DNA from: Pseudomonadota bacterium | GTDB lineage: Bacteria > Pseudomonadota > Gammaproteobacteria > Burkholderiales > Rhodocyclaceae | Reading direction: 5' to 3' | DNA: 38,997 nt | Assembly: GCA_021782315.1 (NCBI GenBank) | Contig: JAJXVG010000008.1 | Coordinates: 1 to 38,997 of the forward strand | Shown here: positions 1-38,997 of the stretch, one piece after another | Layout of the letters: the number at the start of each line of letters is the position of its first letter | How positions within the stretch are numbered: position 1 is the first letter of the stretch | The notes under the pieces: model-generated | What the model was told of the DNA's origin: nothing | Seen by the model: the letters and a program-made list of their open reading frames with translations, nothing else | The model's database searches: none | Program-made: the position numbers and the translations under genes

Positions 1-654
1 GACCATTTCGCCGGCGTACATGTTGCCGAAAAGCCGCAGGGACAGCGAGATCGGCCGGGCAATTTCTTCGACGACGCGGAACAGGAAGTTGATCGGGGCC
101 AGCTTGACGCCGAACGGTACCGCGAACACCTCGTGCATGAAATGACCGAACCCCTTGGTCTTCAGACCCATGAACAGCGAAATGAAGAAGACGGTGATCG
201 ACATGCCGAAGGTCAGATTGGGATCAGTGGTCGGCACGAACTTGAAGGGCAGGTGATGATTGCCCGTCGCTGCCTGAACGGCGCTCGGCAGGAAATCGAC
301 CGGAATCAGGTCCATGGCGTTCATGACGAACACCCAGACGAAAATGGTAATGGCCAGCGGCGTGACCAGTGCGCTCTTGCCGTGGAAGGTATCGCGAACC
401 TGTTGATCGACCAGGCCGACCACCATTTCGACGAAGTTCTGGGCGCCCGACGGGACGCCAGAAGTGGCCTTGGCGGCCAATTTGGCCATCAGGCCGAAAA
501 CCACCAGACCCAGAATGCCGGAAACCAGCAGGGTATCGAAGTGGAAAGTCCAGAATCCGGTACAAACCCCATCCACCTTGGCGCCGTCTGCACAGACAGC
601 GAGATTGGTCAGGTGGTGTTGAATATAACCAGCGGTGCCGCCTTCTGCGCTCAT
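1..654 (-). CDS. atpB: F1Fo ATP synthase subunit a (3' end cut by window)
   Basis: Membrane subunit a of the Fo motor, which forms the proton half-channels against the c-ring. The frame is open from an ATG at 654 to the window edge, giving 218 residues with no stop, so the gene is partial. The hydrophobic helices read as subunit a, and the segment PISLSLRLFGNMYAGE near the edge carries the essential stator arginine (SLRLFGN motif). A GGAG sits about 5 bases upstream of the ATG. It lies 16 bp downstream of atpI in the same direction, the usual start of a bacterial atp operon; the remaining atp genes should continue to the left outside the window. Family assignment is secure. Confidence 0.95.
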   Translation of the reverse strand, partial: MSAEGGTAGYIQHHLTNLAVCADGAKVDGVCTGFWTFHFDTLLVSGILGLVVFGLMAKLAAKATSGVPSGAQNFVEMVVGLVDQQVRDTFHGKSALVTPLAITIFVWVFVMNAMDLIPVDFLPSAVQAATGNHHLPFKFVPTTDPNLTFGMSITVFFISLFMGLKTKGFGHFMHEVFAVPFGVKLAPINFLFRVVEEIARPISLSLRLFGNMYAGEMV

Positions 655-670
655 GTTTTCTCCAGTCAGC

Positions 671-1027
671 CTAGCGTTGCTTCAGCAGTGCCATCCAGTA
701 GATGACGAAGGTTGATGCGTATCCAAGAAAGAGTGGCAGGACCGCCACCTCCTTGTACCCCAAAAACACCAGCGCAAAACCGCCGAGGGTGAGCATGAAT
801 TTGAATCGCTCCCCGGCGGACTGCGCCCGATATGCCTTGACCGGGTCGGTACTCGAACTCATCCGCAACGCTCTCAGCGCGTAGCCGAGATTGGCGATGA
901 TTCCGATTGATCCCCCGATCAGAACGGAGACAGCTGCATGCACATCGACAAATACGCCGGACAAAGCCGCCAATACCACTGTCAATGCCGCCTGGCGACT
1001 GAGTATCCAGCTTACCTGCGGGTGCAA
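671..1027 (-). CDS. atpI: ATP synthase protein I
   Basis: Small hydrophobic protein of 118 residues with about four predicted membrane helices. AtpI is known to help c-ring assembly and is not part of the finished enzyme. The first codon is TTG, with GAGGCG a few bases upstream; no in-frame ATG gives a better start. Glycine-rich helices (SVLIGGSIGIIANLGYALRA) and the C-terminal YWMALLKQR fit the proteobacterial AtpI family. First gene of the atp operon, just downstream of a good promoter. The exact start is less certain than the identity. Confidence 0.88.
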   Translation of the reverse strand: MHPQVSWILSRQAALTVVLAALSGVFVDVHAAVSVLIGGSIGIIANLGYALRALRMSSSTDPVKAYRAQSAGERFKFMLTLGGFALVFLGYKEVAVLPLFLGYASTFVIYWMALLKQR

Positions 1028-1053
1028 AACGCGCCTCGTTCAATAACTGCGTG

Positions 1054-1082
1054 AGTGTAACGGAGTCTTATAGATGAGTCAA
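1054..1082 (-). promoter_or_regulatory. Sigma70-type promoter of the atp operon
   Basis: Read on the minus strand: TTGACT, a 17-base spacer, then TACACT. The predicted transcript start is near 1047, leaving a leader of about 20 bases before the atpI TTG codon. Spacing is ideal and both boxes are close to consensus. Inferred from sequence only. Confidence 0.6.
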
Positions 1083-1146
1083 TTTGAACGGCGTGAAAAA
1101 TGAGGGTTTTCCCGTAGTGACGGGCCATTTCGATTAGTGACATTAA

Positions 1147-2001
1147 TTACGCGCCGAAACGGGAAATCAAGCCGTCGAGTTGGTCCAGGCTGGAAAACTC
1201 GATGGTCATCTTGCCGGCCCCCTGCTTGTTCGAACGGATGGCGACATTGGTCCCCAAACCGTCGGAAAGACGCTCCTGCAAACTAAGAAGGTCGCGGTCT
1301 ACGACTTTTTCCGGTGCTGGCTTCGGCGGATTGAGAATCTGCTGCACCAGACGCTCCGTTTCCCGGACCGAAAGCCCCTTCTCGACGACGCGCCTTGCCA
1401 GGCCGACCTGTTGGCCGCTGGCGACCGGCAGCAGGGCGCGGGCGTGCCCCATGTCGAGCTGACCGGTCATCAGCATCTCCTGGACGACGGCGGTCAGTTG
1501 CAGCAAACGGAGCAGGTTGGATGCGGCCGGACGCGAACGACCGACCGCGTCCGCAGCCTGCTGGTGAGTCAGGCCGAATTCGTCGACCAGGCGCTGCAGG
1601 CCCTGGGCCTCCTCGAGCGGATTGAGATTTTCGCGCTGGATGTTCTCGATCAGCGCCATGGCCAGGGCCTGTTCGTCCGGAATGCTGCGGACGAGGACCG
1701 GGACTTCGCTCAGGCCGGCCAGTTGCGCGGCCCGCCAGCGACGTTCGCCGGCCACGATTTCATAGCGCTCGGCGCCGGGCGTGCTGTCGACGGCACGCAC
1801 CAGGATCGGTTGCATGATGCCCTGCGCCTTGATCGAGGCGGCCAGTTCGGCCAAGGACTCCTGGTCCATGCGGGTGCGCGGCTGGTACTTGCCGGGGCGC
1901 AGGCGTTCGACCGGCAGGTTGCGCTGTTCGTCCCCCTGCGGCTTGTCGCTGCCGGCAAGCAGGGCGTCGAGGCCGCGGCCGAGTCCTTTCATCTTGATCA
2001 T
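1147..2001 (-). CDS. parB: Chromosome partitioning protein ParB
   Basis: Centromere-binding CTPase of the chromosomal ParABS system, 284 residues. The N-terminal ParB domain includes the GERRWR motif (residues 85-90), the CTP-binding signature. It is followed by a helix-turn-helix ([19 protein letters not shown]) and a C-terminal dimerisation segment. The short basic N-terminus [11 protein letters not shown] is the typical ParA-contacting peptide. The ATG at 2001 overlaps the parA stop in ATGA; a second in-frame ATG lies 9 bases further in. Last gene of mnmG-rsmG-parA-parB. No exact parS 16-mer was seen in the window. Confidence 0.95.
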
Positions 2002-2759
2002 TGGGCGACCCTTTCGAGAATTTCCTGGGCGAGTGCGGAATAGGCTTGCGCACCCTTCGAGTTTTTGTCAAAGGCAATGACCGGTTTGCCGTAGGACGGC
2101 GCTTCGGCCAGGCGGACGTTGCGCGGAACGATGGTTTTGTAGACCTTGTCGCCGAAGTGGCTTTCGAGTTCGCTGGAGACCTGCTGGGTCAGCGTGCTCT
2201 GGCTGTTGTACATGGTCCTCAGCAGGCCTTCGATTTCGAGACGGGAATTCAGGTGGTGACGTATCTTGCGCAAGGTTTCGACGAGATCGGACAAGCCTTC
2301 CAGCGCGTAATACTCGCACTGCATGGGGATGAGAACGGAGTCGGCGGCGACCAGCGCATTGACGGTCAGCATGTTGAGCGCCGGCGGACAGTCGATGAGC
2401 ACGAAGTCGTACTCGTCGTGATTCTGCTGCAGGGCTTTCTTCAGGCGGTATTCGCGCTGATCGAGTTCGATCAGTTCGACCTCGGCGCCGGCCAGTTCGC
2501 GATTGGCGGGCAGGATGTCGAAGTCGAAGGGCGTCTTGATGCAGACTTCGAGCAGCGTCGCGGCGCCGATCAGCAACTGGTAGACCGTGGGCAGTGCCTC
2601 TTTCTTGGTGATTCCCGACCCGGTCGTGGCGTTGCCCTGCGGGTCCATGTCGATGAGCAGGACACGCTTGCCCTCGACGGCCAGCGAAGCGGCCAGATTG
2701 ACCGCCGTCGTCGTTTTGCCGACGCCGCCCTTCTGGTTGGTAATGGCGAGTACTTTCAT
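1998..2759 (-). CDS. parA: Chromosome partitioning ATPase ParA
   Basis: Deviant Walker-type ATPase, 253 residues, that binds DNA non-specifically and moves ParB-parS complexes. The N-terminal KGGVGKTT (residues 10-17) is the deviant Walker A box. DMDPQGNAT and VLIDCPPAL follow as the A' and B motifs. Length matches chromosomal ParA/Soj rather than the longer plasmid forms that carry an extra HTH. Start and stop both overlap neighbours by four bases (ATGA), showing translational coupling with rsmG upstream and parB downstream. Confidence 0.96.
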
Positions 2760-3373
2760 GACCCGGCTTTCAAGATAATCAAATGTCGTTCGGCGGCCAG
2801 ACCCGGCACGGCGATCGGCATGACCGCCTCGACCGTGACGTCGGCCGGCAAGGCCTGGAGTTCGTCGTCCGGCCGCAGCCCCTTCATCGCCAGCCAGCGC
2901 CCGCCCGGCCCCAGCAGATGGCGGGTCAGGCTGACGAAGAGGGCGATTTCGGCGAAGGCGCGCGAACTGATCTGGTCGTATTGCCCCTGCATCGTCTCAA
3001 CCCGGGCGTGGTGCACCGTAACATTGCCAAGCGCCAGTTCGATGACAGCCTGTTGCAGGAAGCTGGCTTTTTTCTGCACGGTGTCGACCATGCTCACCGC
3101 CAGGTCCGGCCTGGCGATGGCCAGCGGAATGGCGGGCAAGCCGCCGCCGCTGCCGACATCGAGCAGCGTACCGCCGCCGACATGCGGCAGGATGGCCAGC
3201 GAATCGAGCAGATGGTGCGAGATGGCCTGGGCCGGATCGCGCAGGGCGGTCAGGTTGTAGGTCTTGTTCCACTTGAGGAGCAGGTCGCGGAAGGCGAGGA
3301 GCTTCTGCTGCGCGGCTTCCGGCAGGTTCAGTCCGAGGCCGGCCAGGCCGTTGGCGAGTGCGTCGCGGCTCAT
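2756..3373 (-). CDS. rsmG: 16S rRNA (guanine-N7) methyltransferase RsmG
   Basis: Rossmann-fold methyltransferase, 205 residues, which methylates G527 of 16S rRNA using S-adenosylmethionine. The SAM-binding motif [17 protein letters not shown] is plain. The N-terminal stretch ([26 protein letters not shown]) is typical of the GidB/RsmG family. Overlaps mnmG and parA by ATGA at both ends. The mnmG-rsmG-parA-parB order is a very common origin-proximal arrangement in proteobacteria. Confidence 0.95.
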
Positions 3374-5256
3374 GCGGCGGACGGCAGCCTGTGGCGTTTC
3401 AGGTGGATCAGCAGCAACGAGATGGCGGCCGGCGTAATACCCTGGACACGCGAGGCCTGACCGATGGTTTGCGGCTTGTGCTGAGCCAGTTTCTGGCGGA
3501 CTTCGTTGGACAGTCCGGCGACGCTGCCGTAATCGAGACCCTCCGGCAAACAGGTGCTTTCGTACGAGGCCGAGCGGGCGACCTCTTCCGTCTGACGGTC
3601 GATGTAGCCCTGGTACTTGGCCGAGATTTCGAGTTGTTCGACGACCAGCGGGTCGATCTGCCCCGGTCCGGCGCCGGGCAGGGTGAGCAGCGCGCCATAG
3701 GAAACCTCCGGGCGACGCAGCAGTTCGAAGAGGTTGTATTCATGTTCGATCGCCTTGCCCAGCACCCGGACGCAGTCTTCGAGCGGCGTCAGCTTGGGAT
3801 TGACCCAGGTCGATTTCAGGCGTTCCTGCTCGGCGGCGATGGCATCGCGCTTGCGGCAGAAGGCGTTCCAGCGGGCGTCGTCGACCAGGCCCAGGGCACG
3901 GCCCTGCTCTGTCAGGCGCAGGTCGGCATTGTCCTCGCGCAGGCTGAGCCGGTACTCGGCGCGGCTGGTGAACATCCGGTAGGGATCGGAGACCCCGCGG
4001 GTAATCAGGTCGTCGACCAGGACGCCAAGGTAGGCCTCGTTGCGCTTCGGGCACCAGCCGGCTTCGTCGCGCACGTGGCGCACGGCATTGATACCGGCGA
4101 GCAGCCCCTGGGCTGCGGCCTCTTCGTAACCGGTGGTGCCGTTGATCTGGCCGGCGAAGAACAGGCCGCTTATGGCCTTGCTCTCCAGCGTATTCTTGAG
4201 GCCGCGCGGATCGTAGAAATCGTATTCGATGGCGTAGCCGGGACGCAGGATGTGGCAGTTTTCCAGGCCGCGGATCGAGCGGACCAGCGCCAGCTGGATG
4301 TCGAAAGGCAGGCTGGTGGACACGCCGTTCGGATAGATCTCGTGTGTCGTCAGGCCTTCCGGCTCGAGAAAGACGTTGTGCCGGTTCTTGTCGGCGAAGC
4401 GGTGGATCTTGTCCTCGATCGACGGGCAGTAGCGCGGGCCGACGCCTTCGATGACGCCGGTGTACATCGGCGAGCGGTCCAAGCCGCTGCGGATGATGTC
4501 GTGCGTCCGTTCGTTGGTTTCGGTGATCCAGCACGGCAACTGCCTGGGGTGGCGGGCGGCGTCGCCAAGGAAGGAAAACACCGGCAGCGGGTCGTCCGAG
4601 TGCTGCGCTTCCATCGCCGAGAAATCAATGGTCTTGCCGTCCAGGCGTGGCGGCGTGCCGGTCTTCAGGCGACCTTGCGGCAGCTGCAGTTCCTTCAGTC
4701 GGGCCGCCAGCGAAATGGCGGGCGGGTCGCCCATGCGGCCGCCGGTGTAGTTCTCCAGCCCGACGTGGATCTTGCCGTTGAGGAAGGTACCGGCCGTCAG
4801 CACGACGGCATCGGCCATGAAGCGGATGCCGAGTTGCGTCACGGCGCCGCTCACCCGCTCGCCATCAACGATCAGGTCGTCGCAGGCCTCGGCGAATATG
4901 GTCAGATTGGGCTGGTTTTCCAGCCGACCGCGAATGGCCTGCCGGTACAGCAGACGATCGGCCTGGGCCCGTGTGGCGCGCACGGCCGGGCCTTTCGATC
5001 CATTCAGAATGCGGAACTGGATACCGGCCTCGTCGGTCGCCGCCGCCATCGCCCCGCCCAGTGCGTCAACCTCGCGCACCAGGTGCCCCTTGCCGATGCC
5101 GCCGATCGACGGATTGCAGCTCATCGCCCCCAGGGTGTCGAGGTTGTGGGTCAGCAACAACGTGCTCGCCCCCGCCCGGGCCGCAGCCAGTGCAGCCTCG
5201 GTGCCGGCGTGACCGCCGCCGACGACGATGACATCGAAACGGGTGGGATAGAGCAT
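3370..5256 (-). CDS. mnmG: tRNA uridine-34 carboxymethylaminomethyl-modifying enzyme MnmG
   Basis: FAD-dependent partner of MnmE, 628 residues, that adds the carboxymethylaminomethyl group to the wobble uridine of certain tRNAs. The N-terminal dinucleotide-binding motif [19 protein letters not shown], the internal [11 protein letters not shown] and [10 protein letters not shown], and the C-terminal helical domain all match MnmG/GidA. Length is normal. First gene of the four-gene operon, divergent from the response-regulator gene across a 117 bp gap. Confidence 0.97.
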
Positions 5257-5373
5257 GGGACAGGGTGTGCTGCAGTGCGAGGACGGACCGCGAATTTTAC
5301 TTCAGAGCGCTGAAATATCACAGGTTTTTGCCGCTTCCTTGCCCTCTCCCGCGAACTCAAGTAATTTGATGCG

Positions 5374-7086
5374 ATGAGCACCAGTCCGGCCAAAGCCCCC
5401 AACCCCCTCGACAATGAAGAAATGCTGCTGATTTTGCAGCAGTCCTTGCGCAAGAAAAGAGTGCTGATCGTCGACCGCCATGCACCGGCCCGCGATTCGC
5501 TGCGCCTGATGCTCGGCGCACTGGATGTCACCCAGGTCCATGGCGCGGGCAGTTCGGCCGAGGTGCTGCGCCAGGTCAAGGCCAATCGTTTCGACATTAT
5601 CCTCTCCGATTTCGTCCTCGACGACGACCGGGACGGCCAGCAATTGCTCGAAGAATTACGCCACACGCATCTCATTCCGCTGTCCACGGTGTACATGATC
5701 ATCACCAGCGAGCGCGGGCACACCAACGTCGTTGCGCTGGCCGAACTGGCACCCGACGATTACCTGATCAAGCCCTTCACCGCCGATCAGTTGCAGCTAA
5801 GGCTGGTTCGCGCCATCTACAAAAAACACGTCCTGCGCCACATTTACGAACAGCTCGAACGCGGCGCACTGCAGGAAGCAATCCTTGCCTGCGACCGGGT
5901 GATCCAGCAGCAGCCGTCCTACATGTACGATGCGCTGCGCTTCAAGGGCGAACTGCTGCACGCTCTGGGCAAGACTCGCGAAGCCGAGGAAGTGTTCCGG
6001 CGCGTCCTTGAAGGACGCGTCGTGCCCTGGGCCAAGATGGGGCTGGCCATGGCCCTGCGCGACCGCGGCTCACTGGACGAAGCCGAACACCTGGCCGAAC
6101 AGGTGACGCAGGAAGCGCCGGACTACCTGTCGGCCTACGATTTCCTCGCCTCGGTCCACGAAGCGCAGGGGCGTTTGCCGGAGGCGCAGCAGGCGCTACA
6201 GCGAGCCGCCGATGCCTCGCCGCACAACACGGTGCGCCAACGCCTGGTGGGTGACGTCGCAGCTCGCAACAAGGATTTTCTGTCGGCCGAAAAGGCTTAC
6301 GGCAAGGTGATCGAGCGCAGCAAGGGGTCCAGCCTGCGCACGGTGGACGATTTTGCCAACCTGTCGCGCGTCCTGGTCGAGCGCGGCGATGTCGCCGCTT
6401 CGCGCAGGATAGCCGCCGACATGAAGCGTGAGTGGCGAGGCGACAAGCAGGCCGAAATGGCGGCGCTGGTCACGGAAAGCCTGTGTCTGAGCAACGAGGG
6501 AGCGGCCGACAAGGCACAGCACCTGGTCGATCAGGCACTGGCCTTGCAGAAATCGATCGAGACCGAAGCCCAGGCCGATGGTCGGCATGTTTCGCAGCGA
6601 TTGGCCGTCGATTTGGCTCACGCCTGCTACACGACCGGCAAGAAGGACGATGCCGGCCGGATCATGCGCCAGGTGGCTGCCGAAAATAACGAGGACACCC
6701 ACCTCATCGACCACATCTCGAACGTTTTCGCGAAAACCGGCCAACCCGATGCCGGCAAGACATTGCTCGATCAGGTCGGACAGGAAATCGTGGCACTCAA
6801 CAACAAGGGCGTCATGGCAGCCCGCAGCGGCGACCTCGAAGGCGCAGTACAATTGTTGATCCAGGCCGCCGAACAGGTACCCAACCTGCAGTTCCTGGTC
6901 AATGCCGCCAAGGCGATATTTGCCTTAATGGACAAGAAAGGCTGGGACGACGAGCTGGCGGCGCGGGCCCGGGACTATCTGCTTCGCGCCCAGCGCAAGG
7001 ACCGCAAAAGCGCCAAGCTTGCCTCGGCCCGGGAACAGTACGTCAGCGTCGCCAGGAAATACGGCATCGCCATCGACAACACCTGA
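5374..7086 (+). CDS. Response regulator receiver protein with TPR-type repeats
   Basis: 570 residues. An N-terminal receiver domain (about residues 28-150) has the likely phosphoacceptor Asp79 (IILSDFVL), Thr111 and the conserved Lys133 (LIKPF). The acidic pair normally found after beta-strand 1 is reduced to a single Asp34 followed by Arg (LIVDRH), which may weaken Mg2+ binding or phosphorylation. The rest is alpha-helical repeat sequence of TPR character (for example LHALGKTREAEEVFRRVLEG). There is no DNA-binding or enzymatic output domain, so it probably works by protein contact. No sensor kinase is adjacent. The partner and signal are unknown. Confidence 0.85.
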   Translation: MSTSPAKAPNPLDNEEMLLILQQSLRKKRVLIVDRHAPARDSLRLMLGALDVTQVHGAGSSAEVLRQVKANRFDIILSDFVLDDDRDGQQLLEELRHTHLIPLSTVYMIITSERGHTNVVALAELAPDDYLIKPFTADQLQLRLVRAIYKKHVLRHIYEQLERGALQEAILACDRVIQQQPSYMYDALRFKGELLHALGKTREAEEVFRRVLEGRVVPWAKMGLAMALRDRGSLDEAEHLAEQVTQEAPDYLSAYDFLASVHEAQGRLPEAQQALQRAADASPHNTVRQRLVGDVAARNKDFLSAEKAYGKVIERSKGSSLRTVDDFANLSRVLVERGDVAASRRIAADMKREWRGDKQAEMAALVTESLCLSNEGAADKAQHLVDQALALQKSIETEAQADGRHVSQRLAVDLAHACYTTGKKDDAGRIMRQVAAENNEDTHLIDHISNVFAKTGQPDAGKTLLDQVGQEIVALNNKGVMAARSGDLEGAVQLLIQAAEQVPNLQFLVNAAKAIFALMDKKGWDDELAARARDYLLRAQRKDRKSAKLASAREQYVSVARKYGIAIDNT

Positions 7087-7217
7087 ATCCTGGCCGACAG
7101 CAACATCTTGAAACCATTTGTCGCAGTCGTTGCTTCATCCTATTGCGGGCTGCCGCGTTAATCCCTTACATCCCGTTTTCCCTGCCAGGCCGGGCCTGGC
7201 CCCCGAAGGAGTTGATG

Positions 7218-9092
7218 ATGTCGCTTTTTCTCCGCCGCATGCTTTTCGCCCTCGCCGTGGCGCTTGCCGTGCCGGCCATGGCGCAAAGCGATCCACCGGC
7301 CCGCGTTGGCCGCCTGTCCTTGATCGAAAACCAGGTTTTCTTTCGGGTCGACCGCAACGACCAAGGGAGTCCGGCCACCGTGAACTGGCCGGTGAGCAGC
7401 GCTTCGATACTGGAAACCGGACCCCACGGCCGGGCTGAGGTCTGGATCGGCTCGACCGCCTACCGACTGGGCGACGACAGCCAGATCGAATTTTCCGCCG
7501 TCGACGACACGAGGGTCGATCTGCATGCAAACGGCGGCAGCCTGGCGGTCAGCATTCTCGACCGAGACCAGGTGGAGGATACCGTCGTTGCCACACCGGA
7601 CGGCGATGTCCGTTTTCTGACGCCGGGACGCTACCGCATCGATGTCTATGCCGATCATAGCGAACTGAGCGTTCAGGCAGGGCAGGCGACATTCGCTGAG
7701 CGGCAGCGGGTCATACCCGTTGCCGCGGGCCAGAAGGCCAGCCGCTGGGACAACGGTCGCGAGCGCGTCGATGGTGACTGGGACGAGGACAGCTTCGATC
7801 GCTGGGTGTCCAACCGCGAAAACGCTACGCTGGCCGCCGTTTCGCGCCACTACCTGTCGCCGCGGATGACCGGCTACCAGGATCTGGACGCCTATGGCGA
7901 CTGGCAAACGATGTCCGATTACGGCTCGGTCTGGTACCCGCGCCTCGTCACCGAGGACTGGGCCCCCTACCGCGACGGCCGCTGGGCCTGGGTCGCGCCC
8001 TGGGGCTGGACCTGGATCGACCAGGCGCCCTGGGGCTTCGCGCCTTTCCACTACGGGCGCTGGGCGATGATTCGCGGCCGCTGGGGCTGGATTCCGGGCA
8101 ATCCCGTATCTCGCCCGGTCTACGCTCCGGCACTCGTCGGCTGGATCGGCAATCCGGGCTGGAACGTCGGTTTCAGTGCCGGCGCCGCCCCCGCCGTGGG
8201 CTGGTTTCCTCTGGCACCGCACGAAGTCTACGTGCCGAGCTACCACTACAGTCAGAATTACGTCCGCCAGATCAACATCGGCCATATTCGCGATATCGCG
8301 GCAATCGATCGCTTCGAACGCGGCGACCAGCGCGAGCCGTTTGCCTACAACGCATTACCGCGCGCCGTCACCGTCGTCCCCGCCAGGCTGATGCGCGAGG
8401 GACGCCTGATCACGACCGACGAGAATAGCCGTTACGACCGCTCCTCACTCGGCCAGGCGCCGCTGGCCCGCCACGCCCCGACGGCCGACTGGCTGGCACC
8501 GGCCCCCGGAGCGGCACATCCGCCCGGTGACAATCGTCCGCCACGGCACAATTTCGAGGCACAGCGGCAGAATCCGGCCGAGCACGGCGCGCCGGCACCT
8601 GCGGATCGCCCGGTCGTCCGCCAATCGGAGTCTCGTCACGAGGTCTTGCGCGGTTCGCCGGAATTGCGCCAGGGAACCGAAAGCAATGGCCGTCCGCTCG
8701 ATCCGCGTCCTCTTGCCCCCGTCGTGGCACCGCCGCGCCGGGAATCGGCGCAGGATATTCATCAGCCGCCGCCCGAGGACCGAACAAACGATATACGCCG
8801 AAGCTATTCCCGCAACATGGGCGAGGCGCAGACCGCGCCCCCGGCAGCCCCCGCACCAATGCGCCGGGAGATGCCGGTGCCCGAGATACGACACGACGAA
8901 CAACAGCAGCGAACAAGCATTCCACCGCAGGAACGTGAAGCGCACCGCGAAATACCGAGGCCGGCGCCTGAGATCAGGTCACCGGCTCCGCCCCCCCAGC
9001 AAAGGGCCGAACCGCCACGGCCTGCGCCCCAGGCAAACGGACAGAATGAACAACGCCACCGCCCCGAGGACGATCACGGCAGCGAGCACTAG
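7218..9092 (+). CDS. Exported FecR-like / DUF6600-type protein
   Basis: About 624 residues. A signal peptide (SLFLRRMLFALAVALAVPAMAQ) is followed by a FecR-like beta-rich region (about 25-180). Next comes a block dense in Trp and Tyr (WAPYRDGRWAWVAPWGWTW), typical of DUF6600 proteins. The C-terminal ~170 residues are rich in Pro, Arg, Gln and Glu and look disordered. The start at 7218 is chosen because GAAGGA lies 7 bases upstream; an ATG at 7215 is also possible, and the frame stays open further up. Function is unknown; a periplasmic or envelope-associated role is inferred. No sigma or anti-sigma gene is next to it. Confidence 0.75.
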   Translation: MSLFLRRMLFALAVALAVPAMAQSDPPARVGRLSLIENQVFFRVDRNDQGSPATVNWPVSSASILETGPHGRAEVWIGSTAYRLGDDSQIEFSAVDDTRVDLHANGGSLAVSILDRDQVEDTVVATPDGDVRFLTPGRYRIDVYADHSELSVQAGQATFAERQRVIPVAAGQKASRWDNGRERVDGDWDEDSFDRWVSNRENATLAAVSRHYLSPRMTGYQDLDAYGDWQTMSDYGSVWYPRLVTEDWAPYRDGRWAWVAPWGWTWIDQAPWGFAPFHYGRWAMIRGRWGWIPGNPVSRPVYAPALVGWIGNPGWNVGFSAGAAPAVGWFPLAPHEVYVPSYHYSQNYVRQINIGHIRDIAAIDRFERGDQREPFAYNALPRAVTVVPARLMREGRLITTDENSRYDRSSLGQAPLARHAPTADWLAPAPGAAHPPGDNRPPRHNFEAQRQNPAEHGAPAPADRPVVRQSESRHEVLRGSPELRQGTESNGRPLDPRPLAPVVAPPRRESAQDIHQPPPEDRTNDIRRSYSRNMGEAQTAPPAAPAPMRREMPVPEIRHDEQQQRTSIPPQEREAHREIPRPAPEIRSPAPPPQQRAEPPRPAPQANGQNEQRHRPEDDHGSEH

Positions 9093-9101
9093 CCGCCAAG
9101 C

Positions 9102-9125
9102 GGTGCGGCCGGACCCGGCCGCACC
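9102..9125 (+). terminator. Strong inverted repeat after the DUF6600 gene
   Basis: GGTGCGGCCGG and CCGGCCGCACC form an 11 bp perfect inverted repeat separated by two bases, ten bases after the stop codon. There is no clear T-run, so it could be a transcription pause or 3'-end protection hairpin rather than an intrinsic terminator. Confidence 0.4.
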
Positions 9126-9178
9126 CCGATCATTGCCGGCATGTTAAAGTCGAACCTTTGCGCAGAGCAGGGTTTGCC

Positions 9179-9778
9179 ATGTTTTCAGGAATCATCGCGG
9201 CAGTTGGCCGCATCACCCGACTGACACCCCGCGAAGTCGGCTTTCGCCTCCATGTCGAAGCGGGTTCGCTCGACCTGGACGATGTCGCACTCGGCGATTC
9301 GATCGCCCACAACGGCGTTTGCCTGACGGTCGTCGCCCGGCAAGACAAGGAATTCATGGTCGATGTCTCGCCGGAAACCCTGTCCTGCACGGTCGGACTG
9401 GATGCACCCGGCCCGGTCAATCTGGAAAAGGCCTTGCGCCTGGCCGATCGCCTCGGTGGCCACCTGGTCTCCGGCCACGTCGACGGCGTCGGCGAAGTGT
9501 TGCGTTTCGACCCGGTCGGCGACAACCGCCTGCTTGAAATCCGTGCCCCCCGCGACATCGCCCGCTACATTGCCCGCAAGGGATCGGTAACGGTCAACGG
9601 TGCCAGCCTGACCACCAACGAGGTCAACGGCATGGATTTCACCATCAACCTGATCCCGCACACCCTGGAAAACACCACGCTGAACCTGCTCAAGCCGGGC
9701 ACCAGGGTCAACCTGGAGGTCGACCTCATCGCCCGCTATTGCGAACGGCTGCTCAGCGAAAATTCAGCGGCCTCATAG
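9179..9778 (+). CDS. ribE: Riboflavin synthase, alpha chain
   Basis: 199 residues. Dismutates two 6,7-dimethyl-8-ribityllumazine molecules to riboflavin. The protein begins with the near-invariant MFSGII and shows the family's internal duplication: two lumazine-binding repeats, containing GVCLTVV in the first and GASLT in the second. An in-frame ATG at 9158 is rejected because family members start at MFSG. No ribD, ribBA or ribH gene is adjacent, and no FMN riboswitch is visible upstream, so the gene stands alone here. Confidence 0.94.
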   Translation: MFSGIIAAVGRITRLTPREVGFRLHVEAGSLDLDDVALGDSIAHNGVCLTVVARQDKEFMVDVSPETLSCTVGLDAPGPVNLEKALRLADRLGGHLVSGHVDGVGEVLRFDPVGDNRLLEIRAPRDIARYIARKGSVTVNGASLTTNEVNGMDFTINLIPHTLENTTLNLLKPGTRVNLEVDLIARYCERLLSENSAAS

Positions 9779-9876
9779 CGCTCACGATCCAATGCCTGAT
9801 TGAAGCTCGATCTTCCGCAGAAAATTCCGGGTAAAGGACTATCTGGTTTTTGAAATTCTCTGCCCGGCAAGAAAAC

Positions 9877-9966
9877 ATGCCGACTGAAGGGCGGCTTCGA
9901 TATCTGAAGAACCTGTTTAACAAGATATTCCACGGCGAAGCAAAAGAAGCGGAAAATGCCCATTAA
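9877..9966 (+). CDS. Possible 29-residue small protein
   Basis: An ATG opens a 29-codon frame ending in TAA at 9966: a basic, amphipathic N-terminal part (GRLRYLKNLFNKIFHG) and an acidic tail. The upstream sequence has only a weak purine stretch (GGCAAGAAAAC). It lies in the 255 bp between ribE and the NERD-helicase gene. It could be a chance frame, a remnant or a real small protein; I recognise no family. Confidence 0.25.
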   Translation: MPTEGRLRYLKNLFNKIFHGEAKEAENAH

Positions 9967-10033
9967 CTAACCCAAAGGACTGAGCCTAGCCGCGAGTGCG
10001 CTTGATCGTACCGCCGCTGGCTCGAACGAGGTC

Positions 10034-11854
10034 ATGGCCATTTTCTTCCCGGACATCCACTCCAAAAACCTCAAACTGACCCCAGGCGAGCGCCGTTTTG
10101 CAACCTGCCTCCTGCGCACCCTTGAAGACGATTATTGCTGCTGGATAAATGTTCCTGTCGGCAGCCGGCAGTTACGGCCCGATTTCATCGTGCTGCATCC
10201 GGGACGCGGCATTCTGACCCTTGAAGTCAAGGACTGGAAACTTCCGACCATACGCGGCATGGATCGTTTTCGGGCAGAAATCACGACCGATCGTGGCCCG
10301 AAAACCGAGGTGAATCCACTCGAACAGGCACGTGGGTATGCGATAGCGATCAAGGAAATTCTGGAGCGTGACCCGCTTCTGGTTCAGCAGGAACCCGGTC
10401 GCTACCATGGCCATCTCTTGCTTCCCTGGGGGTTCGGCGTCGTCCTGACCAACATTACCCGGCGACAGTTTCTGGAAAATTGCCTGGAGCAGGCGATACC
10501 AGGCGACAGGGTCATTTGCCAGGACGAGATCGCCGAGGCGGTGGACGCCGAATCGCTTCAGCAAAGGCTCTGGGACATGTTCCAGTACAGTTTTGGCGGA
10601 TTGCTCTCACTGGCCCGTATCGACCGCGTGCGCTGGCATCTCTTTCCCGAAATCCGCATCAATCAAACGGGCCTGTTCGGACCGGAAGACGAAGGCCCGG
10701 ACAAGAAAGGGAAAATCAATCAGTTTCTGCCCGAGCTGATTAAGGTGATGGATACCCATCAGGAAAAGATTGCCCGTAATCTCGGTGAAGGACACCGCAT
10801 CATTCACGGCGTTGCCGGCTCGGGCAAAACCCTTCTGCTGGCCTTTCGCTGCCTGCATCTCGACAAACTTAACATGGCCAAGCCGATCCTGGTGCTTTGC
10901 TACAACAAAACCCTGGCGGCAAGACTTACGGAAATGCTCAAGGAACGCGGCACCGGCGACAACGTTCAGGTGCGTCACTTCCATGGCTGGAGCAAGGCCA
11001 TGTGCGATCTGTATCAGCTTGAGCTGGAAAAATCGGATCGGCCGATCTGGGAGAGACAGGTCGAAGCCGTCATCGCCGGGGCGGAGTCCGGCAGGGTGCC
11101 GCGAGCACAGTATTCGGCCATCCTGATCGACGAGGGCCATGATTTCGAACCCGAATGGTTCAAGCTGCTGGTGCAGATGATAGACCCCGAAACCAATTCC
11201 CTTTTGCTGCTCTACGACGATGCACAAGGCATCTATGGCGAGAAAAAGAAACGCTCGGTGTCCTGGGCCAGTCTGGGGATAAAAGCGACCGGCCGCAGCA
11301 CCATCCTCAAGGTCAATTACCGGAATACCGTTGAGGCGCTCGATTTCTCCTATCAATTCCTGTCTGCCTACATCGACGAGGCATCCGGCAGCGAAGAAGC
11401 GCCACTGATTCATCCCGATGCCGGCGGCAGAAATGGATGCAAGCCCCTGGTGCGCCGCTTTCCGAGCAAGGCCGCCGAAATGGAGGGCCTGGTCGAATGG
11501 TTGAAACAGCGCGCCGCATCCGGTATTGCTTACAACGAGATGGCAGTGCTCTGTCGCTTCAATAATCAGATTGAGCAGCTTGGCAAGTTGCTGGGCGCCA
11601 AAGGCATTCCTGCAACAGACGAACTACAGGGTAAAGCAGGGGTTCGCCTGATGACCATGCATGCCAGCAAGGGCTTGGAATTCAACAGCGTCGCCATACC
11701 GGAGCTTGGCTGCATGCCCTGCCCAAAGGCCGGCCCTGACGAAGAAGCGAAGCTGCTATACGTGGCTTTGACCCGTTCGACCGATTCGCTGTTCGTTTCC
11801 TACCATGGCGAGAGCGACTTTACCCGGCAATGCGAACGTCTTGCCGGAAATTGA
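10034..11854 (+). CDS. NERD nuclease-domain / UvrD-type helicase protein
   Basis: 606 residues. The N-terminal NERD domain (about 15-180) carries a PD-(D/E)xK-like set: Asp50 (RPDFIVL), Glu64 and Lys66 (LEVKDW). A superfamily 1 helicase module follows: Walker A GVAGSGKT (259-266), Walker B LIDEGHD (Asp366/Glu367), a late MTMHASKGLEF and motif VI LLYVALTRSTD. The domain set predicts ATP-driven DNA translocation with nuclease activity. NERD-helicase proteins are scattered and often accessory; some nuclease-helicases act against phage, but a defence role here is inference. No partner gene is adjacent. It sits just before ssrA, a frequent island insertion site, and codon choice looks slightly less GC-rich than in its neighbours. 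Confidence 0.85.
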   Translation: MAIFFPDIHSKNLKLTPGERRFATCLLRTLEDDYCCWINVPVGSRQLRPDFIVLHPGRGILTLEVKDWKLPTIRGMDRFRAEITTDRGPKTEVNPLEQARGYAIAIKEILERDPLLVQQEPGRYHGHLLLPWGFGVVLTNITRRQFLENCLEQAIPGDRVICQDEIAEAVDAESLQQRLWDMFQYSFGGLLSLARIDRVRWHLFPEIRINQTGLFGPEDEGPDKKGKINQFLPELIKVMDTHQEKIARNLGEGHRIIHGVAGSGKTLLLAFRCLHLDKLNMAKPILVLCYNKTLAARLTEMLKERGTGDNVQVRHFHGWSKAMCDLYQLELEKSDRPIWERQVEAVIAGAESGRVPRAQYSAILIDEGHDFEPEWFKLLVQMIDPETNSLLLLYDDAQGIYGEKKKRSVSWASLGIKATGRSTILKVNYRNTVEALDFSYQFLSAYIDEASGSEEAPLIHPDAGGRNGCKPLVRRFPSKAAEMEGLVEWLKQRAASGIAYNEMAVLCRFNNQIEQLGKLLGAKGIPATDELQGKAGVRLMTMHASKGLEFNSVAIPELGCMPCPKAGPDEEAKLLYVALTRSTDSLFVSYHGESDFTRQCERLAGN

Positions 11855-11911
11855 GCTGGGAAATAACGATGGATGAGCATCGCCGCCGCTCGACACATGA
11901 CCGCCCGGCCC

Positions 11912-11940
11912 TTGTAAAACACCCACCCCGCCCCCATAAT
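11912..11940 (+). promoter_or_regulatory. Promoter of the permuted ssrA gene
   Basis: TTGTAA, a 17-base spacer, then CATAAT. The predicted start is near 11947, about 30 bases before the T-arm of the tmRNA acceptor piece. Spacing and boxes fit a sigma70 promoter for a stable RNA. Confidence 0.6.
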
Positions 11941-12009
11941 TCAAAACATGGTTGTAATTCCGGCAATCTGGAGGCGTTCTGGACAGGGGTTCGATTCCCC
12001 TCACCTCCA

Positions 12010-12040
12010 CCCAAGCGCATCGGCAACGGTGCGTTTGGCT
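12010..12040 (+). other. Intervening segment of permuted pre-tmRNA
   Basis: The spacer joining the acceptor piece to the coding piece. CCAAGCGCA (12011-12019) pairs with TGCGTTTGG (12030-12038), nine pairs with one G-U, around a 10-base loop. This would stack on the acceptor stem in the precursor and be removed by processing. After the discriminator A the DNA reads CCCA, not CCA, so the 3' CCA is probably completed by the nucleotidyltransferase. Confidence 0.75.
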
Positions 12041-12125
12041 GGGGGTGTACTGGTTTCGACAGGGCGGGCAAAGGTGAGCAGGCAACTCGTCAGGCGATCG
12101 ACGTTAATGAAGCAAATCCATAAAT

Positions 12126-12158
12126 GCCAATGATGAGCATTTCGCTATTGCCGCCTAA
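12126..12158 (+). CDS. tmRNA tag reading frame (ANDEHFAIAA)
   Basis: Resume codon GCC at 12126, then codons for NDEHFAIAA and TAA at 12156. With the alanine carried by tmRNA itself, the added tag would be A-ANDEHFAIAA. The C-terminal AIAA, close to the common ALAA, is the degron read by ClpXP-type proteases. Its distance from the 5' end of the coding piece (85 bases) is normal. Confidence 0.88.
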   Translation, partial: ANDEHFAIAA

Positions 12159-12202
12159 AAACGGCTAGCCGGGGCTGCTAGAGCCTTGTTACCAAAGATA
12201 GC

Positions 12203-12226
12203 CGGCGGGGACTTCGGTCCCCGTCG
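12203..12226 (+). other. UUCG-capped hairpin near the 3' end of the tmRNA coding piece
   Basis: A 10 bp stem (12203-12212 with 12217-12226, one G-U) closed by a C(UUCG)G tetraloop. It lies downstream of the tag stop codon, where tmRNAs carry pseudoknots and hairpins, and no T-run follows. It is probably a structural element of the mature RNA or a processing guard. Confidence 0.55.
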
Positions 12227-12413
12227 TCACGTTTGGCAGGCGCTGGCCTTGGCTCTGTCCGTATCGTTGTCATTTGATATGGAGACAGGCATCAGGTAAT
12301 CTCCACGTCATGAATAAACCTGCAGGCTATTCAATAGTTTCCGTATTTTTAGTAATAGCACTGACATTCCGGCGCCAGAGTCACTATTGGGCATCAAGAG
12401 GGAATTTCCGCTG

Positions 12414-12764
12414 GTGATCCGAAAGGCGACCAAACAGGATAGCCCGGCAATTTGGGCCTTACGTGCTGCCGCGGTCCGCGCACAGTGTCATGAGTTTTAC
12501 AGCCGCGAGATTCTCGATGCCTGGACAAATGGCAGCCCTACTGGGCAGTTCGCTCTCTGGGTGGAATCGTCCTTCTATGTGGCGACTGACGGCGATAGTG
12601 TGCTGGGCAGCGGCGCGATAGATTTGGGTTCTGGAAAAATTGACAGTGCCTTCGTTCTGCCAAATTCGATGAGCCAAGGTATTGGCCGTCAAGTGTTGAC
12701 CCACCTTGAATCCATGGCAGTCGCCCGTCGGCGACCGGGTTTCATTATTAGAAACGCTGCGTGA
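12414..12764 (+). CDS. GNAT-family acetyltransferase, shortened at the C-terminus
   Basis: 116 residues from a GTG at 12414 with AGAGGGA about 10 bases upstream; an earlier in-frame TTG at 12387 is possible. The start (VIRKATKQDSPAIWALR) and the acetyl-CoA loop region (FVLPNSMSQGIGRQVLTHLESMA) are typical GNAT. Normal members continue about 35-50 residues past that loop with the strand-helix that completes the fold. Here the frame runs into RRRPGFIIRNAA and stops. The loss coincides with the end of the remnant gene on the other strand, so a rearrangement near 12740-12765 probably truncated both. It may be non-functional. Substrate unknown. Confidence 0.55.
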   Translation: MIRKATKQDSPAIWALRAAAVRAQCHEFYSREILDAWTNGSPTGQFALWVESSFYVATDGDSVLGSGAIDLGSGKIDSAFVLPNSMSQGIGRQVLTHLESMAVARRRPGFIIRNAA

Positions 12765-12956
12765 CGCCCGGGGTGGCGGACCAGCAGGCGGCCAGTTGGC
12801 TGGAATCGGGTTCGGCCGGATTGCTGATCATGCCCTGCCGGTGGACAACCCCTGAGCGTCCCAGTTGGTATCGACCATGCAAAAGGAAGAACCGCAGGAG
12901 GCGTGGGCGACTTTGGCCAGGAGCAACAGGGAAAAAGCAAGCTGTAACGGCGTCAT
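12748..12956 (-). pseudogene. Remnant of an exported outer-membrane-type protein gene
   Basis: Minus strand. An ATG at 12956 starts a clear signal peptide (MTPLQLAFSLLLLAKVAHA) followed by SCGSSFCMVDTNWDAQGLS, and the frame ends at 12828. In a shifted frame, 12831-12748 reads ISNPAEPDSSQLAACWSATPGVTQRF and stops; a terminal aromatic residue is typical of outer-membrane beta-barrels. Proteins beginning CGSxFC...NW are, from memory, about 300-350 residues long. I read this as an internal deletion that kept only the two ends. The gene sits directly downstream of, and in the same direction as, the TonB receptor. The two fragments are seen; their common origin is inferred. Confidence 0.5.
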
Positions 12957-13044
12957 TTGAAATCGGTTCTCATCAACCAGGCCAGCGGCGATTGGAAACT
13001 GGACAACGCCGGAGGAAGCTGCGAAATCAAACGGCCGCAGCAAG

Positions 13045-13071
13045 AGCCCGATCTCGGCGTGAGATCGGGCT
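13045..13071 (-). terminator. Hairpin after the TonB receptor gene
   Basis: AGCCCGATCTC and GAGATCGGGCT make an 11 bp perfect stem with a 5-base loop, 10 bases after the receptor stop codon. The T-run on the minus strand is poor, so termination strength is uncertain. Confidence 0.55.
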
Positions 13072-13080
13072 GTGCCCCGG

Positions 13081-15312
13081 TTAGAAGGTCAGATTGATTC
13101 CGGCGAACAGCGAACGTCCCATGCCGGGAACGGCATAGCCATAGGGCGGGCGAGCAGTCCCCGACCAGGTGTTGGAGGTGCCGAGCGACATGGTCGAACC
13201 CTGGCCGATGTAGGCGCCGCCAAGGGGCAGCGCATATTGCTCGTTGAGGGCGTTTTCGAGGCCGACATCGAAGCGCAGATTCTTCCACACGTAGCTGCTG
13301 CGCAGGTTGAGCAGACTGTAGCCGCCGGTGCTGATTTCGTTGCGCGTCCGGGAAACGTCATCCTTGGCACCGACCCACAGTTCCTCGACGCTGTTCGTCC
13401 AGTTACCGAGACGATGCTCCAGCGTCAGGCGGAGATTGAGCGGCATGATGTTGTAGAGGTTGTCGCCGCTATCCTGGTTTTTGCCGCGCACATAGCCGAG
13501 CAGGCCCTTGACCCTGAAGTTGCCGATACCGGCGAACTGGCCGAGCTCGGCAAACCCGGAAAGATCGACACCATAGAGATGGGCGTCCTGGTTGACCAGC
13601 GTCAGGTAGTTGTACTGACCGGCGGCACAGGTGGCGGCCAGGCATTTGGCATCGATGTAGTTGTCGACGATGCTGTAGTACGGCGTCAGCTTGACGCCCC
13701 ACAGTCCCTCGCCGGCATCGTGCCAGTCGGCGCCGAGACTGAAGGTGTGCGCCACTTCCGGTTTCAGGTCGAGATTGCCAACGTAGCCGTTGCCATCGTT
13801 GACCCAGTTGTTCATGGTCATCGCCATACCGTTGGTGGACCAGGTATAGCGCTCGTACAGGCTGGGCGAACGGGTTTTCCGCGAGTAGCCGCCCTCGTAG
13901 GTCTGGGTGGCATCGGGGGTAAAACGAGCAAGGGCGCTGAGGTCGATGTTGTGGTCGGTACGGCCGCGCTCGGCGTTGTTGAAGGCGCTTGGGGCATACA
14001 TCGGGTTGTAGCCCTGGACCTCGCCGGTATTCATCGACACGGTACTGCTGCGGACGCCGAGCAGGGTCATCCACTGTGGTGTCCAGGCGGCCTCCCATTC
14101 GCCGAAAACATCGTAGCGGTCGCGCTGGCCGCCGTTGATGTTCCAGAACGTGTTCGGTCCCATCATGCCCGAATTGGCGACCGGCGCCCACCAGTCGCTC
14201 AGGCGGTAACGCTGGTATTCGCCGCCGACGCGGAGCAGATCGCGCTCGGAAACGAGCACTTCTGCCTTGAGCGTGAAGCCGGTGTTTTTTCCTTCCGTTT
14301 CCATCGGCATCCCGGCGATATTGCGGGCAGAACCGTACCAGTACAGCTTGTCCTCGGCGAAATCCATCTTGTGCCGGGTTTCCTCATGATAGAGGCGGGC
14401 GTCGAGCCTGCCCCAGCCAAATTTGCCGGTGTAGCCGAGATTGATCTGCCCGCTCTCGTTCTCGGTCATGTCCATGTGCTGGTTGGGAAAGCCCTGGTAG
14501 GGGATGTTCTGGTAGCCCAGTTTGAGGTCGAGCAGATGATTGTCGAATCGATAGGCGATGCCGAGGTAATGGTTTTCGGATTTGTAGGCCGAGGAGGCGA
14601 CTTCGTTGCCCGGAATCCAGTGCGAACCGGTCGTCGTATAGGTCGCCATGGTGCCCGGCTTGAAATCCCGGGCAGACTCATAATTGCCCGATTCGGCTGT
14701 CGCTCCGCTGTAACGGACGCTCAGATTTTCCGTGGCGATGCCGGCCGAGACATTGGCGCCCCACGCCTTACCATTCGAGCGATAGAAGCTGCCCAGTTCT
14801 CCGCTGGTCAGCAGGCCGTCTCCGGAGCCCGCAAAACTGGGGGGCTTCGAATTGACGATAATTGCCCCGCCGATACTGTCGCCGCCGACGCTGACCGGCG
14901 TGATGCCGGCATAGACCCGGGCGCTGTCGACATGGCTCGGGTCGATATAGGATAGCGGCGGGTTCATGTGGTTGGCACAGGCGGAAATGAGATCCATGCC
15001 GTCGACCTGGATGCGCAGGCGGTCGTCTCCCAGGCCGTGGATGCTGGGCAGGCCGGAAACACCGCCGGCGCTTTGGATATAGACGCCGGGTACTTCGCGC
15101 AGCAGGCTGGCGGTATCGCTGACTGCGGCACGCATCGGCGCCAGAAGTGTCGGATCGGTGTCTGACGAGGCGGGCATTGCCTCGATTTTTTTTGCTTTGA
15201 CCACGACATCGTCCAGAACCTGATTGGCCTGGGCATGGGCGTCAGAGCAGATAGCGGCCGACGAAAAAACGAAGGCCGTTGCGGCCATCGGAAGATGGAT
15301 ACGGTACCTCAT
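13081..15312 (-). CDS. TonB-dependent receptor, OprC/NosA copper-type
   Basis: 743 residues: a signal peptide ending near DAHAQA, a plug domain (about 45-160), then a 22-strand-type barrel ending in F (AGINLTF). The plug has CANHM (Cys112, Met116), followed by NPPLSYIDPSHV. The barrel has HKM (His314, Met316). A CxxxM plus HxM pair is the copper site described for Pseudomonas OprC, so copper import is the best guess. GGGGAG lies 6 bases before the ATG. No copper chaperone or nos gene is adjacent. The gene just downstream is a collapsed remnant. Receptor family is secure; substrate is inferred. Confidence 0.85.
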   Translation of the reverse strand: MRYRIHLPMAATAFVFSSAAICSDAHAQANQVLDDVVVKAKKIEAMPASSDTDPTLLAPMRAAVSDTASLLREVPGVYIQSAGGVSGLPSIHGLGDDRLRIQVDGMDLISACANHMNPPLSYIDPSHVDSARVYAGITPVSVGGDSIGGAIIVNSKPPSFAGSGDGLLTSGELGSFYRSNGKAWGANVSAGIATENLSVRYSGATAESGNYESARDFKPGTMATYTTTGSHWIPGNEVASSAYKSENHYLGIAYRFDNHLLDLKLGYQNIPYQGFPNQHMDMTENESGQINLGYTGKFGWGRLDARLYHEETRHKMDFAEDKLYWYGSARNIAGMPMETEGKNTGFTLKAEVLVSERDLLRVGGEYQRYRLSDWWAPVANSGMMGPNTFWNINGGQRDRYDVFGEWEAAWTPQWMTLLGVRSSTVSMNTGEVQGYNPMYAPSAFNNAERGRTDHNIDLSALARFTPDATQTYEGGYSRKTRSPSLYERYTWSTNGMAMTMNNWVNDGNGYVGNLDLKPEVAHTFSLGADWHDAGEGLWGVKLTPYYSIVDNYIDAKCLAATCAAGQYNYLTLVNQDAHLYGVDLSGFAELGQFAGIGNFRVKGLLGYVRGKNQDSGDNLYNIMPLNLRLTLEHRLGNWTNSVEELWVGAKDDVSRTRNEISTGGYSLLNLRSSYVWKNLRFDVGLENALNEQYALPLGGAYIGQGSTMSLGTSNTWSGTARPPYGYAVPGMGRSLFAGINLTF

Positions 15313-15458
15313 GAAACGCTCCCCTTTTATTGTGAATGTTTTCGGGAGCTAATTTTCCGGGAAATTTAAGGACAATGGAATGCGACAAATCGTCGCAGAG
15401 ACGGCCGAAAAAGGCCAAGGGCAGGGCTATTCCGCCCGTCGGCGCTTGCTCCGGTCGC

Positions 15459-15488
15459 AAAAAACGCTCAGCGGCGCCGGCCGCCGAG
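15459..15488 (-). terminator. Intrinsic terminator of the PTS operon
   Basis: On the minus strand, CTCGGCGGC pairs with GCCGCTGAG (nine pairs, one G-U) around CGGC, followed by CG and six T. It begins two bases after the ptsI stop codon. This is a textbook rho-independent terminator. Confidence 0.85.
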
Positions 15489-15490
15489 GC

Positions 15491-17233
15491 TCAGCCGTTC
15501 AGCCTGTCCAGCGCCTCGCGCAGCTTGGCCGGTTCGTCCAGGCGCAGCATCTTGCGCACATTGGGTGCCAGTTCGTTGACCTCGGCCTTCAGCACGCGGT
15601 TCTTGACCTTGAGTATCTGCGACGGGTGCATCGAGAAGATGCGCAGCCCCATGCCGAGCAACAGACGGGTAAGGTCGGGGTCGCCGGCCATTTCACCGCA
15701 GACGGAGACCGGAACGCCCACCTTCTCGGCCATTGACAGCGTATGCGCGAGCAGCATGAGCACCGCCGGGTGCAGCGGGTCGTAGAGGGCGGCGACCTGT
15801 TCATCGGAACGGTCGATGGCCAGCGTGTACTGGATCAGGTCGTTGGTACCGATCGAGAGAAAATCGAGACGGCGCAGGAAGAGACCGATGGCCAGGGCCG
15901 CAGCCGGAATTTCGATCATGCCGCCGACCTGGATGTTCTCGTCGAAAGTCACCTTCTCACCGCGCAGGCTTGATTTTGCCTGTTCGAGCGCAGCCAGCGT
16001 CTGATCGATCTCGTGGGCGTGGGCCAGCATGGGGATCAGGAGCTTGATCGGTCCATGCTTGGAAGCACGCAGGATGGCGCGCAACTGCGTCTGAAACATG
16101 CGCGGTTCGGCCAGGGACAGACGGATGGCACGACGGCCGAGCGCCGGATTGGTCTTGACGCGATCGCCGGCCGTGTTTTCCGGGTGTAGATCCTTGTCGT
16201 TGCCGAGATCGAAGGTGCGGATGGTAACCGGCCGGCCGGCCATGCCCTTGACCACTTTTTTGTAGGCTTCGTACTGCTCGCGCTCGTCCGGCATGTCGCC
16301 GCGGTCGAGGAAGAGAAATTCGGTACGGAACAGGCCGATGCCCTCGGCGCCGGCATCGAGCGCGAAGGGCACGTCGTTCGGCAGCTCGATATTGGCGAAC
16401 AACTGCACCGGCACGCCGTCGATGGTTTCCGACTTGGCCGTTTTCAGGCGCTTGAGCTTGCTCTTCTCGAGCTCGATCTGTTCCTTGCGCAGTTGGTACT
16501 CGTCCAACACGCGCTGGTCGGGATTGACGATGATGACGCCGCGCAGGCCGTCGACGATCAGTTGTTCGCCATCGCGGATCAGGCCGCGGGCGTTCTCCAG
16601 GCCGAGAACGGCCGGGATGGCCATGCTGCGGGCGAGAATAGAGGTGTGCGAGGTGGCGCCGCCGACATCGGTGATGAAGGCCGCGAAGCGATGCTCCTTG
16701 AACGAAATCGTGTCGGCCGGCGACAGGTCGTGGGCGACGACGATGAGTATCTCTTCCTTCGAGCGCTTGGCGTTTTTCAGCGAGGCGCGCCCGGGATGAC
16801 CGAGCAGTTCCTTGACGACGCGCTCGACGACCTGCACGACGTCGAATTTGCGTTCGCGCAGGTAAAGGTCGTCGAACTGCTCGAACTGTTCGACCAGGTA
16901 CTCCATCTGCTGGACCAGCGCCCATTCGGCATTGCAGCGGCGCTCGCGAATGATGTCGCGCGGTTTGACGGCCAGTTCCGGGTCTTCCAGGAACATGGTG
17001 TGGATGTCGATGAAGGCGCCGAGTTCGGCCGGAGCATGCTCGGTGTTGCCCTTCATCAGGATCAATTCGTCCTTGACCACCTTGACGGCCGCGTCGAAGC
17101 GTTCGATCTCCCGGTCGACCATGCGCGGCGGCAGGGTGAGGTGGGCAACCTCCAGCGTTGCATGCGACATGAGCATGGCTCGCCCGATGGCGATGCCGCC
17201 GGATACGCCAAGGCCGTGCAGGGTAAAGCTCAT
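15491..17233 (-). CDS. ptsI: PTS enzyme I (phosphoenolpyruvate-protein phosphotransferase)
   Basis: 580 residues. Takes phosphate from phosphoenolpyruvate on His196 (GGATSHTSIL) and passes it to HPr. The N-terminal HPr-binding and phosphohistidine domains are followed by the PEP-binding barrel, with GIGLFRTEFLFLDR, the LSIGTNDLIQY motif and the catalytic cysteine in VSVCGEMAGDP. Length is that of canonical EI, without the GAF domain of EI-Ntr. Six bases separate it from the HPr gene upstream. It is the last gene before the intrinsic terminator. Confidence 0.95.
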   Translation of the reverse strand: MSFTLHGLGVSGGIAIGRAMLMSHATLEVAHLTLPPRMVDREIERFDAAVKVVKDELILMKGNTEHAPAELGAFIDIHTMFLEDPELAVKPRDIIRERRCNAEWALVQQMEYLVEQFEQFDDLYLRERKFDVVQVVERVVKELLGHPGRASLKNAKRSKEEILIVVAHDLSPADTISFKEHRFAAFITDVGGATSHTSILARSMAIPAVLGLENARGLIRDGEQLIVDGLRGVIIVNPDQRVLDEYQLRKEQIELEKSKLKRLKTAKSETIDGVPVQLFANIELPNDVPFALDAGAEGIGLFRTEFLFLDRGDMPDEREQYEAYKKVVKGMAGRPVTIRTFDLGNDKDLHPENTAGDRVKTNPALGRRAIRLSLAEPRMFQTQLRAILRASKHGPIKLLIPMLAHAHEIDQTLAALEQAKSSLRGEKVTFDENIQVGGMIEIPAAALAIGLFLRRLDFLSIGTNDLIQYTLAIDRSDEQVAALYDPLHPAVLMLLAHTLSMAEKVGVPVSVCGEMAGDPDLTRLLLGMGLRIFSMHPSQILKVKNRVLKAEVNELAPNVRKMLRLDEPAKLREALDRLNG

Positions 17234-17239
17234 GGCCGC

Positions 17240-17509
17240 CTATTCTCCCTCGCCGAAATAATCCGCAATCAGGGCCAGCAAGGCAGCCATCGCCTCGGCC
17301 TCGTCGATGCCGTTGGTTTCCAGCGTCACTTTCGCCCCCTTGCCGGCGGCCAGCATCATGACGCCCATGATGCTCTTGGCGTTGATGCGGCGCGAGCCCT
17401 TGCTCATCCAGACCTCGCACTTATGCTTGCCGGCCAGTTGGGTCAGCTTGGCGGAGGCACGGGCATGGAGACCCAGCTTGTTGATGATTTCGGCTTCGGT
17501 GGTGATCAT
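17240..17509 (-). CDS. ptsH: PTS phosphocarrier protein HPr
   Basis: 89 residues. His15 in NKLGLHARAS is the residue phosphorylated by EI. Ser46 (AKSIMGVMML) is the position used by HPr kinase in organisms that have one. The frame is open upstream, but MITTEAEIINKLGLHARAS is the normal HPr beginning. It sits 4 bases after the EIIA gene and 6 before ptsI, so the three are co-transcribed. Confidence 0.95.
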   Translation of the reverse strand: MITTEAEIINKLGLHARASAKLTQLAGKHKCEVWMSKGSRRINAKSIMGVMMLAAGKGAKVTLETNGIDEAEAMAALLALIADYFGEGE

Positions 17510-17513
17510 GTTT

Positions 17514-17903
17514 TCAATGGTCCAGCATGTTGAGGATGCCGTCGCGGCCGCCATCGCGGGCGCGGACGAGCAGGGTTTCCATGCCTTTGTCGCGATAGGT
17601 CAGCGCGCGCAGCAGCATGGGCATATTGACCCCGGCCAGACCTTCGACGCGGCCGGATTCGAGCAACTTTAGCGCAAGGTTGGCCGGAGAGGCACCAAAA
17701 ATATCGGTCAGTACCAGGACACCCTCACCGCCGTCCACCAGGGCGACCAGATCGCGCGCCAGCGGCAACAGGTCGAGTGGATCGTCCTGGGCGCTGACGC
17801 CCAACTGGATCAACTGCGGCGGACGCCGGTTCAGCACGTGGCAGGCGTTCTGAACGAGCGCCTCGCCATAGCTGCCGTGGGTGACGAGAAGTATTCCGAT
17901 CAT
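17514..17903 (-). CDS. PTS EIIA component, mannose/fructose (EIIA-Man) type
   Basis: 129 residues beginning MIGILLVTHGSYG, where His9 is the phosphorylation site. LVLTDIFGASPANLAL and GVNMPMLLRALTYRD are hallmarks of the EIIA-Man fold. The frame extends upstream, but the start is set by the family. In betaproteobacteria an EIIA-Man homologue is often found with ptsH and ptsI but without EIIB, EIIC or EIID. No permease gene is in the window, so the relay probably regulates metabolism rather than importing sugar. Confidence 0.9.
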   Translation of the reverse strand: MIGILLVTHGSYGEALVQNACHVLNRRPPQLIQLGVSAQDDPLDLLPLARDLVALVDGGEGVLVLTDIFGASPANLALKLLESGRVEGLAGVNMPMLLRALTYRDKGMETLLVRARDGGRDGILNMLDH

Positions 17904-17929
17904 GCCCGGGATTCTACCCCGAAGCGCTT

Positions 17930-18811
17930 TTAGCGGTGGCTGACGAACAGGATTCCAAGAACGACCAGGGCGGCGCCGGCCACCTGGACCGACGAAATCG
18001 ATTCGCCGAGCAGCCACCAGCCGAAACCGATGGTCAGGATCGGTCCGACCATGGTGAATAGCGAAGCCTGGCCGGCCCCGACCCGGCGAATCGCCGCCGA
18101 CTGGGCGAAAACCGGGATAACGGTGGCGATCAAGGCCATGGCCAGTCCCCAGCCGTAGACCGGCAGGGGTTGAACGAAGGCGGCCAGCGGATGGGTGGCC
18201 GAAAAATGGACGAGCGTGACCGCCGAGGAAACCAGCGTCGCCAATGCCGAAAAGCGCATGGCACCAAGGCGGGCGATCATCGGCGCGCTGCCCGACAAAT
18301 ACAGGGCGTAGGAAATACTGGAGGCGAAGACCAGCGCCCCGCCGATCAGCACATCGCGCGTCTCGCCGAGGCCGAGATCATGGACGAAAGCCAGCCCGAT
18401 GCCGAGGTAGCAGAGGGCGATGGCGACGCCTTCGCGGCGGGAGAATGGCTTGCCCTGAAAGAGCACGCCGATCAGGATGGTCAGGGTCGGGTAGGTGAAC
18501 AGGATCAGCCGTTCGAGGCCGGCCGAAATGTATTCCAGCCCCCAGAAATCGAGAATGCTGGCGCCGTAGTAACCGAGGCAGCCGAGGGCGAACAGTTTCA
18601 GCCAGTCGTCGCGGGACAGGGGGGCAGCCGCCCGCTGGCCGGCCAGCCCGACCCACAGGAAAACCGGCAGCGCGAAACACATCCGCAAGGCGAGCAGGGT
18701 AATGGCGTCGACACCATAGGGATAGGCCAATTTGACGAAAATCGCCTTGAGCGAAAAACCGAGCGCCGCGACCAGCGCCAGCCCCGCACCGACAGCATTC
18801 GATTTTTCCAA
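17930..18811 (-). CDS. EamA-family (DMT) transporter
   Basis: 293 residues, about ten membrane helices in two EamA repeats (roughly 8-140 and 155-290). Typical features are ALRMCFALPVF in the first half and the VGPILTIGFGWWLLGES segment in the second. Such proteins usually export metabolites or amino acids. Divergent from a LysR gene 101 bp away, which is the usual arrangement when the regulator controls the exporter. The substrate cannot be told from sequence. Confidence 0.88.
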   Translation of the reverse strand: MEKSNAVGAGLALVAALGFSLKAIFVKLAYPYGVDAITLLALRMCFALPVFLWVGLAGQRAAAPLSRDDWLKLFALGCLGYYGASILDFWGLEYISAGLERLILFTYPTLTILIGVLFQGKPFSRREGVAIALCYLGIGLAFVHDLGLGETRDVLIGGALVFASSISYALYLSGSAPMIARLGAMRFSALATLVSSAVTLVHFSATHPLAAFVQPLPVYGWGLAMALIATVIPVFAQSAAIRRVGAGQASLFTMVGPILTIGFGWWLLGESISSVQVAGAALVVLGILFVSHR

Positions 18812-18894
18812 AGCCGTTCCCAGGATGATGTTTGAAAGACACCATTAAATCCGTGCAGAACGGTCGAAGCAATTGCTATTATTCAAAACGAGCA

Positions 18895-18909
18895 TTCGTT
18901 CTGGACGAA
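18895..18909 (+). promoter_or_regulatory. Inverted repeat between divergent exporter and LysR genes
   Basis: TTCGT-TCTGG-ACGAA lies immediately upstream of the LysR start codon in the 101 bp divergent region. It could be an autoregulatory operator. It overlaps the ribosome-binding region and could equally be chance. Confidence 0.25.
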
Positions 18910-18912
18910 ACC

Positions 18913-19818
18913 ATGCGTTACGATCTTCCCGACCTGCGGCTGGTCGCCGCCATTGCCGATACCGGCAGCCTGACCCGGGCGGCCGAACAGGTTCATCTGG
19001 CGCCATCCTCGGCCAGCCACCGCCTGACCCAGCTCGAAGCGGCTCTCGGCGTGCCGCTCTTCGTTCGCCATGCCCGCGGCCTGACGCCGACGGCGGCCGG
19101 CGAATCCCTGCTCCGTCACGCCCGGCAGGTCTTCGCCCAGCTCGAACAGATGCATGCCGACCTGGCGCCCTACGCCAGCGGACTCAATAGCCAGGTCACG
19201 GTTTTTGCCAACACCAACGCCATCAACTGCTTTTTGCCGGAAGATCTCGGCGACTTCCTGCGCGAACACCCGCGCATCCGCATCTGCCTCGAAGAACAGC
19301 CGAGTCCGGCCATCATCCAGGCGGTTGCCGCCGGCCAGGTCGATATCGGCGTCGTCGCCGCCGAAGGCGGACTGGCCGGCCTGGAAACCCAAGCCTATCG
19401 CCGCGACCGGCTGGTCCTCGTCGTACCCTTGGCGCACCCCTTGGCCGGACGCGACGCCGTCGCCTTCGGCGAAGTGCTGGCCGAGCCCTTCGTCTGCCTG
19501 CATGCCGGCAGCGCCATCCACACCTTCATGATGAATCATGCCGCCCGGCTCGGCGGCCGTCTCGACGCGCGCATCCAGGTCCGCAGCTTCACCGCCGTCT
19601 GCCGCATGGTGGCGGCCGGCGTCGGCATCGGCATGGTGCCCCGCTCATCGCTGGCCGCCGTCGACAGTGTGCGAACCGTCGAGATTGCCGACGACTGGGC
19701 GCCGCGCGACCTGCAACTGTGCGTCCGCTCGACGAGCGCCCTCAGCCCTGCCGCCGCGGCGCTGTGCGAGCACCTCGCCGCCAAGGGGTCGATGGCGGCT
19801 ACTAAGCGCCGACCTTGA
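18913..19818 (+). CDS. LysR-family transcriptional regulator
   Basis: 301 residues from MRYDLPDLRL. An upstream in-frame ATG at 18832 is rejected because LysR proteins start a few residues before the HTH. The winged HTH (about 5-65) contains SLTRAAEQVHLAPSSASHRLTQLEAALG. The effector-binding domain (about 90-295) has the two-lobed periplasmic-binding fold. Probably controls the divergent DMT exporter. Its 3' end overlaps the convergent oxidoreductase gene by 17 bp. Confidence 0.92.
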   Translation: MRYDLPDLRLVAAIADTGSLTRAAEQVHLAPSSASHRLTQLEAALGVPLFVRHARGLTPTAAGESLLRHARQVFAQLEQMHADLAPYASGLNSQVTVFANTNAINCFLPEDLGDFLREHPRIRICLEEQPSPAIIQAVAAGQVDIGVVAAEGGLAGLETQAYRRDRLVLVVPLAHPLAGRDAVAFGEVLAEPFVCLHAGSAIHTFMMNHAARLGGRLDARIQVRSFTAVCRMVAAGVGIGMVPRSSLAAVDSVRTVEIADDWAPRDLQLCVRSTSALSPAAAALCEHLAAKGSMAATKRRP

Positions 19819-20818
19819 TCACGATCTTGCCGAAATGGCCGCCGCTGCGCATGTATTCGAGCGCCGCCGGGGCTTCGGCAAAGGGAAACTCGCGATCAAC
19901 GACCGGCCGGATGCCGTGCGTCTCGATGGCTTGCAGCATGTTGGCGAACATCGTCCGGCTGCCGACGAAAATACCGTTGATGCTGGCCATCGTCGGGATC
20001 AGCGCCACCGGGTTGGCTTGCCCGGCCAGACCGGTGAGCACGCCGATATAGGCGATGCGGCCGCCGGTGCACACGCTGGCCAGCGAACGCTCGAGGGTGC
20101 CCGGGCCGCCAACTTCGATGACCAGGTCGACGCCGCGACCGGCGGTCAGACGGCGGACTTCGTTCTGCCACTCGGGATGCGTGCGGTAATTGATGCCGTG
20201 ATCGGCGCCGAGCTGTTTGGCGCGGGCCAGCTTGCCGTCGTCGCTGGAGGTGATGATCACCGTCGCCCCGGCCGCCTTGGCGAACTGCAGGGCGTGGATG
20301 GAGACGCCGCCGGTGCCGAGCAGCAGCACGCTCTGGCCCGGCTTCAGGTCGCCCGCTTCAAACAGTGAATTCCAGGCCGTCAGCGCCGCGCAGGGCAGGG
20401 TCGCCGCCTCGCTGTAACTGAGCGAATCGGGCAGCTTGATCAGGCCGCTTTCCTCGGCGACGAAGCGCTCGCTGAGCACGCCGCCGCCCTCGGCGCCGAG
20501 GGCCCCGGCAATGCTCCCGGCGCTGGCCCGGCCGCCCTGCCAGTTGGGAAAGAACAGGCTGGCGACACGATCGCCGACCTTCAACCCGCGCACTTCGCCG
20601 CCGACGGCGACGACCTCGCCGGCCCCGTCGGAACAGGGCACCAGGCCGTCGACAATGGGGCAGAAATAGGTATTCTGGCTGACCAGGATATCGCGATAAT
20701 TCAACGACACGGCCTTGATGGCCACCGCGACCTGGCGGTCGCCGAGCGGCGCCGGCTCGAAATCGGCCATTTGCAGCGGGGAACCGGCGCGGCCGGGAAA
20801 GACTTCGTAGCGTTTCAT
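19802..20818 (-). CDS. Medium-chain dehydrogenase/reductase, quinone oxidoreductase-like
   Basis: 338 residues. An N-terminal GroES-like domain (SLNYRDILVSQNTY) is followed by a Rossmann NAD(P)H-binding domain with LLLGTGGVSIHALQFAKAAGATVI. The catalytic and structural zinc cysteine sets of alcohol dehydrogenases are not visible, which favours the zinc-independent quinone reductase branch. The ATG at 20818 has GGAGG just upstream. It converges on the LysR gene with a 17 bp overlap of coding ends. Substrate unknown. Confidence 0.85.
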   Translation of the reverse strand: MKRYEVFPGRAGSPLQMADFEPAPLGDRQVAVAIKAVSLNYRDILVSQNTYFCPIVDGLVPCSDGAGEVVAVGGEVRGLKVGDRVASLFFPNWQGGRASAGSIAGALGAEGGGVLSERFVAEESGLIKLPDSLSYSEAATLPCAALTAWNSLFEAGDLKPGQSVLLLGTGGVSIHALQFAKAAGATVIITSSDDGKLARAKQLGADHGINYRTHPEWQNEVRRLTAGRGVDLVIEVGGPGTLERSLASVCTGGRIAYIGVLTGLAGQANPVALIPTMASINGIFVGSRTMFANMLQAIETHGIRPVVDREFPFAEAPAALEYMRSGGHFGKIVIKVGA

Positions 20819-21064
20819 GGAGCCTCCTCGAAATGGTTTGGGAAAATGCGCGTGTCTGGCTGTCGTCGAACGCCGACGGTCGTCGTCCGGTTTTGAAGCC
20901 AGTAGCATGCCAGCTGCAAGAATTCCAGCGACGCGGCGCGACTGCCGCGCCAGGCCGTCATCTCCGACCCCGTGGTCAGCCGCCGGCCAGGGGAGCGTCA
21001 TGCTGAACGCTCCCTATCGAAGCAGCCATCGTGATGCAAAACGGTACACCGCCGCCCCGAGCAA

Positions 21065-21979
21065 TCAAACCCTCGTCAGCCAGTCGCCGTGGTCGGCCGA
21101 TTCGCCGTGCACGCAGGCAAAATAGGCTGCCTGCAGCAGGCGGGTGACTTCACCCGGCCGACCCTGACCGACAGGCCGGGCATCGACTGCGATCACTGGC
21201 GTGATTTCTGCGGCCGTACCGGTCAGGAAAATTTCGTCGGCACAATATAATTCGTCGCGGGTAATGCGCTTGTCGCGAACCGTGAGGCCGGCCTCGACGG
21301 CCAGCGTGCACACCGTGCGACGGGTAATGCCGTCGAGAGCCGAAGCACTGTCCGGTTGCAGCAATTCACCATCGCGGACGACAAACAGGTTTTCGCTGGA
21401 ACCCTCGGCGACATAACCTTCGGTATCGAGCAGAAGCGCTTCGTCGTAACCATCACGGCGCGCCTCGCGGACGGCGAGGATGGAATTGGCGTAGCTTGAA
21501 ATCGCCTTGGCGCGGCACATCTGCACATTCGGATGGTGCCTGGCATAGGACGAAACACGCACACGGATGCCATTTTCCAGTCCCGCGCCGCCGAGATAGG
21601 CGTCCCACGGCCAGGCGGCGACCATCAGGTGACTTGCCGCACCGGCCGGATCAACGCCCATTTTCTCGGCGCCGAGAAAAAGCAGCGGCCGAATATAGGC
21701 GCAGCTCAACCCATTGCGTTCAAGTACCTGACAGCAGGCCGTGACCAGCGTGGCGCGGTCGAAAGGAAGATCGATAGCCAGGATTCGTGCCGAATCCTCA
21801 AGCCGGCGCAGGTGGTCGGCAAGCCGGAAGACGGCCGGACCACAGGATGTTTCATATGCGCGAATACCTTCGAAGCAGCCATAGCCATAGTGCAAGGTAT
21901 GGGTCAGTAGGTGTACTTTGGCATCGCGCCAGGGAAGCCACTGGCCATCCAGCCAGATAAAGCCGTTGCGGTCTTGCAT
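21065..21979 (-). CDS. ilvE: Branched-chain amino acid aminotransferase
   Basis: Class IV PLP-dependent aminotransferase, 304 residues, that interconverts branched-chain 2-oxo acids and Leu/Ile/Val. Diagnostic segments are HYGYGCFEGIRAYE, the PLP lysine Lys158 (CRAKAISSYANS), EGYVAEGSSENLFVV and FLTGTAAEITPV. The ATG at 21979 has GAGGA about 9 bases upstream; an upstream in-frame start is possible but adds a non-family N-terminus. It stands alone, with a 245 bp gap downstream in which I see no gene. Confidence 0.9.
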   Translation of the reverse strand: MQDRNGFIWLDGQWLPWRDAKVHLLTHTLHYGYGCFEGIRAYETSCGPAVFRLADHLRRLEDSARILAIDLPFDRATLVTACCQVLERNGLSCAYIRPLLFLGAEKMGVDPAGAASHLMVAAWPWDAYLGGAGLENGIRVRVSSYARHHPNVQMCRAKAISSYANSILAVREARRDGYDEALLLDTEGYVAEGSSENLFVVRDGELLQPDSASALDGITRRTVCTLAVEAGLTVRDKRITRDELYCADEIFLTGTAAEITPVIAVDARPVGQGRPGEVTRLLQAAYFACVHGESADHGDWLTRV

Positions 21980-22162
21980 GATGGAATTCCTCAAAACGAT
22001 GGTGAGAATCGGCATGGGCCGGGCAGCCGCGTGAGGGTGGCGCGGTCGTTGCCGTCATGACTGAGGCCGGTTGGGCGGAGCGATTGGCGGCGGAGGGGGT
22101 GAAGCGAGGATGAGGCGTTTTTCGAGCGCGATCAAATGATTCCATCGGCCATGAAGTGAATT

Positions 22163-22178
22163 TATTTCAAGTGAAATA
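22163..22178. promoter_or_regulatory. 16 bp near-palindrome upstream of ilvE
   Basis: TATTTCAAGTGAAATA, symmetric except for the two central bases. It matches the parS consensus (TGTTTCACGTGAAACA) at 13 of 16 positions and also fits a LysR T-N11-A type box. It lies about 185 bp upstream of the ilvE start and 30 bp past the 3' end of the next LysR gene. Confidence 0.35.
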
Positions 22179-22208
22179 GCTACCGACATCGCAGGCTGGC
22201 GAGCAAGG

Positions 22209-23084
22209 CTATTTCTCGCCTTTTTCCCTGCTTGAACGCAGCATCCAGCGGATGAAGGCCATGACTGCCGGTTTTTCCCGTACGAGCGGCGGGGCGACGA
22301 CATAGAAGCTACGATCCGGGCAATCCTGCGCAAATGGGCGAATCAGGCGGGCATCGGCCAGATAGGGCGCGGCCAGCGTTCCGGCCATCAATGCCACGCC
22401 ATGGCCGACGACGGCGGCTTCGAGCATGAGCAGGGCATCGTCGTAAATCGGCCCGACCGACGGCTCGTGGTGCTTGATGCCGATGGCCGAAAACCAGCGT
22501 TGCCAAGATAACAGAGGATGGCGCAACAGGCGGACCCGGTCGAGATCATCCGGTGTTTTGAGGTGGGCGGCTAGCCCCGGGCTACACACCGGGAAAACCC
22601 GCTCTTCGAACATTTTCCAGGCGAGCAGGCCGGGCCATTCTTCTTCGCCGTAGCGCAGCCCAACGTCGGCCTCGCCATTGAGCAGCGGGGCCAAGCCGGT
22701 AGCGGTGCCAAGGCTGAATTCAAGGTCGGGGTGGGCCAGCTGATATTCCGCCACCCGGGTCACCAGCCAAGTGCTGCCCAGCGCCGGGGCGGCCGAAATC
22801 CTCAGCCGCTCGCGTTGCGGAGCCCGCAACGCGGCACTGGCTTCGTCGAGCCGCAACAGCGCCTCGCGGACAACGGCCAGATAGCGCCGACCGGCTGCAG
22901 TCAGCAGCACAGCCCGATGTCGGCGCTCGAACAGCGCCTGTCCGAGATGCTCTTCCAAATGGCGTATGCGGTGACTGATTGCCGAAGGCGTCAGGTGCAT
23001 GGCCTCGGCCGCCGCCAGGAAGCTGCCGAGACGAGCGGCCGCTTCGAAGGCGGGCAGGGTATGGAGCGGCGGCAGATCGTTCAT
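22209..23084 (-). CDS. LysR-family regulator, GcvA-like
   Basis: 291 residues. It begins MNDLPPLHTLPAFEAAARLGSF; the HTH AAAEAMHLTPSAISHRIRHLEEHLG and the following FERRHRAVLLTAAGRRY are typical of the GcvA/AmpR branch. The effector domain is complete. It is transcribed toward ilvE and divergent from the chorismate mutase leader across about 110 bp. Either neighbour could be its target; nothing in the sequence decides it. Confidence 0.9.
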   Translation of the reverse strand: MNDLPPLHTLPAFEAAARLGSFLAAAEAMHLTPSAISHRIRHLEEHLGQALFERRHRAVLLTAAGRRYLAVVREALLRLDEASAALRAPQRERLRISAAPALGSTWLVTRVAEYQLAHPDLEFSLGTATGLAPLLNGEADVGLRYGEEEWPGLLAWKMFEERVFPVCSPGLAAHLKTPDDLDRVRLLRHPLLSWQRWFSAIGIKHHEPSVGPIYDDALLMLEAAVVGHGVALMAGTLAAPYLADARLIRPFAQDCPDRSFYVVAPPLVREKPAVMAFIRWMLRSSREKGEK

Positions 23085-23158
23085 GGCGGCAAGCAGGGAT
23101 ATGCTGTGGCTTATTCCGTCATTCTGCACGATTCCGGCCGACTCGTTGTTTTGGCGCC

Positions 23159-23188
23159 TTGACGCGGTGCCCGCCGTGCCGTCAAAAT
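23159..23188 (+). promoter_or_regulatory. Possible promoter of the chorismate mutase transcript
   Basis: TTGACG, an 18-base spacer, then CAAAAT. The -35 box is good and the -10 weak. The predicted start, near 23195, falls almost on the ATG of the leader reading frame. Confidence 0.35.
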
Positions 23189-23194
23189 GGACCG

Positions 23195-23287
23195 ATGAAT
23201 TTCCAGCCCCCCCTGTTTGCCGAGAACACACCCTGCCGCCGCATGCTGCGTGCATGGCGTGCTGTCGCTCGTCCGGGGCCGGGGTGA
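23195..23287 (+). CDS. Possible 30-residue leader peptide
   Basis: ATG at 23195 to TGA at 23285, encoding 30 residues that end RMLRAWRAVARPGPG. It precedes a terminator hairpin and then the chorismate mutase gene. The only Trp codon is codon 21; Phe codons are 3 and 8. Its last codons contain one strand of a possible antiterminator. The ribosome-binding site is weak; a four-codon frame (ATG at 23187) ends in a TGA that overlaps this ATG. It could also be a chance frame inside a regulatory RNA. Confidence 0.4.
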   Translation: MNFQPPLFAENTPCRRMLRAWRAVARPGPG

Positions 23288-23315
23288 GGTAGTCATTTCA
23301 TCCCAGATTTCAGCT

Positions 23316-23347
23316 AAGGCCGCGGACTTGAAACCCGCGGCCTTTTT
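23316..23347 (+). terminator. Intrinsic terminator (possible attenuator) before the chorismate mutase gene
   Basis: AAGGCCGCGG (23316-23325) pairs with CCGCGGCCTT (23335-23344), ten perfect pairs, overlapping and followed by a T-run (23343-23347). It lies 40 bases before the chorismate mutase ATG and about 120 bases after the likely promoter. An upstream strand, TCCGGGGCC (23272-23280), can pair with GGCCGCGGA (23318-23326) at 8 of 9 positions and so exclude the terminator. Confidence 0.7.
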
Positions 23348-23387
23348 GTTTGCCTTTGTTTTATCCATCCCATGAAAAGGAATCCCC

Positions 23388-23708
23388 ATGAACCCTATCG
23401 CCCAATGCACTTCGTTAACCGAAGTCCGTCGCCATATCGATCGACTCGACAGCGAACTGGTCGCCCTGATCGCCGAACGCGGCGCCTACCTCCGACAGGC
23501 TGCCGCCTTCAAGAAAACGGCGGCGGAAGTTCCGGCGCCGCAACGCGTCGAACAGATCCTGTCCAGGGTCAATGCGCTGGCGCTCGCAGCCGGGGCCGAT
23601 ACCGCCGTGGTCGACGCCACCTGGCGAGCCATGATCGCCGCCTTTATCGACACCGAGCGTTCGGCCCAGGCCGTCGTCCACCCACCATCGCCGCAACAAC
23701 CGAACTGA
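23388..23708 (+). CDS. Chorismate mutase type II / PchB-like protein
   Basis: 106 residues, all-helical AroQ fold. SLTEVRRHIDRLDSELVALIAERGAYLRQAAAFKK carries the Arg and Lys residues expected around the chorismate site, and PAPQRVEQILSRV is the second helix. It is the length of free-standing chorismate mutases and of isochorismate pyruvate lyase (PchB); sequence alone does not separate these. A GGAAT lies upstream of the ATG. It is followed 13 bases later by a DMT exporter, probably in one transcript, and preceded by a leader with a terminator. Confidence 0.8.
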   Translation: MNPIAQCTSLTEVRRHIDRLDSELVALIAERGAYLRQAAAFKKTAAEVPAPQRVEQILSRVNALALAAGADTAVVDATWRAMIAAFIDTERSAQAVVHPPSPQQPN

Positions 23709-23721
23709 ACTGGAGAACGCA

Positions 23722-24621
23722 GTGTCCGTCCCCGTCGCCTATCTCGGCCTCATCCTGATCTGGTCCACCACGCCGCTGGCCATCCAATGGAGCACCCAGG
23801 GCACCGGTTTTGCCCTCGCCGTGTTCGCTCGCATGCTGATCGGCGCCGTCGCCGCCGCCTTGCTCGTCGTCGCCTGGCGCATCCCTTTCCCGCTGCACGA
23901 CCGGGCGCGCCGCGCCTACCTGGTCGGCGGATTCGGCCTGTTCCTCGCCATGGCGCTCACCTACTGGGCGGCCCGCTACGTTCATTCCGGCCTGATTTCA
24001 GTGCTTTTCGGCCTGTCGCCGCTGGCGGCAGGCATCCTCGCCACCCTGTTTCTCGGCGAGCGCTCGCTGACGCGCCCGAAACTGACCGGCATGCTGCTCG
24101 GGGCCGGTGGACTGGCCGTCATTTTCATTCACGGCGACAGCCTGGGCCATGAAAACGCGCTCACCGGGCTGGCCGCACTGCTCCTTGCCGTCTTCATCTA
24201 TTCCGGCTGCCTGGTCTGGCTCAAGCGCATCGGCGACGACAGTCCGCCGCTGGCCACGACGCTCGGCACCCTGAGCGTATCGTTACCCTGCTTCGGTTTG
24301 GTCTGGTATCTGACTGACGGTCACCTGCCGGCCATGATGCCGCCACGATCCGGGGCGGCCATCGCCTACCTCGGCATCTTCGGTTCGGTCATCGGTTTCG
24401 CGCTGTACTACTACGTGATCAAGCATCTCGAAACCTCGAAGGTGGCGCTGATTACCTTGATCACCCCGGTCATCGCCCTCCTGCTCGGTCACTGGCTCAA
24501 TGGCGAAAGCATCGGCCTGCGCCTGTCGGCCGGCACCGGGCTGATCCTGCTCGGACTCGGCGTGCACCAGTCGGAGATGCTGAACGGCCTGTTGCGCATG
24601 GCAAAAGGAGGTCACAACTAG
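23722..24621 (+). CDS. EamA-family (DMT) transporter
   Basis: 299 residues from a GTG start with GGAG about 8 bases upstream. About ten helices in two EamA repeats; LGLILIWSTTPLAIQWS and the C-terminal LITLITPVIALLLGHWLNGES are typical. It follows the chorismate mutase gene closely and ends at a strong terminator, so the two form a short operon. Export of an aromatic or related compound is a guess from context only. Confidence 0.87.
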   Translation: MSVPVAYLGLILIWSTTPLAIQWSTQGTGFALAVFARMLIGAVAAALLVVAWRIPFPLHDRARRAYLVGGFGLFLAMALTYWAARYVHSGLISVLFGLSPLAAGILATLFLGERSLTRPKLTGMLLGAGGLAVIFIHGDSLGHENALTGLAALLLAVFIYSGCLVWLKRIGDDSPPLATTLGTLSVSLPCFGLVWYLTDGHLPAMMPPRSGAAIAYLGIFGSVIGFALYYYVIKHLETSKVALITLITPVIALLLGHWLNGESIGLRLSAGTGLILLGLGVHQSEMLNGLLRMAKGGHN

Positions 24622-24627
24622 GTCGAC

Positions 24628-24662
24628 AAAAAATGGCGCAGTTTCATTCTGCGCCATTTTTT
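24628..24662. terminator. Bidirectional intrinsic terminator
   Basis: AAAAAATGGCGCAG and CTGCGCCATTTTTT form a 14 bp perfect inverted repeat with a 7-base loop. The A-run on one side and T-run on the other let it stop transcription from both sides. It separates the DMT gene from the convergent small membrane protein gene. Confidence 0.92.
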
Positions 24663-24702
24663 GTCTGGGGAATCATCGAATGGCGATGTTTCCCTCGTTG
24701 CT

Positions 24703-25134
24703 TTACCTGGTCGGCGGAACCGCCTCTGCGGCCGGACTGGCCAGGGGCGGAGCGACGGCCGGGGCGGGCGAGACCGGATGTTCGGTCATGGCATGGACGT
24801 CGGTGACAAAATATTCCGTTTCGCCGAAACACTTGCTCGGTACGAATTTGTGCTGGGCATAGACGAGGACGACCCGTTGCCCGGCCATGGCGTTGATCTT
24901 GGCGGCAATGGCGTCGTCGCGCACCGAAAACTCGAAACGGTCCGGGATGGCGCCGGGCATGGTGACCATGGCGATCTCGCCCTCCCAGGTCTTGCACAAC
25001 CAGCCCTTGCGCGACAATTTCTGCACGTAACCGGCGCGTTCCCCTTCCGAATAGCTCCAGTTCAGGGTGATCCAGACCCAGGCCAGCAAGGTCAGGACGA
25101 GCAGCCCAAGAAATATGAATACGGCACGTAGCAT
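24703..25134 (-). CDS. Conserved-looking membrane-anchored protein of unknown function
   Basis: 143 residues. One N-terminal membrane helix (AVFIFLGLLVLTLLAWVWITL), then a compact domain with SEGERAGYVQKLSRKGWLCKTWEGE and ending CFGETEYFVTDV, then a Pro/Ala-rich tail. The ordered middle part looks like a conserved family, but I cannot name a function. Likely inner-membrane anchored with the domain outside the cytoplasm. Monocistronic, facing the bidirectional terminator. Confidence 0.7.
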   Translation of the reverse strand: MLRAVFIFLGLLVLTLLAWVWITLNWSYSEGERAGYVQKLSRKGWLCKTWEGEIAMVTMPGAIPDRFEFSVRDDAIAAKINAMAGQRVVLVYAQHKFVPSKCFGETEYFVTDVHAMTEHPVSPAPAVAPPLASPAAEAVPPTR

Positions 25135-25199
25135 AGCTTTCCCCTGTAGGTGTTCAGTACTTCATTATGTCAAGAAAGGGTCTCGCTTTTATGTCAGCC

Positions 25200-26804
25200 T
25201 CAGCGCCGGCCGCCGAGAATGGAGCCGAGCACGCCGCGGATGATTTCGCGGCCGACCTGCGCGCCGAGCGCCCGCGCCGCGCTTTTTGCCGCCATTTCGA
25301 CCACGCCATCACGGCGGCCGCCGCGCGGGCCGGTGCTGCCGCCGAGCAGATCGCCGAGGGCGCCGAGCAGGCCGCCGCCCGATTCCTGCGGGGCGGCTTC
25401 GGGCGGGGGCGCCTCCGGCGCCGGTTCGTAACGCGGCTGCGGCTGGCCGCCGTGATTGCCCCAGTCGTTGGCGTTGAGTCCGCCGGCGGACGGCGCCGGA
25501 ATGGCGCCCGGGGCGGCCTGGGCGACGGCCGGCTTGCCACGCAGGGTCTCGTAGGCCGAGGCGCGGTCGACCGTCGTCCCGTAGGCGGCAAGCATGGGCG
25601 AGGTCTCGATGATGGCCTGGCGTTCGTCGGCGGTCAGCGGGCCGAGACGGGAGGCAGGCGGGAAGATCATGCTGCGCTCGACGACGCCGGGCACGCCCTT
25701 TTCGTCGAGAAAGGAAACCAGCGCTTCGCCGACGCCGAGCTCGGTAATCACCGTCGCCGCATCGAATTTCGGATTTGCGCGCATGGTCTGGGCCGCTGCC
25801 TGGACGGCCTTCTGGTCGCGTGGCGTGAAGGCGCGCAGGGCATGCTGGACACGGTTGCCGAGTTGGCCGAGGATTTTTTCCGGGATGTCGAGCGGGTTCT
25901 GGGTGACGAAATAGACGCCGACCCCCTTCGAGCGGATCAGGCGCACCACCTGCTCGACCTTGTCGGTGAGCGCCTGCGGGGCATCGTTGAACAAGAGGTG
26001 GGCTTCGTCGAAGAAAAAGACCAGCTTGGGCTTGTCGAGGTCGCCGGCTTCGGGCAGGTGCTCGAAGAGTTCCGAGAGCAGCCAGAGCAGGAAGGTGGAA
26101 TAGAGGGTCGGCGCCTGCACCAGCTTTTCGGCGGACAGGACGTTGACCACGCCGCGGCCGTTCGCGTCGAGCTTCATCAGGTCATTGATGCTGAGCATCG
26201 GCTCGCCGAAGAACTGGTCGCCGCCCTCTTCTTCCAGGGTCAACAGGCCGCGCTGGATGGCGCCGATGGATGCGGCGGCGACATTGCCGTATTCGGTGGT
26301 GAACTCCTTGGCGTTGTCGCCGACGTACTGGACCATGGCGCGCAGGTCCTTGAGATCGAGCAGGAGCATCCCCTTGTCGTCGGCGATCTTGAAGACCAGT
26401 TGCAGGACGCCGCCCTGGGTATCGTTGAGATTGAGCAGGCGGGAGAAAAGCAGCGGCCCCATGTCGGAAACCGTGGCGCGAACCGGGACACCGCCCTGGC
26501 CGAAAACGTCCCAGAAGGCGACCGTGTTGGCATAGGGGACGAAACCTTCGAGCCCGAGGTCCTTCAGCCTGGCTTCCAGTTTCGGCGTGACGACGCCGGC
26601 GGCGCCAACCCCGGACAGGTCGCCCTTGACATCGGCCATGAAAACCGGGACGCCCGCGAAGGACAGGCGTTCGGCCATCGACTGCAAGGTCACCGTCTTG
26701 CCGGTGCCGGTGGCGCCGGTGATCAGGCCGTGGCGATTGGCCATCTGCGGCAACAATGCGGGATAGCCGCTGTCGGATTTGGCGAGATAGAGGGGATCGG
26801 ACAT
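25200..26804 (-). CDS. HerA-like ATPase, DUF853 (YjgR) family
   Basis: 534 residues. Walker A GATGTGKT (30-37) in [21 protein letters not shown]; Walker [49 protein letters not shown] is a family hallmark with a sensor and arginine-finger region. A Pro/Ala/Gly-rich linker precedes a short conserved glycine-rich C-terminus (about 470-534). Related to HerA/FtsK-type hexameric motors, but no NurA-like nuclease gene is adjacent. The cellular role of YjgR proteins is not established. Confidence 0.88.
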
Positions 26805-26961
26805 GGCGGCTGGCTCCAGCGGGGAAAATATCCAGGCATTCTAGCAACGACCGGCCGGCACTTTGTTAAATAGCGTAGCGACGGGTCCATATCGGACTGA
26901 CGAGAAGGCGGCGGACAGGTAAAATCTCGCCTTCTTCGTTATTTGCATTCAGGGAAAAAGC

Positions 26962-27687
26962 ATGGCGGGTCATTCCAAATGGGCCAATATCCAGCACCGT
27001 AAAGGTCGCCAGGACGAGAAGCGCGGCGCCGCCTTCTCCAAGATCGCCAAGGAAATCACCGTTGCCGCCAAGATGGGTGGCGGCGACCCCGGTTTCAACC
27101 CGCGCCTGCGCGTCGCGGTGGACAAGGCCAAGGGGGTCAACATGCCCAAGGACAAGATCGATACCGCGATCAAGAAAGGCACGGGCGAGTTGGAAGGCGT
27201 CGAGTACATCGAGATTCGCTACGAAGGCTACGGCATCGGCGGCGCGGCGATCATGGTCGATTGCCTGACCGACAACAAGGTACGCACGGTGGCCGAAGTT
27301 CGCCATGCCTTTTCCAAGTTCGGCGGCAACATGGGTTCCGACGGTTGCGTCGCTTTCCAGTTCAAGCATGTCGGCCAGATGATCTTCGCGCCGGGCACCG
27401 ACGAGGCGGCGCTGATGGATGCCGCCATCGAGGCCGGTGCCGACGACGTGACGAGCAATGACGACGGCTCGATCGAAGTCCTGACCCCGCCGAACGACTA
27501 CATGGCGGTCAAGGATGCGCTTGAAGCCGCCGGCTTCAAGCCGGAATTCGGCGAGGTGACGATGAAGCCGGAAGGCGAAAACGTTTTTGCCGGTGAAGAG
27601 GGCGTCAGGATGCAGAAGCTGCTCGATGCCCTGGAAAACCTCGACGACGTCCAGGAAATCTATACCACGGCGCTCATCGAAGACTGA
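26962..27687 (+). CDS. yebC: YebC/PmpR-family regulatory protein
   Basis: 241 residues beginning [22 protein letters not shown], the invariant start of the family. The three-domain structure is complete ([58 protein letters not shown]). YebC proteins have been described as DNA-binding regulators and, more recently, as ribosome-associated factors easing proline-rich translation. It lies upstream of ruvC in the common proteobacterial order, here separated by an exonuclease and a transporter gene. Confidence 0.95.
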
Positions 27688-27698
27688 AGCGGCACCCC

Positions 27699-27723
27699 GG
27701 CGATTCCCAGTGCGGGAATCGCC
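27699..27723 (+). terminator. Hairpin after yebC
   Basis: GGCGATTCCC and GGGAATCGCC form a 10 bp perfect stem with loop AGTGC, 11 bases after the stop codon and followed by a weak T-rich stretch (GTCCGTTTGTCT). Probable terminator. The next 240 bases show no other feature. Confidence 0.65.
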
Positions 27724-27967
27724 GTCCGTTTGTCTCGACACTGTCCGCCGCCCCGAGTTTTCCGGCCATGGCGCCCCCTCGCCTGCGCTGAACTCGGCCG
27801 CGACGGGGCAGGATGAGCCGACCAATCCGGTTTGCGGTTATCCTGTCGGAATCAATTCAACCTATCGGACAAAAGCGACGTGGGTCATCGACAATGCCAA
27901 GGCCTGTACCGCCCAAGCGGCCAATTGCCGGGCCACTTGCCACCGAGCTTCGGGGCCCGGCGTCACC

Positions 27968-28510
27968 GTGCGGCCTGATACGCCGACCGGAGACGAGCGG
28001 CAGGAAGCACCGCCGGTCATCATCGATATTGAAGCCTCCGGGTTCGGCCGGGGCAGCTATCCGATCGAGATCGGCTATTACATGCCGGAAGGCGAATCCT
28101 TCTGCACCCTGATTCGCCCCGAGGCCACCTGGACGCACTGGGACGCATCAGCCGAGAAGGTACACGGCATCCCTCGCGAACTGCTCGCGACGAAGGGCCG
28201 GCCGGCCGTCGAGGTCTGCCTCGAACTCAACCGCCGACTGCGCGGCCGCCGCATCTACTGCGACGCCTGGGCCTACGACTACGTCTGGTTGAGCCTGCTG
28301 TACGATGCGGTCGACCTGGTTCCCTCGTTTGAACTCAAGGATATGCGGGATTTGCTGGAGGATTGCGAGCAGGCCCTTTGGCATACCCTCCGCGCCGCCG
28401 TCGAGGCCCGCCTGCATCTGCGCCGTCACCGGGCCAGCGGCGATGCGCGCGCCCTGTTCGAAACCCTGACCGAGGCGCGCAAGCGCTGCGCGCCCGACTG
28501 GACCGCCTGA
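27968..28510 (+). CDS. DEDDh-type 3'-5' exonuclease domain protein
   Basis: About 180 residues. ExoI motif IDIEASGFG (Asp and Glu), ExoII region YCDAWAYDYVWLSLLYD, and ExoIII HRASGD (HxxxxD) make a full DEDDh set of the DnaQ/RNase T superfamily. No other domain is present. The frame is open for almost 400 bases upstream without a convincing start; the GTG at 27968 is the best candidate, 20 codons before the first motif, with a poor ribosome-binding site. It ends 4 bases before a DMT gene. Its DNA or RNA substrate is unknown. Confidence 0.75.
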   Translation: MRPDTPTGDERQEAPPVIIDIEASGFGRGSYPIEIGYYMPEGESFCTLIRPEATWTHWDASAEKVHGIPRELLATKGRPAVEVCLELNRRLRGRRIYCDAWAYDYVWLSLLYDAVDLVPSFELKDMRDLLEDCEQALWHTLRAAVEARLHLRRHRASGDARALFETLTEARKRCAPDWTA

Positions 28511-28514
28511 ACCG

Positions 28515-29366
28515 ATGCAACGCTTTTACCCCCTTCTTTTCGTCTTTTTATGGAGCACCGGTTTCATCGGCGCCAAGTTCGGCCTGCCCTATGCCGAACC
28601 GCTTTCCTTTCTGCTCAGCCGCTATATCCTGGTCATCCTCCTGATGACCGCCATCGTCCTGGCCAGCCGCGCCCCGTGGCCGGCGCGGCGACGTGACTGG
28701 CTGCACATCGGGGTTTCCGGCCTGATGATCCACGGCCTTTATCTCGGCGGCGTCTTCGTCGCCATCAAGCACGGCCTGCCGGCCGGCGTCACGGCGCTGG
28801 TCGTCGGCATGCAACCCCTGCTCACCGCCCTCGGCGCCGGCTGGCTGCTCGGCGAGAAAGTGAGCGCCCGCCAATGGTCCGGGCTGGGCCTGGGTTTGGT
28901 CGGCGTCGGCATGGTCGTTTCCGGCAAATTCGGCGACGGCGCCCTCGGGCCGATGCTGATCCCTGCCGTCGTCGCCCTGCTCGGCATCACGGCCGGCACG
29001 CTGTACCAGAAGCGTTTCTGCCCGACATTCGACCTGCGTACCGGTGCGCTCATCCAGTTCGTGCCGACGGCCATGGCGACGGCGATTGGCGTCGCCGCCT
29101 TCGAGAATTACCGCATCGAGTGGAACGGCCAGTTCCTGTTCGCCCTCGGCTGGCTGGTCGTGGTGCTGTCGCTCGGCGCGATCAGCCTGCTCAATTTGTT
29201 GATCCGCAGCGGCAGCGCGGTCAATGTCGCCGCCCTGTTCTACCTGACCCCGCCGACCACGGCACTGATCGCCTTTTTTGTGTTCGGCGAGCAATTGTCC
29301 CTGACTGCGGCGCTCGGCATGGTGATCGCCGTCGGCGGCGTTTACCTGGTGGCGAAAGCGAAATGA
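28515..29366 (+). CDS. EamA-family (DMT) transporter
   Basis: 283 residues with about ten helices in two EamA repeats ([49 protein letters not shown]). Third such transporter in the window. It overlaps ruvC in ATGA and follows the exonuclease gene after 4 bases, so it is in the ruv transcript, though nothing links its function to recombination. Confidence 0.87.
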
Positions 29367-29902
29367 ACGCCGATATTCCGCGTATTCTCGGGATAGACCC
29401 CGGTTTGCGGGTGACCGGCTTCGGCCTCATCGAAATGCACGGCAGGCAGCTGGTTTATGTCGCCAGCGGCTGCATCAAGTCGAACGACAAGGCGTCGCTG
29501 CCAGACCGCATCAAGACCCTGTTCGAGGGCATCAGCGAGGTCATCGCCACCTATCGACCGAATCAGGCCGCGGTGGAAAAGGTATTCGTCAACGTCAATC
29601 CGCAATCGACGCTGCTCCTCGGCCAGGCGCGCGGCGCGGCGATCAGCGCCCTGGTCCGGGCCGGACTGCCGGTGGCCGAATACACGGCGCTGCAGACCAA
29701 GCAGGCGGTGGTCGGCCACGGCAAGGCGGCCAAGGAGCAGGTGCAGGACATGGTGGTCCGCCTGTTGAACCTGCCCGGCGCACCGACGGCGGATGCCGCC
29801 GACGCCCTGGCCTGCGCCATTGCCCACGCCCACGGCGGGCAGGGCCTGGGGACGATGGCGACGGCCGGCTACCGGGTGCGCGGCGGGCGACTGATTGAAT
29901 GA
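29363..29902 (+). CDS. ruvC: Holliday junction resolvase RuvC
   Basis: 179 residues. Nicks Holliday junctions symmetrically within the RuvABC complex. RNase H-like fold with catalytic acids: Asp12 ([13 protein letters not shown]), the Glu of [14 protein letters not shown], and the pair in [15 protein letters not shown]. The ATG overlaps the upstream stop (ATGA). The ruvA gene follows after 48 bases. Confidence 0.96.
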
Positions 29903-29950
29903 AAAGCTGTGTAGAATTACAGTACTTCGCCCGAAAAGAGAGCCCCTGAA

Positions 29951-30529
29951 ATGATCGGAAGACTGACCGGCATCCTGGCCGAAAAGAACCCGCCGCAGAT
30001 CGTCCTCGACGTCAACGGCGTCGGCTACGAGATCGACGTGCCGATGAGCACCTTCTACAATCTGCCGGCGGCCGGCGAGAAAACCAGATTGCTCACCCAT
30101 TTCGCGGTACGCGACGACGGCCACTACCTGTACGGTTTCCTGAGCGAGGCCGAACGCTTCGCCTTTCGCCAGTTGCTCAAGGTTTCCGGTATCGGCGCGC
30201 GAACCGCCCTGTCGGTGCTTTCCGGCCTGTCGGTCGGCGACCTGTCGGCCGCCGTGGCCCAACAGGAACTGGGGCGGCTGGTCAAGATTCCCGGCATCGG
30301 CAAGAAGACCGCCGAACGCCTGCTGCTCGAATTGAAAGGCAAGCTGGCCGACGCCACCGGCCTTTCGCTGCACGCGGCGGCGGACGACGCCAGGCAGGAT
30401 ATCGCCAATGCCCTGATCGCCCTCGGCTACAACGAAAAGGAGGCCGCCTCGGCGATGAAGGCCCTGCCCGCCGACCTATCGACCGCCGACGGTATCCGGC
30501 AGGCCCTGAAACTGCTATCCAAGGCCTGA
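29951..30529 (+). CDS. ruvA: Holliday junction branch migration protein RuvA
   Basis: 192 residues. Starts [29 protein letters not shown]. The OB-fold domain is followed by two helix-hairpin-helix motifs ([19 protein letters not shown] and [23 protein letters not shown]) that hold the junction, and a C-terminal domain that regulates RuvB ([12 protein letters not shown]). Length is normal. Part of ruvC-ruvA-ruvB. Confidence 0.96.
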
Positions 30530-30572
30530 TCTCCCGGTCTTGCCGACGCGGGATTCGTGAGGAACAAACGCC

Positions 30573-31643
30573 ATGATCGAAACCGACAAACTGCTCCCGG
30601 CCGGCCCCGGACTCGACCGGATCATCGCCCCCCAGTCGAAATCGGCGCAGGAAGAGGCACTCGAACGCGCCCTGCGCCCCAAACGGCTGGCCGACTACAC
30701 CGGCCAGACGAAAATCCGCGAGCAGCTGGAAATTTTCATCCAGGCCGCCCGCCAGCGCAGCGAATCGCTCGATCACGTACTGCTCTTCGGCCCGCCGGGT
30801 CTGGGCAAGACAACCCTGGCCCACATCGTCGCCGCCGAAATGGGCGTCAACCTGCGCCAGACCTCCGGCCCGGTATTGGAACGGGCCGGCGACCTGGCCG
30901 CCATCCTGACCAACCTCGAACCGCACGACGTGCTGTTCATAGACGAAATCCACCGTCTCAGCCCGGTCGTCGAGGAAATTCTCTACCCGGCGCTGGAGGA
31001 CTTCCAGATCGACATCATGATCGGCGAAGGGCCGGCCGCACGTTCCGTCAAGCTCGACCTGCCGCCCTTCACGCTGGTCGGGGCGACGACCCGGGCCGGC
31101 ATGCTGACCAATCCGCTGCGCGACCGTTTCGGCATCGTCGCCCGGCTGGAGTTTTATTCGGCCGATGAACTGAAGAGCATCGTCGGCCGCTCCGCCTCCC
31201 TGCTCAATGCACCGATCGACCCCGAAGGCGCCTTCGAGATCGCCAAACGTTCGCGCGGCACGCCGCGCATCGCCAATCGCCTGCTGCGACGCGTGCGCGA
31301 CTATGCGGAGGTCAAGGCCGACGGCACCATTACCCGGCCGGTGGCCGATGCCGCGCTGCGCATGCTCGACGTCGATCCGGCCGGCCTCGACATCATGGAC
31401 CGCAAGCTGCTCTCGGCCATCATCGACAAGTTCGGCGGCGGCCCGGTCGGCGTCGACAACATCGCCGCCGCCATCGGCGAGGCGCGCGACACCATAGAGG
31501 ACGTACTCGAACCCTATCTTATCCAGCAGGGCTACCTGCAGCGTACCCTGCGCGGCCGCATCGCGACACCTGCCGTATATCGCCACCTCGGCCTGGCTGA
31601 ACCGAACAGTGCGGTCGTCCGCGACCTGCTGGCAGAAAAATAG
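30573..31643 (+). CDS. ruvB: Holliday junction DNA helicase RuvB
   Basis: 356 residues. AAA+ motor that drives branch migration. Walker [15 protein letters not shown], Walker [11 protein letters not shown], sensor region [22 protein letters not shown] with the arginine finger, and a C-terminal winged-helix domain ([19 protein letters not shown]). The ATG follows GAGGAACAAACGCC. Last gene of the ruv set; a 403 bp gap follows. Confidence 0.97.
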
Positions 31644-32046
31644 GGCCCATCGCACCCCGAACCACGCGCTTCCCGGGGAGGATCCACGAAGGCGGCGCTC
31701 CTTGGCTGCGCGTCAGGCGCCCGCTTGACCTGGAATTCTTGCTGGTTTTGCGTCGGCGAGGCCGCTATCCGTCCGTTTGGTGAAACGTGCAGGCCGTCAC
31801 CACTTGCAGGGACGGCGCATTACTTTTCTTCACCACAATTTACAGATTGCTCAAGCAAGACTGCTGTCGCATCCGGCAGCAGCCGGCATTGTTGGCGATA
31901 CCCGCCCCCGCCGCTCTTCGATTCTCTCGGGGTTTTCCGCAGGAACGGCCGTGCCATGGAATGCGGCATGACCGGAAAGACCTCACAGGCAGAACGGAAA
32001 CAGATCGTTACAAATAAATGCTGCAACGCACGATAAAATCCCGGGC
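31644..32046. other. 403 bp non-coding gap between ruvB and ybgC
   Basis: No open frame here has a convincing start, codon pattern or protein family. A short hairpin (CTGCTG with CAGCAG, near 31861-31882) lacks a T-run. The right end contains a likely promoter for the tol-pal operon. Nothing else is recognised. Confidence 0.5.
32008..32037 (+). promoter_or_regulatory. Possible promoter of the ybgC-tol-pal operon
   Basis: TTACAA, an 18-base spacer, then GATAAA, ending 9 bases before the ybgC ATG. If this is the real promoter, the transcript would be nearly leaderless; an alternative upstream start cannot be excluded. Confidence 0.35.
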
Positions 32047-32469
32047 ATGAAATGCCTAGCCAGATCCAATGCCTTCTCCATCCCTGTCCGAGTCTATTAC
32101 GAGGATACCGATGCCGGCGGGGTCGTTTACTACGCCAATTACCTGAAATTCTTCGAACGTTGCCGTACCGAATGGATGCGTCTGGCCGGCCATGACCAGT
32201 CGGCATTGGCGAGCGAAGCGGGTATCGGCTTCGTGGCGCGCAAGGTGAGTTGCGAGTATCTGAAGCCGGCTCGACTCGACGACGAATTGATCGTCGGCCT
32301 GGAAGTCGAAAAATTGACCCGCGTTCGCGTCGTTTTCCGCCAGCACGTTCGCCGCGGCGACGACCAACTGGTTACCGGCAGCGTCGAAATCGCCTGCGTC
32401 GACATGGCGACCATGACCCCGTCAGCCATCCCCGATTTTCTGCACCAAAAACTGGAAGCGCTTAAATGA
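32047..32469 (+). CDS. ybgC: Acyl-CoA thioesterase YbgC of the Tol-Pal cluster
   Basis: 140 residues, hotdog (4HBT) fold. [27 protein letters not shown] carries the catalytic Asp of the DTDAGG motif (residue 22). The position that is His in E. coli YbgC (VVYHA) is Tyr here. YbgC hydrolyses acyl-CoAs and is tied to phospholipid metabolism. It overlaps tolQ in ATGA, as in most proteobacterial tol-pal operons. Confidence 0.93.
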
Positions 32470-33143
32470 ACGTCACCCAGGATCTGTCCATCCTCCACCT
32501 CATCCTCCAGGCCAGCGCGGTCGTCCAGGCCGTCATGGCACTGCTCGCCGGCGTCTCGTTCATGTCCTGGTACTACATATTCATGAAGCTGTTCTCGGTC
32601 AAGCAGGCCCGCATGAAGACCGAGACCTTCGAGCGCGACTTCTGGTCCGGTGGCGATCTTAACAACCTGTTCAACAGCGCGGTCAACGACCGCCACCATG
32701 CCGGTTCCATGGAACGCATCTTCGAGGCCGGTTTCCGTGAGTTCACCAAGCTCAAGGTCCAGAAGAACCTCGATCCCAAGGACATCGTCGACGGTTCCCG
32801 CCGCGCCATGCGCGCTACCTACCAGCGCGAGATGGACGGCCTCGAGTCGCACCTGGCCTTTCTCGCCTCGGTCGGCTCGGTCAGCCCCTATATCGGCCTT
32901 TTCGGCACCGTCTGGGGCATCATGCACGCCTTCCGGGGCCTGTCGAACGTCGGTCAGGCCACACTCGCCTCGGTCGCCCCGGGTATTGCCGAGGCACTGG
33001 TCGCCACCGCCATCGGTCTCTTTGCCGCAATTCCAGCCGTCCTAGCCTACAACCGCTTCTCGCATGACATCGACCGCCTGGCCACTCGCTACGAGTCGTT
33101 CATGGAGGAATTTTCCAACATCCTGCAACGACAGATGAGATAA
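32466..33143 (+). CDS. tolQ: Tol-Pal system protein TolQ
   Basis: 225 residues, inner-membrane proton-channel subunit of the TolQRA motor, homologous to ExbB and MotA. Three membrane helices (about 15-40, 130-155 and 165-190); [16 protein letters not shown]-type sequence in helix 2 ([20 protein letters not shown]) and the [22 protein letters not shown] region are signatures. Overlaps ybgC by four bases, and tolR follows after 4. Confidence 0.96.
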
Positions 33144-33147
33144 GGCC

Positions 33148-33549
33148 ATGCGCCAGCGTCGCCTGAAAAACGAAATCAACGTCGTTCCCTACATCGACGT
33201 CATGCTGGTTCTGCTCGTCATCTTCATGGTGGCGACGCCGATGATGACGACCGGTTCGGTCGATCTGCCGAGCACTGGCACCGCGCCGCAGAAGCCACCG
33301 AAATATCTCAAGGTCGAGGTCGGGCCGGACGGCAATCTTTCCGTTTTCGACGTCAGTGGCAAAGCGAAGAAGATCAAGGGGATCAAGGATCTCAAGGGCG
33401 AGTTGGGCGCCCTCAGGACGGACGATGAAAAAATCGCTGTACTCATCGCCGGCGACAAGGAAACAAGCTACAAGAACGTCATCGAGGTACTCGATGAAGT
33501 GAAGCGCATGGGCTTCGACAAGGTCGGCCTGGAAACCGCCAGCAAATAG
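33148..33549 (+). CDS. tolR: Tol-Pal system protein TolR
   Basis: 133 residues. A single N-terminal membrane helix with the essential proton-path Asp (NVVPYIDVMLVLLVIFMVATP), then a periplasmic ExbD/TolR domain (GDKETSYKNVIEVLDEVKRMGFDKVGLETAS). Works with TolQ to energise TolA. tolA follows after 3 bases. Confidence 0.95.
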   Translation: MRQRRLKNEINVVPYIDVMLVLLVIFMVATPMMTTGSVDLPSTGTAPQKPPKYLKVEVGPDGNLSVFDVSGKAKKIKGIKDLKGELGALRTDDEKIAVLIAGDKETSYKNVIEVLDEVKRMGFDKVGLETASK

Positions 33550-33552
33550 CAG

Positions 33553-34398
33553 ATGATTTTCGATAAACCAGAAGAACCCGGCAAGAAATACGCACTGGCG
33601 CTCACCATTCTGGTGCACGTCGGGCTGCTTGTCGCGCTCTTCCTCGGGGTGCAATGGAAGCGCAGCCCGCCGCAAATCATGGAGGTCGAATTGTGGTCGG
33701 CGCAGCCGACACCGGCGACCTACGTGCCGCCTCCGCCGCCTCCGCCGCCCGAAGTCAAACCCGAACCGAAGCCCGAACCACCGCCCAAGGTCGAGCCCAA
33801 ACCCGAACCGATTCAGAAGAAGCCGGATATCGCGGTCAAGGAAGAGAAAAAGAAGCCAGAACCGAAAAAACCAGAACCGAAACCCGAGCCGCCGAAGCCC
33901 GAGCCTAAGAAGCCCGAGCCTAAGAAGCCCGAGCCTAAGAAACCCGAGCCTAGGAAACCAGAACCGAAGCAGGAAACCAAACCGACGCCGAAGGTGCCCG
34001 ATTTCATCAAGGAATTGTCGCGCGACGCCGCCGAACTGAACCCGAAGAACAATCCCAGCACCCAGCACATGATCAATGCGGCCGCGGCCGAAGCCGAGCA
34101 CCGTGCGTCGGCCAACCGGCGCGGCCTGGCAGACTATGCCGCCAAGATTCGCGGCAAGGTACGCGGCAATATCGTCCTGCCGCCATCCATCCAGGGCAAC
34201 CCGGAAGCAATCTTCGAGGTCAGCCAGTTGCCCACCGGCGAAGTGCTGGATGTCAAATTGAAGCGGACTAGCGGCAATCAGGCTCTGGACGCCGCTATCG
34301 AGCGTGCCATCCGAAAATCCTCGCCTTTGCCGAAACCTGACGATCCTTCACAATTCCAGCGATCGCTGGACATCAAATACAAACCCTTAGAAGAGTAA
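33553..34398 (+). CDS. tolA: Tol-Pal system protein TolA
   Basis: 281 residues: an N-terminal membrane anchor (ALTILVHVGLLVALFLGVQW), a long Pro/Lys/Glu-rich linker (about 50-150), a short helical stretch, and a C-terminal TonB-like domain (about 190-281; GNIVLPPSIQGNPEAIFEVSQLPTGEVLDVKLKRTSG). It spans the periplasm and links TolQR to TolB/Pal. The linker replaces the Ala-rich coiled helix of enteric TolA with KPEP-type repeats. It contains a 15 bp tandem repeat, which may vary in copy number. Confidence 0.93.
   Translation: MIFDKPEEPGKKYALALTILVHVGLLVALFLGVQWKRSPPQIMEVELWSAQPTPATYVPPPPPPPPEVKPEPKPEPPPKVEPKPEPIQKKPDIAVKEEKKKPEPKKPEPKPEPPKPEPKKPEPKKPEPKKPEPRKPEPKQETKPTPKVPDFIKELSRDAAELNPKNNPSTQHMINAAAAEAEHRASANRRGLADYAAKIRGKVRGNIVLPPSIQGNPEAIFEVSQLPTGEVLDVKLKRTSGNQALDAAIERAIRKSSPLPKPDDPSQFQRSLDIKYKPLEE
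33895..33954 (+). repeat. Four-copy 15 bp tandem repeat inside tolA
   Basis: Unit AAGCCCGAGCCTAAG (protein KPEPK), three exact copies at 33895, 33910 and 33925 and one with two changes at 33940. In-frame slippage would lengthen or shorten the TolA linker by five residues. Confidence 0.92.
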
Positions 34399-34420
34399 TA
34401 TTGCGCAAATCCATTTTAAA

Positions 34421-35701
34421 ATGAACGAAATGTCCCGAATTTCCCGCCGAATTTTCCTGCTCCTTTCCCTGCTAACCGCGGGATTCGCCTACGCCCAGTT
34501 GTCCGTAGAGATTACCGGCGCCGGCGCCAACCGGATTCCTGTTACCATCGCCGACTTTCCCGGCGACCCGACCGCTTCCCGGGTCATCACCAGCACCGTG
34601 CGCGCCGACCTGGAGCGGAGCGGCCTGTTCAAGCTGGTCGATAACGACGGTCTCGCTTTCGACGAAAACGCCGCGATCAACTACGCCGACTGGAAAGGCA
34701 GGGGAGCCGACGCACTGGCCGCCGGCAGCATCGGGCGCAGCGCCGACGGTCGTATGGAAGCCCGTTTTCGACTGTACGACACACAAAAGGCCGTATCGCT
34801 GGGCGGTGCAGCCTATGTCACCAGCAACACCCAATTGCGTGCCGCCGGCCATCGCATCGCCGATTTCATCTACGAAAAGCTGACCGGCGAAAAAGGGGTC
34901 TTTTCGACGCGAATCGCCTACGTCGTCAAGGCACGCGGCCACTTCCTGCTGCAGATCGCCGACTCCGACGGCCAGAATGCGGCGACCGCGCTGACCTCGA
35001 CCGAGCCGATCATTTCGCCGGTATGGTCGCCGGATGGCGGCCGCCTTGCCTACGTTTCCTTCGAGAAGAAAAAACCGGTCGTCTATGTCCATTCGCTGGC
35101 TTCCGGGCAACGCCATATCGTAGCCAATTTCAAGGGATCCAACTCGGCACCGGGCTGGTCGCCTGATGGCCGAAAACTGGCCGTCGTCCTCTCCAAGGAC
35201 GGCTTCTCCCAGCTTTATTCGGTCAATGCCGATGGCAGCGGCCTGCAACGCATTACCCAATCCTCCGGTATCGATACCGAACCGCGCTATTCGGCCGATG
35301 GCGGCACCATCTACTTCACCTCGGACCGCGGCGGCAGCCCACAGATCTACCAGATCGGCGCCAATGGCGGTGAGGTCAAACGGGTGACCTTCGAGGGAAG
35401 CTACAACGTCTCGCCGCGCCCATCACCCGACGGCAAGAATCTCGCTTTCATCAGCCGCCGCGAAGGCCGCTTTCAGCTCGCCGTCATGGACCTTGCCAGC
35501 CGCCAGGTCCAAATACTGAGCGATTCAAACAAGGACGAATCGCCAAGCTTCGCCCCCAATGGCCGCATGATCCTGATCGCCACCGAAGTCGGCGGGCGCG
35601 GCGTACTATCGGCTGTTTCCAGCGATGGCAGGATCAAACAACGCCTCTCGGTCGCCGCAGGAGATGTTCGCGAACCGGCCTGGGGTCCCTTCTACCAATA
35701 A
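34421..35701 (+). CDS. tolB: Tol-Pal system beta-propeller protein TolB
   Basis: 426 residues. Signal peptide (RIFLLLSLLTAGFAYA), N-terminal TolB domain (about 30-160), then a six-bladed propeller with repeated SPDG units (WSPDGGRLAYVS, WSPDGRKLAVVL, PSPDGKNLAFIS). Periplasmic; it cycles between TolA and Pal. The ATG at 34421 lacks a clear ribosome-binding site; another in-frame ATG 9 bases on (MSRISRR) is about equally good. Confidence 0.95.
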   Translation: MNEMSRISRRIFLLLSLLTAGFAYAQLSVEITGAGANRIPVTIADFPGDPTASRVITSTVRADLERSGLFKLVDNDGLAFDENAAINYADWKGRGADALAAGSIGRSADGRMEARFRLYDTQKAVSLGGAAYVTSNTQLRAAGHRIADFIYEKLTGEKGVFSTRIAYVVKARGHFLLQIADSDGQNAATALTSTEPIISPVWSPDGGRLAYVSFEKKKPVVYVHSLASGQRHIVANFKGSNSAPGWSPDGRKLAVVLSKDGFSQLYSVNADGSGLQRITQSSGIDTEPRYSADGGTIYFTSDRGGSPQIYQIGANGGEVKRVTFEGSYNVSPRPSPDGKNLAFISRREGRFQLAVMDLASRQVQILSDSNKDESPSFAPNGRMILIATEVGGRGVLSAVSSDGRIKQRLSVAAGDVREPAWGPFYQ

Positions 35702-35727
35702 CCATTTACCATTCATCGGAGAATTTT

Positions 35728-36270
35728 GTGAAAAAACTACTTATACCCGCTCTGCTGTCCGCCATCCTGGCCGCCTGCTCCACCACCCCGCTGCCCGAAG
35801 ACAACAAGGGGGCGCCAGTCGAATCCCGGAGCACCGGCACCGGCGTTGCTCCCGTCACTGCTGACGGCCTGGATGCCAGCGGCCTGCCGCGCGAATTGAC
35901 CGATCCGAAGAGCAAGCTGTCGCAGCGCAGCATCTACTTCGACCTTGACAAGTACGAAGTCAAGGACGAATACAAGGATCTGGTTGCCGCCCATGCCAAG
36001 TACCTGGTTGCCAACAGAGGCTTCAAGGTGCTGCTCCAGGGCAATACCGACGAACGCGGCAGCCGCGAATACAACCTGTCGCTCGGCCAGAAACGTGCCG
36101 AAGCCGTCAAGCGTTCGCTCGTCCTGCTCGGCGTCAAGGAAGATCAGATCGAATCCGTCAGTCTCGGCGAAGAAAAGCCGAAGAACCCGGGTCATGACGA
36201 AGCCGCCTGGTCGGAAAACCGTCGTGCCGACATCCTCTACAAGGCCGCTGACGGCCGCGGCGAGTTCTAA
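35728..36270 (+). CDS. pal: Peptidoglycan-associated lipoprotein Pal
   Basis: 180 residues from a GTG start with CGGAGAA 6-8 bases upstream. Lipoprotein signal with lipobox LAAC, then an OmpA-like domain (RSIYFDLDKYEVKDEYKDLVAAHAKYL; LLQGNTDERGSREYNLSLGQKRAEAV) that binds diaminopimelate in peptidoglycan. Anchored in the outer membrane and partner of TolB. Confidence 0.96.
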   Translation: MKKLLIPALLSAILAACSTTPLPEDNKGAPVESRSTGTGVAPVTADGLDASGLPRELTDPKSKLSQRSIYFDLDKYEVKDEYKDLVAAHAKYLVANRGFKVLLQGNTDERGSREYNLSLGQKRAEAVKRSLVLLGVKEDQIESVSLGEEKPKNPGHDEAAWSENRRADILYKAADGRGEF

Positions 36271-36275
36271 ACATC

Positions 36276-37013
36276 ATGCGCCCGGTTCGAATCGCCTTTC
36301 TGATCGCCGCGCTGGGCGCCGTCCAGGCCCACGCCGGTGTTTTTGACGACGATGAAGCGCGTCGCCAGGTCACCGACCTCATGGTCAAGACGGAAGCGCG
36401 ATTCGACCAACAGGCCAAGGGGCAGCTGGATCTGTCCGGACAGATCCAGCGCCAGGCCGAAGAAATCGCCCGCCTTCGCGGCCAGATCGAAACGCTCAAC
36501 TACGAGCTGGAGATGGCTAAGAAGCGCCAGCAGGACTTCTATCTCGATCTCGACACCCGCTTACGCAAATTCGAAATGGCTGCCGGCGCATCTGCCGCCG
36601 CCCCGGAAAATTCGGCCAGTGCAAAACCGGCCGCCGACCCGGCCAAGGAAAACCAGGATTACGAAGCGGCTCTGAATCAATTCAAGACAGGCAAGTACAA
36701 GGATGCCGCCATCAGCTTTGCGGCCTTCGTACAGAAATATCCGGACAGCTCGTTGGCCCCCAACGCGCAGTACTGGTTGGGTAACTCCTGGTATGCCCAG
36801 CGTGATTGCAAGCGCGCCATCGAGGCTCAAAGCGTGGTCACCACAAAATATGCCGACAGCCCGAAGGCTGCGGACGCCTGGCTGGCGATCGCAGCCTGCC
36901 AGCAGGAAATGGGCAACCCGACCGGCGCCAGGCGTTCACTGGAATCTGTGCTGAACAAATACCCGAATGCTCCGGCGGCCGACACGGCCCGCGAACGACT
37001 GAAGAAGAAATAA
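36276..37013 (+). CDS. cpoB: Cell division coordinator CpoB (YbgF)
   Basis: 245 residues. Signal peptide (VRIAFLIAALGAVQAHA), a coiled-coil trimerisation segment (about 25-95; GQIQRQAEEIARLRGQIETLNYELEMAKKR), a short Ala/Pro linker, and TPR repeats (about 125-245; YEAALNQFKTGKYKDAAISFAAFVQKYP). CpoB couples outer-membrane constriction by Tol-Pal to peptidoglycan synthesis. Five bases after pal. Confidence 0.93.
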   Translation: MRPVRIAFLIAALGAVQAHAGVFDDDEARRQVTDLMVKTEARFDQQAKGQLDLSGQIQRQAEEIARLRGQIETLNYELEMAKKRQQDFYLDLDTRLRKFEMAAGASAAAPENSASAKPAADPAKENQDYEAALNQFKTGKYKDAAISFAAFVQKYPDSSLAPNAQYWLGNSWYAQRDCKRAIEAQSVVTTKYADSPKAADAWLAIAACQQEMGNPTGARRSLESVLNKYPNAPAADTARERLKKK

Positions 37014-37652
37014 TTGGCCCTGCGCCTGACCGAAATTTTCTATTCCCTGCAGGGCGAGGCTTCGCGCGTCGGCCTGCCGACCATTTTCATCCGGCTTACC
37101 GGCTGCCCATTGCGTTGCACCTGGTGCGACACCACCTACAGCTTCACCGGCGGCGAGCCGGCGAGCATCGAATCGGTGCTCGCCGAACTTGGCAAATACC
37201 CGGCCCGCCAGGTCTGCGTCACCGGCGGCGAGCCGCTGTCGCAGAAGGATTGCCTGCCATTGCTGGCGGCACTGTGCGATGCCGGTTACGAGGTCTCGCT
37301 GGAAACCTCGGGGGCACTCGATGTGACCGAGGTCGATGCCCGCGTGGCACGGATCATGGATCTCAAGTCGCCGGATTCAGGCGAATCGGCCAGGAATCGC
37401 TGGGAAAACCTGGCACTGCTCAACCGCCGCGACGAGATCAAGATCGTCATCGCCTCGCGCCGCGATTACGAATGGGCAAGGGACGTGCTGCGCACACGGC
37501 AACTGGATCGATTGTGCCCGGTGCTCTTTTCGCCGGCCCAGGGACTGATCGAACCGCGATCGCTCGCCGAGTGGATACTGCAGGACGGACTCAATGTCCG
37601 CTTCCAGCTTCAATTGCACAAGCTGCTTTGGGGTAACATGCAGGGAAAATAG
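37014..37652 (+). CDS. queE: 7-carboxy-7-deazaguanine synthase QueE
   Basis: 212 residues, radical SAM enzyme of queuosine (and 7-deazaguanine) synthesis. The CxxxCxxC cluster motif is Cys31-Cys35-Cys38 (CPLRCTWCDTTYSFTGGEP), with VTGGEPLSQ after it. The start is a TTG placed directly after the cpoB TAA; the purine-rich end of cpoB (GAAGAAGAAA) would serve as binding site. Beginning at ALRLTEIFYSLQGE fits the family, and no ATG is better. Commonly follows tol-pal in beta- and gammaproteobacteria. Confidence 0.92.
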   Translation: MALRLTEIFYSLQGEASRVGLPTIFIRLTGCPLRCTWCDTTYSFTGGEPASIESVLAELGKYPARQVCVTGGEPLSQKDCLPLLAALCDAGYEVSLETSGALDVTEVDARVARIMDLKSPDSGESARNRWENLALLNRRDEIKIVIASRRDYEWARDVLRTRQLDRLCPVLFSPAQGLIEPRSLAEWILQDGLNVRFQLQLHKLLWGNMQGK

Positions 37653-37666
37653 AAGAGGGGATCGAC

Positions 37667-38029
37667 ATGGAACGTAATCGCCGCAAATTTTCCCGTATCG
37701 CCTTCCAGGCCGAAGCCAGTCTCTTTCTACCCGACGGCGAACATGTCGTCGAGGTGCTCGACCTTTCGCTGCAAGGCGCATTGATCCATCCGAACGCCAA
37801 GATGTTCGTGACCATGGGCACCCCCTGTACCTTGAAAATCCGTCTCGACGATGTCGGCACCACGATCCGTATGGAGGCCACCGTCGTACATCACATGGCC
37901 AATTACTACGGCCTGGCCTGTCGGGAAATCGATCTCGACAGCGTCACCCACCTGCGGCGCCTGGTTGCCCTCAACCTGGGCAACGAAACCATGGCCGAAC
38001 GGGAATTCGCCCAGCTCACGGAAAACTGA
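37667..38029 (+). CDS. PilZ-domain protein
   Basis: 120 residues, a single PilZ domain. RRKFSR near the N-terminus and DLSLQGAL supply the RxxxR and (D/N)xSxxG c-di-GMP-binding motifs. Proteins of this kind act as small c-di-GMP receptors controlling motility, pili or polysaccharides. GAGGGGAT lies upstream of the ATG. It starts 14 bases after queE and is upstream of a PAS-domain signalling gene. Confidence 0.88.
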   Translation: MERNRRKFSRIAFQAEASLFLPDGEHVVEVLDLSLQGALIHPNAKMFVTMGTPCTLKIRLDDVGTTIRMEATVVHHMANYYGLACREIDLDSVTHLRRLVALNLGNETMAEREFAQLTEN

Positions 38030-38093
38030 ACCTCCCTTAAATCCTGCCGAATCCTTTCTGACCCCTGGCGCTTAGCCTTGCTAGATGGGGGGC

Positions 38094-38148
38094 ACCCGGA
38101 TCATAATCATTCTCTAAAACAACCTCGCCTATTAGAGGATCACCGGGT
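38094..38148 (+). other. Nested stem-loops upstream of the PAS-domain gene
   Basis: Outer stem ACCCGG (38094-38099) with CCGGGT (38143-38148); inner stem CTCTAA (38112-38117) with TTAGAG (38132-38137). A third hairpin follows at 38184-38205. It does not match riboswitch consensus sequences I know. Confidence 0.3.
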
Positions 38149-38183
38149 TTGGGAGCGACCATGGTTGAAAGTAGATTTCATTA

Positions 38184-38205
38184 CCCCGAATCACCCGATT
38201 CGGGG
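38184..38205 (+). other. Hairpin before the PAS-domain gene
   Basis: CCCCGAATC and GATTCGGGG form 9 perfect pairs with loop ACCC, about 30 bases before the start codon. No T-run, so probably not a terminator on the plus strand. May affect translation or mark the end of the PilZ transcript. Confidence 0.4.
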
Positions 38206-38237
38206 CGAGTCCGCGGGCAACGCCGGGAAGCATGCTG

Positions 38238-38997
38238 ATGGCTGCGGATCGAAGCTGCGAAGACGCCAGCGCCTGTCGATACAATCTTGACAGTAAGCTG
38301 CAACCGCCAATGTTGTGCGCGTTGCAGCAGGCTATTTTTGAAAATGCCGGGCGGTCGATTGTCCTGACTGATCCGGAAGGCATGATCGTCTATTTCAATG
38401 CCGCCGCCCAGAGCATGCTTGGCTATACACCACAAGAACTCGTCAACAGATGCACGCCTCTGGTTTTTCACCTCGCCGAGGAAGTGGCAAACCGGGCCAG
38501 GCTCTTGACTGCGGAATTACAGCGACAGGTGACACCGGGATTCGAGGCGTTTATCGCCAAGTTGGGCATCAGAAATCAGGATGAGGCCGAATGGACGGTC
38601 GTACGCAAGGATGGCTCGCGCCTTCCTATCAGCCTGGTGGTCAGTATCCTGCATGACGAGCAGGGCGGCGTACTCGGCTATCTCGGCATTGCCGCCGATA
38701 TCTCCGCGCGACGCAAACTGGAACAGGATATGCGGATCGCAGCCATTGCCTTCGAATCGCAAGCCGCAATCATGGTGACCGATCGAGCGCAGCGCATTCT
38801 GCAGGTCAATCCGGCCTTCACCAAGCTGACCGGTTACTCCGCCGACGAAGCTGTTGGCCAAACGCCCAGCCTGCTCAAATCAGGCCGTCAGGATGTCGAT
38901 TTTTACAAGATGATGTGGCAAACCCTGAATCAGGGGGGACATTGGCAGGGCGCAATCTGGAATCGTCGCAAGAATGGCGGGATATTTCCGGAGTGGC
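38238..38997 (+). CDS. PAS-domain signalling protein (3' end cut by window)
   Basis: 253 codons open to the window edge. GGGAAG lies 7 bases before the ATG at 38238; an in-frame ATG at 38232 is too close to it. PAS 1 (about 25-155) includes NAGRSIVLTDPEGMIVYFNAAAQSMLGYTPQELV and its PAC end GYLGIAADISARRKLEQ. PAS 2 (about 160 onward) includes ITDRAQ-type sequence (MVTDRAQRILQVNPAFTKLTGYSADEAVGQ). The output domain is outside the window. With the PilZ gene just upstream, a GGDEF/EAL or histidine kinase output is plausible, but this is a guess. Confidence 0.85.
   Translation, partial: MAADRSCEDASACRYNLDSKLQPPMLCALQQAIFENAGRSIVLTDPEGMIVYFNAAAQSMLGYTPQELVNRCTPLVFHLAEEVANRARLLTAELQRQVTPGFEAFIAKLGIRNQDEAEWTVVRKDGSRLPISLVVSILHDEQGGVLGYLGIAADISARRKLEQDMRIAAIAFESQAAIMVTDRAQRILQVNPAFTKLTGYSADEAVGQTPSLLKSGRQDVDFYKMMWQTLNQGGHWQGAIWNRRKNGGIFPEW

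Follow-up and report, generated by a model that had tools for sequence, protein, structure and literature searches.

Which kind of tmRNA gene lies at this locus, and how has its form come to differ between members of a single genus? tmRNA, a near-universal ribosome-rescue RNA, frees stalled ribosomes, and the parts played in its pathway by RNase P, nucleotidyltransferase, AlaRS and SmpB are established. A two-piece tmRNA of betaproteobacteria was reportedly described by Sharkady and Williams in 2004. The stretch of DNA analysed here (the window) comprises 38,997 nt of a contig assigned to the Rhodocyclaceae, and a first-pass annotation made from its letters had proposed that it contains a circularly permuted tmRNA gene of this kind. 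In the following, genomes, locus records and genera carry our handles G, L and g, respectively.

The permuted gene of the window

The swapped order that had been proposed is real. On the plus strand, the T-arm (stem and loop, 11985-12001) and the 3′ acceptor strand CACCTCC (12002-12008) precede the 5′ acceptor strand GGGGGTG (12041-12047), and the two strands pair at 7/7 positions, as claimed, in the order G-C, G-C, G-U, G-C, G-C, U-A and G-C. The G-U pair is G3-U70, which together with A73 constitutes alanine identity. The 3′ strand is followed by A73 (12009), CC (12010-12011) and a C at the place of A76; that is, the gene encodes ACC-C, and the final A of CCA is absent from the DNA. The distance between the strands, given earlier as about 30 bases, is 28 nt if the three CCA positions are excluded and 31 nt if counting starts after A73. 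ARAGORN placed the frame of the predicted tag ANDEHFAIAA, from GCC to the stop TAA, at 12126-12158, and this frame has a resume codon and an Ala-Ala end.

The acceptor piece would extend from 11947 to 12012, as judged from the sequence, the Rfam alignment and the fold, and contains the 5′ half of the long helix, GGUUG (11950-11954), in addition to the T-arm. The spacer, or intervening sequence, would occupy 12013-12040, with bounds taken from tRNA ends, and forms a hairpin stacked on the acceptor stem. The coding piece, which begins with the 5′ acceptor strand and continues with the rest of the tmRNA and its tag frame, would extend from 12041 to 12229, according to ARAGORN and the end of the RF01850 match.

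Both programs agree on the class. ARAGORN in permuted mode called a permuted tmRNA at 11920-12249, and the Rfam model RF01850 (beta_tmRNA; curated cut-off 84 bits) matched 11899-12229 with 323.0 bits (E 1.1e-104) over model positions 1-331 (331/331). The gene shares its order, secondary structure and tag region with this covariance model, which represents no pseudoknots, over the 331 positions. It also shares the permuted tRNA-like domain of RF04321 (tmRNA_permuted; 173.3 bits, 11950-12158), although the beta model fits better; PMC11915505 presents RF04321 as a general model for the alpha, beta and cyanobacterial types. Neither ARAGORN nor Rfam detected another tmRNA, or any tRNA, in the window. 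The assignment to the betaproteobacterial two-piece type is supported, and the gene is a fresh member of an already known kind that differs in nothing essential.

A sigma-70-like site (TTGTAA-17 nt-CATAAT, 11912-11940, plus strand), identified by consensus match only, is the single promoter-like site in 11840-12330, where shuffled sequences contain 0.2 on average. Because this site ends at 11940, the proposed start at 11947 is sensible. The fold of segment 11950-12060 has an energy of -51.7 kcal/mol, compared with a mean of -37.3 for shuffled sequences (z -4.05), and displays the T-arm, the acceptor stem and the spacer hairpin stacked on it; for 12006-12060, which includes the spacer, z is -2.90. 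A 3′ hairpin at about 12203-12226, which corresponds to a helix of the RF01850 model, is also stable (fold of 12200-12230, z -4.11), but the transcript end is unsure because no run of T lies behind it.

Distribution of the two forms

Across the class, RF01850 exceeded its cut-off in 2 of 143 genomes, the window's own and G025, and across the order in 7 of 200. Within the family, the permuted form (RF04321 over cut-off) occurs in 75 of 199 genomes and the standard form (RF00023 over cut-off) in 111; at least one form was found in 183, and neither in 16. Only three genomes exceed both cut-offs: G440, in which a single gene is matched by both models; G460, in which a 3.5-kb contig with the tag DNEYNYEY is likely foreign; and G352, which shows both in a fragmented assembly.

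Ten genera (g1, g146, g255, g266, g268, g275, g278, g291, g298 and g305) contain both forms in different genomes, and an eleventh, g267, is mixed only through G460. The window's genus, g1, has the permuted form in four genomes and the standard form in one. Because single-contig genomes in g1 and g291 show either form (permuted in G447 and G472; standard in G482 and G382), mis-binning is unlikely to account for the mixture in these two genera.

Among 116 pattern matches on genome contigs, the best BLAST matches to the window gene come from Azonexus: 96.5% over 284 nt in Azonexus sp. GS18 and 96.1% over 283 nt in two records of Azonexus hydrophilus. Outside the family and order but in the same class, G025 has a permuted tmRNA at L007:1501-1805 with a spacer of approximately 5-9 nt, scoring 121 bits against the beta model and 141 bits against RF04321. 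Permuted-gene pattern matches also occur in records titled as other phyla, namely, Clostridia (L271, L325), Frankia (L341), Bacillota (L349), Acidobacteria (L364) and Desulfobulbus (L293); the last is 86% identical to the window gene and may be mis-binned.

Carriers and chromosomal location

The permuted gene is also carried by mobile elements. A Cupriavidus plasmid (NZ_CP017753.1) has a copy with 81.4% identity across 99% of the query (231.7 bits), and a conjugative Pandoraea plasmid has a distant copy (131.6 bits). A scan of viral contigs yielded 30 loci, seven of which were scored with Rfam; three of these seven carry the beta type at 269-298 bits (L388:1523-1862, L374:467-794 and L393:198-523). 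In all three, the tmRNA has on one flank a convergent phage-type DNA methylase gene (phrog_498 in PHROGs) and on the other a gene resembling the one in L388 (phrog_8020); a terminase small subunit (phrog_57) is nearby in L374. The viral status of these contigs rests on IMG/VR and on the genes named by PHROGs. A further viral contig has a divergent permuted tmRNA (L382:6774-7122, 137 bits) and eight tRNA matches. GenBank phages yielded nothing beyond 34-38 nt matches, which came from 13 cyanophage records.

According to PMC9004378, phage Melnitz carries a permuted two-piece ssrA with alphaproteobacterial kin and a glutamine riboswitch, and 53 phage tmRNAs, by the authors' count, are called two-piece by ARAGORN. 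In the three contigs of this study, by contrast, the tmRNA is of the beta type and is flanked by a phage methylase gene and a phrog_8020 gene.

The phrog_8020 gene occurs in 14 of the 199 family genomes. ARAGORN called no tmRNA at the methylase/phrog_8020 place in the 19 family stretches (L424-L442); the two genes abut or almost abut in L425, L426, L427, L428, L430 and L431, and in the remainder they are separated by 0.2 to 1.3 kb or the stretch does not include the methylase. The tmRNA is therefore optional at this phage place.

Traces of the phage arrangement persist beside bacterial copies. Among 177 permuted-tmRNA locus records, with several genes represented repeatedly, two non-viral ones have the final 37-39 methylase codons at the 3′ end of the tmRNA: a Sulfurisoma MAG (L301, 1920-2036; 71.8% identity, E 1.8e-15) and a Propionivibrio MAG (L344, 6202-6318; 56.4%, E 2.7e-7). 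In both, the methylase ends at the same flank base as in L388, and the tmRNAs of L344 and L388 are reciprocal best matches (96.5%). In G162, two pieces of a phrog_8020 gene lie approximately 4 kb from the permuted tmRNA. Judging from these flanks, the simplest reading is that the bacterial copies with traces, which stand on MAG contigs, would have come by phage. Moreover, because the nearest relatives of the three phage tmRNAs belong to different bacterial lineages, exchange seems to have been repeated. No methylase or phrog_8020 trace was found beside the window's own copy. In G425 and G500, the standard tmRNA gene has a phrog_8020 gene approximately 18-19 kb away (on contigs 77 and 71, respectively), possibly reflecting prophages integrated at or near ssrA.

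We extracted 55 permuted genes (51 in the family, together with those of G025, G194, G295 and G317 outside it) and 52 standard genes. Thirty-eight of the standard genes lie directly downstream of ubiG or gph. Of the 51 permuted genes, four occupy the ubiG-gph site in the same orientation (G359, G505, G518 and G390) and five in inverted orientation (G414, G451, G370, G492 and G361); two genomes outside the 51-gene set, G418 and G464, also have the gene inverted there. The other 42 have neither ubiG nor gph within 2.5 kb, a few of them with short flanks. When the ubiG stretches of 24 genomes were inspected, the permuted gene was present in G464, G418 and G451; within the stretches of the other 21, including the window's genome, there was neither a tmRNA nor a remnant of a one-piece ssrA. 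G482, one of these 21, has its standard gene elsewhere.

Changes of form on the host tree

We picked rpoB by motif and constructed a quick IQ-TREE phylogeny of 82 genomes (45 permuted and 37 standard, with G352 and G460 scored as permuted; 3186 columns). This tree needs 19 changes of form, 16 of them forced by well-supported (starred) branches, and these are not rates because the sample is enriched for mixed genera. Shuffled form labels require about 27 changes on average, and the form is therefore also clustered on the host tree. Distances between permuted genes follow rpoB distances weakly (0.239, n=45; 500 shuffles reached at most 0.318, with an sd of 0.074), and those between standard genes at 0.439 (n=37; largest shuffle 0.327). 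Six of the 42 inner branches of the permuted-gene tree are starred, and it is thus poorly resolved. Nearly identical permuted genes nevertheless occur in distant hosts: G476 and G451 differ by 0.042 against 0.262 in rpoB, and G383 and G440 by 0.048 against 0.249 (189 columns).

An ancestor that possessed both forms, of which descendant lineages each lost one, would produce mixed genera with no need for horizontal spread. The clustering on the rpoB tree, the weak link between permuted-gene and rpoB distances and the presence of both forms in G352 count in favour of such a history. However, double carriers number only 3 of 199, and of these G440 is the model overlap and G460 the foreign-looking contig noted above. 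Furthermore, near-identical genes in hosts that are far apart by rpoB, the location of most permuted genes away from the site that is home to most standard genes, and the carriage of the gene by phages and a plasmid all argue against this history, and we regard it as unlikely, if the most serious competitor.

Separate lineages of the permuted and standard genes

The mixed genera might also be explained if permutation arose in place many times from the local one-piece gene, and the occurrence of both forms at the ubiG-gph site in g268 and g255 speaks for such events. The sequences do not agree with this explanation. Identity of the 5′ piece averages 0.78 within the permuted genes, 0.754 within the standard genes and 0.526 between them, with a maximum of 0.612 between the forms; 107 of 107 genes have a gene of their own form as nearest neighbour. 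For the acceptor arm, readable in all but 20 genes, the same is true of 86 of 87. Permuted and standard genes of one genus (identity 0.528, 39 pairs) are as much alike as those of different genera (0.526). Because the two forms are separate lineages, and a permuted gene is no closer to the standard genes of its own genus than to those of others, repeated permutation in place is highly improbable.

On balance, we lean towards the reading that the two-piece tmRNA is a mobile, phage-optional gene, which may stay after the phage has decayed, leaving methylase codons behind, and which would repeatedly displace one-piece ssrA within genera. For the family as a whole we infer, less surely than the class of the window gene, that the permuted lineage spreads horizontally, partly by phages, and displaces the one-piece gene. 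A search of titles and abstracts found no paper on form switching within genera or on beta-type tmRNA in phages; key older papers lay outside our reach, and we claim no priority.

Host genome and working of the window gene

The window is contig 32 of an assembly of 3.39 Mb in 291 contigs, 89.3% complete, whose ubiG-gph pair sits on contig 87. The tmRNA has as neighbours a lumazine-binding (ribE-like) gene, a NERD-UvrD helicase gene, a GNAT-like frame and a TonB receptor gene. The helicase gene (10034-11854) separates the ribE-like gene from the tmRNA; the distance between these two is 52 nt in G252 and 496 nt in G512. RF01850 has one match in the assembly, and SmpB has one (196.9 bits). A complete one-piece ssrA elsewhere in the genome, which the first-pass annotation had named as contrary evidence, did not appear: in this 89.3% of the genome RF00023 has no match over its cut-off, and the best of its 11 weak matches (30.1 bits) falls inside the permuted gene itself.

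In all likelihood, the window holds a working, circularly permuted ssrA of the betaproteobacterial type, made as one transcript, cut into two RNAs, charged, and active in SmpB-assisted rescue; for the window gene, the cutting, the two RNAs, the charging and the function are inferred from its sequence. A single transcript would begin near 11947, end at the 3′ hairpin, and be cut at both ends of the spacer by tRNA-processing enzymes: RNase P would cleave before G12041, and 3′-end enzymes after A12009 or after the CC that follows. Removal of the spacer would leave an acceptor piece of approximately 65 nt and a coding piece of approximately 190 nt, which the long helix and the 7 bp of the acceptor stem would hold together. 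The CCA would then be completed by nucleotidyltransferase, and AlaRS would charge the molecule through G3-U70 and A73. With SmpB, it could rescue stalled ribosomes and add ANDEHFAIAA.

The acceptor stem has seven pairs in 52 of 55 permuted genes, the other three being unreadable by the pattern used. The bases after the 3′ strand are ACCC in 19, ACCA in 16, ACCT in 14 and others in six, and therefore the final A is often unencoded in this lineage. The encoded ACCC of the window gene speaks against its working as proposed, but ACCC is the most frequent ending in this set. The strand is readable in 37 of 52 standard genes, 36 of which have ACCA, and the pattern finds no real stem in the other 15. 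That the window gene is a decaying or silent copy, the real tmRNA gene lying in the missing tenth of this fragmented assembly, is scarcely credible beside its full-length match, its complete acceptor pairing, its open tag frame, and the three congeners (G252, G447, a single contig, and G512) that have the permuted form and lack any standard match at E 1e-12.

Conclusions

Considered singly, the window gene adds a further correct annotation to a known class. The wider pattern is of greater weight: within single genera, a near-universal housekeeping RNA alternates between two builds, one of which has phage and plasmid carriers. If our reading is true, a near-universal rescue RNA has been swapped repeatedly by mobile elements. 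Close strains could then be used to test whether the two-piece build confers an advantage and how a rescue RNA may be replaced without loss of function.
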